Shown piece after piece: positions 1-64,000 of a stretch of 64,000 nt of DNA. Position numbers and translations under genes: made by a program. The notes under the pieces were generated by a model. The model saw only the letters and a list, made by a program, of their open reading frames with translations. It had not been told where the DNA came from and searched no databases. Each line of letters starts with the position of its first letter. Positions within the stretch are counted from its first letter, which is position 1. Origin of the DNA: Flavobacteriales bacterium (lineage in GTDB: Bacteria > Bacteroidota > Bacteroidia > Flavobacteriales_F > PHOS-HE28). Where the stretch lies: the NCBI GenBank assembly GCA_026129465.1, contig JAHCIA010000001.1, positions 3,011,503 to 3,075,502 of the forward strand. Reading direction: 5' to 3'.

Positions 1-1200
1 TGTGATGTTGAAGCGGTATTCCCGGTCGGCGGTGGAATAGAGCCCGCCGATGGGTTCCGAGCCGCCCACCTGATCGGGCAGGAAGAGGTCGGTGCCCGCC
101 GTGTCCTTGCGGAAGATGAACAGCTGGGTGGGCGGCAGCAGATAGGGATTGAAGGTGCCCGACACCGGCACCACCAATTCGGCTTTCGCCAGCACGCGGC
201 CCGGCTGTGCCATCTCCATCAGATGGGGAAAACGGATCGCGGTGCGCAAGCCGCCCAGGGCCTGCACCCAGGTGAGCGCGGCTTCGGCGGTGGTGTCCGC
301 CAACGCCATCGGCAGGGCCTGGTCCAAGGCCTGGGCGTGATCGAAACTCGCCACGGTGTAACGCACGCTGTTCTGGTTGATGGGCAGGTCCAGCGTGAGC
401 GTGGAGTCGGGCGCATCGCTCAGCAGGTCGCGGAAGTAGAGTGTGGCCTTGGAAGTGGGACCGATCAGGTTGAAGTAGAGCACACCCTGTTGGAAGGGCA
501 GCTGGTTCCCGTTGTCCACTTTGACATACACACCGCGGAAGAACTGCAGAAAGGCGTCGTTGCTGGCCAGGTCGGGTGTGCCGAAGGCTTGGATGAAGCG
601 GTCCGCGAGCGCGTCGTTCAGCCGGATCCGCAATTGGGGCTGCAGTGAATCGCCCCCGATCACCACCGGCTTGTTCGGCTGGGGCTGCAGGCGCCCACCA
701 CGTTCGGCGGCCAGATCCTGCGGCAGGAACTCCGGCACCTTGTCGGTCTGGTACACCGAGTCCACCGTGAGGGTGTCCAGGATCTCGAAGACCTGGAAGA
801 TCTGCGACTCGAGGTTGCCATACACGTGCACCGGGGCATCAAAGCCCAGGGCCAGCACCAGGCTGTCGGCCACCAGGCCGCTGTTGTCCTGCCCGGCGCC
901 CACGTTGTTCACGCTCAGGCGCAATTGGGCCACCAGGCCGGCGTTCACATGGCCGAATTGCGGGTCCAGATACGATCCCAGCAGATTGCGTGTGAGTCCG
1001 CTGGTGCGGATCGCTTCGGGCTGGAAGGTGAAGGCATGCAGCGTGGCCGTATCCACCAGGATCCCCAAGGGGTCGCCGGGGAGCAGGTCAAGCCCCAGGT
1101 CCTTTTCGGGCTTGCGGCAGGCCGAGGCCAGCAGGGCCGGGACCAAAAGGAACACGGCCCAACGGGTGGGCCGTGCCGATATCAGGGATGCGTTGCGCAC
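1..1200 (-). CDS. DUF4270 family lipoprotein, C-terminus beyond window edge
   Basis: The minus frame is open from a GTG at 1200 to the window edge (400 codons). It starts with a basic and hydrophobic signal stretch ending in a lipobox-like LLASAC, so an outer-membrane lipoprotein is likely. Right after the cysteine comes KPEKDLGLDLLPGD, the hallmark start of DUF4270 proteins, and near the window edge GGLYSTADREYRFNIT fits the C-terminal part of that family. The gene begins 13 bases after the stop of the upstream glycogen-synthase-like gene, so the two should be co-transcribed from the promoter at 2060-2090. The family is widespread in Bacteroidota and its biochemical role is unknown. The start codon is inferred; no ATG precedes the signal peptide. 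Confidence 0.82.
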   Translation of the reverse strand, partial: MRNASLISARPTRWAVFLLVPALLASACRKPEKDLGLDLLPGDPLGILVDTATLHAFTFQPEAIRTSGLTRNLLGSYLDPQFGHVNAGLVAQLRLSVNNVGAGQDNSGLVADSLVLALGFDAPVHVYGNLESQIFQVFEILDTLTVDSVYQTDKVPEFLPQDLAAERGGRLQPQPNKPVVIGGDSLQPQLRIRLNDALADRFIQAFGTPDLASNDAFLQFFRGVYVKVDNGNQLPFQQGVLYFNLIGPTSKATLYFRDLLSDAPDSTLTLDLPINQNSVRYTVASFDHAQALDQALPMALADTTAEAALTWVQALGGLRTAIRFPHLMEMAQPGRVLAKAELVVPVSGTFNPYLLPPTQLFIFRKDTAGTDLFLPDQVGGSEPIGGLYSTADREYRFNIT

Positions 1201-1213
1201 GGGTGGCGGTTGC

Positions 1214-2035
1214 TCAGACCAAAGCCTCCTCCAATACGCTGTGGTAGAACTCCGCGTGGGCCTGCACATCGGCCACGCTGCTGGTGGTGAGCACGGGCTT
1301 CTCCAGCCCCTTGATCGCCGTTTCCAGCGTCTTGTTCAACTTGTTGTTGCCACGCACCACGCCATCGCTCAGCGCCATGGCCAGCTTCTGCATCTCGTCG
1401 GTGGATGGCTTGTTCAGGCCCTTCACCACCTCCTTGTCGAAGCCTTCCATCGTCAGCTTCTTCACCAGGTCCTTGTCCAGGGCCTCGGTCTTCTGGTCGT
1501 ACGCGGTGTACACCAGCTTGGCGTTCTCGAAGTGCGGGTCGTCGGCGAAGTAGTGGCGCACATACAGGGGCACGAAGGCGGTCATCCAGCCGTGGCAGTG
1601 GATGATGTCGGGCACCCAGCCCAGCTTGCGCACGGTCTCCAGCACGCCGCGGCCGAAGAAGAGCGCGCGCTCGTCGTTGTCGGCGTGGAACTTCCCTTCG
1701 CCGCAGTGGGTCTCGCTCTTGCGCTTGAAGTACTCCTCGTTGTCGATGAAGTACACCTGCATGCGGGCGCTGGGCACGCTGGCCACCTTGATCAGCAGGG
1801 CGTGGTCCGTGTCGTTGATGATCAGGTTCATGCCGCTGAGGCGGATCACCTCGTGCAGCTGGTGGCGGCGCTCATTGATGCAGCCGAACTTGGGCATGAA
1901 CACCCGGATCTCGTTGCCTTGGTCCAGGATGCCCTGCGGCAGGTGGCGCGCGTTCTGGGCCATCTCTTCGGGTCCATCAAGGAAGGGGTGGATGGATTGG
2001 GAGACGGTCAGGACTTTCGCGTTCTTCAAGCTCAT
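1214..2035 (-). CDS. Short glycogen/starch synthase-like protein (GT5 N-terminal domain only)
   Basis: A 273-residue protein resembling only the N-terminal Rossmann half of GT5 glycogen synthases, as in the VLTVSQSIHPF start, EIRVFMPKFG and DIIHCHGWMTAFVPLY. True GlgA is about 470-500 residues with a second GT-B domain; here the gene stops before it. The nucleotide-sugar loop normally written KTGGLADV reads LDGPEEMA, so glycogen synthesis activity is doubtful. The ATG at 2035 is preferred over one at 2062 because 2060-2067 is a perfect -7 promoter box, leaving 2062 outside the transcript. Short relatives next to DUF4270 and panC occur in other Bacteroidota as I recall, suggesting a conserved but reassigned role. 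Confidence 0.8.
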   Translation of the reverse strand: MSLKNAKVLTVSQSIHPFLDGPEEMAQNARHLPQGILDQGNEIRVFMPKFGCINERRHQLHEVIRLSGMNLIINDTDHALLIKVASVPSARMQVYFIDNEEYFKRKSETHCGEGKFHADNDERALFFGRGVLETVRKLGWVPDIIHCHGWMTAFVPLYVRHYFADDPHFENAKLVYTAYDQKTEALDKDLVKKLTMEGFDKEVVKGLNKPSTDEMQKLAMALSDGVVRGNNKLNKTLETAIKGLEKPVLTTSSVADVQAHAEFYHSVLEEALV

Positions 2036-2059
2036 GATGTGCGGGGGGAATTCGGGGTA

Positions 2060-2090
2060 CAAAAATATAGACTTTTCATCGGACCATCAA
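2060..2090 (-). promoter_or_regulatory. Bacteroidota-type promoter for glgA-like/DUF4270 operon
   Basis: On the minus strand TTG lies at 2090-2088 and TATTTTTG at 2067-2060, separated by 20 bases, which matches the Bacteroidota primary-sigma consensus TTG-N19-21-TAnnTTTG. The expected transcription start near 2053 leaves a short leader to the ATG at 2035. Confidence 0.7.
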
Positions 2091-2142
2091 CGCGGGGGCT
2101 TAGCTTGGCCCCCCCCGGCCCCTCGCGGAAGCCGCGCCGATC

Positions 2143-2988
2143 GTGGAGATCCTGAGGAATCCAGCCCTTACGGCCCAGTGGTCGGCCGATGCCCGGCGGG
2201 CGGGCCACCAGGTGGGGGCAGTGCCCACCATGGGCGCCCTGCATGCGGGACACCTGGACCTGGTGCGACGGGCCTTGGACCAATGCGGCCGGGTGGTGGT
2301 CAGCATCTTCGTCAACCCCCTGCAATTCAACGACCCCCGCGACCTGGCGGCCTACCCCCGGCGCGAGGCCGAGGACCTGGCCCTGCTGCGTGCAGCGGGC
2401 TGCCATGCGGTCTTTCTACCGGACGCGGAGGCGCTCTTCGCCGGGCACCAGCCGCTGACCTACGACCTGGGCGGACTGGACCAGTACTGGGAAGGCCCTT
2501 CACGCCCCGGTCACTTCCAGGGCGTGGTGAATGTGGTGGAGCGGCTCTTCCACTTCATGCGGCCCGATGCGGCCTTCTTCGGCGAGAAGGACCGGCAGCA
2601 GCTGGCCATCCTGGCCCATGTGGCGCGCAGCCTGCGCTGGCCGGAGCGCATCGTGCCCTGCCCCACGGTGCGCGAGCCTGATGGCCTGGCCATGAGTTCG
2701 CGCAACATGCGCCTCTCCCCGGCGGAGCGCCAGCAGGCCACCGTGCTGTACCGGGCACTGCAGACCGCCGCAGGGGCCGCCTTTCGCGAAAGCGTGGAGG
2801 ACTCCCGCGCCAAGGCCCTGGCCGTGCTGGCCACCGAACCGGCCGTGGTGCTGGACCATTTCGGCATCGCGCACCCGGAGACCTTGGCGCCACTTTCAAA
2901 TTGGAATGGTCTGGATGAAGCCGTGGCTTTGATCGCGGCTTTCGTGGGGCCGGTGCGGTTGATCGACAATGTGACGCTGCGGCGGTAG
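2143..2988 (+). CDS. panC: Pantoate-beta-alanine ligase
   Basis: PanC joins pantoate and beta-alanine in an ATP-dependent reaction to give pantothenate, the vitamin B5 core of coenzyme A. The 281-residue protein has the family signatures in order: PTMGALHAGH at residues 28-37 (the HIGH-like nucleotide-binding loop), FGEKDRQQL mid-protein, and EPDGLAMSSRN toward the C-terminal part. Length is normal. The start is GTG at 2143; no ATG is available upstream in frame. It is divergent from the glgA-like operon. The matching beta-alanine supplier, panD, sits 5.5 kb downstream on the same strand, separated by secreted-protein genes. Confidence 0.95.
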   Translation: MEILRNPALTAQWSADARRAGHQVGAVPTMGALHAGHLDLVRRALDQCGRVVVSIFVNPLQFNDPRDLAAYPRREAEDLALLRAAGCHAVFLPDAEALFAGHQPLTYDLGGLDQYWEGPSRPGHFQGVVNVVERLFHFMRPDAAFFGEKDRQQLAILAHVARSLRWPERIVPCPTVREPDGLAMSSRNMRLSPAERQQATVLYRALQTAAGAAFRESVEDSRAKALAVLATEPAVVLDHFGIAHPETLAPLSNWNGLDEAVALIAAFVGPVRLIDNVTLRR

Positions 2989-3053
2989 ATCTTGGATCTT
3001 GCGCTTCCTCCGTCAGACCTGTATGGAAATGAAGTAATTCGGATCCGCATTGC

Positions 3054-3084
3054 TTGGAAATTCGATATTGGCATGCTAGGTTCG
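3054..3084 (+). promoter_or_regulatory. Probable promoter of SprB-repeat gene
   Basis: TTG at 3054-3056 and TAGGTTCG at 3077-3084 (one mismatch to TAnnTTTG) are spaced by 20 bases. The expected start near 3091 lies just ahead of the ATG at 3106, which supports that ATG as the true start of the frameshifted gene. Confidence 0.45.
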
Positions 3085-3105
3085 TTCCACCCTATTCCAT
3101 CGATC

Positions 3106-4408
3106 ATGCGCTTTTATCCCCCCCCCCGGCAAGATCTCTTTCCTGCTGATCGCCTGCGCGGCCGCAGGTCTTTGTGCTGAAAGCGCCTTCGCCCAACCGC
3201 TCAACATCACGCTCGTCCGCAGCAATTACAACGGCTATGGCGTCAGTTGCTTCGGGGGCACCAATGGTAGCATAGAAGCCATCGTCACCGGGGGAACAGT
3301 GCCCTACACCTATTTGTGGTCCAACCAGGACACCACCGCCGCCACCAGCGGCCTGGCAGCGGGTTACTACCGCGTAACGGTGACGGATGCGGACAGCACA
3401 AAGCGCTATGCGGAGATCACCCTCTCGCAGCCCAGGGCCCTCATTGTGGGATTGACGCCCTACACCTGGCCGAACGGCTACAACGTCAGCTGCCACCAAT
3501 GCTACAACGGCAGCATCCAGACCGGTGTGCAGTATGGCGTGCCACCCTACAGCTACCTGTGGCAGGATGCCGTCACCACGCAGCACCGCACGGCCATCGG
3601 TGCAGGCAACTACCAATTGGTGGTGACGGACCACAATGGCTGCCAGAACCAACCCGGGGCGCTGTTCCTCTCGGAACCCGCCGACAACAACTGGGACAAG
3701 GGTGGCAATGCGGGCACGGATCCGGAGGTGGACTATCTGGGCACGTCGGATCCCACGGACTTCGTGCTGAAGAGCAACGGAACGGAACTCGTCCGCCTGC
3801 TTGCAGGAGGGGGTATCAAGCTGGGCCTGCCGTCCGGGATCCTCGGTCTGGACGATGACGGCGAGCTGCGCGCTTTCCTCACCAAGCCTTGGTGCTGGCC
3901 GGCCGGGGATACGACGGTGGCTCCTTGGTACACCTGCGGGAATGTCATCGACAACCCGAATGGCATCTACTTTATCGGCACGGTGAACAACGCTCCACTG
4001 CCTTTCCGCACCAACAACCTGCAACGCATGGTCATCACCAGCGAGGGGCGGGTGGGGATCGGCACCAACCCACCGGCTGGCGCAGTGGATGGTTACCGGC
4101 TCTTTGTGGAGGATGGCATCGTCACGCGGGATGTGCTGGTAAAGTTGGGTGAATGGCCGGACTATGTCTTCGATGACGGCTACCGTTTGATGCCCTTGAC
4201 GGAACTGCGCGCTTTCATACAGGAGCACAAGCACCTGCCAGGTCTACCGTCTGCGACAGATCTTGAGGTTAGAGGCGGGGTGGAACTGGGTGGGATGCAG
4301 CGAACTCTGGTGAGGATCGTGGAGGAACAGGCACTGTACATCTTGGCATTGAAGGATGAGGTCGGGGATCTGAAGCATCTCATGGAGGAGATCCTCAAGA
4401 ACCGCTAA
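3106..4408 (+). CDS. SprB-repeat surface protein, frameshifted at a C10 tract
   Basis: The ATG at 3106 opens MRFYPPP and then meets ten cytosines at 3118-3127, after which the reading is out of frame. The downstream frame, open from 3080 to 4408 without an ATG, encodes a typical export signal (KISFLLIACAAAGLCAES, then AFAQ) directly after the tract, so nine cytosines would restore one 433-residue protein. The mature part has two SprB repeats (each with SCFGG or SCHQC, then PYTYLW or PYSYLW, then a VTD motif), a fibre-like middle with VGIGTNPPAG, and the common Bacteroidota C-terminal module WPDYVFDDGYRLMPL...HLPGLPSA followed by a coiled-coil end. SprB repeats occur in adhesins. The shift is phase variation, a dead gene, or a sequencing error. 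Confidence 0.75.
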
Positions 4409-4419
4409 GCCCACATACC

Positions 4420-7400
4420 ATGCGCTGGACATTCGCCTTCGTTTGGCTATGCCTTGTCGGGAATGGTACTGCGACCGGACAGACCCCTGTTGACCACTCA
4501 CGCCAAGATTTCGGCGAACTCCTCCATCGGCTTCGGATCAAGTACGACAGCTTGATCGCCGCAGGCGATACATTGGAGATATTCAGGGAGGGGGGCGATT
4601 ACACCAAGTTCAAGAAGTGGGAAAGCCAGTGGTCGTTGAGGATATCGCATGGCCAACCGTTCGAGGAATTCATGGCCGCTGAGCAGGCTGGTGAGGCCAT
4701 CCTTCCCGATCGAAAAGCCCATGCCAAAAGCAATCAGGACATGTGGCATGAGGTGGGTCCATTGGACAAACCCTATTCTGATGTACCATATGGATTGGGG
4801 AATCAAGGCCAGAGAATGGAGCCTGGAATTGGGCCGGTCCACTTCATCACCATCTGCGAAGAGGACCCGGATCTAATGTTGTGTGGCTCAGCCCTTGGTG
4901 GATTATTTTATCGTCGCTTGTCCACGATGAGCAAATGGCAGAATGCAGGAAGTGACCAATGGCTCAGGAGTCCATGCCGGCATGCTGTATTCAAAGTGGA
5001 TGACCCTAACGTTTGGTACGCGGCGAACTCCGAACATTTGGGCTTCGTAAGGGGGATATACCGAAAGAATCTCAATGATTTGACGTTGGATATGATAGCG
5101 GACCATTCGGACCTGGGTGAATGGAACAAGATCGCACAACTGCAAACGGATCCCGATAATGCCGATGTGCTATACGCAGCGACTTGGGATGGTCTGTTCC
5201 GGAGCACGAATGTGAACGAGCCTGATCCGACATGGGTGAAGATCATGTTACCTGCGCCAACTAACGACCTGACCTACGGGGACTACACCTACCTGCCATG
5301 GCAACGGATACACGACATCGCCATAGAACCCGGCAATGGACAGCATTTGTATGTGGCCGTCATGTTCAGCGGTGAAAAGACGGTCGACGTGGGAGGGACT
5401 CCTACTGTACTCAAAGTTGAGTATTGGCGGCTCCTTCAATCATTCGATGCCGGAGCCAACTGGGTGGTGGTGTCAAACATGCCTTCAACCAATTGGGTGA
5501 CGGATCCCGACGACCCCAGTCTTCAACGAAACCACCGACGCATCAACATCGAAACATCGATGCACGACCCGGAACTCCTCTATGTCATGCTTGACATATA
5601 CAGTCCACCATGGGCAGGGAAGGTGTATCGTGTTTCCGACCTTGATGTACCTGCTTCTACAACATGGACACACTTGGCTGATAACCAGGTAGTGTATGGA
5701 GATGGTTATGGATATGGCGTGTCACAAACAACGTTCAACGACATCTACATCGGGCATAGTGATCGTTACAAGACCGCTCTCAATGTCACGACAGTACAGT
5801 ATGGAAACCTACATGCTAATGCCGAACAATATCATGTGGATGTCGAGGATTTCGTGGGGCATCCAACGCAAGCCGGGGAGGTATGGATGGCCAACCATGG
5901 AGGTGTACATCGGTCCACGGACGATGGAGCGAATTGGGAGTGGTTGGGCCATGGGCTTGGTGTAGCAGAGGTATACCGCATGGCGGATTCATACTCGGAG
6001 CCGGGTCGTATTGCACTCGGTTTGTACCACGATGGAGTCGTACTTTCTGATGATGTATTCGCTCCGGACTGGGTTCCTAGTTGGCGTCAACTGGGAGGTC
6101 TCGATGGACAACGACCACTTATACATCCTATTGAGGGTAATAGGATATACTGGAATTCGCAGCATAATTATAGCAGTTTCAATTATAGAAGCGCAGATTA
6201 TGGGGTGAACAGAACTTTGCTAAATAGCCCTGGGTCAACGGATTGGAACACGGATTGGGCCTTGCACAGAAGGGCTATCGGAGTATTGTTCACGCACAGG
6301 CAGGTGTCATCTGAAGGCCAAGAGATCCGACGATCGCTGGACAATGGAAGCACTTGGGAGGACGTTTCGAACTTTCATGCACTCAACTCAACGATGCCGG
6401 ACTTCCTCAGTTCTGGAGTCTGGAGGATCTACCGGCCGTGGTCCGCTCCCGATCAACTTTGGGCTCATGTCATTGTTAAGCGCATCAGTGGTTCGCCAGA
6501 CATTCAAAAGCTTTACCGCACCATGGACGCTCAGGCATCAGCGGCAGATGTCCTGTCAAGTTGGGAAGAGATGGCCTTCCCCATGATCCCGGACCCTGAT
6601 GACCTTGGTGCGATGATCCCCAGGAACACCGGACATTGGATCGCGGATCTCGACTTCGACCATTCCAACCCCAATGTCGCGTGGATCGCCTACTCGTCGG
6701 ATGCACCAGGCACTGATGCTACCGGCCGGCACATGCTGTTCCGAATGGACTATAGTTTGGCCCCGACCGATCCGGGCTACCAGGTCGATTACACCGGCAG
6801 CTCAGACAATGCTCTGCCGAATGCGGGCATAGGCTGGGATGCGTTGGTACTCGAACGTGGTAGCAATGGCGGTGTTTACCTGGGAACGGACATGGGGGTG
6901 TTCTACACGAACGCCGCGTTCATGTCCGACGGAACAGAATGGGTCCATTTGGGCTTGGGGCTCCCTCGTGTACGTATCCAGGGACTGGAGATCAACTATC
7001 AGGTGAACAAGGTCAGGGCTGGGTTGCAGGGAAGGGGGGTGTGGGAGCACAACTTGTATTGTCCCGAGTTCGATGAGCTGATAGAATCGGGCACCTATGG
7101 TGCGAACGCATTCATTGAATCCTTGAGCTTCATCGAGTCCACGGCCGAGATCCCAAGTGGGATGGAAGTGAACTATCGGGGTGGAAGCGAGGTTCGCTTG
7201 CTGCCGGGCTTCCGTGCCGAGGCAGGGTCCCGGTTCCACGCGTTCATCCACCCTTGCAACGGGCCGGGCAACAGCTTCAAGATGATGCCCTATCAGGGGA
7301 CACCTACCAATGACGTAAGGAGTTGGAACGCGACAGCCACCTCGAAATTGAAAGTATATCCCAATCCGAGTATGGGTAGTTTCACCATTGAGCATCTGGA

Positions 7401-7590
7401 AGAGTCGCCAATTGTACGGGTGGATCTATGTGATGCACAAGGAAGGGTTGTCCCCCTCTCTTGGCGATCAGCGCACGATGGCAGATTGCTCTGTGAAAGC
7501 GGATTGCTGGTACGGCCAGGCATCTACGTGGTCCGGACGGTCACAGAAAATGGACGCACAAGTAAGGGCTCAGTTCACATTCAACATTGA
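4420..7590 (+). CDS. Large secreted BNR/sortilin-like beta-propeller protein with T9SS sorting domain
   Basis: A 1056-residue exported protein. A short signal peptide ends near GNGTATGQ. The body carries repeated propeller-type motifs such as GGLFYRR, DGLFRSTN, GGVHRSTDDGANWEWLG, RRSLDNGSTWEDV and GGVYLGTDMGVFYT, the pattern of BNR/Asp-box or VPS10-like beta-propellers. A linker around residues 890-920 resembles the carbohydrate-surface module ending in LLPGFRAEAGS. The last 80 residues (LKVYPNPSMGSFTIEH to the end) are a type A Por secretion sorting domain, so it should be exported by T9SS and attached or released at the cell surface. It follows the SprB-repeat gene by 11 bases. Visible base composition is AT-richer than the flanking housekeeping genes. 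Substrate unknown. Confidence 0.85.
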   Translation: MRWTFAFVWLCLVGNGTATGQTPVDHSRQDFGELLHRLRIKYDSLIAAGDTLEIFREGGDYTKFKKWESQWSLRISHGQPFEEFMAAEQAGEAILPDRKAHAKSNQDMWHEVGPLDKPYSDVPYGLGNQGQRMEPGIGPVHFITICEEDPDLMLCGSALGGLFYRRLSTMSKWQNAGSDQWLRSPCRHAVFKVDDPNVWYAANSEHLGFVRGIYRKNLNDLTLDMIADHSDLGEWNKIAQLQTDPDNADVLYAATWDGLFRSTNVNEPDPTWVKIMLPAPTNDLTYGDYTYLPWQRIHDIAIEPGNGQHLYVAVMFSGEKTVDVGGTPTVLKVEYWRLLQSFDAGANWVVVSNMPSTNWVTDPDDPSLQRNHRRINIETSMHDPELLYVMLDIYSPPWAGKVYRVSDLDVPASTTWTHLADNQVVYGDGYGYGVSQTTFNDIYIGHSDRYKTALNVTTVQYGNLHANAEQYHVDVEDFVGHPTQAGEVWMANHGGVHRSTDDGANWEWLGHGLGVAEVYRMADSYSEPGRIALGLYHDGVVLSDDVFAPDWVPSWRQLGGLDGQRPLIHPIEGNRIYWNSQHNYSSFNYRSADYGVNRTLLNSPGSTDWNTDWALHRRAIGVLFTHRQVSSEGQEIRRSLDNGSTWEDVSNFHALNSTMPDFLSSGVWRIYRPWSAPDQLWAHVIVKRISGSPDIQKLYRTMDAQASAADVLSSWEEMAFPMIPDPDDLGAMIPRNTGHWIADLDFDHSNPNVAWIAYSSDAPGTDATGRHMLFRMDYSLAPTDPGYQVDYTGSSDNALPNAGIGWDALVLERGSNGGVYLGTDMGVFYTNAAFMSDGTEWVHLGLGLPRVRIQGLEINYQVNKVRAGLQGRGVWEHNLYCPEFDELIESGTYGANAFIESLSFIESTAEIPSGMEVNYRGGSEVRLLPGFRAEAGSRFHAFIHPCNGPGNSFKMMPYQGTPTNDVRSWNATATSKLKVYPNPSMGSFTIEHLEESPIVRVDLCDAQGRVVPLSWRSAHDGRLLCESGLLVRPGIYVVRTVTENGRTSKGSVHIQH

Positions 7591-7595
7591 TTTTC

Positions 7596-8459
7596 ATGCG
7601 CATCATTACTTCCCTGCTATTGGGCATGGTCATGCTCCCGGCTGTCATGGCGCAGCAGTCCATTGCGATGTCGAACGCCAGATGGACCGTATCAGAGCAT
7701 TTGGGCCCGAACATAAACAATATATTATATATCCGGACGTCAGAAAGTGGGTATGACACGATCATTGATGGAAAGGTGTGTAGCAAACTGTTCTGGTACA
7801 ACGCCGATGTTCCATTCGGAGCACTATGGGACAATATGCAAGGCCAGGTGATCTTTTATCGGTTCCAAGATAGCAGTGAACACCTTCTGTACGACTTCGA
7901 TGTATCAGTGGGCGACACCGTGCATGTCTTCAATGAGCCCTATCAATGGGATCCCATCATTGTGACAGCGGTAGACACGATAACTGTGGCCGATACACCT
8001 CGGAAACGTATACACTTGTTCAATTCGGAGGTATACTGGATAGAATGGATTGGTGGCACCCAAGGCTTGCTGACCACGTGCGGTTGTATCACAGTATCCA
8101 TGGCGTATTGGCTGGATTGCATGAGTGCCGACAACGTGATCCAGTTCCCTGTGGATCTGTCGGGGGGAGAGGGGCACTGTTTTTCTCCTGCCGGTATGGT
8201 GGAAGTGGGATATGGTCATGTGTTGCGGATCTACCCCAACCCCACCCCCGGCCGCTTCACCGTGGAGTTCCCCGATCCCCTGCTGAAGGACAGCTACTAC
8301 AGCGTGTACGATGCCATGGGCCGGTTGCTCTACCAGCGGCCGCTGCCCACCGGCGCCACCGTGGAGGAGGTGGATCTCTCGCGCTTCGGGCGCGGCACCT
8401 ATGTGCTGCGGGTCACGGACCCCGAGGGGCAGCGGCATGAACGGGTGGTGGTGGAGTAG
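7596..8459 (+). CDS. Secreted protein of unknown function with T9SS sorting domain
   Basis: The ATG at 7596 lies 5 bases after the preceding stop and gives a 287-residue protein with signal peptide MRIITSLLLGMVMLPAVMAQ. The middle has no domain I recognise; it reads as a short beta-rich secreted protein. The C-terminal part from LRIYPNPTPGRFTVEF to the end is a clear type A sorting domain. Codon usage changes sharply near 8215: the body is AT-rich like the upstream gene, whereas the sorting domain is as GC-rich as the chromosome, which suggests that the body and tail have different origins. A TTG nine bases upstream is an alternative start. Confidence 0.8.
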   Translation: MRIITSLLLGMVMLPAVMAQQSIAMSNARWTVSEHLGPNINNILYIRTSESGYDTIIDGKVCSKLFWYNADVPFGALWDNMQGQVIFYRFQDSSEHLLYDFDVSVGDTVHVFNEPYQWDPIIVTAVDTITVADTPRKRIHLFNSEVYWIEWIGGTQGLLTTCGCITVSMAYWLDCMSADNVIQFPVDLSGGEGHCFSPAGMVEVGYGHVLRIYPNPTPGRFTVEFPDPLLKDSYYSVYDAMGRLLYQRPLPTGATVEEVDLSRFGRGTYVLRVTDPEGQRHERVVVE

Positions 8460-8503
8460 GGCCGCATGCGCACGCGCCTGCTGCTTCGGTCCCGGCATGG
8501 CGC

Positions 8504-8511
8504 TACCTTTG
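8504..8511 (+). promoter_or_regulatory. -7 box of panD promoter
   Basis: TACCTTTG matches TAnnTTTG exactly, followed by CCGCC and the panD ATG 19 bases further on. No good -33 TTG is visible at the expected distance. Confidence 0.55.
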
Positions 8512-8530
8512 CCGCCCTCGCTACACGGCC

Positions 8531-8887
8531 ATGCCCATCACCATCGAAGTCATGCGCGCCAAGATCCACCGGGTGAGCATCACCCAGGCGGCGCTCAACT
8601 ACATCGGCAGCATCCAGCTGGACGAGGACCTGATCGACGCCGCCGGCATGGTGGAGGGCGAGAAGGTGCAGGTGGTGAACGTGAACAACGGCGAGCGGCT
8701 GGAGACCTACATCATCAAGGGGCCGCGCGGCAGCGGCATGGTGAGCCTCAACGGCCCGGCGGCGCGCAAGGCGCAGGTGGGCGATGTGGTCATTGTGGTG
8801 GCCTATGGCAGCATGCCGCTGGAGGAGGCCCGCGCCTTCCGGCCGGTGGTGATCTTCCCCGACGAGCGTACCAACCGGCTGAAGTGA
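8531..8887 (+). CDS. panD: Aspartate 1-decarboxylase
   Basis: PanD decarboxylates L-aspartate to beta-alanine for pantothenate synthesis and becomes active by self-cleavage that creates a pyruvoyl group. The 118-residue protein has the family start RAKIHRVSIT, the cleavage site in YIGSI (between Gly26 and Ser27), and the conserved NGERLETYII and NGPAARKAQVGD segments. Length is normal for the proenzyme. An internal ATG at 8552 would remove residues that family members usually have, so 8531 is kept. It is the first gene of a tight run with the LPG-synthase-like gene, rfaE2 and radA. Confidence 0.95.
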   Translation: MPITIEVMRAKIHRVSITQAALNYIGSIQLDEDLIDAAGMVEGEKVQVVNVNNGERLETYIIKGPRGSGMVSLNGPAARKAQVGDVVIVVAYGSMPLEEARAFRPVVIFPDERTNRLK

Positions 8888-8894
8888 CCCGGGC

Positions 8895-9911
8895 ATGAAG
8901 AAGGCCCTCCTCGGCGGCCTCCGGATCCTGGTTCCGCTGGGCCTGGGCCTTTGGCTGGTGGTGTATTTCTACCGGCAGCTGGACGAAAGCCAGCGCGCCG
9001 AGCTCTTCACCGCCTTCGGGCAGGCCCACTGGGGCTGGCTGGGCCTCACCGTGCTGCTGGGCTGGGCCAGCCACGCCAGCCGCGCCTGGCGCTGGCGCTA
9101 CCTGCTGGACCACCTGGGCCACCGCGTGGGCTTCTGGAACAGCTACCACGCCACCATCACGGGCTATTTCATGAATCTGCTGCTGCCCCGGGCCGGCGAG
9201 GCCAGCCGCGCCATGACCTTGCGCCGCACCGACGGCGTGCCCTTCGAGCGCGGCTTCGGCACCATCCTCGCCGAACGCGCCGTGGACATGGTGATGCTCC
9301 TGGGCATCGCGGCGGTCACGCTGCTGCTGCAACTGGACAAGCTGGACACGATCCAGGAGCGCATCGTCCGGTTCCGCGCCGCCCGGGAAGCCGGTCAGGT
9401 GGAACCGATATCGCCCTGGTGGTGGGCGCTGGCGGCCGCAGCGGTGGTGGCGGGCATCGCGCTGGTGCTCTCGCGGCCCGCCTGGAGGGCGGTCCTGCGC
9501 GGCGTGCTGCGCGGGCTGGTGGACGGTATCGCTTCGGTGCTGGGCACCAAGCACAAGCTGCCCTTCCTGCTGCACACCTTCCTCATCTGGGGCCTTTATG
9601 TGGCCATGTTCGCCGTGGGCTATCAGGCCCTGCCGGAAACCGCCGCCGTGCCCATGGCCGGGGTGATGGCCGCCTTCATCGCCGGATCGTTGGGCATCAT
9701 CCTGGTGCAGGGCGGCATCGGCGTGTACCCGGCCTTCGTGGCGCTGATCACCGGCATCTACATGGCCGCGCCCGAGGGTGGCGGCCTCATCCGGCCCGAT
9801 GCCCTGGCCATGGGCTGGCTGCTCTGGACCGTGCAAACGGTGATGATCATCGCGCTCGGAGGTCTCTCGCTACTTTTGGTCGCCCGCAAAAGCGCCCCGC
9901 CCCAGCCATGA
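8895..9911 (+). CDS. Lysylphosphatidylglycerol synthase TM region family membrane protein
   Basis: A 338-residue integral membrane protein of the UPF0104/LPG_synthase_TM family, with about eight hydrophobic segments and the family motifs [10 protein letters not shown] near residue 70, [17 protein letters not shown] around residue 90 and [10 protein letters not shown] around residue 135. These proteins are lipid flippase or synthase-associated membrane domains; this one lacks any soluble aminoacyl-transferase domain, so lysyl-PG synthesis cannot be claimed. It begins 7 bases after panD and its TGA overlaps the ATG of rfaE2, an arrangement that implies co-transcription and translational coupling. 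Adjacency to panD is common in Bacteroidota. Confidence 0.85.
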
Positions 9912-10414
9912 GCACCGAGACCACCACCGCACCTGCCGACCGCCGCGTGATGGACCTGGTGCAACTGCAGCGCCTGTGCAACATCTGGCGCATGAAGGGC
10001 GACCGCATCGTGTTCACCAACGGCTGTTTCGACATCCTGCACCGGGGCCATGTGGAGTACCTGCGCGAGGCCGCCGCACTGGGCGATCGTCTGGTGATCG
10101 GGCTGAACAGCGACGCCAGTGTGCGCCGCCAGGGCAAGGGTGCCGACCGCCCCTACAACGACCAGGACAGCCGTGCGCTGGTGCTGGCCGCCATGCGCCT
10201 GGTGGACGCCGTGGTGATCTTCGATGAGGACACCCCGCTGGAACTGATCCAGGCCATCGGCCCCGATGTGCTGGTGAAGGGCGGCGACTGGACCGAGGAC
10301 CGCATCGTGGGCGCTGAACTGGTGCGCGCCAATGGCGGCGAGGTGCACAGCCTGAAGCTCGTGGAGGGCTTCTCCACCACGTCCCTGGTGGAACGCATCC
10401 GCCATGGCGGCTAA
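9908..10414 (+). CDS. rfaE2: D-glycero-beta-D-manno-heptose 1-phosphate adenylyltransferase
   Basis: A 168-residue nucleotidyltransferase that would activate heptose-1-phosphate with ATP to give ADP-heptose for lipopolysaccharide core. The cytidylyltransferase signature [13 protein letters not shown] is at residues 36-48, followed by [17 protein letters not shown] and the C-terminal [12 protein letters not shown] typical of the HldE adenylyltransferase half. Only this domain is present, as in the separate RfaE2/HldC form; the kinase is not in the window. The ATG overlaps the preceding stop as ATGA and its 3' end overlaps the radA start by 11 bases. Confidence 0.93.
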
Positions 10415-11786
10415 GGTCCGATCCAGGTTCGTCTGCCAGAGTTGCGGCGCCAGCCAACCGCAATGGCTGGGGCAATGCCCGCAATGCAAGGCCTGGAACA
10501 CCTTGGTGGAGGAGGTGGCCGACCGTGTGGAGGAGAAGCGCGGGCTGCCCCGGTCCCTGCAGGACAAACAACCCAAGCCGGTGGCCATCGCGGACATCCC
10601 CGCGCAGGACGGGCCACGCATTCCGCTGGGCGATCCCGAACTCACACGCGTGCTGGGTGGTGGGCTGGTGCCCGGCAGCATGGTGCTGCTCGGTGGTGAG
10701 CCGGGCATCGGCAAAAGCACCCTGCTGTTGCAGGTGGCCATGAACGGGCCGCACACACGCACACTGTATGTGAGCGGCGAGGAGAGCGAGCACCAGGTGA
10801 AGATGCGCGCGGAACGGCTCGCGGCACCCGGCCGCGCAGCATCGGCGGACAGCGACTGCTTCGTCCTCACCGAAACGAACACGCAGCGGATCTTCAAGCA
10901 CATCGAAACACTGAAGCCGGACCTGGTGGTGATCGACAGCGTGCAGACGCTGCACACCGCCGTGCTGGACGCGAGTCCCGGCAGCGTGGGCCAGGTGCGC
11001 GAATGCACTTCGGAGTTGATGCGTTTCGCGAAGACCACCGGTGTGCCCATGCTGTTGATCGGCCACATCACCAAGGATGGCTTCATCGCCGGGCCGAAGG
11101 TGTTGGAGCACATGGTGGACGTGGTGCTGCAATTCGAGGGCGACCGCGACCATGCCTACCGCTTGTTGCGGCCGCTGAAGAACCGCTTCGGCAGCACGAA
11201 CGAACTGGGCATCTATGAGATGCGCGGCAGCGGGCTGGCCACCGTGGAGGATCCGAGCCGCGTGCTGCTGGGCGACCGCCGCGAGCGCCCCAGCGGTGTG
11301 GCCGTGGCGGCGACCATGGAAGGGCAGCGTCCGTTGCTGATCGAGGTGCAGGCCCTGGTGAGCAGCGCGGTCTATGGCACGCCCCAGCGCAGCAGCACGG
11401 GTTTCGACCTGCGCCGCCTGAACATGCTGCTGGCCGTGCTGGAGAAGCGCTGTGGCTTCCGGCTTGGTGCGAAGGACGTCTTCCTCAATCTCGCCGGCGG
11501 CTTCCGCGTGGAGGAGCCGGCCATCGATCTGGCGGTGGTCTGCGCCGTGCTCAGCTCGAATGCCGACATCCCGATCCCCATGGACACCGTGTTCTGCGGC
11601 GAAGTGGGCCTCACGGGCGAGATCCGCCCCGTGGCGCGCAGCGATCAGCGCGTGGCCGAGGCCGCCAAGCTGGGCTTTGGCCGTGTCTTCCTGCCGGCTG
11701 GCACCAAGGGCTTGTCCGTGCCCAAGGGCATCGAAGCGGTGCTGGTGGATCGGGTGGACGATGTGCTCGCCCGCTTGTTCGGCTGA
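10404..11786 (+). CDS. radA: DNA repair protein RadA (Sms)
   Basis: RadA is a RecA-like helicase that drives branch migration during recombination. The 460-residue protein shows the N-terminal zinc ribbon with C11, C14, C25 and C28, the Walker A motif GEPGIGKS at residues 98-105, the RadA-specific KNRFGSTNE motif near residue 257 and a C-terminal Lon-protease-like domain (from [14 protein letters not shown]). Full length. It starts inside the last codons of rfaE2, the fourth gene of the panD run, and converges on omp28 with a 15-base gap. Confidence 0.96.
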
Positions 11787-11801
11787 AGTGCTGACGGGCG
11801 A

Positions 11802-12662
11802 TCAGGGCTGGAACTTCCGCTGCGCGGCCTGCATCACCTCGTAGCCGTCCGCGCGGTAGAGGTAGGCCACCAACGAACAGTTCGCCGGGTTCCAAGCGGG
11901 GTCCATGGCCACACCGGCATAGCTGAGCGTGAGCGTGTCACCGGGCTGGGCCCCCGTGGGTACCATGGCTTCGCCCCAGGTGCCGTTCAGGTTGGTGCGC
12001 AGCACGTAGCGGTGATCGTAGTCGGGAATGTCCGGCGGCGTGGCCTGCTGGTTGATCTGCCAGTCGATCACATGGTCCTCCAGCAGATACAGGGTGAGTT
12101 TCAATTCGGTCCCGATGGGCTTCAACACAGCGGCCTTGATCACGGCGCCCACGGTGTTCGCGCCCGCATTGTGGTCGATGCTCTCCACCCACAGGTCCAC
12201 ATCGGCCTCCTGGCCGACCAGCGCACCAATGGCGCTGCCCCAATTGCCCTGGCTCAGCGTGATGCTGTTGTTGTATGGCTTGCGGCTCACCACGCCCGTG
12301 GGCAGGAAGCTCACCCCGAAGGCCGTGGTGTAGGCATCGCCCGCCGGGGTGCGGAAATCGGTGGAGTAGCTGCCGTCCGCATTCGGTGGTGAGACCGGCG
12401 CTGCGAAGGTGCTGGTGGCGTGGATGCCCACGATGATCAGCTGGTCGCCATAGAAGGTGCTCAGTTGCTGTGCCACCACGTGCGCGGCGGGACAGGTGCT
12501 GCAGCGGTGTCCGGTGAACTCCTCCAACAGCACACGGCGTGTCACCACCGTGCCGCCACCGCCGCCACCGCCGCCGCCGGGCGGAATGGGTTCATTCACC
12601 TGGTCGCAAGCGAAGAACAGGGTGGATGCGGCGAACAGGATCGCGGTCCTTGTGATGGTCAT
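11802..12662 (-). CDS. Omp28-related outer membrane lipoprotein
   Basis: A 286-residue lipoprotein: the signal ends at FFACD with C19 as the lipid-attached residue, followed by a run of nine glycines (residues 29-37) encoded by repeated GGC/GGT codons. LEEFTGHRCSTCPAA (C54, C57) is a thioredoxin-like CxxC site, and the downstream IVGIHAT and PTGVVSR segments match Omp28 proteins. Function is not established; the redox motif and the neighbours (DUF6029, TlpA-like) suggest an outer-membrane thiol-handling set. It is the last gene of a minus-strand run. Confidence 0.85.
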   Translation of the reverse strand: MTITRTAILFAASTLFFACDQVNEPIPPGGGGGGGGGTVVTRRVLLEEFTGHRCSTCPAAHVVAQQLSTFYGDQLIIVGIHATSTFAAPVSPPNADGSYSTDFRTPAGDAYTTAFGVSFLPTGVVSRKPYNNSITLSQGNWGSAIGALVGQEADVDLWVESIDHNAGANTVGAVIKAAVLKPIGTELKLTLYLLEDHVIDWQINQQATPPDIPDYDHRYVLRTNLNGTWGEAMVPTGAQPGDTLTLSYAGVAMDPAWNPANCSLVAYLYRADGYEVMQAAQRKFQP

Positions 12663-12668
12663 ATCCTG

Positions 12669-14369
12669 TCAGAAAGTGCTGGTGATCGACAAGGTAAGAC
12701 CGTTGGCCGCGGGCACCACGCGGCACACGCCGCCCACGCAGAAGATGCCCGCGCGCTGGCGGCCGTAGTTCACTTGGAAGCGGTTGCCGCCCCGGATGTA
12801 GCCCACCGAGCCGATGGGGTAGTGCAGGCGCAGGGGTTCCACTTCTTCCTTACCGTCCTGCAGGAAGGTGTCATCCAGCGTCACATAGTTGTACTGGTCC
12901 ATCACGGCCAGGAACCAGTGCGGGCTGAAGGTGAACTCGGCCAGCACCGTGGCCCAGTTGCCCTGGTCCTGCTTGGTGCTGAGGTGCTGCGCCTCGAAAC
13001 GCACCGAGTTGCGGTCGTTGAACTTGTAGAGGCCCTCCACGATGGCCATACCCGCGTAAACCACGGGTTTGCCGGGCTTGCCCTGGATGATGTCGATGTC
13101 GTATACCAGATCGATGTAGGTGAGGGCCAGTTCCCACTTCTCACTGATGCGCTTGCGTATTTCCACATTGACGTCCTGGAAGTACAGGTCCTCACCCGGG
13201 GAGAAGAACGAGGTGCGATATCCCTGGCGTGTGGTGCCCAGGTCATCCAGCGCGCTGCTGTCCAGCGACCAGGCCACACTGTAGTTGAGCGCGATGCGGG
13301 TGCCATACTTGCCGCCGAGCTTGGTGCCCTTGCGCCACTTGTAGAACACTTCGCCTTGCGCGGACACTTCGCCGTTCGGTTGTGTGGCGTAGGGGTAGAG
13401 GGTGGCGGGCAGGTTGTAGGTATGCTGCTTGGCCAGCGGCGGCAGGAAGTTGATGTTGAGGTCGAAGGGCGTGGGCGCCCCGCGATCGCTCATGTAGAAC
13501 ATGTTGTCGAAGGCGTGCGCGCCCGCGCTGGCACCGAAGCCCTTGGTGGACCAGGTGGCGTTCACCAGCAGCGCCTGGCCGGGCTTGTAGATGAAGCCGT
13601 TCTGCACGTTGGGGTCGTTGATCTTATAGGCGTACTCGGTATAGAAATTCAGCCTCGGGGTGGTCCAGTTGGCGCGCAGGGCCCAGGCGCCCACATTCTC
13701 GGGCAGCACCAACAGGGGGTCGCGATCTTCCTGGTATTTGCTCACGAAGCCGCCGCCGATCGTCAGGTTGTGGGCACTGGTCCAGAGCGTGTCGAACAAT
13801 TCGTTCAGCGATACTTCCACATCGATGCCGCGCACGAGTCCCGCGCCTTTGGTGAAGCCATTGTCGAAGGCGAAGCGCTGGCGGCCGTAGACACCCTTGA
13901 GGCGGACGCCGCGGTAGGGCGTGTAGCGGAGGCGCACACCATCCATGGCATTGTCCACGCCGAGGTAGCGCTCCTCGTAGCTGCGGAAGATCATGCCCTG
14001 CCCGAATTGCTCGAAGAAGTTGCCCACGGTGACCTCCAGGTCGCTCATGGTGTACTTGGCGTAGCGGTAGCCCACGCCGCTGCCGCGCCAAGGCTGGCCG
14101 GCGGGATAGCCCGCCAGGGCCGGTTCATAGCTCTCGAAGCGGCCGCCGGCCTCGAAGTTCTTCCAGGTGTAGATCAGGTTCATCCAGCCCTGTGCCGACA
14201 GTCTTTCGGGTGGCACCACGGCATTGATGTCCTCGTCCTCGTTGTAGTACTGCGCGTCGGTGCTGAAGTTGCCACTGATCTGCGCGCCTTCCTGCGACCG
14301 GCCCATGGCGGCCAGGAACAGCAAGGAGATGGACAGCGCGCACCTCAGGGTGCGGTGGTCGGGGCACAT
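12669..14369 (-). CDS. DUF6029 family probable outer membrane barrel protein
   Basis: About 566 residues from the ATG at 14369, which is 8 bases after the stop of the TlpA-like gene and directly precedes signal peptide LRCALSISLLFLAAMGRSQ; longer in-frame starts would extend into the upstream gene. Alternating aromatic and polar segments and features such as DLEVTVGNFFEQFGQGMIFRS and GVRLKGVYGRQRF are typical of Bacteroidota DUF6029 proteins, which look like TonB-independent beta-barrels. No enzymatic motif is visible. It sits between omp28 and tlpA, 6 bases from the former, so the three genes form an operon. Confidence 0.8.
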   Translation of the reverse strand: MCPDHRTLRCALSISLLFLAAMGRSQEGAQISGNFSTDAQYYNEDEDINAVVPPERLSAQGWMNLIYTWKNFEAGGRFESYEPALAGYPAGQPWRGSGVGYRYAKYTMSDLEVTVGNFFEQFGQGMIFRSYEERYLGVDNAMDGVRLRYTPYRGVRLKGVYGRQRFAFDNGFTKGAGLVRGIDVEVSLNELFDTLWTSAHNLTIGGGFVSKYQEDRDPLLVLPENVGAWALRANWTTPRLNFYTEYAYKINDPNVQNGFIYKPGQALLVNATWSTKGFGASAGAHAFDNMFYMSDRGAPTPFDLNINFLPPLAKQHTYNLPATLYPYATQPNGEVSAQGEVFYKWRKGTKLGGKYGTRIALNYSVAWSLDSSALDDLGTTRQGYRTSFFSPGEDLYFQDVNVEIRKRISEKWELALTYIDLVYDIDIIQGKPGKPVVYAGMAIVEGLYKFNDRNSVRFEAQHLSTKQDQGNWATVLAEFTFSPHWFLAVMDQYNYVTLDDTFLQDGKEEVEPLRLHYPIGSVGYIRGGNRFQVNYGRQRAGIFCVGGVCRVVPAANGLTLSITSTF

Positions 14370-14377
14370 GTGGCGGA

Positions 14378-14878
14378 TCACTTCTTGCCGGCCACTTCCA
14401 GCACCTTCTTGAAGAGCTGGTTCTCGTCGCCGGGCACGTAGTTGTTGTGCTGCCACACCACGTCGCCGTTGCCATCGATCAGGAAGGTGTGCGGCACGTT
14501 GTTCACGTTCAAGGCGCGCTTCAGGTCACCATTGGGGTCGAGGTACACCTCATAATCCCAGTCCTGGCCATCCACATAAGGCTTCACACGGGCCATGCTG
14601 CGGGCATCGTCGATGCTCACGGCGATGAGCTTCACACCGGTCTTCGCGCGCCAGTCATCGTACACGTCGGCGATGGCCGAGAGTTCCTTCTTGCAGGGCG
14701 CGCACCAGGTAGCCCAGAAGTTGATGATGATGGGCTTGCCTTCGTTGCTCCACTTGCGCACGTCCACCTTCTTGCCGTCCAGGGTGGAAAGGTGGGTGGC
14801 CGGAAGCTTGGCGAGGTTCTGCGCCGTGGCGAGGGAGAGACCGAACAGGGAGACGAGGAGTATGGCGATGGAGCGCAT
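14378..14878 (-). CDS. TlpA-like thioredoxin family protein
   Basis: A 166-residue exported thioredoxin-fold protein. The ATG at 14878 gives signal peptide MRSIAILLVSLFGLSLATAQ. The active site is WCAPC (C59, C62) after INFWAT, and the cis-proline loop is VNNVPHTFLID. It should act in the periplasm as a disulfide reductase or oxidoreductase. Neighbours downstream are DUF6029 and Omp28, which itself has a CxxC. The start at 14932 is less likely because it puts charged residues before the signal. Confidence 0.88.
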   Translation of the reverse strand: MRSIAILLVSLFGLSLATAQNLAKLPATHLSTLDGKKVDVRKWSNEGKPIIINFWATWCAPCKKELSAIADVYDDWRAKTGVKLIAVSIDDARSMARVKPYVDGQDWDYEVYLDPNGDLKRALNVNNVPHTFLIDGNGDVVWQHNNYVPGDENQLFKKVLEVAGKK

Positions 14879-14909
14879 GGAGATGACTTCGTGGGGGAGG
14901 GTACGCACG

Positions 14910-14953
14910 AAGGCCAGCGGACGGACGATCATCGTGCCGAACCGCTGGCCTTG
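14910..14953. terminator. Inverted repeat between tlpA-like gene and upstream secreted thioredoxin
   Basis: AAGGCCAGCGG (14910-14920) and CCGCTGGCCTT (14943-14953) are perfect 11-base arms with a 22-base loop, in the intergenic space after the stop at 14983. No T-run follows on the minus strand, so it may be an attenuator or mRNA end stabiliser rather than a classic terminator. Confidence 0.4.
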
Positions 14954-14982
14954 TGCTTCTTCTCTATTCGTACGTCACGCGA

Positions 14983-16482
14983 TCAGCGGTTCACGACCAC
15001 TTTGCGCGTGGCGGTCATGCCATCGGCGAGGATGTTCAGGTAGTAGGTGCCGTTGGCCAGGCCGTTGAGGTCCAGGGTGGCACGCTGCTCGCCGGGGCCG
15101 AAGCCATGGGCGTTCTGCATCACCACCGCGCCCAGCATGTCGAACAGGGTGAGGTTCACCGTGGCGGCCGTGCGCAGGTCCAGGTTCACGAAGAGCAGTC
15201 CGTCGGTGGGGTTGGGGTAGATGGCCAGCCCCTCGTCCAGCAGGTTCTCCTCCACGCCGGTGACGGTCTGCAGCATCTTGTGCTTGGTGCTGCCGCCGAA
15301 GTTGCCGCCGTTGATCACGATCTGGTTGTTGGACAGGTTCTTCACCTCGAAGAATCCTTGACCGTAGGCGCAGCAGATGCCATCGCCGAAGAAGTCATAG
15401 GCCTCGAAGGTGTAGCAACCCACGTTGGGCAGGTTCACCACCTGCGTGTACGTCTGGTTGTTGCCGTAAGTGCCCGGGGGGGTCTGCGGCGGTGGGAACT
15501 GGCCCGTGCCGTGGTTATTGGCCACATAGGAGTTGCCGCCCTGGCCCATCACGGCGCCGTTGCCGTCCACGATGCGCCAGTAGAACTCGTTGCCATAGTT
15601 GTCCGTGCGCACCTTCACTTCCACCGCTCCGGAGATCTGCGGCGCGATGGCCACCTGGATGTTCTCCGAGTTGCCCTGCGGATTGTCATCCGTTTGCCCG
15701 TTGGGGCTGGAGACCACGGCCTCATAGGTCATGGGCGTGGTGGCCGTGGCGGCGAAGTTGATGTTCTGGAACTGGTGCGGGGCCAGGCTGCCGGTCCAGT
15801 TGATGGTCTCCACCACGGTGTTGCCGTTCTTCAACTGAACGGTGGCCGAGGTGAGCGGGCTGGTGCCGGCGTTGTATAGAATGGTGTTGATCGGGTCGCC
15901 GGGGCAGCTCTCCTTGTCGTCGTTCAGCAGGGTGGCGTCGTTGGGGCCGTTCTGGAAGGGGGCCGGGCACATGTTGCGCCAGTTCTGGAAGAACTGCCAC
16001 AGGTTGCTGCGCTGGATGGTCTGCGCGGGGCCGCCGCCGGGGCAGTGGACGAACAAGGTGGGGAAGGCATTGAAGTTGTACTGGCTGCCCACCACATTGC
16101 CTTGGCCGTTGGGGCCGATGATCGGGTAGTTGGTGCCAGCTGCCCAGTTGCCCTGGGTGGAGCCGATGCCGTTGATCAGGTTCATCGTGCTCGGCGGGTT
16201 GGTGGAGGCATCGATGAAGAAGATCATCAGATCATTGGTGCCCTCCGGGCCGAATTCATGCATCAACTCATGCATCACGCCGCCGGTGTGCCACTGCCAG
16301 CAAGGACCGCACCAGTGGGCGCTCAGGTCCACCAGAACGGTCTTGCCCTGGTTCAGGTAGCTCTGGAGGTTGTGTTGCACACCGTTGATGTCGGTGGCCG
16401 TCCAGTTCTGCGCGGTGGCGGCTGCCGCGATGCCCATGGCCAGGGCGGGCGTAAAGAGTAGTCTTCCGTGTGTCATGATCAT
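14983..16482 (-). CDS. T9SS-exported thioredoxin-fold protein
   Basis: About 499 residues. The signal peptide is in MTHGRLLFTPALAMGIAAAATAQ (ATG at 16482 or 16476). A thioredoxin-like domain follows with TVLVDLSAHWCGPC, then GPEGTNDLMIFFID and a NAFPTLFVH cis-proline loop. A beta-rich region contains EAYDFFGDGICCAYGQGFFEV, a motif found repeatedly in Bacteroidota secreted proteins. The C-terminus from LAIYPNPTDGLLFVNL is a type A sorting domain. It should therefore be a cell-surface or secreted protein with a redox-capable fold. It lies upstream of the TlpA-DUF6029-Omp28 run on the same strand, separated by 104 bases and a hairpin. Confidence 0.85.
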   Translation of the reverse strand: MIMTHGRLLFTPALAMGIAAAATAQNWTATDINGVQHNLQSYLNQGKTVLVDLSAHWCGPCWQWHTGGVMHELMHEFGPEGTNDLMIFFIDASTNPPSTMNLINGIGSTQGNWAAGTNYPIIGPNGQGNVVGSQYNFNAFPTLFVHCPGGGPAQTIQRSNLWQFFQNWRNMCPAPFQNGPNDATLLNDDKESCPGDPINTILYNAGTSPLTSATVQLKNGNTVVETINWTGSLAPHQFQNINFAATATTPMTYEAVVSSPNGQTDDNPQGNSENIQVAIAPQISGAVEVKVRTDNYGNEFYWRIVDGNGAVMGQGGNSYVANNHGTGQFPPPQTPPGTYGNNQTYTQVVNLPNVGCYTFEAYDFFGDGICCAYGQGFFEVKNLSNNQIVINGGNFGGSTKHKMLQTVTGVEENLLDEGLAIYPNPTDGLLFVNLDLRTAATVNLTLFDMLGAVVMQNAHGFGPGEQRATLDLNGLANGTYYLNILADGMTATRKVVVNR

Positions 16483-16687
16483 CCGATTGGGTTTGTCGAG
16501 AGCGATATGCCTTCGGGCCCGGACGTGCTGTGGTGCGGCCGGCGGGTTTGGGCGGAACGAACATAGTGCAAGGCGGTACACCTCAATAGACCCCTTGCCC
16601 ATGGAAAGAGATCGCCGTTGGGATCCTATCCCCGGCCCATGATGCATCAGCTTGATCCTTACCCTGATGACCTCCATGCCAGTGGCC

Positions 16688-16695
16688 TATTTTTG
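16688..16695 (+). promoter_or_regulatory. -7 box upstream of small secreted protein
   Basis: TATTTTTG matches TAnnTTTG exactly, 37 bases ahead of the ATG at 16732. No convincing -33 element. Confidence 0.45.
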
Positions 16696-16731
16696 TGTCG
16701 CCGTCCTAGTCCACCACGACCGTCGATCCCC

Positions 16732-17487
16732 ATGATCCTACGCTACGCCCTTTTCCCCCTTGCCGCCCTGTCGTTGCTCCAAGCCGCCGCCCAGGGCATT
16801 GTGACCCTGACCGATGGCGGGGGCAACACGGTGAACGGTTCCCTGATCCACAAGCCGCTCACGCCGGGCTACCATACGGATACGGTGAAGGTCTATGCCG
16901 AACTCACCGGATCCACACCCAAGCAGGTGAATGTGCGCCGCTATGAGATCTGGCCGGTGGCGGGTTCGCAGAACTTCTTCTGCTGGGGCGTCTGCTATCT
17001 GCCGGTGGCCTCCGGCGTCAACCTTTCATGGGATTCCCAACACCCCTTGAACCTGAACCCTGCCTGGACCTATAGCGACTTCGGAGCCTATTACATGCCG
17101 GAGGGACAGACGGCCGTGACGCGTTTCCGCTTTGTATGGTATGACATGGCCAACCCGAACGGGGCGGACAGCAGCTGGGTGGACATCGACTTCGGCGGCA
17201 CGGTGGGCATTCTGGAATCCCCATTGGCCAGCCTGGACATGACGCTTTGGCCAAACCCCACAGCGGGTCAGCCGGTGCAAATGGACTACCGCCTGCCCGG
17301 CGACACGCGCAACGCCTCCCTGGTGGTATACAACGCGCTGGGCGAACGGGTGAAGACCATCGCTCCGCTGCGTGCCGAAGGGCGGTTGGTGCTTCCCACC
17401 GCCGACCTCGTCAGTGGCATCTACTTCGTGAATCTGGAGCAGGGTGGCCGCATGCTGGGCACCCGGCGCTTGGTGGTGACCCATTAA
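16732..17487 (+). CDS. Secreted protein with T9SS sorting domain
   Basis: 251 residues from the ATG at 16732, chosen because it directly precedes signal peptide MILRYALFPLAALSLLQAAA. The body is of unknown function, with segments such as VKVYAELTG and RRYEIWPVAGSQNFFCWGVCY; it reads as a short beta-sandwich domain. The C-terminal LDMTLWPNPTAGQPVQMDY onward is a type A sorting domain. Its TAA overlaps the stop codon of the convergent sirtuin gene by two bases, leaving no room for a separate terminator. Confidence 0.8.
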   Translation: MILRYALFPLAALSLLQAAAQGIVTLTDGGGNTVNGSLIHKPLTPGYHTDTVKVYAELTGSTPKQVNVRRYEIWPVAGSQNFFCWGVCYLPVASGVNLSWDSQHPLNLNPAWTYSDFGAYYMPEGQTAVTRFRFVWYDMANPNGADSSWVDIDFGGTVGILESPLASLDMTLWPNPTAGQPVQMDYRLPGDTRNASLVVYNALGERVKTIAPLRAEGRLVLPTADLVSGIYFVNLEQGGRMLGTRRLVVTH

Positions 17488-18182
17488 GGGACCTCCCCCG
17501 CCAACAATCTATCGGCCAGCCAGGGCACACCCTCGCTGGCCGATCGCTTGATGTGGACGATCGCTGATGCTGTCCATGCAGGGGCCTTCGGGTCCACCAG
17601 ATAACGGGAACAGTCCGGTGGTGCCATATCCACCAGCCCTGCCGCAGGCCAGACCTGCAGGGAGGTGCCCACCACGATGAGGACCTCTGCCTCACCCACG
17701 ATGCGTGCGGCCTGGGGAAGCAGCGGCACCGCTTCGCCGAACCAGACCACATGCGGCCGAAGTTGGGAACCCAAGGGGCATGTGGCCCCCCAGGGCAGGA
17801 TGCCGCCTTCCACCGGCAGCAACAGATCGGGGTCGGCGGTGCTGCGCGCCTTGCGGATCTCGCCATGGAGGTGCAGCACGTACGAGCTGCCGGCCCGTTC
17901 GTGCAGGTCGTCGATGTTCTGGGTGACGATCCGGACGTCAAAGGCTTCCTCCAGCCTGGCCAGGGCCTCATGGGCCGCGTTCGGCGCGGCTTTCAGGACC
18001 TGGTCGCGCCGCTCGTCATAGAAACGCAACACCAGCTTCGGGTCGCGTTGCCAGGCCTCGGGGGTGGCCACGTCCTCGATCCGGTATTCCTCCCACAGGC
18101 CATCACCGTCGCGGAAGGTGCGCAGGCCACTTTCGGCACTGATACCGGCCCCGGTGAAGGCCACCAAACGCGGTCGCCGCAT
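17484..18182 (-). CDS. Sir2-family NAD-dependent deacylase
   Basis: A 232-residue sirtuin that would remove acyl groups from protein lysines using NAD. It has GAGISAESGLRTFRD (residues 11-25), TQNIDDLHERAG, the catalytic HLHGEI, and VGTSLQVWPAAGL. FYDERR includes the Y-x-x-R pair that marks class III (SIRT5/CobB-type) enzymes acting on succinyl or malonyl groups. The usual four zinc cysteines are absent: only GATCPLG remains between HLHGE and LRPHVVWFGE. Some Bacteroidota sirtuins share this loss as I recall. Start ATG at 18182. Confidence 0.9.
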   Translation of the reverse strand: MRRPRLVAFTGAGISAESGLRTFRDGDGLWEEYRIEDVATPEAWQRDPKLVLRFYDERRDQVLKAAPNAAHEALARLEEAFDVRIVTQNIDDLHERAGSSYVLHLHGEIRKARSTADPDLLLPVEGGILPWGATCPLGSQLRPHVVWFGEAVPLLPQAARIVGEAEVLIVVGTSLQVWPAAGLVDMAPPDCSRYLVDPKAPAWTASAIVHIKRSASEGVPWLADRLLAGEVP

Positions 18183-18224
18183 GGTCCGAAAGGTATCCCT
18201 ATGAAAATGCTGTTCGCCCCACGC

Positions 18225-18257
18225 TTGCGACAGGTGTGAAGCATTCCTTTATTTTCG
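18225..18257 (+). promoter_or_regulatory. Possible promoter of ruvA-sprA
   Basis: TTG at 18225-18227 and TATTTTCG at 18250-18257 (one mismatch), spacing 22, slightly longer than ideal. It would give an 80-base leader to ruvA. Confidence 0.3.
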
Positions 18258-18344
18258 GGCCCCTTCCCGAGGCACCAACCCCCGCGCCCATAGCCGCACC
18301 GTTACTCCCCCTACCTTAAGGAAGCCAGTATCCCAGGGGCCAGG

Positions 18345-18953
18345 ATGATCGACAGCCTGAACGGTGAGCTATTGCTGAAAGCGACGGACCACGTGGTGGT
18401 GGAATGCCACGGCGTGGGTTACCTCGTGCATGTCTCCGCGATGACCTTGACGCGCATGCCCGACCGCGGCGCGTGCCGTGTGTTCGTCCATTACGGGGTC
18501 ACCGTGGATGTGCGTTCGGGCCAGAGCGAACATCGACTGCACGGATTCCTGCGACCCGATGAGCGCGCCATGTTCCGGCGCCTGATCGAGGTGCAGGGCG
18601 TGAGCGCCACCCTGGCCATGGCCATCATGGGCGCACGGGACCTGGCGGGGCTGGAGGAGGCGATCGCCCTGGGCGATGAGGCGAGTTTCAAAGGGGTGAA
18701 GGGCATCGGGCCGAAGCTGGCGCAACGGATCATCAGCGAGTTGCAGGGCAAGGCGCCACTGTCCACCGGCCTGCCGTCCGCGGCGGTCGCGGGGGCGGGC
18801 AATACACTCCGGGCCGAGGCGTTATCGGCACTGGTCTCGCTCGGTCTGGACCGGGCGAAGGCCGAACGGTCCCTGCAAGCCGTTCTGCGCGACCACGCCT
18901 CGGAACCACCGGCATTGGAAGAGCTGATCAAGCTGACGCTGAAGCATATCTGA
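18345..18953 (+). CDS. ruvA: Holliday junction branch migration protein RuvA
   Basis: RuvA binds four-way DNA junctions and loads RuvB. The 202-residue protein opens with MIDSLNGELL, has the OB-fold segment HVVVECHGVGYLVHVS, tandem helix-hairpin-helix motifs including GVKGIGPKLAQRIISEL near residue 115, and a C-terminal RuvB-binding three-helix domain. Length is normal. It precedes sprA by 16 bases, an arrangement found across Bacteroidota. Confidence 0.97.
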   Translation: MIDSLNGELLLKATDHVVVECHGVGYLVHVSAMTLTRMPDRGACRVFVHYGVTVDVRSGQSEHRLHGFLRPDERAMFRRLIEVQGVSATLAMAIMGARDLAGLEEAIALGDEASFKGVKGIGPKLAQRIISELQGKAPLSTGLPSAAVAGAGNTLRAEALSALVSLGLDRAKAERSLQAVLRDHASEPPALEELIKLTLKHI

Positions 18954-18969
18954 GGGAGGGGCAGGGGTC

Positions 18970-21900
18970 ATGTCACGTAGCATCATCGGATCATTCCGCC
19001 AGCGGATCGGAGCACTGGGGCCATGGGCCCTGGTGGCGGCCATATTGCTGTTGGCAGGCTCGGTGGAAGCGGCTCCTTCATTGGGGCTGGTGCTGCAGGT
19101 GGACAGCCCCGAAGTGGACCTGCCCTGGCCCATCGGCGATCCCCTGGCGCCAGGCCAGCCCGCGCCAGGCCTCATCAATCTGCAGGATCCCGACAACATC
19201 AACAACGACGTCATTTACGATCCGGAGACGGGCCAGTACATCCTGCAAAGCACCGTGGGCGAGAACTTCTACTTCCGCCCGCCCATGAGCATGTCGTTGG
19301 AGGAGTACCTCAACTACGACATGGAGCGCGCCATGGAGACCTACTGGCTGGACCGCGTGGAGCAGGACAGCGAGAGCGCGCAGCGGAGCCTGGTGCCGGT
19401 GATCAAGGTGCGGGGCGAGGCCTTCGACCGCATCTTCGGCGGCAACACCATCGACATTCGCCCGCGCGGTTCCGCCGAGGTGATCTTCGGCGTGAACACC
19501 AGCCGGACCGAGAACCCGCGCATCCCGATCAACCAGCGGCGCATCACCACCTTCAACTTCGACCAGCGCATCCAGCTCAACCTGGTGGGCAGCATCGGCG
19601 AGAAGCTGAAGATCAACACCAACTACAACACGCAGGCGACCTTCGATTTCGAGAACCAGGTGAAGCTGGACTACACCGGCTACGAGGACGAGATCATCCA
19701 GAAGATCGAGGCGGGCAACGTGAGCCTGCCCTTGCGCGGAACATTGATACAAGGCAGCCAGAGCCTCTTCGGCCTGAAGACCGAGTTGCGCTTCGGGCGC
19801 CTGACGGCCACGGCCATCTTCAGCCAGGAGAAGGGCCAGCGGCGCAATGTGCAGACCGAGGGCGGCGCGCAGACCACCCACTTCAACATCAAGGCGGACG
19901 AGTACGAGGCCAACAAGCACTACTTCCTCAGCTACTACTTCCGCGAGAACTACGAGAACGCGCTGCGCACCCTTCCCACGATCAACAGCGGGGTGCAGAT
20001 CACGCGCATCGAGGTGTGGGTGACCAATACGCGGCAGGACTTCCAGCAGAACCGCAACATCGTGGCCTTCACCGACCTGGGCGAGGACGCCAGCCCGGCC
20101 GCCATCGCCGCCGGCCAGGTGAGCAACGACCTGCCGCCCGGCCTGCTGATCGACAGCCCGCTGGACTTCGCGGCCAACGAGGCCAACAACCTGTACGCGC
20201 TCGTCGCCGGCAATCCGGCCATCCGCGGCTTCTTCCAGGCCTCCGGCGCCTTGCAGGCCCTGGGCCTGCGCGACGCCCGCCACTTCGAGCGCCTTGAAAG
20301 CGCGCGCCTGCTGCTGCCCAACGAGTACACGGTGAACGAGCGCCTGGGCTTCATCTCCCTGAACCAATCGCTGAACAACGACGAGGTGCTTGGTGTGGCC
20401 TTCCAGTACACCATCCAGGGGCAGACCTTCCAGGTGGGCGAATTCTCCACCGACGGCATCGGCCCGCCCGACGCGCTGATGCTGCGTCTGCTGAAAGCCA
20501 CCATCACCGATCCCCGCCTGCCGATGTGGGACCTGATGATGAAGAACGTCTATGCCTTGGGCGCCTTCCAGGTGAACCGCGACAATTTCCGGCTGGACCT
20601 GGTGTACAACAACCCGGTCACCGGCGTGGACATCAACTACATCCCGCGTGCGCCGCTGGACCAGATCCCCCTGCTGCAATCCCTGGGCCTGGACAGGCTG
20701 GACCCGCAGAACGCGCCGAACCCCGACGGGTGGTTCGACTTCATCGATGGTGCGGCCACCACCGGGGGCACCATCCAGGCGCAGAACGGCAGGGTCTTCT
20801 TCCCCGTGCTGGAACCCTTCGGCAGCTATCTGGACCGCCAACTCATCGGCCCCGACCCGAACAACCCCATCCAGCCCGAGCAGATCCGCCGCACCATCGT
20901 CTACCAGCAACTTTACGACAGCACGCGCACCGCGGCGCAGTTCCTGCCCGAGCTGAACCGCTTCAGCATGCGCGGCAGCTACCGCAGCGCCAGCAGCGAT
21001 GTGATCTCCCTCAACGCGGTGAACATCCCGCAGGGCAGCGTGGTGGTCACCGCCGGTGGTGTGCGCCTGATCGAGAACCAGGACTACACGGTGGACTACA
21101 ACCTGGGCCGTGTGCGCATCCTGAACCAGGGCATCCTGGAAAGCGGTACGCCGATCAACATCTCGCTGGAGAGCAACTCGCTCTTCAGCATACAGACCAA
21201 GACCCTCGCCGGTGCGCGGTTCGACTACCGCGTGAACCGCGACCTGGTGATCGGTGGTACCATCATGAATCTCTATGAACGGCCGCTGACCCAGAAAGTG
21301 AACGTGGGCGATGAGCCGATCAGCAACACCATCGTGGGCACCGACGTGAGCTGGCAGAGCAAGTCGCAATGGCTCACCAACCTGGTGGACAAACTGCCCT
21401 TCTATGCCACCAAGCAGGAATCGAACGTGACGGCCAGCGCCGAGGCGGCCTACCTGATCCCCGGCCACAGCCGCGCCATCGGCAACGCGGGCACCAGTTA
21501 TATCGACGACTTCGAGGGCAGCGTGAGCGTGATCGATCTGCGCACGCAGGCCCTGTGGTTCCATTCCTCCACCCCGCAGGGCATCGACCTCTTCCCCGAA
21601 GGCGAGTTCATCGACGACCTGCGCACGGGTTTCCGCCGCGCGCAGTTGAGCTGGTATGTCATCGATCCCCTCTTCTTCCGCAACAACCCGCTGACCCCGG
21701 ACCATATCCGCAACGACGCCGCCATGCGCAGCGACCACCGCATGCGCGAGGTGCTGGAGCAGGAGGTCTTCCCCAACCGACAGCTCGCCGCGGGCACGCC
21801 GGCCAACATCCCCGTGCTGGACCTCACCTACTACCCGCGCGAACGCGGCCCCTACAACTACTATCCGTTCAACCCCAACGGCAACCCCAATGGGGACCGC

Positions 21901-24900
21901 CTGAACCCCGACGGCACCTTCAACGACCCGGAGAACAACTGGGCGGGCATCATGCGGCGCATCACCACCACGGACTTCGAAGCGAGCAACATCGAAGTGA
22001 TCCAGTTCTGGATGATGGACCCCTTCTTCAACGCCAGCAACAACCAGGGCGAGCCCGCGACCAACGTGAACTCGGTGAACAGCACCGGTGGAGACCTCTA
22101 CTTCGACCTGGGCAACATCAGCGAGGACATCCTGAAGGACGGGCGCAAGTTCTTCGAGAACGGCCTGCCCAAGAACCTCTCCGACGTCGCCCAGGAGACC
22201 GACGTGACCAACTGGGGCGTGGTGCCCACCACCCAGAGCATCGTCAACGCCTTCGCCATCGTGGAGAACAACTCCAACAAGTACCAGGATGTAGGACTGG
22301 ACGGTCTCAGCAGCCAGCAGGCCGATCTGGAGGGCCGCACCGAACAGAACTTCTTCTCAGGCTACCTGGACCAGGTGGCGCAGGTGGTGACCGAGCCCAC
22401 CGCCCTGGCCGCCATCCAGTTCGACCCCAGCAACGATGACTACCGCTTCTTCCGCGGCAGCCAGCAGGACACCGAGCAGCTGAACATCCTGGACCGTTAC
22501 AAGCGATTCAACGGCCCCGAGGGCAACAGTGTGACCGACGAGGACAGCCAGGAGAACTACCCCACCCAGCAGACCACGCTGCCCAGCACCGAGGACATCA
22601 ACCAGGACCAGAACCTGAGCGAGAGCGAGAGCTATTTCCACTACAAGATCAGCATGCGGCCGCAGGACATGGTGGTGGGCCAGAACTTCATCACCGACCG
22701 CATCCTGGCCACGGCCAACACGCCCGAAGGCCCCAAGCAGGTCTACTGGTACCAGTTCAAGATCCCCATCCGCCAGCCCACGCGCGTGGTCAACGGCATC
22801 CAGGATTTCCGCAGCATCCGCTTCATGCGCATGTACATGCACGGCTGGCAGCAGGAGGCCACCCTGCGATTCGCCCGCCTGGAATTCGTGCGCGGCGAAT
22901 GGCGCAAGTACCTCTTCAGCCTGGAGACCCCCGGCGAGGTCATCGGCAGCGACCCCGACCCCACGCTCTTCGAGGTGGCCGCCGTGAACATCGAGGAGAA
23001 CGGCAACCGCACGCCGATCAACTACGTGCTTCCGCCGGACATCAACCAGGAGATCGACGTGGCCAGCGCCAACCTGCGCAACCTGAACGAGCAGAGCCTG
23101 CAGCTGAAGGTGTGCAACCTGCGCGACGGCGACGCCCGCGCGGTGTTCCGCAACGTGAGCTTCGACATCCGCAGCTACAAGAAGATGCGCATGTTCGTCC
23201 ACGCCGAAAGCAGCGACCCCAACCTGCCGGTCGAGTTCGGCGACGTGAGCGTGTTCATCCGCCTGGGCAACGACTACGAGCAGAACTACTACGAGTACGA
23301 GATCCCCGTGCGGCCCTCGGAGTTCTTCAACCGCGACCCCTACAGCGTGTGGCCCGAGGCGAACAACATGGTGATCGAGTTCGCGCGTCTCAACGACCTG
23401 AAGATCCAACGCGACCAGGCGGGCATCGCGCGCAACCAGCGCTACGCGGGCAACGATGGCGACCGGCGCGTGTTCGTGAAGGGCAATCCCAACCTGAGCC
23501 GCATGACCACCATCATGATCGGCATACGCAACCCGGCCAAGGACGGCGAGGAGGGCAATCCGTGGAAGGCCGATGACGGGTTGCCGAAATGCCTGGAGGT
23601 GTGGGTGAACGAATTGCGCCTGACCGACTTCGACCAGCGTGGTGGCTGGGCGGCGCTGGCCCGGGTGAACGCGCAGCTGGCCGACCTGGGCAACGTGAGC
23701 ATCGCCGGCAACTACAGCACACCCTTCTGGGGCAGCATCGACAAGCGCGTGAGCGAGCGCAGCCGCGAGACCACCTACGGCATCGACGTGGCCGCCAACT
23801 TCGAGATGGGCAAGTTCCTGCCGGAGTCCAGCAACATCCGCGTGCCCATGTTCATCGGCTACGCCGAACAGGTGAGCAACCCCCAGTTCGATCCGCTGAA
23901 CCCCGACATCGAATGGGCCGACGCCACGCGCACCCTCACCCGCGAGGAGCGCAGGGAAAGGCTGAAGCAATCACGCACCTACACGCGCAGACGGTCGATC
24001 AACTTCACCAACGTGCGCAAGGAACGCGCGCAGGGCAAGAAGGAGCACTTCTGGGACGTGGAGAACCTCAACTTCACCTATTCATACAGCGACCAGGAGT
24101 ATTTCGACATCAACACCGCCTTCGAGAACACGCGCATCTACAAGGGCGCCATCCAGTACATCCACAATCCGAAGCCACGGCCCATCGAGCCCTTCAAGGA
24201 GATCGCGCTCATCAAGAAGAGCAAGTGGCTGAAGGGCATCCGCGACTTCAACGTGAACATGGGCTTCAAGCAGGTGAGCCTGCGCACCAGCGTGGACCGC
24301 ATGTACATGGAAAGGCTCATCAGGCCCAACCCGGACATCGAGAGCCTGCCGCAGCTGCCCACCTACAACAAGAACTTCAACTGGACCAGCCAGTACGGAT
24401 TCCGGTACGAGCTCACCAAGGCGCTGAAGGTGGACGTGAACGCCAACAACATGGCGTGGATCGGCGAACCGCCCGGCCGCGTGGACCCGAAGATCCGCGG
24501 CGAGTACGAGGTGTGGAAGGACAGCGTGCTCACCAGTCTGCGCAACTGGGGCGAAGTGACGCGCTACGACCACACCATCGGCGTCACCTACACGCTGCCC
24601 TTCGACAAGCTGCCCATCACGGACTGGATCACGGCGAACACGGCCTACACCGCGGGCTACCAGTGGGACCGCGCCCCGCTGACGCAGGACAGTCTGGGCC
24701 ACACCATACAGAACTCCCAGAACATCTCGGTGAACGGCCAGTTGAACTTCGTGAACCTGTACAACAAGGTGAAGTACCTGAAGAAGATCAACGACAAGGG
24801 CCGATCGCGGGCACCGGCACGGGCCCCCTCCGCGCGGCCGGGCGGCGGCGCGCAGCCCACCCAGCCCACGGAGCCGGAGAAGTTGAAGATCGATCCCCTG

Positions 24901-26271
24901 GAAGGCCTCGCGCGCGTGCTGATGACCATACGCACGGGCACCATCACCTACAGCCAGAACTCCGGCATGATGCTGCCCGGCTGGGACCGCAAGACCAACG
25001 CGATGGGCATGGATCCCGGCTTCGGAGCGCCCGGCTGGGGCTTCATCACAGGCCAGCAGAACCACGACCTCAGCGGCGACATCGTGCGCGACTTCGCGCA
25101 GGAGGCGGCGCGCAACGGCTGGCTCGTGCAGACACCGTCCATCTTCAACCCCTATACCCAGACGCGCAGCGAGAACATCAACGCGCGCCTCTCCCTGGAG
25201 CCCTTCCGGGGCATGCGCGTGGAACTGCTGGCCAACCGCACCAAGGCCGAGAACCGCCGCTCCTTCTTCCGCTGGAACGAGGAGTTGGGCGATTACGTGA
25301 ACGACAGCCCGCAGGACATGGGCAGCTTCAGTGTGAGCATGCTCACCTGGCGCACCGCATTCACTTCGGACAACGAGAACTTCGTGAACCGCATCTTCGA
25401 GAACATGCTGGAGTTCCGTCCCGTGATCAGCCAGCGCCTGGGCGAAGCGAACGAACTGAGCTCGCTCGATCCGGAGACCGGCTTCTACACCGGGTATGGT
25501 TCCACCAACCAGGATGTGGTGATCCCCGCCTTCCTCGCCGCCTATACCGGCCGCGATCCGGACAAGGTGGATCTGGATCCATTCTCCTTGATCCCCGCGC
25601 CCAATTGGGACATCACCTACGACGGCCTCACCAAGCTGCCCTGGTTCTCCAAGCGCTTCCGCACCTTCACGGTGAAGAACAGCTACCGCAGCAACTTCAA
25701 CATCGCCAACTACATGACCAACCTGCTCTATGTGCCGGGCGGGTTCGAGGTGGACGCGGCGGGCAACTACATCCCCGAGCGGCAGATCATGACCATCACC
25801 GTGCAGGAGGTGATGCGGCCGCTGATGGGTTTCGACGCCACGCTCACCAACAGCCTGCTGGTGAAGGTGGAGTACAACCGCGACCGCAACCTGAGCATGA
25901 GCCTGACCAATTACCAGGTGACGGAGGTGCGCGGCAAGGAATACGTGGTCGGCACGGGCTACCGCTTCAAGAACGTGCCCTTCCCCTTCGCCATCGGTGG
26001 CAACAAGCCCAAGAGCGACTTGAATCTGCGTGTGGACCTGACCCTCCGCGACAACGCCACGGTGATACGCAAGATGGAGGAGCGGCAGAACCAGGTCACC
26101 GCCGGGCAGAACATCCTTTCGATCAAGACCAGCGCCGACTATGTGTTCAACGAGCGCCTCAATGTGCGGGCCTTCTACGAACGCGTCGTGAACACGCCTG
26201 TGATCTCCACCAGCTTCCCCAGCGCCAACACCAATGCGGGCATCAGCCTGCGCTTCACCCTGGCGCAATAG
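18970..26271 (+). CDS. sprA: T9SS outer membrane translocon protein SprA
   Basis: At 2433 residues this matches SprA, the very large outer-membrane barrel that forms the export pore of the type IX secretion system and is required for gliding and adhesin secretion. The signal peptide (within the first 35 residues, WALVAAILLLAGSVEAA) is followed by the N-terminal motif region with YNTQATFDFENQVKLDYTG and DEIIQKIEAGNVSLPL, a signature of SprA N domains, and by many barrel-like segments ending with SLRFTLAQ. The ATG at 18970 directly precedes the signal. It serves the T9SS cargo proteins encoded in this window (4420, 7596, 14983 and 16732 loci). Very GC-rich coding produces long spurious frames on both strands. 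Confidence 0.95.
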   Translation: MSRSIIGSFRQRIGALGPWALVAAILLLAGSVEAAPSLGLVLQVDSPEVDLPWPIGDPLAPGQPAPGLINLQDPDNINNDVIYDPETGQYILQSTVGENFYFRPPMSMSLEEYLNYDMERAMETYWLDRVEQDSESAQRSLVPVIKVRGEAFDRIFGGNTIDIRPRGSAEVIFGVNTSRTENPRIPINQRRITTFNFDQRIQLNLVGSIGEKLKINTNYNTQATFDFENQVKLDYTGYEDEIIQKIEAGNVSLPLRGTLIQGSQSLFGLKTELRFGRLTATAIFSQEKGQRRNVQTEGGAQTTHFNIKADEYEANKHYFLSYYFRENYENALRTLPTINSGVQITRIEVWVTNTRQDFQQNRNIVAFTDLGEDASPAAIAAGQVSNDLPPGLLIDSPLDFAANEANNLYALVAGNPAIRGFFQASGALQALGLRDARHFERLESARLLLPNEYTVNERLGFISLNQSLNNDEVLGVAFQYTIQGQTFQVGEFSTDGIGPPDALMLRLLKATITDPRLPMWDLMMKNVYALGAFQVNRDNFRLDLVYNNPVTGVDINYIPRAPLDQIPLLQSLGLDRLDPQNAPNPDGWFDFIDGAATTGGTIQAQNGRVFFPVLEPFGSYLDRQLIGPDPNNPIQPEQIRRTIVYQQLYDSTRTAAQFLPELNRFSMRGSYRSASSDVISLNAVNIPQGSVVVTAGGVRLIENQDYTVDYNLGRVRILNQGILESGTPINISLESNSLFSIQTKTLAGARFDYRVNRDLVIGGTIMNLYERPLTQKVNVGDEPISNTIVGTDVSWQSKSQWLTNLVDKLPFYATKQESNVTASAEAAYLIPGHSRAIGNAGTSYIDDFEGSVSVIDLRTQALWFHSSTPQGIDLFPEGEFIDDLRTGFRRAQLSWYVIDPLFFRNNPLTPDHIRNDAAMRSDHRMREVLEQEVFPNRQLAAGTPANIPVLDLTYYPRERGPYNYYPFNPNGNPNGDRLNPDGTFNDPENNWAGIMRRITTTDFEASNIEVIQFWMMDPFFNASNNQGEPATNVNSVNSTGGDLYFDLGNISEDILKDGRKFFENGLPKNLSDVAQETDVTNWGVVPTTQSIVNAFAIVENNSNKYQDVGLDGLSSQQADLEGRTEQNFFSGYLDQVAQVVTEPTALAAIQFDPSNDDYRFFRGSQQDTEQLNILDRYKRFNGPEGNSVTDEDSQENYPTQQTTLPSTEDINQDQNLSESESYFHYKISMRPQDMVVGQNFITDRILATANTPEGPKQVYWYQFKIPIRQPTRVVNGIQDFRSIRFMRMYMHGWQQEATLRFARLEFVRGEWRKYLFSLETPGEVIGSDPDPTLFEVAAVNIEENGNRTPINYVLPPDINQEIDVASANLRNLNEQSLQLKVCNLRDGDARAVFRNVSFDIRSYKKMRMFVHAESSDPNLPVEFGDVSVFIRLGNDYEQNYYEYEIPVRPSEFFNRDPYSVWPEANNMVIEFARLNDLKIQRDQAGIARNQRYAGNDGDRRVFVKGNPNLSRMTTIMIGIRNPAKDGEEGNPWKADDGLPKCLEVWVNELRLTDFDQRGGWAALARVNAQLADLGNVSIAGNYSTPFWGSIDKRVSERSRETTYGIDVAANFEMGKFLPESSNIRVPMFIGYAEQVSNPQFDPLNPDIEWADATRTLTREERRERLKQSRTYTRRRSINFTNVRKERAQGKKEHFWDVENLNFTYSYSDQEYFDINTAFENTRIYKGAIQYIHNPKPRPIEPFKEIALIKKSKWLKGIRDFNVNMGFKQVSLRTSVDRMYMERLIRPNPDIESLPQLPTYNKNFNWTSQYGFRYELTKALKVDVNANNMAWIGEPPGRVDPKIRGEYEVWKDSVLTSLRNWGEVTRYDHTIGVTYTLPFDKLPITDWITANTAYTAGYQWDRAPLTQDSLGHTIQNSQNISVNGQLNFVNLYNKVKYLKKINDKGRSRAPARAPSARPGGGAQPTQPTEPEKLKIDPLEGLARVLMTIRTGTITYSQNSGMMLPGWDRKTNAMGMDPGFGAPGWGFITGQQNHDLSGDIVRDFAQEAARNGWLVQTPSIFNPYTQTRSENINARLSLEPFRGMRVELLANRTKAENRRSFFRWNEELGDYVNDSPQDMGSFSVSMLTWRTAFTSDNENFVNRIFENMLEFRPVISQRLGEANELSSLDPETGFYTGYGSTNQDVVIPAFLAAYTGRDPDKVDLDPFSLIPAPNWDITYDGLTKLPWFSKRFRTFTVKNSYRSNFNIANYMTNLLYVPGGFEVDAAGNYIPERQIMTITVQEVMRPLMGFDATLTNSLLVKVEYNRDRNLSMSLTNYQVTEVRGKEYVVGTGYRFKNVPFPFAIGGNKPKSDLNLRVDLTLRDNATVIRKMEERQNQVTAGQNILSIKTSADYVFNERLNVRAFYERVVNTPVISTSFPSANTNAGISLRFTLAQ

Positions 26272-26288
26272 CGTGCGCCGGAGGCGGC

Positions 26289-26296
26289 TATCTTGG
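26289..26296 (+). promoter_or_regulatory. Probable -7 box of gcvH
   Basis: TATCTTGG, one mismatch to TAnnTTTG, followed by CGCC as at several other promoters in the window, 27 bases ahead of the gcvH ATG. Confidence 0.35.
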
Positions 26297-26322
26297 CGCC
26301 CTCATTCCCACATCCGCACGCC

Positions 26323-26703
26323 ATGAACATTCCGCAGGACCTGCGCTACACCAAGGACCACGAGTGGATCCGCCTGGAGGGCGGTGAGGCCGTGGTGGGC
26401 ATCACCGACTTCGCCCAGGGCGAACTGGGCGACATCGTCTTCGTGGACATCGGCACCGAGGGCCAGGACCTGGACGCCGAGGCCGTGTTCGGCACCGTGG
26501 AGGCGGTGAAGACGGTGAGCGACCTGTTCATGCCCATCGCGGGCACCGTGCAGGCCGTGAACGGCGGCATCGCCGATGACCCCTCCGTGGTGAACAAGGA
26601 TCCCTATGGCGCGGGCTGGCTGGTGCGCCTGAAGCCCCGCGATGTAGCCGACCTCGACTCCCTGCTCACGGCCGACCAGTACCGCGAGTTGGTGGGTGCT
26701 TGA
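26323..26703 (+). CDS. gcvH: Glycine cleavage system H protein
   Basis: The lipoyl-carrying shuttle of the glycine cleavage complex, 126 residues. The start RYTKDHEWIR, the segment GITDFAQGELGDIVFVD and the lipoylation site in GTVEAVKTVSDL (Lys63) are all intact, as is the C-terminal NKDPYGAGWLVRL. The ATG at 26323 gives the normal length. Its TGA overlaps the ATG of the VanZ-like gene, so the two are coupled. Confidence 0.96.
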   Translation: MNIPQDLRYTKDHEWIRLEGGEAVVGITDFAQGELGDIVFVDIGTEGQDLDAEAVFGTVEAVKTVSDLFMPIAGTVQAVNGGIADDPSVVNKDPYGAGWLVRLKPRDVADLDSLLTADQYRELVGA

Positions 26704-27101
26704 TGCCCGCGACCTGGCCAGCGGTCCTCTGGGGCCTCCTGATCCTGCTCCTCACCCTGGCCCCCATGCCGGAAACGGCCACGCCGGGCTGGTTGCAGGC
26801 GTGGCACCTGGACAAGGTCGTCCACGCCTTCCTCTTCGCCGTATGGACCGTGCTCGTGGTGCGCGCCATCAGACGCGTGCGTGGCGGATCCGCCATGGCA
26901 CGCCACGCCATCGCCATCGGCATCCTGCTCGCGCTGCTCTACGCCGGCCTCACCGAGTTGTTCCAGGAGCACATGTCCCTGGGCCGCCGGGGCGATCTGG
27001 CCGATGTGGCCGCCGATGCGGCAGGCATACTTGCAGCGGCGGCATGGTTGAAATGGGCAACGGCGGCCGGGCGTGCCCACCACAAGCCTCCTGCGGCCTA
27101 A
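26703..27101 (+). CDS. VanZ family membrane protein
   Basis: A 132-residue protein with about four hydrophobic helices. LDKVVHAFLFAVWTVLVV and YAGLTELFQEHMSLGRRGDLADVAADAAGI match the VanZ-like family, whose members are small membrane proteins of uncertain role. It starts within the gcvH stop codon. Co-location with gcvH and tonB is usual in Bacteroidota. Confidence 0.85.
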   Translation: MPATWPAVLWGLLILLLTLAPMPETATPGWLQAWHLDKVVHAFLFAVWTVLVVRAIRRVRGGSAMARHAIAIGILLALLYAGLTELFQEHMSLGRRGDLADVAADAAGILAAAAWLKWATAAGRAHHKPPAA

Positions 27102-27136
27102 CTTTGAACCCATGGACCGTTCGCGTGTACGGTCCA
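27099..27136 (+). promoter_or_regulatory. tonB promoter with palindrome at the predicted start
   Basis: TAACTTTG at 27099-27106 is a perfect -7 box overlapping the vanZ stop. It is followed by TGGACCGT (27113-27120), an 8-base spacer and ACGGTCCA (27129-27136), a perfect inverted repeat that begins about where transcription should start. This could be an operator or a leader hairpin. No -33 TTG is visible. Confidence 0.45.
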
Positions 27137-27152
27137 CCAAACCGACCACCCG

Positions 27153-27815
27153 ATGAGAGCCCGCAAGACCGCCGAAGCGGACCTGGAGCGCCGCAAGACC
27201 AGCTTCACGTTGATCGGCCTGATGGTGGCCCTGGCCCTGACGCTCGTCGCCTTCAACTGGGCGGCCTTCGAGAAGGAGCTTGGCGACCTGGGCCGCTTGG
27301 AACTCGATCTCCTGGAGGAGGAGATCATTCCGCCCAGCGCCACGCCACCCCCGCCGCCGCCACCGCCACCCGCGCCCACCACGGTCCTGGAGATCGTGGA
27401 CGACAAGGAGGACATCGAGGAGACCGTGGTGGAGGACATGGAGATCAAGGAGGACACCAAGGTGGAGATCATCCAGCGGGCGGAGGAAGTGGAGGAGGAG
27501 CAGATCTTCACCATTGTGGAGGAGATGCCCAGCTTTCCCGGCGGTGAGGCCGAACTCTTCAAGTACCTCGGCAAGAACATCAAGTATCCCCAGATGGCCA
27601 CCGACGCCGGCATCAGCGGCGTGGTCTACGTCACCTTCGTGGTGGACAGGGACGGCAAGATCCGCGACGTGAAGGTGCTGCGCGGCATCGGCGGCGGCTG
27701 CGACGAGGAGGCCGTGCGCGTGGTGAAGGCCATGCCGCCCTGGAAGCCCGGCAAGCAGCGCGGCAAGCCCGTGACGGTGCAGTACAACCTGCCGATCCGC
27801 TTCACGCTGCGTTGA
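27153..27815 (+). CDS. tonB: Energy transducer TonB
   Basis: A 220-residue TonB-type protein that transmits inner-membrane energy to outer-membrane receptors. One transmembrane helix lies at about residues 20-36 (TLIGLMVALALTLVAFNW), then a run of nine prolines, an acidic glutamate-rich linker, and the C-terminal domain with YPQMATDAGISGVVYVTFVV and MPPWKPGKQRGKPV. The SFPGGEAELFKYL segment before the C-terminal domain is characteristic of Bacteroidota TonB proteins. A terminator hairpin follows. Confidence 0.92.
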   Translation: MRARKTAEADLERRKTSFTLIGLMVALALTLVAFNWAAFEKELGDLGRLELDLLEEEIIPPSATPPPPPPPPPAPTTVLEIVDDKEDIEETVVEDMEIKEDTKVEIIQRAEEVEEEQIFTIVEEMPSFPGGEAELFKYLGKNIKYPQMATDAGISGVVYVTFVVDRDGKIRDVKVLRGIGGGCDEEAVRVVKAMPPWKPGKQRGKPVTVQYNLPIRFTLR

Positions 27816-27835
27816 ACATCTGCGCAAGGAACAAT

Positions 27836-27864
27836 GAAAAGGCCCCGGGAACGGGGCCTTTCCC
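27836..27864. terminator. Bidirectional terminator between tonB and cysN
   Basis: AAAAGGCCCC (27837-27846) pairs with GGGGCCTTT (27853-27861) across a 6-base loop, with A-runs on one side and T-runs on the other, so it can end transcription of both convergent genes. Confidence 0.75.
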
Positions 27865-27885
27865 TTGACCGGGGATCCGCTCGTT

Positions 27886-29145
27886 TCAGATCACCATGCC
27901 GGCCGCCACCGTCTCATTGGTGCCTTCATCGATGAGGATGAGGCTGCCGGTGATGCGGTTGCGCTTGTACTTGTCCACCGCCAGCGGCACCGTGGTGCGA
28001 AGCTTCACCCTGCCGATGTCGTTCATGCCGATGATCCGGTCGTCGGCCTTGTGCAGGGTGTTGATGTCCATCTTGTAGGTCACCTCCTTCACCATGCAGC
28101 GCGCGTCGCGGCTGGTGTGCTTCAGCGCGTACTTGCCGCCCACGGCGAGCGGCCGTTCGTTGAACCAGCACAGCATCACGTCGATGTCCTGGGTGACTTC
28201 CGGCTGGTTGTTGGGGCTCACGAGCATGTCGCCGCGGCTGATGTCGATCTCATCCTCCAGGGTGATGGCCACACTTTGTGGCGCGAAGCATTCCTCAACC
28301 CCTTCGTCGCCGATGTGGATGCTCTTGATGGTGCTGGTGAAGCCGCTGGGCAACACCTGCACGGGTTCACCCTTGCGGAACACGCCACTGGCCATGCGTC
28401 CCGCGAATCCCCGGTAATCATGGTGTTCAGTGGTATGCGGGCGGATCACGAACTGCACGGGCATGCGCCGGTCGATGTGGTTGATGTCGCCCGCGATGTG
28501 GATGTTCTCCAACAGGTACATCAGGGTGGGCCCCTGATACCAGGGCATGTTGCCGCCACGGTCCACCACCATGTCGCCTTTCAGCGCGCTCAGGGGGATG
28601 TAGCGGATATCCTGCACGTCCAGTTTGCTGCTGAAGTCCTCCAACTCGCGCTGGATGCGGGTGAAGACCTGCTCGTCGTAGCCCACCAGGTCCATCTTGT
28701 TCACGCAGAACACCACGTGTGGTATGCCCAGCAGCGAGGCGATGAAGGCGTGGCGATTGGTCTGCTCCTGGATGCCCCTGCGCGCGTCCACCAAAATGAT
28801 CGCCAGGTTGGCCGTGCTGGCGCCGGTGACCATGTTGCGCGTGTACTGGATGTGGCCCGGCGTGTCGGCGATGATGAATTTGCGCTTGGGCGTGGCGAAG
28901 TAGCGGTAGGCCACATCGATGGTGATGCCTTGTTCGCGTTCGGCACGGAGGCCGTCGGTGAGCAGCGAGAGGTCCACGTCGCCGTTGCCGCGCTTGGCAC
29001 TGGCCTTCTCCACGGCCTCCAACTGGTCGTCGAAGATGGCCTTGCTGTCATACAACAGCCGGCCGATCAAGGTGCTTTTGCCGTCGTCCACGCTACCCGC
29101 CGTGGTGAAGCGGAGCAGGTCCATATCGAGATATCCGTCCTTCAT
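27886..29145 (-). CDS. cysN: Sulfate adenylyltransferase subunit 1 (GTPase subunit)
   Basis: The GTP-driven subunit of ATP sulfurylase, 419 residues from the ATG at 29145. G-domain motifs are in order: GSVDDGKSTLIGRLLYD (P-loop), EQGITIDVAYRYF (switch I), ADTPGH and NKMDLVGY. The C-terminal EF-Tu-like barrels are present (RGFAGRMASGVFRKGEPVQVLPSG). There is no fused APS kinase domain; that activity is separately encoded by cysC. Third gene of the cysC-cysD-cysN run, separated from cysD by an 80-base repetitive spacer. Confidence 0.95.
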   Translation of the reverse strand: MKDGYLDMDLLRFTTAGSVDDGKSTLIGRLLYDSKAIFDDQLEAVEKASAKRGNGDVDLSLLTDGLRAEREQGITIDVAYRYFATPKRKFIIADTPGHIQYTRNMVTGASTANLAIILVDARRGIQEQTNRHAFIASLLGIPHVVFCVNKMDLVGYDEQVFTRIQRELEDFSSKLDVQDIRYIPLSALKGDMVVDRGGNMPWYQGPTLMYLLENIHIAGDINHIDRRMPVQFVIRPHTTEHHDYRGFAGRMASGVFRKGEPVQVLPSGFTSTIKSIHIGDEGVEECFAPQSVAITLEDEIDISRGDMLVSPNNQPEVTQDIDVMLCWFNERPLAVGGKYALKHTSRDARCMVKEVTYKMDINTLHKADDRIIGMNDIGRVKLRTTVPLAVDKYKRNRITGSLILIDEGTNETVAAGMVI

Positions 29146-29225
29146 AGTTCCAAGTTGTCTGTTGTCCGTTGTCATGTGTCAGTGGGAGCCGGGGTCTGAC
29201 CACTGACAACCAACAACTGTCCACA
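29146..29225. repeat. Short-word repeats and inverted repeat in cysD-cysN spacer
   Basis: The spacer holds tandem GTTGTCT/GTTGTCC/GTTGTCA words (about 29154-29174) and perfect 9-base arms TGTCAGTGG (29177-29185) and CCACTGACA (29200-29208). The flanking GTTGTC words extend the complementarity, so the RNA between the two genes can fold into a hairpin. Confidence 0.6.
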
Positions 29226-30131
29226 TCAGAAATACCCTTCCTTCTTCCGGTCTTCCATGGCCGCTTCGCTCCGCTTGTCATCCTGCCGGCTGCCCCGTTC
29301 GGTCACCCGCGACGACGCCACCTCCGCGATGATCTCCTCCAGCGATGCCGCCGGACTGTCCACCGCGCCGGTGCAAGTCATGTCGCCGATGGTACGGAAG
29401 CGCACGCGCATGGTGCCGACGGTCTCCTCGGGCCGGCGGTTGATGAAGGGCGAATCGGCGTAGATCACCCCGTCGCGCAGGAACACCGGCCGCTCGTGGC
29501 TGAAGTAGATGCTGGGGATCGGGATCTTCTCCAGCAGAATGTACTGCCACACGTCCATCTCGGTCCAGTTGCTGATGGGGAAAGCGCGGAAGTGCTCGCC
29601 GGGGCGCTTGCGGCCGTTGTACAGGTTCCACAGTTCGGGCCGCTGGTTCTTGGGGTCCCACTGGCCGAATTCATCGCGGTGGCTGAACACCCGTTCCTTG
29701 GCGCGGGCCTTTTCCTCGTCGCGTCGGCCGCCGCCGATGGCGCAGTCGATCCTGTGCGCCTCGATGGTGTCCAGCAGGGTCACCGTCTGCAGCTTGTTGC
29801 GGCTGGCATACCAACCGGTCTCCTCGGTCACCTTGCCTTGGTCGATGCTCTCCTGTACGCTGCCCACGATCAGCTTGGCGCCATGCTCGGCCACCAGCGC
29901 ATCTCGGAAGGCGATGGTCTCCTCGAAATTGTGGCCGGTGTCCACATGCACCAGCGGGAAAGGCACCTTGGCCGGGAAGAAGGCCTTGCGCGCCAGGTGG
30001 AAGCACACGATGGAGTCCTTGCCGCCGCTGAAGAGCAGCGCGGGGTTCTCGAACTGGGCAGCCACCTCGCGCAGGATGTGGAGGCTCTCGCTCTCCAGTT
30101 CCTTCAGGTGGGTAAGTCGGTAGGAATGCAT
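29226..30131 (-). CDS. cysD: Sulfate adenylyltransferase subunit 2
   Basis: The catalytic ATP-sulfurylase subunit forming adenosine 5'-phosphosulfate. The 301-residue protein starts at the ATG at 30131 (MHSYRLTHLKELE), has the PP-loop ALLFSGGKDSIVCFHLA, then FPLVHVDTGHNFEETI, AIGGGRRDEEKARAKER and FPISNWTEMDVWQYI, and the C-terminal tail DRKKEGYF, all standard CysD features. It lies 8 bases after cysC. Confidence 0.96.
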   Translation of the reverse strand: MHSYRLTHLKELESESLHILREVAAQFENPALLFSGGKDSIVCFHLARKAFFPAKVPFPLVHVDTGHNFEETIAFRDALVAEHGAKLIVGSVQESIDQGKVTEETGWYASRNKLQTVTLLDTIEAHRIDCAIGGGRRDEEKARAKERVFSHRDEFGQWDPKNQRPELWNLYNGRKRPGEHFRAFPISNWTEMDVWQYILLEKIPIPSIYFSHERPVFLRDGVIYADSPFINRRPEETVGTMRVRFRTIGDMTCTGAVDSPAASLEEIIAEVASSRVTERGSRQDDKRSEAAMEDRKKEGYF

Positions 30132-30139
30132 GGTCGGTC

Positions 30140-30748
30140 TCAGGTCCGGTGTATCCGTGGCAGGATGACGTTCAGCAGGTCTTGGGCGTTCTCCTCCATG
30201 GGGCGCCCCACGGTGTGGATAACGATGTCGGCCGCAGGCGGTGGCTCGAAGGGCGCACTGATGCCTGTGAAGTCCTTCACCTCTCCGGCGCGTGCCTTGG
30301 CATAGAGGCCTTTCACATCGCGGCGTTCGCACTCCTCCAGCGGCGTGTCGACGAAGACCTCCACGAAGTCGTCGATACCGATGATCGCCTTCGCCTGCTC
30401 CCGGATGGCGATGGTGGGCGAGACGAAGCAGCAGATGGTCACCGTGCCATTGCCCACGAAGAGCCTGGCCACTTCGGCGATGCGGCGGATGTTCTCCGTG
30501 CGGTCGGCCTCGCTGAAGCCCAGATTGTTGTTGATGCCGGTGCGCACATTGTCACCGTCGAGCACCATGGTGTGGATGCCCTCGGCATGCAGGCGGCGTT
30601 CCAGTTCAGCGGCGATGGTGCTTTTCCCGCTCCCGCTGAGGCCGGTCATCCAGAGGCACAGCCCGCGCTGGCCGAGCAGGGCCTCCTTGTCGCGGCGCGC
30701 GAGCAGGCGGTCGAATACGGGGTGGATGTGGGCTGGCCGAGGCGCCAT
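30140..30748 (-). CDS. cysC: Adenylyl-sulfate kinase
   Basis: Phosphorylates APS to PAPS, the sulfate donor for sulfotransferases or for PAPS reductase. 202 residues from the ATG at 30748. The P-loop is TGLSGSGKST, followed by VLDGDNVRTGINNNLGFS, RTENIRRIAEVA, FVSPTIAIREQA and CERRDVKGLYAKARAG, the full APS-kinase set. A near-consensus -7 box lies just upstream. First gene of the run; no sulfite-producing reductase gene is present in the window. Confidence 0.96.
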   Translation of the reverse strand: MAPRPAHIHPVFDRLLARRDKEALLGQRGLCLWMTGLSGSGKSTIAAELERRLHAEGIHTMVLDGDNVRTGINNNLGFSEADRTENIRRIAEVARLFVGNGTVTICCFVSPTIAIREQAKAIIGIDDFVEVFVDTPLEECERRDVKGLYAKARAGEVKDFTGISAPFEPPPAADIVIHTVGRPMEENAQDLLNVILPRIHRT

Positions 30749-30760
30749 GGAAAAGCGGCG

Positions 30761-30768
30761 CGAAGGTA
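30761..30768 (-). promoter_or_regulatory. -7 box of cysC promoter
   Basis: On the minus strand TACCTTCG followed by CGCC, one mismatch to TAnnTTTG and identical to the box upstream of the metH riboswitch. It ends 12 bases before the cysC ATG. Confidence 0.45.
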
Positions 30769-30799
30769 CTGGATCCGAGGGGGTGGCGAAGCACCCGCC

Positions 30800-30807
30800 T
30801 ATCTTTG
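30800..30807 (+). promoter_or_regulatory. -7 box of deoC promoter
   Basis: TATCTTTG matches exactly and ends only 7 bases before the deoC ATG, so the transcript may be leaderless or nearly so. Confidence 0.55.
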
Positions 30808-30814
30808 ACCGACC

Positions 30815-31741
30815 ATGTCCGCCGCCACCAGGATCCCACCCCGCCCAGCCTTCGACCCGCGCCAGAGCCCCACTGTGGACCAGGTGGGCATCGAGGAGCG
30901 CGTGGCACGCATCAAGGCCCGCAGCATCAAGAAGGAGGCGAAAGTGCAGGGCATGATGCTGGCCCTGAGCATGATCGACCTCACCACCTTGGAAGGTGCC
31001 GACACCACCAGCAAGGTGCGGCAGATGTGCTTCAAGGCCATGCACCTGCACGACCAGTTGCCCGGCCTGCCCACAGTGGCCGCGGTGTGCGTGTATCCCT
31101 CGCTGGTCAAAGTGGCGAAGAAGGCCCTTGATGGCAGTGGCGTGAAGGTGGCCAGCGTTTCAACGGCCTTCCCCAGCGGCCAGGCCCCACGCAACGTGAA
31201 GATCGCCGACACCAGATTCGCCGTGAGCGAAGGCGCCGATGAGATCGACATGGTGATCAGCCGGGGGAGGTTCCATACGGGCGACCACAACTTCGTCTTC
31301 GACGAGATCGCCGCCATCAAGGAAGCATGCGGCGAGGCGCGCCTGAAAGTGATCCTGGAGACCGGCGAACTCGGCACCTACGATAAGGTGCGCCTGGCCA
31401 GTGACATCGCGATCGCAGCTGGTGCCGACTTCATCAAGACCAGCACCGGCAAGATCAACCCGGCCGCCACCATGGAGGTGACGCTCGTGATGCTGCACGC
31501 CATTCGCGACCATTACCTGAAGACCGGGGAAATGATCGCCATGAAGCCCGCCGGTGGCATCCGCACCAGCAAGCAGGCGCTGCACTACCTGATGATGGTG
31601 AAGGAGGAACTCGGCCCCGAATGGCTGAGCAACCACTGGTTCCGCTTCGGTGCCAGCAGCCTGGCCAACGACATCCTGATGCAGTTGCAGAAGGAGGCCG
31701 ATGGCCACTACCAGAGCGCCGACTACTTCAGTCTGGACTGA
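30815..31741 (+). CDS. deoC: Deoxyribose-phosphate aldolase
   Basis: Cleaves 2-deoxyribose-5-phosphate to glyceraldehyde-3-phosphate and acetaldehyde. The 308-residue protein carries MIDLTTLEGADT near residue 54, AAVCVYPSLV, ASVSTAFPSGQ, EIDMVISRGRF, KVILETGELG, the Schiff-base lysine in DFIKTSTGKI, and MKPAGGIRTS. Its product acetaldehyde fits the aldehyde dehydrogenase gene that follows. It ends with a strong hairpin about 45 bases downstream. Confidence 0.96.
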   Translation: MSAATRIPPRPAFDPRQSPTVDQVGIEERVARIKARSIKKEAKVQGMMLALSMIDLTTLEGADTTSKVRQMCFKAMHLHDQLPGLPTVAAVCVYPSLVKVAKKALDGSGVKVASVSTAFPSGQAPRNVKIADTRFAVSEGADEIDMVISRGRFHTGDHNFVFDEIAAIKEACGEARLKVILETGELGTYDKVRLASDIAIAAGADFIKTSTGKINPAATMEVTLVMLHAIRDHYLKTGEMIAMKPAGGIRTSKQALHYLMMVKEELGPEWLSNHWFRFGASSLANDILMQLQKEADGHYQSADYFSLD

Positions 31742-31784
31742 GGGGTACCCCGTGTACCTCTTCTGATGGTGCCCTGAAAAAGCA

Positions 31785-31810
31785 GGACCCGGCTTGGTGA
31801 AGCCGGGTCC
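31785..31810 (+). terminator. Strong hairpin downstream of deoC
   Basis: GGACCCGGCTT (31785-31795) and AAGCCGGGTCC (31800-31810) form a perfect 11-base stem with a GGTG loop, preceded by AAAAA but not followed by a T-run. It probably ends or attenuates deoC transcription. Confidence 0.55.
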
Positions 31811-31869
31811 CGGATAAGGCGGGGCTATAACGATAGTATTTCCGGTACACCATTACCCCGCCGGATAGT

Positions 31870-32013
31870 TCAGCGCAGTATGCTGTGCAGGCCGAAGAGG
31901 GCGGCAAGAGAAAGCAGCAGGGCCAGCCACCACAGCATGGTGGCCATGCGCACCCCCTTCTGGGAAGAGGTGTCACGGCCTTTCATCCCGCTTTTCATCA
32001 TCGTTTCTTCCAT
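31870..32013 (-). CDS. Small putative membrane protein
   Basis: A 47-residue frame from an ATG at 32013: a basic N-terminal part (MKSGMKGRDTSSQKG) and one hydrophobic helix (MLWWLALLLSLAALFGL) before HSILR. The composition is plausible for a small single-pass protein with the N-terminus inside, but no family is recognised and no promoter is clear. The rest of 31742-32202 holds only hairpins: the deoC terminator, and GGCGGGG/CCCCGCC arms at about 31817-31864 downstream of this frame. Confidence 0.35.
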   Translation of the reverse strand: MEETMMKSGMKGRDTSSQKGVRMATMLWWLALLLSLAALFGLHSILR

Positions 32014-32168
32014 GGTCAGCTTGTCCGCCGCCAAGTTCGGGGCATGGAAAACGGGAATCAATGGGGATTTTTCACAGTATGGCGGGTCGCACCCGGAGGC
32101 CCTTGCATTGGCCTGCGGACCGCGCCAGACTTAGGGGAAAGCCCGTCAGTCATCAGCCGGCAGGGGTC

Positions 32169-32176
32169 TATCTTTG
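32169..32176 (+). promoter_or_regulatory. -7 box of aldehyde dehydrogenase promoter
   Basis: TATCTTTG, exact match to TAnnTTTG, 26 bases ahead of the ATG at 32203; supports that ATG over the long in-frame upstream extension. Confidence 0.55.
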
Positions 32177-32202
32177 GTCGCATCGTCATCAGCTCCGCAA
32201 CC

Positions 32203-33660
32203 ATGCCCACGAAGAAGAGTTCCACCTCCTGGACCCTCGCCCCAGCCCCCGAAAGCAAGGACCACTTCACCCTGAAGAGCGAGTACGACCTCTTCATCAA
32301 CGGCAAGTGGCAGAAGCCCAAGAGCGGGAAGTACTTCGACACCATCAACCCCGCCAACGAGAAGGTCCTCTCGCGCATCGCCGAGGCCAATGAGGCCGAT
32401 GTGGACGCCGCCGTGAAAGCCGCGCGCAAGGCCTACGACACCGTGTGGAGCAAGATGCCTGCGAGCGAACGCGCCAAGTACATCTACCGCATCGCGCGGC
32501 TGCTGCAGGAGAAGGCCCGCGAGTTCGCCGTCATCGAGAGCATGGACGGCGGCAAGGCCATCCGTGAAAGTCGCGACGTGGACGTACCGCTCGCCGCCGC
32601 ACATTTCTTCTACTACGCCGGTTGGGCCGACAAGCTCCACTATGCCTTCCCTGGCAAGACCGTATCGCCGCTCGGCGTGGCCGGACAGGTCATCCCCTGG
32701 AACTTCCCGCTGCTCATGGCCGCGTGGAAGCTCGCCCCCGCGCTCGCTTGCGGCAACACCGTGGTGCTGAAACCCGCCGAGACCACGCCGCTCACCGCGC
32801 TCAAGCTCGCGGAACTGTTGCAGGAAGCCGAGCTCCCCGATGGCGTCGTCAACATCGTCACCGGTGCGGGCGCCACGGGCGCGGCGGTGGTCAACCATCC
32901 GGATGTGAACAAGGTCGCCTTCACCGGCAGCACCGGCGTGGGCAAGCTCATCCAGCGCGCCACCGCGGGCAGCGGCAAGAAGCTCACCCTCGAGCTCGGC
33001 GGCAAAGCGGCCAACATCATCTTCGCCGATGCCACCATCGACCAGGCCGTGGAAGGCATCATCAACGGCATCTACTTCAACCAGGGCCACGTGTGCTGCG
33101 CCGGCAGCCGCCTCTTCGTGGAGGAAGGCGTGTACGACGAAGTGATCCGCAAGCTCAAGCACCGCATGCGCTCGCTCGTCGTGGGCGATCCACTCGACAA
33201 GAACACCGACATCGGCGCCATCAACAGCCGCGAGCAGCTCGGCACCATCAACAAATACCTCAAGGTGGGCCAGGCCGATGGCGCGGAGATGTACCAGCCC
33301 GCCTGCGACCTGCCGAACAAGGGCTTCTGGTGCCGCCCCACGCTCTTCCTCAACGTGGCGCAGAGCGCGCGCATCGCGCAGGAGGAGATCTTCGGCCCCG
33401 TGCTCGCCGTGCAGACCTTCCGCACCGTGGACGAGGTGATCCAGAAAGCCAACAACACGCCCTACGGCCTCAGCGCCGGCGTATGGACGGACAAGGGCAG
33501 CAAGATCTTCAACCTCACCAGCAAATTGCGCGCGGGCGTCATCTGGGCCAACACCTACAACAAGTTCGATCCCACCTCACCCTTCGGCGGCTACAAGGAA
33601 AGCGGGTATGGAAGGGAAGGTGGGTTGCATGGACTGGGGGCGTACTTGAATTTGAATTGA
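32203..33660 (+). CDS. Aldehyde dehydrogenase, catalytic (ALDH16-like N-terminal half)
   Basis: A 485-residue NAD(P)-dependent aldehyde dehydrogenase. It has LFINGKWQ at the start, GVAGQVIPWNFPLLMAAWK, the cofactor-binding FTGSTGVGK, the general-base LELGGKAAN and the catalytic cysteine in NQGHVCCAGSR (Cys298), then EEIFGPVLAVQTF and SPFGGYKESGYGREGG. Full length for the family. With deoC upstream and a catalytically empty ALDH-like gene downstream (38294), the natural reading is oxidation of the acetaldehyde from deoxyribose breakdown. The two ALDH genes are now separated by an insertion sequence and accessory genes. Confidence 0.93.
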   Translation: MPTKKSSTSWTLAPAPESKDHFTLKSEYDLFINGKWQKPKSGKYFDTINPANEKVLSRIAEANEADVDAAVKAARKAYDTVWSKMPASERAKYIYRIARLLQEKAREFAVIESMDGGKAIRESRDVDVPLAAAHFFYYAGWADKLHYAFPGKTVSPLGVAGQVIPWNFPLLMAAWKLAPALACGNTVVLKPAETTPLTALKLAELLQEAELPDGVVNIVTGAGATGAAVVNHPDVNKVAFTGSTGVGKLIQRATAGSGKKLTLELGGKAANIIFADATIDQAVEGIINGIYFNQGHVCCAGSRLFVEEGVYDEVIRKLKHRMRSLVVGDPLDKNTDIGAINSREQLGTINKYLKVGQADGAEMYQPACDLPNKGFWCRPTLFLNVAQSARIAQEEIFGPVLAVQTFRTVDEVIQKANNTPYGLSAGVWTDKGSKIFNLTSKLRAGVIWANTYNKFDPTSPFGGYKESGYGREGGLHGLGAYLNLN

Positions 33661-33712
33661 CTTTGGGCGTGCCCCCGGCTCAAATGCAGCCGGGGTCGGG
33701 CTATCCGCAGTA

Positions 33713-34606
33713 GAAGCCATCTCAAAATAGTTTGCGCATGAGGATCATGGCACAAGCGAGCTGGACGAAGCCCAGGAAGTTGATGCTGTGATACTCGTAG
33801 CGGACCACAGTACGCCTGAAGTTGTTGAGCCAGGCGAAGCATCGCTCCACCTTCCATCTCCGCTTGTATCTGCGAAGCTCCCTTCCATCTTGGGATTTTG
33901 AACGCCCTGCGCGGTTCGGTGCGATCATGCGGACCTTCCTGCGCTTGAGCTTGCGATCGAGCTGATCGCTATCGTAGGCCTTGTCGCCGATGAGCACTTG
34001 GGGCAATTCTTCCATGAAACGCGCGGCCAGCGTTTGGGTCACGAGCTTCACTTCGTGGGTGCTGGCTCCGAAGGTCCGTACGGCGATAGGAAGACCAGCA
34101 GCGTCTGTGACGACCATGATCTTGGTGCCTTTACCTCGCTTAGTCGGGCCGATATGGAGCCCCCTTTTTTGGCACTGGAGAAGGTGCCATCGATGAAGCA
34201 TTCTGTGATGTCGATCTTCCCTCTTCGTTTGAGGTCCTGCGCCAAGGCCCACAGCACCTTGTCCCATACGCCCTGCTGACACCAGCGCTGGAAGTACCGA
34301 TGGCACGACTGGTAAGGAGGGTAGCGCGGTGGAAGATCCTGCCATCTGGCTCCTGTCCGGCAGATCCATAATACCCCATTGAACACCTCCCGAGCATCCA
34401 GTGGCTTCCTGCCACGCGTCTCGGTCCTCTCTTGAATAGGTGAGAGCAGGTCCTTGACCGCTTCCCACTGGGCGTCCGTGCAGTCCATCGTTTTGGACAT
34501 CGAAAGAGGACATGCACGGTGAAAGGATCAAGACCCTCCCTTCTTCGGTTGTCAAACGCCCGTTGTTCATGGCTCAGGACACCTCAACTATTTTTGAGAT
34601 GGCCTC
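33713..34606 (-). mobile_element. IS5-family (IS427-group) insertion sequence, complete
   Basis: 894 bases bounded by imperfect inverted repeats: the left end GAAGCCATCTCAAAATAGTT and the right end, read inward, GAGGCCATCTCAAAAATAGT. A TA lies immediately outside both ends (33711-33712 and 34607-34608), consistent with the short TA duplication of the IS427 group. Two overlapping transposase frames with an A6 slippery run are also typical of that group. Nothing in the element looks decayed. Confidence 0.88.
33722..34500 (-). CDS. IS5-family transposase, two frames joined by -1 frameshift
   Basis: The first frame starts at the ATG at 34500 ([19 protein letters not shown]) and carries [19 protein letters not shown] and the first catalytic aspartate in [13 protein letters not shown]; it ends at 34048. 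The second frame overlaps it in the -1 register and runs to 33722 with the second aspartate in [11 protein letters not shown] and the glutamate in [16 protein letters not shown]. The switch should occur at the A6 run (T6 at 34165-34170 on the plus strand) followed by G5. The joined protein would be about 260 residues, a normal IS427-type DDE transposase. Confidence 0.88.
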
Positions 34607-34728
34607 TAGTCCTCGCTGCGCTGCGGGCTACTTGCTCCTATCCCTCACGCGAATTCATCGCCCTAAGACAAGAGTCGAGACGCCTACTACCCGAAGAACA
34701 CTTCGATATTTGTAGACTTCAGCGCGTC
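34607..34728. repeat. Right half of a dispersed intergenic repeat split by the insertion sequence
   Basis: Without the element, 33661-33710 would join 34609-34660 to give a unit running from GGGCGTGCCCCCGGCT, through GGTCGGGCTATCCGCAGTA, to GGGCTACTTGC and TATCCCTCACGCG. This resembles the GGGCGT...ACGCG repeats scattered in many Bacteroidota genomes, from memory. An open frame runs through it but its sequence is that of the repeat, not a protein start. Confidence 0.5.
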
Positions 34729-36066
34729 ATGATTGCCGAAAGATTAGCCCAGCACATCGATGCTGAGGGCTATGCAATTCTCTCAACGCTTGTCGATGAG
34801 ATTCAGGAGAAGGTGCAGCCCGACGTGCGCGTGGGCTCTCAAGCTGAACAGCAAGCAATCGACATAACGGATAGGATTGTTGGGGGCTCCATTATCTACG
34901 GGTCTGCACTTGAAGGAAGCGGAGAGTACATGAAAAGATGTCGACACGGTCAATGCGTGGTTCTGCGCGGGAAGGGCATGGAGCGTTTTCGCAAGCTCAT
35001 CCACTCAGTTTCAAGGGAGCGTGAAGTATATGCTTCGGTCACGACCAATTTCGTGGAGCAGACCTTGTTCGCATGGCTACTTGATTCTCACGATAGCAAG
35101 AGGGTCACGCAATCGTTGTCTGTTCATTTGAGCAACGCTATTGAAGCGGCCATTCGCACTTATAAAGTGCATTTCTTGATAATGCACTTGGACATCAAGC
35201 GTCCATTCCAAATTGGCCGATGTGACTTCGGCTTCTTTTCCGGTAGCTTCTTTGATTCGCTACAAGGCAACAGTCCGGAAGACCCAAATTCAGGTTTTGA
35301 GGTAGCTCGAGAGAAGTACCAAGGGAAGGTCTTTGTCGCGATTGAAGTAAGAGCAGAGGCGCAGCGCGCTGGCGAGATCGCGCTTGAGCATTGTAGCCTG
35401 GCCGTGGATGTTCTCAAGATCTGCTCTGACACCTTGGATGACCCAACCTACAAGCTCAGCTTTGATATGGATCGCCGAGTCCGTGAGAACTTGATGAACG
35501 AGACCATTCTGTGTGAGGTAGGAAAGGCCGATTCATTTAATGTGACCTATACCCGACAGCCAAACCACCATGCTATAGGCGATGAAGAGTTCGCCCGCAT
35601 GAAGTCTCGTCAATGTGGTGACATTCACCGGTTCATTCGCTCTCTTTCAGCAAGCCCAAGCGAAATAGAGAGGCTTATCCTGAATGCGATACGACGATTC
35701 GGTGCTGCAATCTCAACCACCGTGCTTCATCAACGCACCAGTGAATTGTTCACCATTCTAGAGTCCCTGGTAGTGGAGGATAACGATTCCCGAATAATTG
35801 ACTCACTCTGCAAGTATTGTTCTCGACTGATTTTTAGGAAGGTTGAAGATCGTGTCGACGCCATCCGGATTCTCAAAGCGATGTATAAGGTGCGAAGCGC
35901 ATGGATGCATCATGCCAAGGCCAAGGAATTCGACATGAACGACATGCGCCGACTTCAGTTAATCGTGCTCATGGTACTTCTGAGTTTGATACAGAAGTCA
36001 AAGTCGGTCAAGACGAAGAGGGAGGTTCTTGCCGAGATAGACAGCGCTATTCTGGCAGCAGGTTAA
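34729..36066 (+). CDS. Apea-like HEPN domain protein, possible defence ribonuclease
   Basis: 445 residues from the ATG at 34729; a longer in-frame start at 34519 lies inside the insertion sequence and is rejected. The C-terminal third carries a HEPN-type helical domain with MYKVRSAWMHH: Arg389 and His394/His395 form the R-x4-6-H motif used by HEPN ribonucleases, in the form typical of Apea-like HEPN proteins. The N-terminal two thirds are unrecognised. HEPN proteins often act in toxin, abortive-infection or RNA-cleaving defence roles; here that is inference. Codon usage is visibly AT-richer than the neighbours, and the gene sits between an insertion sequence and hairpin repeats, signs of horizontal transfer. 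Confidence 0.7.
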   Translation: MIAERLAQHIDAEGYAILSTLVDEIQEKVQPDVRVGSQAEQQAIDITDRIVGGSIIYGSALEGSGEYMKRCRHGQCVVLRGKGMERFRKLIHSVSREREVYASVTTNFVEQTLFAWLLDSHDSKRVTQSLSVHLSNAIEAAIRTYKVHFLIMHLDIKRPFQIGRCDFGFFSGSFFDSLQGNSPEDPNSGFEVAREKYQGKVFVAIEVRAEAQRAGEIALEHCSLAVDVLKICSDTLDDPTYKLSFDMDRRVRENLMNETILCEVGKADSFNVTYTRQPNHHAIGDEEFARMKSRQCGDIHRFIRSLSASPSEIERLILNAIRRFGAAISTTVLHQRTSELFTILESLVVEDNDSRIIDSLCKYCSRLIFRKVEDRVDAIRILKAMYKVRSAWMHHAKAKEFDMNDMRRLQLIVLMVLLSLIQKSKSVKTKREVLAEIDSAILAAG

Positions 36067-36070
36067 CCCC

Positions 36071-36160
36071 CCGCTGGCGCGGATCTGTGATCCGTGGCCT
36101 CTCTACGTTCTTCCTCACCCACCATGCCCCACCCCGCTCCCGCGGATCTGTGATCCGTGC
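36071..36160. repeat. Two direct copies of a palindromic GCGGATCTGTGATCCGTG repeat
   Basis: Each copy contains perfect arms CGGATC and GATCCG around TGT (36080-36094 and 36143-36157) within a longer shared unit beginning CCCCGCT and ending GTGSC, 63 bases apart. A degenerate TGTGATCCGC follows near 36205. They fill the 175-base gap between the HEPN gene and the antitoxin. Confidence 0.75.
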
Positions 36161-36241
36161 CTTCGTTGTCACATAGTGCCCACTTGATGCGATCCAGCAC
36201 ATGCTGTGATCCGCTTTAACTTCGTCACATAAGCCGCTGCC

Positions 36242-36481
36242 ATGTCCACCGAATCTCTCAAGCTCCAGCTCATCGAGCGCCTGCTGCGCACCACCGATGA
36301 AGGCCTTCTGAAGAAGGTGGCGGACTTGTTCCGTTCTGAGAAAGGCGAGGATGAGGACGGCCTCACCGACGAGCACTACAACATCGTGAAGGAGCGTGAG
36401 GCGGCCTACAAGCGTGGTGAAGGCAAGAGCTACACCTGGGAAGAAGTGCGGGAGATGGCGCGCAAGGCAAAGAAGGGATGA
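36242..36481 (+). CDS. Putative antitoxin of a type II addiction module
   Basis: 79 residues, highly charged. It has LKLQLIERLLRTTDEGLLKKV at the start (quoted in part as a helical region) and LTDEHYNIVKEREAAYKRG then YTWEEVREMARK near the end, the pattern of small addiction-module antitoxins encoded before ParE/RelE toxins in Bacteroidota. It overlaps the toxin gene as ATGA, so the pair is translationally coupled; autorepression by the complex is usual for such modules. Confidence 0.72.
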   Translation: MSTESLKLQLIERLLRTTDEGLLKKVADLFRSEKGEDEDGLTDEHYNIVKEREAAYKRGEGKSYTWEEVREMARKAKKG

Positions 36482-36774
36482 GCTACCGGCTGGAGGTCCG
36501 GGATGATGCCAGTGCGGAGTTCATAGAAGCCTACCTCTGGTACGAAGGTCAGCGTGAGGGCCTGGGAGAAGAATTTCACGATGAAGTACAGGAGTACTTC
36601 ATCGTGCTCCATCAGCGCCCGACTGGGTTCGCGAAATGGCGAGGGCCTTTCAAGAAGATCAACCTGAAGCGCTTCCCATACATCATCGTGTTCCGGGTAA
36701 TGAAGGACGCGATCATCATCTACAGCGTGTTCCATTCCAGTCGCAACCCCAGCCGATGGGGGCGCCCTCGCTGA
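36478..36774 (+). CDS. RelE/ParE family toxin
   Basis: 98 residues. YRLEVRDDASAEFIEAYLWY at the start, GEEFHDEVQEYF in the middle and KRFPYIIVFRVMKDAIIIYSVFHSSRNPSRW at the end (strand-turn-strand with the conserved FPY and HSSRNP segments) match the RelE/ParE fold. RelE toxins cut ribosome-bound mRNA and ParE toxins poison gyrase; the sequence alone does not decide. It pairs with the preceding antitoxin. Confidence 0.85.
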   Translation: MSYRLEVRDDASAEFIEAYLWYEGQREGLGEEFHDEVQEYFIVLHQRPTGFAKWRGPFKKINLKRFPYIIVFRVMKDAIIIYSVFHSSRNPSRWGRPR

Positions 36775-36791
36775 TCGCATCTTTGAGGAAC

Positions 36792-37154
36792 ATGGAACCC
36801 GCCGCCAACAACGAACGCGTCTTCCGCATGGCCTTCGCCAGCGTGTACCCCCACTACGTCACCAAGGTGGAGAAGAAGGGCCGCACGAAGGAGGAGTTGC
36901 ACACCATCATCCACTGGCTCACGGGCTACACGGAGAAGGGCCTGCAGAAGGTCCTCGATACGCAGGTGGACTTCCGCACCTTCTTCGAGAAAGCGCCCAA
37001 GCTGAACCCTAACGTGGACAAGATCACCGGCGTGATCTGCGGCTACCGCGTGGAGGACATCGAGGATCCGCTGATGCAGAAGATCCGCTACCTGGACAAG
37101 CTGGTGGATGAACTGGCCAAGGGCCGGGCCATGGAAAGGATCCTGAGAGCCTGA
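36792..37154 (+). CDS. DUF2200 family protein
   Basis: 120 residues from the ATG at 36792. RVFRMAFASVYPHYVTKVEKKGR, read in two parts, with EELHTIIHWLTGY and ICGYRVEDIEDPLMQKIRYLDKL define DUF2200, a small cytosolic family found in many bacteria with no known activity. A near-consensus -7 box (CATCTTTG) lies 11 bases upstream. Codon usage is like the core genome, unlike the HEPN gene. Confidence 0.85.
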   Translation: MEPAANNERVFRMAFASVYPHYVTKVEKKGRTKEELHTIIHWLTGYTEKGLQKVLDTQVDFRTFFEKAPKLNPNVDKITGVICGYRVEDIEDPLMQKIRYLDKLVDELAKGRAMERILRA

Positions 37155-37168
37155 GCCGTACGGGCCCT

Positions 37169-37807
37169 TTACTTCGTGAAGACGATCCGCCCGCAGGGCA
37201 CCATGGCGTAATGCCGGGGTGGATCTATGGCGACGCCGAGGATGAGGTCAAGGTCCTGCGGGTTCCTTGTGCCAGCCGGTGCATATCCGTTCGGAAAGAA
37301 GGACGCATCGGGCTTTTGCCCATCGATGAACAGCTCTGCACGTCCAAGGCCACCAAGGCCATGGGGCGGGAAGGTCACTCCGATGTAGAGGAGATGGTCT
37401 TCGCCGGGTTGTACGGTCGTGTTCAGCGATGTAGGCCCGCTGGATCGTGCACGGATGAAGGTCTCTGCTGATGTGATCCCGTAGTTGATCACATCCTGTG
37501 CGGTGTCCGGGCAGACCTCCTCCGGGAACAGGAACACACTGATGAATTTGTCGGTATCGGGTAACAGCGCAACGGGGCCGCCCGGGAGGTCCACCGACAG
37601 TTCAGCCGGAACGGTCGAGTTGTTCAGGACGTGTACCCGGAAGATCCGATACTCAAGCTCAGTTCCGTTCGGTTCGGGCAGAACGCCCCCTCTGGGTCCG
37701 TCCGTCCGCAGGACGATACCGCGATAGGCATCCGGATCCCTGGAGGTCTTGCTGGTCCCACAACAAGTGACCGCTACGAACAGGGCGATGATCCATGACG
37801 CCTTCAT
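37169..37807 (-). CDS. Putative lipoprotein of unknown function
   Basis: 212 residues from the ATG at 37807: MKASWIIALFVAVTCCGTSK is a lipoprotein signal with the lipid-attached cysteine at residue 15 or 16. The mature part is beta-rich (VHVLNNSTVPAELSVDLPGG, then PGEDHLLYIGVTFPP) without a recognised domain. It is followed closely by no other gene on its strand and converges on DUF2200. Confidence 0.7.
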   Translation of the reverse strand: MKASWIIALFVAVTCCGTSKTSRDPDAYRGIVLRTDGPRGGVLPEPNGTELEYRIFRVHVLNNSTVPAELSVDLPGGPVALLPDTDKFISVFLFPEEVCPDTAQDVINYGITSAETFIRARSSGPTSLNTTVQPGEDHLLYIGVTFPPHGLGGLGRAELFIDGQKPDASFFPNGYAPAGTRNPQDLDLILGVAIDPPRHYAMVPCGRIVFTK

Positions 37808-37853
37808 CGCTTCGTGTGCAGTTGACAACAAAGGGAGATCATTGAACAACAGC

Positions 37854-38210
37854 TCAAGCCTTCGGCTCCCACAGTTCGATCTTGTTCCCTTCCGGATCAT
37901 ACACCCACGCGAAGCGGCCGTAGTCCTCGTCCATGCGTTTGAGGTCGATGCGCACACCGGCGGCCTCGAGCTTCTTCAGCAAGCCATCCATGTCCTGCAC
38001 GCGCAGGTTCAGCATGAACTGCTGCTTCGCATCGAAGTAATCGCTGTCGTGCTTGAAGGGCGAGAAGACCGTGGGGCCGGCATCCTGTTGCCAGATCCAT
38101 CCGTGCTCCTGGTCGTTGATTCCGAAATGGTCGTTGTACCACTTGGCGATCGCCTTGGGATCGTCCGCGCGGAAGAAAAATCCACCGATGCCGGTGACGT
38201 GTCGGGACAT
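37854..38210 (-). CDS. VOC family protein (glyoxalase/bleomycin-resistance fold)
   Basis: 118 residues starting RHVTGIGGFFFRADDPKAIA and ending FAWVYDPEGNKIELWEPK, the two ends of the vicinal-oxygen-chelate fold, with the metal-ligand glutamate in IELWEP. The substrate cannot be told from sequence; small VOC proteins include lyases, dioxygenases and resistance proteins. It is divergent from the short ALDH gene and 46 bases from the lipoprotein gene, with the same orientation. Confidence 0.85.
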   Translation of the reverse strand: MSRHVTGIGGFFFRADDPKAIAKWYNDHFGINDQEHGWIWQQDAGPTVFSPFKHDSDYFDAKQQFMLNLRVQDMDGLLKKLEAAGVRIDLKRMDEDYGRFAWVYDPEGNKIELWEPKA

Positions 38211-38272
38211 GTACTATGGTTCGGTTCTGCCAAGGTAAGCGGCGGTAAGGCTTCACTAAGCACGAACGCCCG

Positions 38273-38280
38273 TAGCTTTG
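38273..38280 (+). promoter_or_regulatory. -7 box within a small palindrome upstream of short ALDH gene
   Basis: TAGCTTTG is an exact -7 box and lies inside GTAGC-TTTG-GCTAC, 13 bases ahead of the ATG at 38294. Confidence 0.5.
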
Positions 38281-38293
38281 GCTACGCAAGATC

Positions 38294-39244
38294 ATGAGCA
38301 AGACCATCACCAAGCCCGCCTCTGCGAAGGCCGACCTCAATGGCCACGCTACCAACGGTTCGACAAAGAAGACCGAGCGCCTGCCCGTGATGAAGACCTA
38401 CAAGATCTTCATTGGCGGGAAGTTCCCGCGTACCGAGAGCGGACGGTACTACCAACCGAAGGGCGCCGATGGCAAGGCCCTGGCCAACGTGTGCCGCAGC
38501 AGCCGCAAGGACGTGCGCGACGCCGTGGTGGCCGCACGTGGTGCAGTTGGTGGTTGGGCCGGGCGAAGCGCCTTCAACCGCGGGCAGATCCTCTACCGCA
38601 TCGGTGAGATGCTGGAGGGCCGCAGCGCTCAGTTCGTGCACGAGTTGGTGCTGCACGGCGCCACGCAGAAGCAGGCCGAAGCCGAGGTGGCCGCCGCCAT
38701 CGATCTGTGGATCCACTATGCCGGTTGGTGCGACAAGTACCAGGCGGTCTTCAGCAGCGTGAACCCCACCAACAGCAGCCATTTCAACTTCAGCGTGTAC
38801 GAACCCACCGGCGTGGTGGGCGTGATGGCCGCAGGAAGCAACGGCCTCCTGCAACTCGTGGGCCTCATCGCACCGGTGATCGCCGGCGGCAACACCTGTG
38901 TGGTGGTGGCCAGCGAGAAGCACCCACTACCGGCCGTCACCTTCACCGAAGTGCTCGCCACCAGCGATCTGCCAGGTGGTGTGGTGAACCTGATGACCGG
39001 CTTCCGCAGCGAACTGCTCAAGCCCTTGGTGGCGCACATGGACATCAATGCGGTGGTCGTGGCCGATGCGTCCAAGGAAGAGCGGATCATGCTGGAGACA
39101 GAGGCCACCTGCAATTTGAAGCGGGTGGTCTATCCCAAGTTGGGTGATGCCGCCCATGGTCCGTATGCCATCCTGGACACCCAGGAGGTGAAGACCACCT
39201 GGCACCCGATCGAAAAGGGGCAGGGTGGTGGCGGGGGCTATTGA
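38294..39244 (+). CDS. Non-catalytic ALDH-like protein (ALDH16-like C-terminal half)
   Basis: 316 residues related to aldehyde dehydrogenases: KIFIGGKFPRTESGRYY, AARGAVGGWAGRSAFNRGQI, EPTGVVGVMAAGSNGLLQLV and VVASEKHPLPAVTFTEVL align with the N-terminal part of the fold. It ends before the catalytic cysteine region, and GSNGLL replaces the usual PWNFP. It therefore cannot be an active dehydrogenase alone. In ALDH16 enzymes a full ALDH domain is followed by such a catalytically empty ALDH-like domain; 485 plus 316 residues is close to the roughly 800 of human ALDH16A1. A structural partner of the 32203 enzyme is the likely role. Confidence 0.85.
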   Translation: MSKTITKPASAKADLNGHATNGSTKKTERLPVMKTYKIFIGGKFPRTESGRYYQPKGADGKALANVCRSSRKDVRDAVVAARGAVGGWAGRSAFNRGQILYRIGEMLEGRSAQFVHELVLHGATQKQAEAEVAAAIDLWIHYAGWCDKYQAVFSSVNPTNSSHFNFSVYEPTGVVGVMAAGSNGLLQLVGLIAPVIAGGNTCVVVASEKHPLPAVTFTEVLATSDLPGGVVNLMTGFRSELLKPLVAHMDINAVVVADASKEERIMLETEATCNLKRVVYPKLGDAAHGPYAILDTQEVKTTWHPIEKGQGGGGGY

Positions 39245-39275
39245 GCGACCAGTCTTCCCGACCCCGACATTCCCC

Positions 39276-40277
39276 ATGCTGAAGGACCGCATCGCCCACT
39301 ACCGCCAGTTGGAACAGCTGCGCGGCTCGAAGCTGCTGGTGTACGTTACCGGCGACCGCAAGGGCCTGGAGTTGAACATCGCACCGGACATCCTGCCCTT
39401 CGTGGGCCGGCACCTGGAGGCGATGGGCGATGTGCCGCGCATATCGCTGCTGCTCCACACCCGCGGTGGCATCACCTTGGCGGCCTGGAGCCTGGTGAAC
39501 CTGATCCGCAGTTACTGCCAGGAGATGGAGGTGATCGTGCCCTTTCGAGCCTTGAGCGCCGGCACGCTCATCTGCCTGGGTGCCGAGCGCATCGTGATGA
39601 CGCGCCAGGCCGCCTTGGGGCCCATCGACCCGAGCACCAACGGATACATGAATCCGCAGGTGGACATCAACGGCAAGCGTGTGAAGGTGCCCCTGAGCGT
39701 GGAGCAGGTGAGCGCCTACCTGGACATGGCGCGCAATGATCTCGGCATCCACGATCAGCAGCATCTGAAGGACATCCTGATCCAACTCGCCGAGAAGGTG
39801 CATCCATTGTCGCTGGGCGATGTGTACCGGTCGCGTGCCCAGATCCAGATGCTCGCCAAGCGCCTGCTGCGCAACCAGAGGATCGATCCGGAAAAGGAGG
39901 CACGCGCCATCAGCTTCCTCACCAGCGAGTCCGGCAGCCACGACTACACCATCCACCGGCAGGAGGCTGCCGAGGAACTGGGCCTGCATGTGGAGCGTCC
40001 GGATGATGTGCAGGAAGCCCTGGTCCGGGCGATATATCGCGACATTTCCACCGAGTTGGAACTCGACGAGCCCTACGATCCGCGTTTCATGCTGGCCCAG
40101 GCGGCTCCCGTGAAGTATGCCCACCGGCGCGGCCTGATCGAGAGCCTGGCCGGTGGCACGCATGTCTTCCTCAGCACCGGCGTGCTCGCCCGGCCCGCCG
40201 CCGCCACGCCGCAGGGGCCGCCGTTCATGGACCAGCGCACTTTCGAAGGCTGGCGCCATGAACCTATCGTCGGCTGA
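39276..40277 (+). CDS. SDH family Clp-fold serine proteinase
   Basis: 333 residues from the ATG at 39276. ISLLLHTRGGITLAAWSLVN, FRALSAGTLICLGAERIVM (nucleophile serine in LSAGT) and LGPIDPSTNGYMNPQ match the crotonase/ClpP-fold serine proteinases of the SDH family. These resemble SppA-type peptidases but lack a membrane segment here, so a cytosolic or membrane-associated protease is expected; substrates are unknown. It begins 31 bases after the ALDH-like gene on the same strand. Confidence 0.8.
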   Translation: MLKDRIAHYRQLEQLRGSKLLVYVTGDRKGLELNIAPDILPFVGRHLEAMGDVPRISLLLHTRGGITLAAWSLVNLIRSYCQEMEVIVPFRALSAGTLICLGAERIVMTRQAALGPIDPSTNGYMNPQVDINGKRVKVPLSVEQVSAYLDMARNDLGIHDQQHLKDILIQLAEKVHPLSLGDVYRSRAQIQMLAKRLLRNQRIDPEKEARAISFLTSESGSHDYTIHRQEAAEELGLHVERPDDVQEALVRAIYRDISTELELDEPYDPRFMLAQAAPVKYAHRRGLIESLAGGTHVFLSTGVLARPAAATPQGPPFMDQRTFEGWRHEPIVG

Positions 40278-40441
40278 TCCGATCGCCCGGCCAGGGAGGC
40301 TCCTGACGGCCCTCGCCCCAGCACCATGGAAGGCTTGTTGATAACCTGATGGTGTCCAGGGGGACCGGAGCGGCTTCGGCCGGTACCTTGTCCACACGTT
40401 CAACCCTTCCGCCCCCGGGCGGATCATCAAACCACAAGACC

Positions 40442-40591
40442 ATGGCCGTTGAAGCATACTGCGTGAAGTGCAAGGCGAAGCGCGACATGAAGGACCCCAA
40501 GGAGAACATCATGGCCAATGGCCGCAAGGCGATGAAGGGGACCTGCCCGGTGTGTGGCACCGGCATGTTCAAGATCATGGGCAAGGCCTGA
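40442..40591 (+). CDS. DUF5679 small zinc-ribbon protein
   Basis: 49 residues starting MAVEAYCVKCKAKRDM. CVKC and CPVC form a four-cysteine zinc ribbon, with the intervening NGRKAMKGT typical of DUF5679 proteins. Function unknown. The 164 bases before it (40278-40441) show no other feature. It lies upstream of cysQ but has its own orientation-matched start. Confidence 0.8.
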   Translation: MAVEAYCVKCKAKRDMKDPKENIMANGRKAMKGTCPVCGTGMFKIMGKA

Positions 40592-40662
40592 GGGCCGGTC
40601 GCCGGTACACCGGTCCGACCGCCGCTGCGAAGGGATCCACGCGGAGGGCACGCGTGTGCCGC

Positions 40663-40670
40663 TACTTTTG
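40663..40670 (+). promoter_or_regulatory. -7 box of cysQ-gmd-fcl promoter
   Basis: TACTTTTG, exact match, followed by GCGCC and the cysQ ATG 8 bases later; a very short leader is expected. Confidence 0.55.
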
Positions 40671-40677
40671 GCGCCGC

Positions 40678-41529
40678 ATGACGCAAAAGGACCTTCCCGC
40701 ACTCGTCGATCTGGCCATCGAGGCCGCTTTGGATGCCGGACGCGGCATCATGGATGTCTACAGCTCCGAGTTCTCTGTGGACCACAAGGAGGACCGCTCC
40801 CCCTTGACGGAGGCGGACCGGCGGGCGCATCGAGCCATCATGGAGGTCCTGGAGCGTTCCGGCTTGCCCGTGCTCAGCGAGGAGGGCCGCAGCATACCGC
40901 CCGCCGAACGCCAGGCTTGGGACCGCTACTGGTTGGTCGATCCGTTGGACGGCACCAAGGAGTTCATCAAGCGCAATGGCGAATTCACGGTGAACATCGC
41001 CTTGATGGAACGCGACGACCAGCCGGGAGGCCCGCTCGGCACTTCCACGCCCATTGCCGGGGTGCTCTACGCACCTGCGCTGGACATCCTCTACTTCGCG
41101 TGGCGGAGTGGTGGGGCTTATCGTGTGAAGGAGGCCACAACCCGTGCGCAAGGGTCAGCGTATGAACGCGCCGCCATGGCCGAGCGACTGCCGATACCAC
41201 ACGATGCAAGAGCCTTCACCATCGTGGCCAGCCGCTCGCACCCCAGCCCGGAAACGGCCGCCTTCATCCAGCGCATGGAAGAGAAGCACGGGGCCGTGGC
41301 GCTCACCAGCATGGGCAGCGCCCTGAAGATCTGCCTGGTGGCGGAAGGGGCCGCCGATGCCTACCCGCGCTATGCGCCCACCATGGAATGGGACACCGCG
41401 GCGGGCCACGCCATCGCACTGGAGGCGGGGCGTCAACTCACCGATGTGACCACCGAGGCGCCCATGCGCTACAACAAGCACGAACTGGTGAACAATTGGT
41501 TCATCGTACAACAAGCGGCAACGCACTAG
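40678..41529 (+). CDS. cysQ: 3'(2'),5'-bisphosphate nucleotidase
   Basis: 283 residues of the inositol-monophosphatase superfamily. Metal-binding motifs are present: [21 protein letters not shown], and [20 protein letters not shown], with the C-terminal [11 protein letters not shown]. CysQ hydrolyses 3'-phosphoadenosine 5'-phosphate, the by-product of PAPS use, to AMP. Its position directly ahead of gmd and fcl, away from the cysCDN genes, links PAP recycling with polysaccharide synthesis. Confidence 0.92.
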
Positions 41530-41534
41530 ATCAC

Positions 41535-42668
41535 ATGGCGAAGAAGAAAGCGACGACGGCGAAGACGAAGAAGGGCGGCAAGCGCAAGGTGGCGCTCATC
41601 ACCGGGGTCACCGGCCAGGATGGGGCCTACCTCAGTGAGCTGCTGCTCAACAAGGGATACGAGGTGCATGGTGTGAAGCGCCGCAGCTCCCTGTTCAATA
41701 CCGACCGCATCGACCATCTCTACCACGACATGCACGAGAAGGGCCGGCCCTTTTACCTGCATTACGGCGACCTCACCGACAGCGTGAACTGTCTGCGCCT
41801 GGTGCAACAGGTGCAGCCGGACGAGATCTACAACCTCGCCGCCATGAGCCATGTGCATGTGAGCTTCGAGATGCCCGAGTACACGGCCAATGCGGACGGC
41901 ATCGGTGCGCTGCGTTTCCTGGAGGCCATCCGCATCCTGGGTCTGGAGAAGAAGACCAGGTTCTACCAGGCCTCCACCAGCGAATTGTATGGCGGTGTTC
42001 GGCCCCATGCGCAGAATGAGGAGACCCCTTTCCACCCGCGCAGCCCCTATGGTGTGGCCAAGCTCTACGCCTTCTGGATCACCAGGAACTACCGCGAGGC
42101 CTACGGCATCTTCGCCTGCAACGGGATCCTCTTCAACCACGAGAGTCCGCTGCGTGGGGAGACCTTCGTGACACGCAAGATCACGCGGGCCGCGGCCAAG
42201 ATCAAGCTCGGCCTGCAAGAAACGCTATACCTCGGCAACCTGGACGCCAAGCGGGACTGGGGCCATGCCAAGGACTATGTGGAGGGCATGTGGCTGATGT
42301 TGCAGACCAGGAAGCCCGATGACTACGTGCTCGCCACCGGCAAGACCTACACGGTGCGCCACTTCGTGGACCTGGCCTTCGGTGAAGTGGGCATCAAGCT
42401 GGAGTGGAAGGGCAAGGGCGAAAAGGAGAAAGGCCATGACAAGAAGACCGGCAAGGTGCTGGTGGCCATTGACAAGCGCTACTACCGCCCCGCCGAGGTG
42501 GACCACCTGGAAGGCGACCCCAGCAAGGCCATGCGCGAGTTGGGCTGGAAGCACAAGTACGACCTGAAGGCCCTGGTGAAGGAGATGATGGCCAGTGATC
42601 TGGAGCTCTTCAAACGAGACGTGTACCTGCAGAAGGGCGGGCACAAGATCCTGCACGAGCAGGAGTAG
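41535..42668 (+). CDS. gmd: GDP-mannose 4,6-dehydratase
   Basis: Converts GDP-mannose to GDP-4-keto-6-deoxymannose, the first step to GDP-fucose. 377 residues: a lysine-rich N-terminus, then the Rossmann motif [36 protein letters not shown], the ASTSELYG serine, PYGVAKLYA (Tyr and Lys of the active site), [15 protein letters not shown] and [20 protein letters not shown]. Starts 5 bases after cysQ. Full length. Confidence 0.97.
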
Positions 42669-42755
42669 CTCGTTGCGTTTTGACGGGTTGGCGGGTTACG
42701 CGTTTGACGCGCTCCCAACACGCAACACGCAACTGACCAACACGCAACGCATTCC
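42669..42755. repeat. Self-complementary short-word spacer between gmd and fcl
   Basis: Contains GTTGCGTT, GGGTTGGCGGGTTACGCG and TTTGACGCG on the left and CAACACGCAACACGCAAC and CCAACACGCAACGC on the right, so the two halves can pair. Style resembles the cysD-cysN spacer. Confidence 0.55.
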
Positions 42756-43694
42756 ATGGAGAAGCAAGAAAAGATCTACATCGCCGGCCACCGCGGCATG
42801 GTGGGCAGTGCCATCGTGCGCAAGCTCCAGGCCGAGGGCTTCGCGAACATCGTGACGCGCACCAGCGATGCGTTGGACCTGAAGGAGCAGCGGGCCGTGC
42901 GCGACTTCTTCGCTGCGGAGAAGCCCGCCTACGTGGTGCTGGCGGCGGCCAAGGTGGGCGGCATCCACGCCAACAACGTGTACCGCGCGCAATTCCTCTA
43001 CGAGAACCTGATGATCCAGAACAACGTGATGCACGCCAGCCACGAGGCCGGGGTGAAGAAGCTCTTGTTCCTGGGTTCCTCCTGCATCTACCCCAAATTG
43101 GCGCCACAGCCGTTGAAGGAGGAAAGCCTGCTCACCGGTCCGCTGGAACAGACCAACGAGCCCTATGCCATCGCCAAGATCGCGGGCATCAAAATGGCCG
43201 AGAGCTATCGCAGGCAGTATGGCGACAACTACATCAGCGCCATGCCCACCAACCTCTATGGGCCCAACGACAACTACGACCTCAACAACAGCCACGTGCT
43301 GCCGGCCTTGATCCGCAAGTTCCACACGGCCAAGGTCACCGGGGCCAGGCAGGTGGAGGTCTGGGGCACGGGCAGCCCGCGGCGCGAATTCCTGCATGTG
43401 GACGACCTGGCCGACGCCTGCCTCTTCCTGATGCTCAACTACGACGAGGAACTCTTCGTGAACGTGGGCACCGGAGAGGACCTGACCATCAAGGAACTCG
43501 CGGAGATGATCAAGGAGATCGTGGGCTACTCCGGTGAGCTGGTGTGGAACACCGACAAGCCTGATGGCACACCGCGCAAACTGATGGACGTGGGCCGCCT
43601 CCACAGCATGGGCTGGAAGCACCGCATCGGCCTGCGCGAAGGCATCACCGCCGTCTACGCCGATTTCGCGAAGAGCGACCTGGCCAGGGCCTGA
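42756..43694 (+). CDS. fcl: GDP-L-fucose synthase
   Basis: Epimerase-reductase giving GDP-L-fucose from the Gmd product. 312 residues with [44 protein letters not shown] (serine), [11 protein letters not shown] (Tyr and Lys), YGPNDNYDL and [12 protein letters not shown]. Normal length. It supplies fucose for the surface glycan that the following membrane genes suggest. Confidence 0.97.
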
Positions 43695-43715
43695 GCATCG
43701 AAGGCCTGGTGGGCC

Positions 43716-43723
43716 TACCTTCG
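43716..43723 (+). promoter_or_regulatory. -7 box upstream of first RemB/Wzi-like gene
   Basis: TACCTTCG, one mismatch. It places transcription start near 43730, which rules out a GTG start at 43709 and supports the GTG at 43745. Confidence 0.4.
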
Positions 43724-43744
43724 GCCGGTCCTATCCGCCGCGCC

Positions 43745-45331
43745 GTGGCCGCCCGCCGCTCGTTCCGCATTCCTGCCGTGTTCGCCTGGTCGCTGGCCAC
43801 CTTGCCGGTGCTGGCGCAACATGCGCCGGTGCCCCTGCAACGCGACTTCAACGCGGACATCGAACGGGCCGGTGCCTTGCGGGAAAGCCGCATGCACACA
43901 GGGCTCAAGCCCTTGATCGGATCGCGCGCCGAGTTGGACGATGTGCTCGGCTACCGCCAGGACAGTACCCGGCATTACTACTGGCTGACCGAGAAACTGC
44001 TGCGCGACCACCTCCTGGAGGTGAAAGGTGATGGCTTCCGATTGATCGCCGATCCGCTCTTCGAGTTCCAATGGGGCATCGACGAGGGCGACCCCTCGGA
44101 CTATCCCACCAACCGGCGCTACCGGGTGAACACCCGGGGTGTGCGGGTGAAGGGCGACCTGGGCGGCAAGATCTCCTTCGAGTCCATGTTCCATGAGACG
44201 CAGACGGTGCTGCCGGGCTACCTCCACCGCATGGTGCAGGAGGAGGGCGTGCTGATGGGGCACGGCCGGGTGAAGTTCGATGGTGGTGTGGTGGACGTGG
44301 GTTGGTCACGTTCCTGCGTCAGTTATGTGCCGGTGCGCTGGTTGAACCTGCAGGTGGGGCATGGGAGGCACTTCGTGGGCCATGGCCACCGGTCCATGTT
44401 GCTCAGCGACCAGGCTCCCGACGCGCCCTATGTCAAGGCCAGCTTCCTGTTGCTCCAGGATCGCGTGCAGTACACCACCTGGCACACCAAGCTCACGCAC
44501 CGCCTGCGCACGCCTGACGATCGCCTGGCGGCGGGTGATGCCAGCGAAGCCATCTTCTATTGGTCGCGCGCTCGGTTCAACCATCTGTCCGCCCGCATGG
44601 GCCGCGTCGAGCTGGGCCTCTTCGATGCCACCATCTTCCGCAACATCGATGAGAACGGCCTGGTGGCCTTCGACGCCCTGGAGCTGAATCCCTTGGTGGG
44701 CGTGGCCGGTCTGGTGGCCGGCTTCGATGGCCCCTACAAGACCTTGGTCGGCGCCGACCTGAAGGTGCGCTTGCACGACCAAGCCATCGTCTATGGCCAA
44801 TGGGCCAGCGACCGGCCGGGCGAACGCATGGCCTGGCAGGCCGGATTGCGCGTCTTCGACCTGCCGGTCCAGGGCATGAACGCGCAGGTGGAGTACAACA
44901 CGGCCGACGCCTTCATGTACATGAGCGATCCCGTGCGGCAGGCCTATGTGCATGCGGCCACACCCTTGGCGCATCCCATGGGCGCCCATTTCGAGGAGGT
45001 GACGGCCATGCTGGAACACACCTACCGGCGCTTCCGTGGCCAGGCCCGGGTGAATCTGGCCCACTACAACAAGGACCGCGGCTTTCTGGAGAACCATGGC
45101 GGTGACCTGCTGAAGCCCGACGTACCCGCATCCGCCCCGGAAGGCCCCTGGGCACAGCGACTGACCTTCCTGGACCTGAACGGCTCCTACCTTTTCAACC
45201 CGAAGACCAACATGCGCCTGGTGGCCGGATTCATGCGCCGCGACCTGCAGGGCGCGCCGGACATCCGCCAGTCGGGCTACCTCTACATCGCCCTGCGCAC
45301 CGGTCTCTACGACCGCTATTACGATCTTTGA
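43745..45331 (+). CDS. RemB/Wzi-like outer membrane barrel protein (first copy)
   Basis: 528 residues from the GTG at 43745, which directly opens the signal MAARRSFRIPAVFAWSLATL and VLAQ. The family hallmark GHGHRSMLLSD lies mid-protein, with FDALELNPLVG, VEYNTADAFMYMSD and TPLAHPMGAHFEE further on and a C-terminal barrel strand YLYIALRTGLYDRYY. Proteins of this group are annotated as capsule assembly Wzi family or gliding protein RemB and form barrels that hold surface polysaccharide. It shares these motifs with the gene at 46463, with a MraY/WecA-type enzyme between them. Confidence 0.82.
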   Translation: MAARRSFRIPAVFAWSLATLPVLAQHAPVPLQRDFNADIERAGALRESRMHTGLKPLIGSRAELDDVLGYRQDSTRHYYWLTEKLLRDHLLEVKGDGFRLIADPLFEFQWGIDEGDPSDYPTNRRYRVNTRGVRVKGDLGGKISFESMFHETQTVLPGYLHRMVQEEGVLMGHGRVKFDGGVVDVGWSRSCVSYVPVRWLNLQVGHGRHFVGHGHRSMLLSDQAPDAPYVKASFLLLQDRVQYTTWHTKLTHRLRTPDDRLAAGDASEAIFYWSRARFNHLSARMGRVELGLFDATIFRNIDENGLVAFDALELNPLVGVAGLVAGFDGPYKTLVGADLKVRLHDQAIVYGQWASDRPGERMAWQAGLRVFDLPVQGMNAQVEYNTADAFMYMSDPVRQAYVHAATPLAHPMGAHFEEVTAMLEHTYRRFRGQARVNLAHYNKDRGFLENHGGDLLKPDVPASAPEGPWAQRLTFLDLNGSYLFNPKTNMRLVAGFMRRDLQGAPDIRQSGYLYIALRTGLYDRYYDL

Positions 45332-45347
45332 ACGCCTCCCACGACAC

Positions 45348-46466
45348 GTGAAGGAACACGGCTATATCCTGGTGCTCGGTTTCTTCACCGCCTTCATGGT
45401 GGTGCTCTTCACCATGCCCTCGCTCATCAAGGTGGCGCGCATCAAGCACCTGGTCGATGAGCCCGGCGACTTGCGCAAGCTCCATGCGCGCAGCGTGCCC
45501 ACCATCGGGGGCATCATCATCTTCGCCGCCATCATCTTCTCCTACGCGCTCTGGTTCCCCGAGGCCAAGCTTCTGGGAACGGACGAGGACGGCTACCGTT
45601 TCCTCTACTTGGCCATGGGCCAGGCCTACGCGGAGTTCAAGTTCATCCTGGCGGCCATGGTGTTGCTCTTCTTCATCGGCGTGAAGGATGACATCGTGGG
45701 TTTCTCTCCGGTGAAGAAGCTGCTGGGCCATATCGTGGTGGGCTACATCCTGGTGGTGGTGGCGGGCGTGCGCATCAATGACCTGCACGGCATTTTCGGC
45801 GTCTACGAAGTGCCCGACTATGTGGCCATCGGCTTCTCCTTCTTCGTGTACGTGGTGCTGGTGAACGCCTTCAACCTGATCGACGGCGTGGATGGGCTGG
45901 CCGGCGGCGTGGGCCTGATCGCCGCCATGGCCTATGGCACCTGGCTGCTGCTCGCGGGCAATGTGGCGCTGGCGCTGCTCGCCTTCGTGCTGGCCGGGGC
46001 CCTGGTGGGCTTCCTCGTCTTCAATTACCACCCGGCGCGCATCTTCATGGGCGACAGCGGCTCGCTGATCATCGGCGCCATCCTGGCCGTGCTGGCCATG
46101 CGCATCGTGGACCACGATACCTCGCGCCTGCCCATCCAACTGAAGCAGATCCCAACCCCCATCTTCGTCATGGCGGTGGTGGCCTATCCGCTGGTGGACA
46201 CCCTGCGCGTCTTCATCGTGCGCATGGCGCGCGGCATATCGCCATTCGCCGCCGACCGCAACCACATCCACCACCGGTTGCTGGACATGGGTCTGGGCCA
46301 TCGGGGCACGGCGGCCATCCTCTACTTCTACGCCATCCTCATCATCGCGCTCAGTCTCATCACGCGGAAGTGGCACCCGAATGTGGGGCTGATGGTCCTG
46401 GGTTCCACCGCCTTCGTGCTGGCCATGCTGCCCTTCGTACTTCCCAAGCGCAAGGACGAGGCATGA
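45348..46466 (+). CDS. MraY/WecA-type undecaprenyl-phosphate sugar-phosphate transferase
   Basis: A polytopic membrane enzyme of 372 residues (about 10-11 helices) starting at GTG 45348. Active-site motifs are present: GVKDDIVGFSP, NAFNLIDGVDGLAGG, FNYHPARIFMGDSGSL and the histidine-rich RNHIHHRLL of the WecA branch. It should transfer a sugar-1-phosphate (GlcNAc, or a related sugar) to undecaprenyl phosphate, starting a surface glycan. The sugar specificity cannot be read here. It lies 16 bases after one barrel gene and overlaps the next as ATGA. Confidence 0.92.
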   Translation: MKEHGYILVLGFFTAFMVVLFTMPSLIKVARIKHLVDEPGDLRKLHARSVPTIGGIIIFAAIIFSYALWFPEAKLLGTDEDGYRFLYLAMGQAYAEFKFILAAMVLLFFIGVKDDIVGFSPVKKLLGHIVVGYILVVVAGVRINDLHGIFGVYEVPDYVAIGFSFFVYVVLVNAFNLIDGVDGLAGGVGLIAAMAYGTWLLLAGNVALALLAFVLAGALVGFLVFNYHPARIFMGDSGSLIIGAILAVLAMRIVDHDTSRLPIQLKQIPTPIFVMAVVAYPLVDTLRVFIVRMARGISPFAADRNHIHHRLLDMGLGHRGTAAILYFYAILIIALSLITRKWHPNVGLMVLGSTAFVLAMLPFVLPKRKDEA

Positions 46467-48058
46467 GACGCTGGGCGTTGGTGCCGGTGCTCTGCTGGGC
46501 CATGTCGGCGCACGCCCAGCCCGCCTGGTTGCCCCTGAGTCGCGATGTGGAGCGGCCCCATGCGAAAGGCCTGCAGGCCGTAGGGTCGGAGGCGCACACC
46601 GCCATACGCCCCTACCGCCGGGAAGAGGTCCAGGCGCTTGCCGTGGAGGACAGCATCCGGCTGAGCGCCGTGCTGCCCGCTTTGGACCGATGGGCGGGCG
46701 TGCGCAACGGCCGGAAGTTCCGCTGGGGACCCTTGCTGGACGCCTCAGCGGGTTTTTCAGCGATGGAGGAGCAGCCTCTGTTGCCGAGAGCCGGCGCGGG
46801 TTTCTGGTCCGACCTGGACCTCGGCGACAAATGGTCCTTCCACCTGGACGCCCAGACCTGGGGCGAGCGATTCGTGGACTATATGGACACCCTGGTGCGC
46901 GCCACGCGGGTCGCTCCCGGCGAAGGCTATGCCTATGGCGATGGGCCCGAATTCGGCCACTTCGAGGTGAACGGGCAGGTGAGTTGGGACCCCGGGCGCT
47001 TCTTCAACCTCACCGCTGGCCGCGGACGGAACGCCATCGGTGATGGCCACCGCTCGATGATGCTCTCCGATGAAGCGGCCTCCTACCCATTCCTGCGGAT
47101 CACCACTTCGGTCTGGCGCATCCGGTACATGAACCTCTTCGCCCGCATGAGCGACATCCGCGGATCGCGTGGATACATCGGCGACTACCGGCCGAAGTAC
47201 GCCAGCATGCACTACTTGAGCTGGAACATCACCAAGCGGATCAACGTGGGACTCTTCGAAGCGATCATGTGGAGCGCCGGAGACAGCACCTATCCGCGTG
47301 GTTTCGACCTGCACTACCTGAACCCCCTCATCTTCTACCGCCCGGTGGAGTTCCAGATCGGATCGCCGGACAACGCGCTGCTCGGCGGATCCTTCAGTGT
47401 GAAAGTGTGGAAGCACACGATGGTCTATGGGCAGGTGATGCTGGACGAATTGCTGCTGGACGAGGTGCGCGGCGGCAAAGGCTGGTGGGCCAACAAACAA
47501 TCGCTGCAATTGGGCGTGGTGGCCCGCGAAGCCTTCGGCGTGCACGGCCTGCACTTGCGTGCCGAGTGGGACTACGTGCGTCCCTTCATGTACACCCATT
47601 CGGACACGCGGCAGAACTATGCCCACTTCGGCCAACCGCTGGCCCATCCCTTCGGCAGCAACGTGCAGGAAGCCATCGTGCATGCCGAGCGTGACCATGG
47701 CCGCTGGATGTATGGGCTGCGCACCAGCATGGCATGGTTGGGCAGTGACACGGAGTACAGTTACGGGAACAACATTTTCCGCCCCGAGCGCGACCGGCCG
47801 CGGGATGCGGGTGGCAACCCGGTGAACTACGGCTACTACCCCGGCAACGCCAGCCTGGTGACCCTGTTCCATGGAGAAGCGCGAGGCGGCTTCTTGTTGG
47901 ATCCGAGTACAGGCACCCGGCTGGAAGCCTCCTACCTGTACCGGCAGCGTGATGCGGAAGGCGGCAATACCACCACCACGCACTTCTTCCGGCTGGGCGT
48001 GGTGTGCCATTTACGCGAGCGGCATCCGGAGCAGGAGGTGCGCTACCTGCTGCCCTGA
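46463..48058 (+). CDS. RemB/Wzi-like outer membrane barrel protein (second copy)
   Basis: 531 residues from the ATG at 46463, with signal MRRWALVPVLCWAMSAHAQ. It carries IGDGHRSMMLSDEAASYPFLR, LHYLNPLIFYRPVEFQIGSP, VYGQVMLDELLLDEV, DYVRPFMYTHSDTRQNYAHF, and QPLAHPFGSN, a motif set I associate with RemB (Flavobacterium gliding protein) and Wzi-like barrels. It is a diverged paralogue of the 43745 protein and is translationally coupled to the WecA-type gene. Confidence 0.85.
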   Translation: MRRWALVPVLCWAMSAHAQPAWLPLSRDVERPHAKGLQAVGSEAHTAIRPYRREEVQALAVEDSIRLSAVLPALDRWAGVRNGRKFRWGPLLDASAGFSAMEEQPLLPRAGAGFWSDLDLGDKWSFHLDAQTWGERFVDYMDTLVRATRVAPGEGYAYGDGPEFGHFEVNGQVSWDPGRFFNLTAGRGRNAIGDGHRSMMLSDEAASYPFLRITTSVWRIRYMNLFARMSDIRGSRGYIGDYRPKYASMHYLSWNITKRINVGLFEAIMWSAGDSTYPRGFDLHYLNPLIFYRPVEFQIGSPDNALLGGSFSVKVWKHTMVYGQVMLDELLLDEVRGGKGWWANKQSLQLGVVAREAFGVHGLHLRAEWDYVRPFMYTHSDTRQNYAHFGQPLAHPFGSNVQEAIVHAERDHGRWMYGLRTSMAWLGSDTEYSYGNNIFRPERDRPRDAGGNPVNYGYYPGNASLVTLFHGEARGGFLLDPSTGTRLEASYLYRQRDAEGGNTTTTHFFRLGVVCHLRERHPEQEVRYLLP

Positions 48059-48088
48059 ACCGCTGGCAGGTGATTTCCCCGCGAAGGG

Positions 48089-48096
48089 TACTTTTG
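48089..48096 (+). promoter_or_regulatory. -7 box of the cytochrome oxidase assembly operon
   Basis: TACTTTTG, exact match, followed by CGCC; transcription should begin near 48103, ahead of the TTG start at 48123. Confidence 0.55.
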
Positions 48097-48122
48097 CGCC
48101 GCTCCGTTCGCCCGAACCCCTC

Positions 48123-49016
48123 TTGGCCCGTTCCGCCGCATACGCCGCCTCTTCGCCCTGGTCCAGGGTCCGCGAATTCGCCGTCCTCTTCAAGCTGCGC
48201 CTCGCCTCCCTGGTGGTGGTGAGCGCTGCGCTGGGCTACCTCATGGGCATCCCGGCGGGTGCCTTTTCCTGGGCCGGACTTTTGGGCCTGGTGGTAGCGG
48301 GTACCCTGCTCACCGGGGCCAGCAACGCCTTGAACCAGGTTCTCGAGATCCGGGAGGATGCCCTGATGGCGCGTACGGCCAACCGCCCCCTGGTGCGCGG
48401 CACGCTCACCTCCGGCCAGGCCGTGGTGGCCGCCTTCGTAGCCGGAGGCCTGGCCACGCTGATGCTCTGGCTGCAGTTCGGGCCGCTCACCGGCATCCTG
48501 GGCTTCATGTCGCTCTTCATGTATGTGGCGCTCTACACCCCGCTGAAGAAGCACAGCGCGTGGGCCGTGTTCGTGGGCGCCTTCCCGGGGGCTTTTCCGC
48601 CCATGATCGGCTACGTGGCCGCCACGGGCCAGTTCGGCCTGGGGCCGGGTCTGCTCTTCGCCATGCAGTTCATGTGGCAGTTCCCGCACTTCTGGGCCAT
48701 CGCCTGGGTGCTGCACGATGATTACCTGCGGGCCGGCTATCGCCTGCTGCCCTCAACAGGGGGCCGTGATGCGCGCAGCGCATTTCTGATCCTTTTGTAC
48801 ACCCTGTTCGTTGTTCCGGTCGGCATGATGCCCTGGGTCTTCGGTCTTACTGGAACGGCTTCCATGGTGGTGGCCGTGGTCACAGGCCTGGTGATGCTGG
48901 TGCCGGCCTTCCGACTGGTCCGCTCGCACGCGACCCGGGACGCCAGGCATCTGATGTTCGCCAGTTTCCTCTACCTGCCGTTGACCCAGCTGGCCTACGT
49001 GCTGGACCGCCTATGA
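48123..49016 (+). CDS. ctaB: Protoheme IX farnesyltransferase (heme O synthase)
   Basis: Adds a farnesyl chain to heme B to give heme O for terminal oxidases. 297 residues if started at TTG 48123; longer frames upstream overlap the RemB-like gene and lie before the promoter. UbiA-type motifs: ASNALNQVLEIREDALMART (asparagine/aspartate-rich metal site), RPLVRGTL, YTPLKKHSAWAVFVGAFPGA and FPHFWAIAWVLHDDYLRAG. Seven to nine transmembrane helices. Its stop overlaps the ATG of the next gene. Confidence 0.93.
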   Translation: MARSAAYAASSPWSRVREFAVLFKLRLASLVVVSAALGYLMGIPAGAFSWAGLLGLVVAGTLLTGASNALNQVLEIREDALMARTANRPLVRGTLTSGQAVVAAFVAGGLATLMLWLQFGPLTGILGFMSLFMYVALYTPLKKHSAWAVFVGAFPGAFPPMIGYVAATGQFGLGPGLLFAMQFMWQFPHFWAIAWVLHDDYLRAGYRLLPSTGGRDARSAFLILLYTLFVVPVGMMPWVFGLTGTASMVVAVVTGLVMLVPAFRLVRSHATRDARHLMFASFLYLPLTQLAYVLDRL

Positions 49017-49738
49017 CCAACGGGAGCTACACCCCTGAAGAGGAGCGTCAGCGCGCTTTCCGCGCCCGGCGCACCATGACACGCCTGATCGTATTCGCCA
49101 TCGTGATGTTCTTCGCCGGACTCACCAGCGCCTACGTGGTGAGCATGAGCGGCGGCTACTGGGTGCGTTTCGATCTGCCCAGGCCATTCACTTGGAGCAC
49201 GGTGGCCATCCTGCTGAGCAGTCTTACCGCCCAGTTGGCCCTGAGGAGCGCCCGGCGGGGGAGCCCCGGCCGGCTACCCGCCTTGTTGCTGGCCACCCTG
49301 GTGCTCGGCAGTGCCTTCGCCTGGTTCCAATTCCAAGGCTGGGGCGAATTGGTGCGCAAGGGCAACTACGTGGTGGGCAAGATGCTGGACAATTCCGGCC
49401 TCTACGGCGAGGAGTGGACGATCACCTACAAGGGCGAGACCCTGGTGCTGGAGAACGGCGATTTCTACCGCCCCTCCGACGGCCCGCAGGCCAAACCGCT
49501 GAACGCCGAACTGGATGAGCAGCGCAACACGGCCAGCAGCTATTTCTACGTGCTTACGGCCGCCCACCTCGCGCACCTTTTCTTCGGCCTCGTGGCGCTG
49601 GTGGTGATGACGATCATGGCCCTGCTGGGCCGCTACTCGCGCGACGACCACGCAGGACTCTGGTCCGGCGTGGTCTATTGGCACTTCCTCGGCGGGCTGT
49701 GGGTCTATCTCCTTTTGTTCCTCAGCCTGATCCATTAA
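49013..49738 (+). CDS. Cytochrome c oxidase subunit III family protein (first paralogue)
   Basis: 241 residues, with helices at MTRLIVFAIVMFFAGLTSAYVV and a C-terminal block SSYFYVLTAAHLAHLFFGLVALV ... VVYWHFLGGLWVYLLLF, the pattern of CoxC/heme-copper oxidase subunit 3. It overlaps ctaB by four bases (ATGA). Bacteroidota commonly carry two such subunit III genes in tandem. Confidence 0.88.
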   Translation: MTNGSYTPEEERQRAFRARRTMTRLIVFAIVMFFAGLTSAYVVSMSGGYWVRFDLPRPFTWSTVAILLSSLTAQLALRSARRGSPGRLPALLLATLVLGSAFAWFQFQGWGELVRKGNYVVGKMLDNSGLYGEEWTITYKGETLVLENGDFYRPSDGPQAKPLNAELDEQRNTASSYFYVLTAAHLAHLFFGLVALVVMTIMALLGRYSRDDHAGLWSGVVYWHFLGGLWVYLLLFLSLIH

Positions 49739-49762
49739 CATTGCGCCCGGAAAACCACGACC

Positions 49763-50620
49763 ATGGCAGGTGAAGCGACCAAGGCTTTGAGCAACGACGT
49801 CCTCTGGGGCGGCGGCCGATCCCCGTTCAGCATCAGCTACGGGAAAATGATGATGTGGTTCTTCCTGGTGTCGGACGCGCTGACCTTCTCCGGCCTGCTG
49901 GTGGCCTACGGCTTCGTGCGCCACAGCACCACGGATGCCTGGCCCATCGGCGACGAGGTTTTCCGGGCCCTGCCCGGCCTCTCGGGCGATTACCCGCTGA
50001 TCTACGTGGCGCTGATGACCTTCATCCTGATCATCAGTTCCGTGACCATGGTGCTCGCGGTGGAGGCGGGTCACCGCATGGACAAGAAGGGTGTGATCAA
50101 ATGGCTCTTCCTCACCGTGATCGGTGGCTTCTTCTTCGTGGGATCGCAGGCTTGGGAGTGGTACCACTTCATCCATGGCGGCGGTGGCTACATCACCACC
50201 ACCGAGGGGGCCAAGTACTGGGTCATGAACGATGACCATGACACCCACGACCCCGTCAACGCGGCGGGCTTCCATCTGCTCACGGCCAAGCCCGGCCACT
50301 ACCTGATCGGAGAGGAGCGCATCGAGGGCCCTGCTGCCGTGAAGCTCTGGGAGGACCGGGTGGCCTACATCGACGGGGCCAACATGACCCGCAACGAGTA
50401 CGGCCCGCCGCAATACGCGAACTTCTTCTTCTTCATCACCGGATTCCACGGCTTCCACGTGTTCAGCGGGGTGGTCATCAACCTCATCGTCCTGATCATG
50501 GTGATCAAGGGGGTCTTCCATCGCCGGGGCCATTATGAGATGGTGGAGAAGGTCGGCCTCTACTGGCACTTCGTGGACCTGGTCTGGGTTTTCGTGTTCA
50601 CCTTCTTCTACCTCGTCTGA
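49763..50620 (+). CDS. Cytochrome c oxidase subunit III (second paralogue)
   Basis: 285 residues, with KMMMWFFLVSDALTFSGLLVAYGFV, VGSQAWEWYHFIHGGG and NFFFFITGFHGFHVFSGVVI and the closing VGLYWHFVDLVWVFVFTFFYL, the stronger CoxC match of the pair. It contains a soluble insertion of about 80 residues (ITTTEGAKYWV to the NEYGPPQYAN segment) between helices, as in Bacteroidota homologues. Part of the aa3-type oxidase; subunits I and II are not in the window. Confidence 0.92.
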   Translation: MAGEATKALSNDVLWGGGRSPFSISYGKMMMWFFLVSDALTFSGLLVAYGFVRHSTTDAWPIGDEVFRALPGLSGDYPLIYVALMTFILIISSVTMVLAVEAGHRMDKKGVIKWLFLTVIGGFFFVGSQAWEWYHFIHGGGGYITTTEGAKYWVMNDDHDTHDPVNAAGFHLLTAKPGHYLIGEERIEGPAAVKLWEDRVAYIDGANMTRNEYGPPQYANFFFFITGFHGFHVFSGVVINLIVLIMVIKGVFHRRGHYEMVEKVGLYWHFVDLVWVFVFTFFYLV

Positions 50621-50621
50621 A

Positions 50622-50990
50622 ATGGAGCGCGACGACATCATCGAGTACAGCCTGGACGCCCACCACAGCGAGGAGGCTGGCCGGGCCATCCGCAAGAAGA
50701 TCTATTTCGTCACGATCCTGCTCACCCTGATCACCTGTGTGGAGGTGGGGCTGGGCATCGTGTGGAAAAGCTGGTTCCCCGATTCCTGGGGCATGGTGAA
50801 GTGGACCTTCATCGTCCTCACGCTGGTGAAGGCCACCTACATCGTGATGACCTTCATGCATCTGGGTGATGAGCGCCGAAACATCCGCGCGATCATTCTG
50901 CTGCCCTACGCGTTGTTCATCCTGTACCTGATCTGGATCGCGATCTGGGAATCGAACTACGTGAATTGGATCTGGAACAACTTCCTCTGA
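50622..50990 (+). CDS. Cytochrome c oxidase subunit IV family protein
   Basis: 122 residues with three hydrophobic helices: KIYFVTILLTLITCVEVGLGI, WTFIVLTLVKATYIVMTFMHLGDE and AIILLPYALFILYLIWIAI. KATYIVMTFMHL is the hallmark of prokaryotic oxidase subunit IV. It begins just after the CoxC stop. Confidence 0.9.
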   Translation: MERDDIIEYSLDAHHSEEAGRAIRKKIYFVTILLTLITCVEVGLGIVWKSWFPDSWGMVKWTFIVLTLVKATYIVMTFMHLGDERRNIRAIILLPYALFILYLIWIAIWESNYVNWIWNNFL

Positions 50991-51724
50991 GCCGGGCACC
51001 GAAGCCCGCCAGCCCAGCGGTTAAATGGCTGGTGTTGGGTGGCATCGCGCTGTTCGTGGCCAGTCTCTTCATCTTCTTCTCTCCCGCGCTGGGCCTGGTG
51101 AAACACAATTTCACCTACCTGCCCTACTACGGCCCCAAGGAACCCGTGCTTGTGGAGCGCGACGGGAAGCCGGTGGTGGATACGATCTACCATACGGTGC
51201 CGCCATTCCGTTTCACCGACCAGAGCGGCAGGCCATTCACCGACCGGGACACCGAAGGGAAGATCCTGGTGGTGGACTTCTTCTTCACGCGCTGCACCAC
51301 CATCTGCCCGCGCATGAAGGTGCGCCTCCAGCAGCTGCAGTTCAAGCTCGACGACAAGGCCTTCAGCGATGTGCTCATCCTCAGCCATACCGTGGACCCC
51401 GAGTACGACACGCCCGAGGTGCTGATGGCCCACGCGAAGCAGCTCCAGGCCGACACCAGCCGCTGGAAGTTCCTTACGGGCGACAAGCAGGCGCTCTACA
51501 CCCACGGTGCCGACGGCTTCTTCCTGGCCGCACGTGAGGATGTGCTGGCGGACGATGGCTTCCTGCACAGCGAGCAATTCGTGCTGGTGGACAAGAACAA
51601 GCACATCCGCGGCTACTACGACGGCACCACCGCCGAGGGGATGAACGCCCTGGCCGCCGATCTGAAGATGCTGTTGAAGGAGGAGAAGATCAAGGCGAAG
51701 GAGGCGCGTGAGGCCGGCCGCTGA
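50966..51724 (+). CDS. SCO1/SenC family copper chaperone
   Basis: 252 residues if started at TTG 50966, which overlaps the previous gene by 25 bases; the exact start is uncertain. One N-terminal membrane anchor (WLVLGGIALFVASLFIFF) tethers a periplasmic thioredoxin-fold domain with the copper-binding FFFTRCTTICPRM (CxxxC) and the downstream histidine in LHSEQFVLVDKNKHIRGYYDG. It should insert copper into the CuA site of cytochrome oxidase subunit II. Confidence 0.9.
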   Translation: MDLEQLPLSRAPKPASPAVKWLVLGGIALFVASLFIFFSPALGLVKHNFTYLPYYGPKEPVLVERDGKPVVDTIYHTVPPFRFTDQSGRPFTDRDTEGKILVVDFFFTRCTTICPRMKVRLQQLQFKLDDKAFSDVLILSHTVDPEYDTPEVLMAHAKQLQADTSRWKFLTGDKQALYTHGADGFFLAAREDVLADDGFLHSEQFVLVDKNKHIRGYYDGTTAEGMNALAADLKMLLKEEKIKAKEAREAGR

Positions 51725-51760
51725 ACAAGGACCGGTGCCGGACGTTCCTGCGACAACACC

Positions 51761-52309
51761 ATGAAGCCGTATCCAACCGCCCTGCTGCGCATCGCCGAAG
51801 GTCCCGCCAAGCGGTGGATCTGGGCCTTCTCGGTCACCGTGTTCCTGGCCGTGGTGCTGCTGAACCGCGTGCGCATCCTGGCACCCGAAGGGATCGACCC
51901 GCACATCTTCGCCCGCATCAACGCCACGCTGAACACCTGCGTGAGCCTCTTGCTTTTGGTGGGTCTATTCACGGCCAAAGCGCGCCTTTGGACCGCGCAC
52001 CGTGCCGCCATGCTCGGGGCGATCTCCTTCTCGGTGCTCTTCCTGGTCTCCTACATCCTGCACCATCTCTTCACCGGCGATACGACCTACGGCGGGGAGG
52101 GCCCCATCCGCTGGGTCTACTACCTCATCCTCATCACACACATCATCCTGGCCGCCGGTTCATTGCCCTTCATCCTGCTCACGGCCTACAAGGCGCTTTC
52201 GGCGAAGTATCCTGAGCACCGCAAGATCGCCAGGCGTGTGTGGCCGGTATGGTTCTATGTGAGCGTGAGTGGAGTGGTGGTCTACTTCATGATCAGCCCC
52301 TACTACTGA
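51761..52309 (+). CDS. DUF420 membrane protein
   Basis: 182 residues, about five helices, with RINATLNTCVSLLLLVGLFTA, HRAAMLGAISFSVLFLVSYI, THIILAAGSLPFILLTAYKAL and HRKIARRVWPVWFYVSVSGVVVY. DUF420 proteins are associated with cytochrome oxidase assembly (CtaM-like). Same operon, 36 bases after the SCO gene. Confidence 0.9.
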   Translation: MKPYPTALLRIAEGPAKRWIWAFSVTVFLAVVLLNRVRILAPEGIDPHIFARINATLNTCVSLLLLVGLFTAKARLWTAHRAAMLGAISFSVLFLVSYILHHLFTGDTTYGGEGPIRWVYYLILITHIILAAGSLPFILLTAYKALSAKYPEHRKIARRVWPVWFYVSVSGVVVYFMISPYY

Positions 52310-52343
52310 TCCGTGCGGGTGTCGGACCCAGCATTCCGCCGTA

Positions 52344-52351
52344 TACATTTG
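52344..52351 (+). promoter_or_regulatory. -7-like box upstream of small Cys-rich membrane protein
   Basis: TACATTTG, exact match to TAnnTTTG, 8 bases ahead of the ATG at 52360; may give an internal promoter in the oxidase operon. Confidence 0.4.
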
Positions 52352-52359
52352 TCCTGCTC

Positions 52360-52617
52360 ATGTTCCGCCATCTGCTCCTTCCACTGGTCGTGATCCTGGC
52401 CATGTCCGTACCTGCGGATGTGTGGGCGCAGGGCTGTTCCATGTGCAGGGCCGTGGTGGAAAGCGACCGGGGTGTCTTCGGCGGACGTCAGGAGATCGGC
52501 GCCGGGCTCAACACCGGGATCCTCTACCTGATGGCCGTGCCCTATGTGCTGCTCTTCCTGCTCTTCCGCAAGCGACTGGTGGCTTTCGTCAAGGAGATGT
52601 CGGGTGCGCAGGGTTGA
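52360..52617 (+). CDS. Small exported membrane protein with CxxC motif
   Basis: 85 residues from the ATG at 52360: a signal-like start (LLLPLVVILAMSVPADVWAQ), then GCSMCRAVVESDRG with a CxxC, and one C-terminal helix ILYLMAVPYVLLFLLF followed by a basic tail. Comparable small proteins close the ctaB-cox operon in other Bacteroidota as I recall, so a redox or metal role in oxidase assembly is possible but unproven. Confidence 0.65.
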   Translation: MFRHLLLPLVVILAMSVPADVWAQGCSMCRAVVESDRGVFGGRQEIGAGLNTGILYLMAVPYVLLFLLFRKRLVAFVKEMSGAQG

Positions 52618-52631
52618 GCGTGTCGTCCACC

Positions 52632-52639
52632 TACCTTCG
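52632..52639 (+). promoter_or_regulatory. -7 box ahead of the SAM riboswitch
   Basis: TACCTTCG followed by CGCC, identical to the cysC box; starts the leader that contains a small CCCAC/GTGGG hairpin (52662-52677) and the aptamer. Confidence 0.4.
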
Positions 52640-52680
52640 CGCCCATTCGTTCTTTCGCATTCCCACTTGCATGTGGGACG

Positions 52681-52790
52681 CTTATCCAGAAAGGCTGAGG
52701 GATCTGGCCCTTTGAAGCCTTGGCAACCGTCCGGTGGTCCCACCCCCGGAAAGGTGCCAAATCCAGTCCGCCGCATGGCGGAGAAGATGA
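52681..52790 (+). ncRNA. SAM-I (S-box) riboswitch aptamer
   Basis: Conserved S-box blocks in order: CTTATC (52681-52686), AGAAAGGCTGAGGGATCTGG, GAAGCCTTGGCAACC (52714-52727 region), AAAGGTGCCAAATCC (52750-52764) and GAAGATGAG (52782-52790), whose GATGAG closes P1 with CTTATC. Binding of S-adenosylmethionine should stabilise P1 and favour the terminator at 52829-52861, turning off the methionine synthase genes that follow. Confidence 0.92.
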
Positions 52791-52828
52791 GCCGTGATCG
52801 GGTCCTTGCCTTGAAGCGAACAGGGTAT

Positions 52829-52861
52829 GCCTCATCCGGTAACAACGGGTGGGGCTTTTTT
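52829..52861 (+). terminator. Intrinsic terminator of the SAM riboswitch
   Basis: GCCTCATCCG (52829-52838) pairs with CGGGTGGGGC (52846-52855) over a 7-base loop and is followed by six T residues, ending 10 bases before the metH ATG. This is the riboswitch expression platform. Confidence 0.85.
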
Positions 52862-52871
52862 ATGACCTGGA

Positions 52872-53873
52872 ATGAAGACGATCGAACAACTCGCAGCAGA
52901 ACGGATCCTGGTGTTGGACGGCGCCATGGGCACCATGATCCAGAAGCTCGGCCTCACCGAGGCGGACTTCCATCCGAAGGGCATGGAGGACCACAAGATC
53001 CTGCTCAAGGGCAACAACGAACTGCTCTCGCTCTCACGCCCCGAGGCCATACGGAAGATCCACGAGCAATACCTCGCGGCCGGTGCGGACATCGTGGAGA
53101 CCAACACCTTCAGCGCCACCAGCATCGCACAAGCGGAGCATGAGTGCAGTCACCTGGCGCGCGAGATGAACCTTGCATCGGTGCGCTTGGCGAAGGAGGC
53201 CTGCGCCAAATACACCGCCATGGACCCCGGCAAGCCGCGCTTCGTGGCCGGTGCCATCGGGCCCATGAACAAGACCGCCTCGCTCAGCCCCGATGTGAAC
53301 GACCCCGGCTTCCGCGCCGTCACCTTCGATCAACTTGTGGCCGCTTACAAGGAGCAGGTGGAGGCCCTGCTCGACGGCGGCGTGGACATCCTGCTGGTGG
53401 AGACCATCTTCGACACGCTCAACGCCAAGGCCGCCTTCTACGCCATCGACGAGGTGTTCGAGGAGCGGGGCACCCGCGTGCCGCTCATGTGCAGCGTCAC
53501 CATCACCGATGCCAGCGGGCGCACCTTGAGCGGCCAGACCATCGAGGCCTTTCTGATCAGCATGCAACACGTGCCGCTCTTCAGCATGGGCCTCAACTGC
53601 GCGCTGGGTGCGGCCCAGATGCGCCCCTACCTGGAGGCGATCGCCGACCATGCACCCTGCCGCGTGAGCATCTACCCCAACGCCGGCCTGCCCGACCAGA
53701 TGGGCGAGTACCGCGAAACGCCCGAGGTCACCGCCCGCCTCGTGGGCGAGTTCATGGCCAACGGCTGGGTGAACGTGGTGGGCGGGTGCTGCGGGACGAC
53801 GCCGGAGCATATCGCGGCGTTGGCGAAGGAGGCGGCGAAGTACGCGCCGCGTCAACTTCCTGTTCTAGCGTGA
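52872..53873 (+). CDS. metH: Methionine synthase, homocysteine-binding subunit
   Basis: 333 residues comprising only the N-terminal homocysteine S-methyltransferase barrel of cobalamin-dependent methionine synthase. Motifs: [29 protein letters not shown], and zinc cysteines in [10 protein letters not shown] and [13 protein letters not shown]. In E. coli MetH these 330 residues are fused to the remaining domains; here they form a separate gene with the rest at 53917, a split common in Bacteroidota. Controlled by the SAM riboswitch directly upstream. Confidence 0.95.
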
Positions 53874-53916
53874 TCGTGATCATCTCATTGTCCGATCGTC
53901 TGATCATCTGATCGAC
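53874..53916. repeat. Degenerate TGATC/CGATC words between the two metH genes
   Basis: The 43-base spacer is built from repeated GTGATC, TGATCATCT, CCGATCGTC and TGATCATCTGATCG words, many of them self-complementary (TGATCA, CGATCG). Its style recalls the cysD-cysN and gmd-fcl spacers. Confidence 0.5.
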
Positions 53917-56607
<2,691 letters not shown>

Positions 56608-56633
56608 GGCCCCGCCGTGCGTATCGACCGCCC

Positions 56634-57869
56634 GTGCGAGTATCCGTATTCCATGCCGCATCGCTGCTCATTCTCCTGCCCGCCCAGCTCTGGGCGCAGG
56701 GGCAGGTGTCTCCCGGCCTGACCCAGGCCAATGGGGATTGCACCGGCGCGATCGCCATCACCGACTCCATCTTCCGCCAGCCCCAGGCCGTGCGAGGCTT
56801 CGGCAACAAGCTCGAGATCAAGGAGAACCCCAGCGACCACAAGCAATGGTTCGAGCGGGAACACCATACCACTTGGTACACTTTCCGGTCACCGGTCACC
56901 ACCACGCTCACTTTCGACATCATACCGGACAACATCGAGGACGACATCGACTTTCTGGTCTTTGAAGGAGCCATCCCCGGCATTTGCGACAAGATCGCCA
57001 GCAAGCAGGTGACGCCCGTCCGCAGCAACATTTCGCGCAACGACAAGGGCGACGGTTCCCGCTGCGGACTGCGCAAGGATGCACCGGACGCTTATGTGCG
57101 CAGCGGGGTGGGCAGCAGTTGGAGCCGTGCCCTTGAGGTGCAGCAGGGCGACCTGTTCTACCTGGTGGTCGACTACCAGAACCGTCCACTGGCCGGCTAC
57201 ACCATCCATTTCCACTACGATCCACCACCCCCGCCCGAAGTGGAGGAGAAGGTCAAGCCCAAGCAGAAGCTGGAGGTCGCGATCCTGGACGCGGCCACAG
57301 GCAAGCCCGTGGAGGCGAACATCACCATCGATGGGATGGTCTTCGACAAGGTGGTGGAGGGCAGGGGGAAGAGCCGCTATGAGTACGAGATGGACGTGTA
57401 CCGCAACCTGCGCATCGGATGTGTGCGCAAGGGCTACATGTTCACCAGCATGAAGGTGAAGGGCACTTCCGATCCCGTGGTGAGCGTGGAGGTGAAGCTC
57501 ACGCCCATCGCCCCGGGTGAAAAAGTGGTCCTGGACGACATCCGTTTCGTGGGCAACGACACCAAGGTGATGCGCCAGAGCGAATCATCACTCCTGATGC
57601 TGTTGCAGTTCATGACGGAGAATCCGAATGTGCGCATCGAGATCCAGGGCCATGTGAACGGGCCCACCTTCAAGAACAAGAAGGAGTTCATCGACCTGAG
57701 CACCGAGCGGGCCAAGACGGTGTACGACTTCCTCATCGTGAACGACATCGGTCCGCGCCGCCTGGGCTACGTGGGCCTGGGCAACAGCCAGATGCTCTAC
57801 CCGGAGCCCAAGAACAAGGAACAAAGCGAGGCCAACCGCCGGGTGGAGATCAAGGTGCTGGGGATGTGA
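56634..57869 (+). CDS. OmpA family outer membrane protein
   Basis: 411 residues from the GTG at 56634, which opens signal MRVSVFHAASLLILLPAQL and WAQ. An N-terminal beta-sandwich domain (about residues 25-200; TTWYTFRSPVTTTLTFDII) resembles the extracellular-type domain seen in Bacteroidota OmpA fusions; a proline linker (PPPPPEVEEK) and a carboxypeptidase-regulatory-like strand domain follow. The C-terminal OmpA/MotB peptidoglycan-binding domain has ENPNVRIEIQGHVNG, LSTERAKTVYDFLIVNDI and RRLGYVGLGN, ending NRRVEIKVLGM. Likely anchors the outer membrane to the wall. Confidence 0.88.
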   Translation: MRVSVFHAASLLILLPAQLWAQGQVSPGLTQANGDCTGAIAITDSIFRQPQAVRGFGNKLEIKENPSDHKQWFEREHHTTWYTFRSPVTTTLTFDIIPDNIEDDIDFLVFEGAIPGICDKIASKQVTPVRSNISRNDKGDGSRCGLRKDAPDAYVRSGVGSSWSRALEVQQGDLFYLVVDYQNRPLAGYTIHFHYDPPPPPEVEEKVKPKQKLEVAILDAATGKPVEANITIDGMVFDKVVEGRGKSRYEYEMDVYRNLRIGCVRKGYMFTSMKVKGTSDPVVSVEVKLTPIAPGEKVVLDDIRFVGNDTKVMRQSESSLLMLLQFMTENPNVRIEIQGHVNGPTFKNKKEFIDLSTERAKTVYDFLIVNDIGPRRLGYVGLGNSQMLYPEPKNKEQSEANRRVEIKVLGM

Positions 57870-57940
57870 GCCCCGGTGCGCCTTCCGCCCCGTCCTTCCG
57901 CCGCTCATCACAAGCCGTCCCTCCTGCCGGGGCACCCCGG

Positions 57941-57948
57941 TAGTTTTG
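57941..57948 (+). promoter_or_regulatory. -7 box of the TolC-family gene
   Basis: TAGTTTTG, exact match, 49 bases ahead of the ATG at 57998. Confidence 0.45.
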
Positions 57949-57997
57949 CCTTGCCCACGTTCCGGCCTGCGGCCTGCAAGGGCGAACCTATCCCGAC

Positions 57998-59416
57998 ATG
58001 CGCATCCTTCCCATCACGGTCGCCGCGGCCCTTGCGTCGTCGCTTTCCGCCCAGCAATACCTCACCCTCCAACAGTGCATCCAGCGCGCGGAGGAGAAGA
58101 ACCTCATGGTGATCAACGCGTTGCTCGATGAGGAGATCTCCCAGGCGGCGCGCAGCCAGGCGAAATGGGACCTCGCGCCCGACCTCAACGGCTTCGCTTC
58201 GCACTCCTACAACTTCGGCCGGGTGGTGGACCGCTTCACCAACACCTTCGCCAACGACCGCGTGCGCAGCAACAACTTCTTCCTCAGCGCCAACGTGGGG
58301 CTATACGAAGGTGGGCGCAAGATGAACCGCATACGGCAATCGGAGCTGGATGTGCAGACCGCGGAACAGGCCCGCGAGGCCATGCTGAACGATGTGCGGC
58401 TGGAGGTGACACAGGCCTTTCTGGATGTGCTGGGTCTGCGGGAGCGGATCAAGGCCGGTGAGGCGCAGGTGGCCAACACGCAGGAGCAGATCGTCTTCAC
58501 ACAGGCCCTGGTGGAAGCCGGTCGCATGCCGCAGGCGGAACTGTTGACACTGCGTGCGCAGCTGGCCCAGGAGGAATTGCAGTTGACCGATGTCACCAAC
58601 CAGCATGACCAGCGCCTGCTGGCGCTGGGCCGCACCATGCAGATGCAGCTGAACGAGTTGGTGCGCTTCGACATCCAGGCGCCTGACATCAACGGACTGC
58701 GCATCGTGGAACCCGCGGCCGGCGCGGAGGAGGTGCTGGAGGCCACGCTGAAGACCAACCCCAGCTACGCGCAGGCCGAGCGGACGATGCGGAGTGCTGA
58801 GAAAGGGATCGATATCGCCAGGGCGGACCATTTGCCATCACTCTTCCTCGGCGCTTCCGTGGGAACAGGCTATTCGGGCCTCAACCGCCGTGTGGTGGGC
58901 GAGCCCATCATCGGAAGCCCGCAGGCCATCGGCTTCACAGCGGGCGGCGAGACCGTCTTCGCACCGAACATCGGCTTCAACACCGAGCTCACGCCCTTCG
59001 GTAGCCAACTGGACCAGAACCTCAACGAGACCGTGGGCCTGCAGTTGAACATCCCCATCTTCAACAACATGCGCATCCGCACCAACGTGGCCCAGGCCCG
59101 GATACGGCATGAACAGGCGCGCAACCGCATGACCATGGTACGCGACGACCTGCAGCGCAACGTGGTGGACGCCTTGGTGATGCAACGCAGCGCCTACCGC
59201 CAATACCTCGCTGCGGATCGCGCCGTGGAGGCCGGCACCCTGGCCTTGGAATACGCCCAGGAGCGATTCAACGCGGGCGCCATCACCTCCATAGAACTCA
59301 TGGCCTCCAAGACCCAGCTCAACCGCAATACCGCCGAGCTGATCAACGCCAAGTACCAGTACCTGATGGCCAGCAAGTACCTGGATATCCTGCAGGGGAT
59401 ACCGGTGGCATTGTAG
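57998..59416 (+). CDS. TolC family outer membrane efflux channel protein
   Basis: 472 residues with signal MRILPITVAAALASSLSAQ, followed by YLTLQQCIQRAEEKNL, the usual TolC start, two long coiled-coil regions with heptad-like AREAMLNDVRLEVTQAFLDVL and LALEYAQERFNAGAITSIELM, and repeated barrel strands. It should form the outer channel of a tripartite exporter. The neighbouring inner-membrane pump is not in the window, so the substrate is unknown; the following TetR gene need not regulate it. Confidence 0.92.
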   Translation: MRILPITVAAALASSLSAQQYLTLQQCIQRAEEKNLMVINALLDEEISQAARSQAKWDLAPDLNGFASHSYNFGRVVDRFTNTFANDRVRSNNFFLSANVGLYEGGRKMNRIRQSELDVQTAEQAREAMLNDVRLEVTQAFLDVLGLRERIKAGEAQVANTQEQIVFTQALVEAGRMPQAELLTLRAQLAQEELQLTDVTNQHDQRLLALGRTMQMQLNELVRFDIQAPDINGLRIVEPAAGAEEVLEATLKTNPSYAQAERTMRSAEKGIDIARADHLPSLFLGASVGTGYSGLNRRVVGEPIIGSPQAIGFTAGGETVFAPNIGFNTELTPFGSQLDQNLNETVGLQLNIPIFNNMRIRTNVAQARIRHEQARNRMTMVRDDLQRNVVDALVMQRSAYRQYLAADRAVEAGTLALEYAQERFNAGAITSIELMASKTQLNRNTAELINAKYQYLMASKYLDILQGIPVAL

Positions 59417-59460
59417 CGCCTGCTCGTCGGGCGCAGCAACAGAACGCCTGATGTCGCGTA

Positions 59461-59500
59461 TTAGTCAATATCGACTAACTTTGTTGTCGATATTGACTAA
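59461..59500 (+). promoter_or_regulatory. Double operator around the tetR-carboxylase promoter
   Basis: Perfect 15-base arms TTAGTCAATATCGAC (59461-59475) and GTCGATATTGACTAA (59486-59500) flank a 10-base spacer holding the exact -7 box TAACTTTG (59476-59483). Each half also reads as its own palindrome (TTAGTC...GACTAA), so two repressor dimers could bind side by side. The TetR start codon is 7 bases downstream. Confidence 0.8.
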
Positions 59501-59506
59501 GCGCCC

Positions 59507-60169
59507 ATGCCCCGCGATACCAAGGAACTCATCCTCGACAAGGCCAAGGAGGTCTTCAATGTACGCGGCTATGACGCCGTGACGCTGCACGAACTGGCCG
59601 CCGAGCTCGACATGAGCCGCGGCAACCTGGCCTACCATTACAAGGACAAGGACCTGCTGCTGGAGGCCATCGTGGCCGAGATGTGGGAGCGCATAGAGGA
59701 GGACCGCCGCAAGTTCCGGCCCTTCCCCAGCTTCGAGAACCTGCACAACGAGGTACAACTCTACTACAAGTACCAGCAGGAGTACGCCTTTCTCTTCCTG
59801 AACCCGCTCCTGCTGAACCACCCGGCGGTGCAGGCGCGGTTCCGCGAGATGACGCGCAAGACCATCGCCGACAACGAGGCCTCCCTCGCCTTCGCCATCA
59901 AGAACGGCACGCTGAAGCCTGAGCCGGTGCCGGGCTTATACCACAACATCGCCTTCATCACCTGGATGCTCGCGTTCTACTGGCTCTCCCAGCAACTGAT
60001 CCGCGGTGAGCGCACCCGTGAGGATGGTGAGAAGGTGATCTGGAGCCAGCTGATACCGCACCTCACCGCCAAGGGCCTCAAGGACTTCAAGGCCTTCTTC
60101 GGCGAGGACTACTTCAACAACCTCGGTGAGCCGCTCCGCATGGAGACCGCGCACACCTTCACCTTCTGA
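59507..60169 (+). CDS. TetR/AcrR family transcriptional regulator
   Basis: 220 residues. The N-terminal helix-turn-helix reads ILDKAKEVFNVRGYDAVTLHELA and DMSRGNLAYHYKDKDLLLEA; the C-terminal ligand domain is Bacteroidota-type (YKYQQEYAFLFLNPLLLNH). It lies 3 bases before the carboxylase gene and directly after a strong palindromic operator, so it most likely represses itself and the acyl-CoA carboxylase genes in response to a CoA ester or related metabolite. Confidence 0.92.
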   Translation: MPRDTKELILDKAKEVFNVRGYDAVTLHELAAELDMSRGNLAYHYKDKDLLLEAIVAEMWERIEEDRRKFRPFPSFENLHNEVQLYYKYQQEYAFLFLNPLLLNHPAVQARFREMTRKTIADNEASLAFAIKNGTLKPEPVPGLYHNIAFITWMLAFYWLSQQLIRGERTREDGEKVIWSQLIPHLTAKGLKDFKAFFGEDYFNNLGEPLRMETAHTFTF

Positions 60170-60172
60170 TCC

Positions 60173-61774
60173 ATGGCCGTTCTGCAAAGCAACGTGAACA
60201 CCGCCGCCGAAAGCGCCCGCGCCAACCGCGCGGAGATGATGAAGCTGCTGGAGAAGCTCGGCGGCCACATGGAGGAGAGCCGCTTCCAGGGAAAGCCCGA
60301 GACCTTGGAGAAAGCCCGCAAACGCGGCAAGCTCCTGGCCCGCGAACGCATCGAACTGCTGCTGGACCGCGACAGCCCCTTCCTCGAACTCCTGCCTTTG
60401 GCAGGCATGAGCGTGAAGGGCGGCTTCGGCGCGGGCGGCACCAATGTCAGCGGCATCGGCATCGTGCAGGGCAAGTTGTGCATGATCAACGCCAACGTGG
60501 GTACACGCAAGGGCGGCTCGGTGGACCAAGCCACGCTGCTGAAGGCGCTGCGCATCGGCAAGATCACCGAGGAGAACCGCCTGCCCACCATCAACATGGT
60601 GGAGAGCGGCGGCGCCAACCTCACCGACCAGGACAAGGTGTTCAACTACGGCGGCGAGACCTTCCGCCAGATCACCCAGCGAAGCAAGATGGGCATGACG
60701 ACGATCGCTGTCGTCTTCGGGAACGCCACGGCCGGCGGCGCATATGTGCCCGGCATGAGCGACTTCTCCATCTTCCAGAAGAAGGCCGCCAAGGTCTTCC
60801 TGGCCGGTCCGCCGCTGGTGAAGATGGCCACCAACGAGGAGAGCACCGACGAGGAATTGGGCGGCGCCGAGATGCACAGCCGCGTATCGGGTGTGAGCGA
60901 CTACCTCGCCGAGGACGAACTGGACGGCATCCGCATCGCACGCGAGCTGATGCAATGGGTGAAGGTGGAGCGACCGCACCTGGTGCCACAAGGTCCCATC
61001 GCCGAACCGAAGTTCGATCCCGAGGAGATCCTCGATGTGGTGCCCGCCAATGTGAAGACGCCCTTCGATGTGCGTGAGCTGATCATGCGTGTGGTGGACG
61101 GCAGCGAGTTCACCGAGTTCAAGCCCGAGTACGGCGGCACCATGGTCTGCGGCTGGGCAAGGATCCACGGCTATCCCGTGGGTATCCTGGCGAACAACGG
61201 TGTCATCTTCAGCGAGAGCGCCAACAAGGGCACGCAGTTCATCCAGCTCAGCAACAAGAACGACATCCCACTGCTCTTCCTGCACAATACCACCGGCTAC
61301 ATGGTGGGCAAGGAGTACGAGGAGGGCGGTATCATCAAGCACGGCGCCAAGCTGATCAACGCGGTCAGCAACAGCGAAGTGCCGCACCTCGCGCTGATGA
61401 TCGGCAGCAGCTACGGCGCCGGCAACTATGGCATGAACGGCCGCAGCTACCACCCGCGCTTCCTCTTCGCCTACCCGAACAGCAAGATCGGCGTGATGGG
61501 CAGCGAGCAGATGGCCGGTGTGATGGAGATCATCCAGCGCCAGAGCGCCGCTGCTGCAGGCAAGGAGTACGACGAGCAGCAGGGCGCGATGATCAAGGCC
61601 ATGCTGATCCAGGAGGCGGAGAAGAAGGCCAACGCGTGGCACAGCACCAGCGAATTGTGGGACGATGGCATCATCGACCCGCGCGAGACGCGCAATTACC
61701 TCGGCATGGCGCTGGCCATCGTCTACAACAGTCCCATCAAAGGCACGGAAGGCTACGGCGTATTCCGCATGTGA
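60173..61774 (+). CDS. Acyl-CoA carboxylase carboxyltransferase (beta) subunit
   Basis: 533 residues of the biotin-dependent carboxyltransferase family. Signatures: RKRGKLLARERIELLLD, ANLTDQDKVFNYGGETFRQI, NATAGGAYVPGMSDF and LFLHNTTGYMVGKEYEEGGI, with SYGAGNYGMNGRSYHPRF near the end. The GAGNYGM and GYMVG segments and the length fit the methylcrotonyl-CoA type better than propionyl-CoA, but the substrate is not certain. It transfers CO2 from carboxybiotin carried by the 62036 subunit. Confidence 0.93.
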   Translation: MAVLQSNVNTAAESARANRAEMMKLLEKLGGHMEESRFQGKPETLEKARKRGKLLARERIELLLDRDSPFLELLPLAGMSVKGGFGAGGTNVSGIGIVQGKLCMINANVGTRKGGSVDQATLLKALRIGKITEENRLPTINMVESGGANLTDQDKVFNYGGETFRQITQRSKMGMTTIAVVFGNATAGGAYVPGMSDFSIFQKKAAKVFLAGPPLVKMATNEESTDEELGGAEMHSRVSGVSDYLAEDELDGIRIARELMQWVKVERPHLVPQGPIAEPKFDPEEILDVVPANVKTPFDVRELIMRVVDGSEFTEFKPEYGGTMVCGWARIHGYPVGILANNGVIFSESANKGTQFIQLSNKNDIPLLFLHNTTGYMVGKEYEEGGIIKHGAKLINAVSNSEVPHLALMIGSSYGAGNYGMNGRSYHPRFLFAYPNSKIGVMGSEQMAGVMEIIQRQSAAAAGKEYDEQQGAMIKAMLIQEAEKKANAWHSTSELWDDGIIDPRETRNYLGMALAIVYNSPIKGTEGYGVFRM

Positions 61775-61850
61775 TCAAGGAACATCCATGAACACGGCGC
61801 GATACGAAGAAGTGAGGGAGGTCCTGGCAAAGGAGGGGGAGCAACGGCTG

Positions 61851-62015
61851 CGACCCCTTCAGGGTCGTGGTCCGGTCGCCTGCACATTCTCAACAAGCTG
61901 TGACCCCTCCGGGGTCATTCCTCCAATGGCGTGCTTTCTGACCCCGAAGGGGTCACAGCCTGTAGCCCGCAGGGCGTTTGAGGGCAGTAGTGTATTTCCG
62001 ACCCCGAAGGGGTCG
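61851..62015. repeat. Four GACCCC...GGGGTC hairpins between carboxylase genes
   Basis: Stem-loops at 61851-61867 (CGACCC/GGGTCG), 61901-61917 (TGACCCC/GGGGTCA), 61939-61955 (TGACCCCGAAGGGGTCA) and 61999-62015 (CGACCCCGAAGGGGTCG). The spacer 61775-62035 holds nothing else convincing; a short ATG frame at 61788 runs through the repeats and is not called. Confidence 0.8.
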
Positions 62016-62035
62016 TAGCCGATGGACCACAACAC

Positions 62036-64000
62036 ATGTTTCGCATGACCCCGCGCGTCATCAACGCCATCCTCATCGCCAACCGGGGCGAGATCGCCAG
62101 CCGCGTCATCCGCACCTGCCGGAAGATGGGCATCAAGGCCATCGCGGTGTACAGCGAGGCCGACCGCAATGCGCCCTTCGTGGCCCAGGCCGATGAAGCT
62201 GTGTTCCTCGGAGGCCATGCACCTGCCGAGAGCTACCTGGACATGGACAAGGTGATCGCGGCCGCCAAGGGTTGCGGCGCCGATGCCATCCACCCCGGCT
62301 ACGGCTTCCTCAGCGAGAACGCGGCCTTCGCGGAGCGCTGCGCGAAAGAGGGCATCGTATTCATCGGTCCGCACCCCGGCGCGATCGCCGCCATGGGCTC
62401 CAAGAGCGAGGCGAAGACCCTGATGATGAAGGCCGGTGTGCCCGTGGTCCCCGGCTACCAGGGCGAGGACCAAAGCACCGAACGCCTGATCAAGGAGGCC
62501 ACTGCGATGGGCTTTCCGGTACTGCTGAAAGCCGCTGCCGGTGGCGGCGGAAAGGGCATGCGCATCGTGCACGACGAAGCTGGCTTGAAGGCGGGCATCG
62601 ATGCCGCCAAACGCGAGGCGAAGAGCGCCTTCGGCGATGATGAGCTCATCGTGGAGAAGTACATCGCCAGCGGCCGCCACATCGAGTTCCAGATCTTCGG
62701 CGACCAGCACGGCAACGCCATCCACCTGTTGGAGCGCGAGTGTACCATCCAGCGTCGCTACCAGAAGGTGATCGAGGAAAGTCCTTCGCCGGTGATGGGG
62801 GAGGACCTGCGCCAACGCATGGGCGAAGTGGCCGTGAACGCCGCCAAGGCCCTGCGCTACGACAACGCCGGTACGGTGGAGTTCATCTACGACGACAGGA
62901 CCGGCGATTTCTACTTCCTGGAGGTGAACACCCGCCTGCAGGTGGAGCATCCTGTGACGGAGGAGATCACCGGGCTCGACCTGGTGCGCATGCAGATCGA
63001 ACGTGCGCAGGGCATGCCCTTGCGTGTGAAGCAGGAGGACATCCGTGGTAATGGCTACGCCATCGAATGTCGCTTGTACGCCGAGGACGCGGCCAACGAC
63101 TTCATGCCGGTGACCGGCACCGTGGAGCGCTTCAGCTGGCCTGCGGTGGATGGGCTGCGCATGGAATCGGCCGTGCAGAGCGGTTCCGCTATCAGCGTGC
63201 ACTACGATCCCATGATCGCCAAGGTGGTGGTGCATGGCGAGGACCGCGCCACGGCCCAGCGCAAGATGGCGTACGTGCTGCGCCAGTTGGTTTGTCTGGG
63301 TACCACCACCAACCAGCACTTCCTGCTGAAGCTGATGGAACACCCCGAGTTCCAGGCCGGGAAGTACGACACGCACTTCATCCGCGATCGCTTCGACCTC
63401 GCTTCGCTGGAAGCCACCGGGGAGCATTTGCAGCTCGCGGCCATCGCATCCATGTTGCACGGCTGGCACCAGCGCGAAGGTCAACGCACCTTGCTGCGAT
63501 CCCTGCCCAGCGGTTGGCGCAACAGCTTCTACGCCCACCAGCAGGTGGACTTCTTCCACGGCGACCAAACCCTTTCCGTAAAGTATCGTGCACTGAAGAA
63601 CAGCTTCGAGCTGCTGCTCGGCGAAAGCACGCACACCCTGAAACCGCAGGGCGTGTATGGCGACTTGGTCCGTTTCGAACTGGATGGCGTGCAGCACCGC
63701 ATGACCGTCGTCCGCCGGGGCATGGAGCGGTTCGTACACGGCGAGCGCACCGGTCCGCTGCGGCTGGTGGAGAAGGAGCGCTTCCCCGCCAAGGAGCGGG
63801 AGCGGGTGAAGGGTGGCTACACCGCACCGATCCCCTCGCAAGTAGTGAAGGTGCTGGTGGAGAAGGGCCAGTCCGTGAAGCCCGGTGATGGCCTGCTCGT
63901 CCTCAGCAGCATGAAGATGGAAAGCACCGTTTCCGCCGCCGAGGAAGGCGTGGTGGAGGAGGTGTTCGCTGCCGAGGGCAGCAGTGTGGAAGCGGGGGCG
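62036..64000 (+). CDS. Acyl-CoA carboxylase biotin carboxylase/carrier (alpha) subunit, 3' end beyond window
   Basis: Open from the ATG at 62036 (or 62045) to the window end. The biotin carboxylase part has AILIANRGEIASRVIRTCRK, IHPGYGFLSENAAFA, KAAAGGGGKGMRIV (ATP grasp), LLERECTIQRRYQKVIEESP and FLEVNTRLQVEHPVTEEI. Near the edge LSSMKMESTVSA supplies the biotinylated lysine of a carrier domain. This is the methylcrotonyl/propionyl-type alpha subunit that works with the 60173 carboxyltransferase, separated from it by 261 bases of hairpin repeats. Confidence 0.95.
   Translation, partial: MFRMTPRVINAILIANRGEIASRVIRTCRKMGIKAIAVYSEADRNAPFVAQADEAVFLGGHAPAESYLDMDKVIAAAKGCGADAIHPGYGFLSENAAFAERCAKEGIVFIGPHPGAIAAMGSKSEAKTLMMKAGVPVVPGYQGEDQSTERLIKEATAMGFPVLLKAAAGGGGKGMRIVHDEAGLKAGIDAAKREAKSAFGDDELIVEKYIASGRHIEFQIFGDQHGNAIHLLERECTIQRRYQKVIEESPSPVMGEDLRQRMGEVAVNAAKALRYDNAGTVEFIYDDRTGDFYFLEVNTRLQVEHPVTEEITGLDLVRMQIERAQGMPLRVKQEDIRGNGYAIECRLYAEDAANDFMPVTGTVERFSWPAVDGLRMESAVQSGSAISVHYDPMIAKVVVHGEDRATAQRKMAYVLRQLVCLGTTTNQHFLLKLMEHPEFQAGKYDTHFIRDRFDLASLEATGEHLQLAAIASMLHGWHQREGQRTLLRSLPSGWRNSFYAHQQVDFFHGDQTLSVKYRALKNSFELLLGESTHTLKPQGVYGDLVRFELDGVQHRMTVVRRGMERFVHGERTGPLRLVEKERFPAKERERVKGGYTAPIPSQVVKVLVEKGQSVKPGDGLLVLSSMKMESTVSAAEEGVVEEVFAAEGSSVEAGA

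Follow-up and report, generated by a model that had tools for sequence, protein, structure and literature searches.

The window, by which we mean the whole stretch of 64,000 nucleotides that was analyzed, sits on a 3.86 Mb contig and carries on its forward strand a gene whose start codon and body lie in different reading frames. The ATG (3106–3108) opens a frame that crosses a tract of ten cytosines (3118–3127), the proposed slippage site, and ends after 24 codons at a TGA (3178–3180), giving a short out-of-phase frame at 3106–3180. The body of the gene (3128–4408), which encodes a predicted secreted SprB-repeat protein with its signal peptide, SprB repeats and C-terminal module in a single frame, is open as far as the stop codon at 4406–4408, and a search of that frame upstream of the signal peptide for ATG, GTG and TTG identified none. 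A preliminary description of the locus had stated that the only ATG opens the wrong frame through the ten cytosines, and that the signal peptide and all modules downstream are in another frame with no upstream ATG; both observations were confirmed, and the second extends to GTG and TTG. A putative promoter is located at 3054–3084 and consists of a −33-like TTGG (3054–3057) and a −7-like TAGGTTCG (3077–3084). The latter conforms to TAnGTTCG, a motif with a variable third base that is common to all five copies of the gene in this genome and is followed in each by a conserved GATC-ATG-CG. Promoters of the Bacteroidota have the form TAnnTTTG, which this motif resembles. Two copies have an extra upstream in-phase ATG (TATGTTCG) that could be an alternative start, but is more likely part of the −7 promoter element given that the third base varies among the copies. 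At 2143–8887, a panC-like ORF (2143–2988) and a panD-like ORF (8531–8887), both named by eye from their translations, flank the gene together with two others that have matches to type IX tails (4420–7590 and 7587–8459).

The predicted protein begins with a type I signal peptide, KISFLLIACAAAGLCAESAFA (3131–3193), that was assigned by eye following the usual rules with cleavage before Q, and the AxA-Q pattern recurs in relatives. Two Ig-like SprB-repeat domains follow (3203–3685), identified by a match to Pfam family PF13573 in two stretches at 58 bits, well over the gathering cutoff of 28. The C-terminal module (4025–4405), with the motifs RMVIT..VGIGT..WPDYVF..HLPGLPSA..EEQALYIL and a long terminal helix, is conserved in relatives and has no match in Pfam or NCBIfam. 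A structure model is confident for the SprB domains only (residues 25–185) and includes the terminal helix, and as such it supports an architecture of two Ig-like domains plus a helix; Foldseek matches were to generic Ig-like folds, with the adhesin SiiE among the best, and a sequence search of the PDB produced weak matches only. Neither Por_Secre_tail nor any other type IX sorting domain was identified in the window protein with Pfam or NCBIfam, so it could not be classed as a type IX secretion substrate, whereas the two neighboring genes do match Por_Secre_tail. Since no sorting domain was found, the predicted surface location of the protein is uncertain and is based on the signal peptide and the SprB repeats.

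The C10 tract on its own is unremarkable, because 100 dinucleotide shuffles of this G+C-rich window gave an expectation of 0.63 C10 or G10 runs per window and at least one such run in 38 of the shuffles. The case for a switch therefore rests on a comparison of family members, and it was solely through this comparison that a chance run could be ruled out. A protein search of the genome identified three further full-length copies, 85–89% identical to the window copy, and a fifth copy (contig 3154125) that is truncated and lacks most of its body. Poly-C occupies identical codons in each of the five, with ten cytosines in the window copy and 9, 12, 16 and 12 in the others. None of the five conserved ATGs is in phase with the signal peptide, and the shift goes one way in two copies and the other way in three. 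Despite this, the bodies of the four full-length copies are under purifying selection (dN/dS of 0.06–0.27), values that argue against their being dead genes. Compared with two other copies, the window copy is more diverged in its last third (dS ~0.7) than in its first two thirds (0.1–0.2), which suggests mosaic exchange.

Relatives were collected by protein similarity, not by the presence of a tract, from the same genus and from a single genome belonging to a different family of the class. A repeat was found directly after an ATG, ahead of the hydrophobic core of the signal peptide, in most family members (~39 of the 55 examined), and was absent from that position in ~16 homologues; as some members have no repeat, the switch must have been gained or lost within the family. 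The repeats include poly-C up to C16, poly-G up to G15 (and a G19 near a contig end), (AC)10, (GCACGCC) at 3.3–5.3 copies and (GCACACG)4, and a more distant relative has (GAGAACA)14. Their units are one, two or seven nucleotides long and never a multiple of three, which means that every one of them shifts the frame, and a simple non-triplet repeat between start codon and gene body is the arrangement of a contingency locus. The preliminary description had proposed checking whether homologues have a tract of variable length, and this was the case both for the five copies in the genome and for the related genomes, where poly-C, poly-G, dinucleotide and heptanucleotide repeats occupy the same place. 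On the family tree, in which the truncated fifth copy of the source genome is misplaced, the type of repeat changes at least 18 times. A conserved Pro-Pro-Pro at the protein level was considered and rejected: relatives encode runs of Gly or heptamer-derived peptides instead, and proline codons are mixed in the bodies, whereas the tract yields CCC exclusively.

The placement of these tracts goes beyond chance. A C or G run of at least eight was present within 260 nt before the mature start in 17 of 27 family loci (named contigs), versus only four in the 165 kb that flank them (Fisher p ~2e-23, a value that overstates independence because the loci are related by descent) and versus two of 58 other long ORFs. 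Since members were found by protein similarity and not by their tracts, the enrichment is not a selection effect. The ATG is in frame with the body in eight of the 39 members with a repeat after the ATG, or 11 when alternative starts are counted, and these numbers are compatible with one third. In-phase and out-of-phase alleles of intact, selected bodies were also found: genome G008 has two genes whose bodies are identical over 900 nt, one with G10 (out of phase) and one with G9 (in phase), and genomes G026 and G024 have near-identical genes with G9 and G10. The length differences seen are those between copies and between species. Separately, the bodies of L108 and L110 (G008) and of L063 and L105 (G023, G013) are 99.8–100% identical with diverged 5′ ends or tracts, which suggests that recombination or gene conversion may occur between copies. 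In L062 and L104 (G004) tracts of C13 and C10 precede the apparent start codon and may fall within the promoter region. The contig that holds L096 (G000:C1:3862162-3862203) terminates in low-complexity G/C runs that are probably an assembly artefact.

Phase variation had been put forward for this gene in the preliminary description, and the copies, the relatives and the identical bodies with G10 and G9 all support that reading. Based on these comparisons, the window gene is very probably a contingency gene, present in about five dispersed copies, that encodes a multi-copy surface protein subject to slipped-strand translational phase variation. Slipped-strand mispairing at replication would add cytosines to, or remove them from, the tract that separates the start codon from the signal peptide. 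At some lengths translation from the fixed ATG would enter the signal-peptide frame and produce an exported SprB-repeat protein (on), and at others it would reach an early stop (off), with the window copy being in the off phase in this assembly. Each copy would be switched independently by its own tract, and cells that display different subsets of the copies are accordingly expected to occur side by side in a clonal population.

It is very improbable that the shift is instead an error of sequencing or assembly and that the true tract is in frame with the gene always on. Long homopolymers are error-prone, the conserved ATG being out of frame in all five copies could hint at systematic errors in tract length, and in the source genome two more secreted genes change frame at a G10, one of which is shifted a second time at a G7. 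Against this, the genome is 99.72% complete, several C9 or G9 runs within other genes are in frame, and the tract recurs in five copies and many independent assemblies. Several contigs of the relatives bear k141_ or NODE_ names, which are in the style of short-read assemblers, so that long-read error alone does not account for the tracts; likewise, the heptamer and dinucleotide repeats of relatives are not artefacts of homopolymers. Sequencing error, which the preliminary description had named as the main rival, thus fails to explain a tract at this position, since it is present across many independent assemblies, and what stands of the objection is that the exact number of cytosines given by this assembly may be wrong. 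A wrong count would still leave a slippage-prone tract, and possible indel errors in this assembly, at which the G7 shift hints, leave the family-level conclusion untouched.

Programmed ribosomal or transcriptional slippage, in which the DNA is unchanged and a steady mixture of products is made, is very improbable. RNA polymerase is known to slip on homopolymers of at least eight nucleotides (PMC3711429), but such a mechanism predicts one conserved slip sequence and a constant direction of shift, whereas the five copies are shifted in both directions (two against three), the type and length of the repeat vary between relatives, and repeats of heptamers do not serve as slip sites of this type. 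A single loss of frame in a gene now decaying into a pseudogene is extremely improbable: the fifth copy has indeed lost most of its body, but the four full-length copies are otherwise undisrupted and have the dN/dS values given above, and many relatives have intact bodies whether in frame or out.

The reading that we favor, slippage-driven phase variation of a multi-copy gene, has parallels in known systems. The opa genes of Neisseria encode multi-copy surface proteins and have CTCTT repeats in the code for the signal peptide. As in opa, where the repeat switches translation on and off, there are several dispersed copies of a surface-protein gene here, each with its own start-proximal repeat; unlike opa, the protein is unrelated, the repeat is poly-C placed before the core of the signal peptide with other repeat types in relatives, and the system is known from sequence alone. 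In the poly-G/C contingency loci of Campylobacter and Neisseria (for example, PMC6321876 and PMC5084427), too, the reading frame is set by a homopolymeric C/G tract within the coding sequence, although those loci belong to host-associated pathogens or commensals, and the one described here to an uncultured Flavobacteriales genome and an SprB-repeat protein. SprB of Flavobacterium johnsoniae is a gliding adhesin and a very large type IX secretion substrate (PMC7807042). The window protein shares with it the SprB repeats (PF13573) and, by prediction, secretion, but at ~430 residues, with two SprB repeats, a different C-terminal module and no match to a sorting domain, it is not a gliding adhesin of the SprB type. 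The invertible promoters of Bacteroides also bring about phase variation of the cell surface within the Bacteroidota, but by site-specific inversion (reviewed in PMC11868660) and not by slippage of a repeat inside a coding sequence.

Other genes of the genus have comparable tracts. A search of the genus for an ATG closely followed by nine cytosines led to a second secreted family, of ~1500 residues, in which ten of 13 members (L242, L243, L246–L249 and L251–L254) have a start-proximal repeat of C9 to C16, G8 to G11 or (TTCC)12. Two of the 13 were tract-selected seeds; without them a repeat is present in eight of 11 members and a homopolymer tract in seven of 11 (p ~1e-11). The source genome itself has a member of this family, L243 (G000:C1:3514453-3515121), with a C9 at 3515179–3515187. 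Also tract-bearing are a metallopeptidase-like secreted protein, for which the Pfam matches were below cutoff, and a LytTR-domain transcription regulator with C12 directly after the ATG (L232, G013:C67; L230, G031:C325), which is in phase in one genome and out of phase in the other and of which a close form was found in two genomes only. In the source genome, the two genes shifted at G10, L083 (G000:C1:437341) and L089 (G000:C1:2188404), encode proteins with type IX sorting tails, and the second shift at G7 is in L089; these may be further switches or assembly indels. Taken together, the tract-bearing genes look like a multi-locus set of switching genes. We think it likely that this uncultured Flavobacteriales genus, represented mostly by MAGs and probably composed of non-pathogens, has a multi-locus system of repeat-driven phase variation that includes at least two unrelated secreted families (that of the window gene and that of ~1500 residues), type IX-tail proteins and a LytTR regulator, with repeats that have arisen anew as mono-, di-, tetra- and heptanucleotides.

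Repeat-driven phase variation is of a kind already known, and in the open-access papers that were searched there was no report of such switching in SprB-repeat proteins or in uncultured environmental Flavobacteriales. One practical consequence is that automatic annotation, taking such genes for frameshifted ones, truncates or drops them. If the tract slips in living cells and the protein is exposed at the surface, its on/off expression may affect attachment, or the exposure of cells to phages or grazers. The titles of their records indicate that at least some of these uncultured Flavobacteriales come from environmental metagenomes, and a multi-locus case among them points to pressures besides host immunity, such as phages, grazing or attachment.
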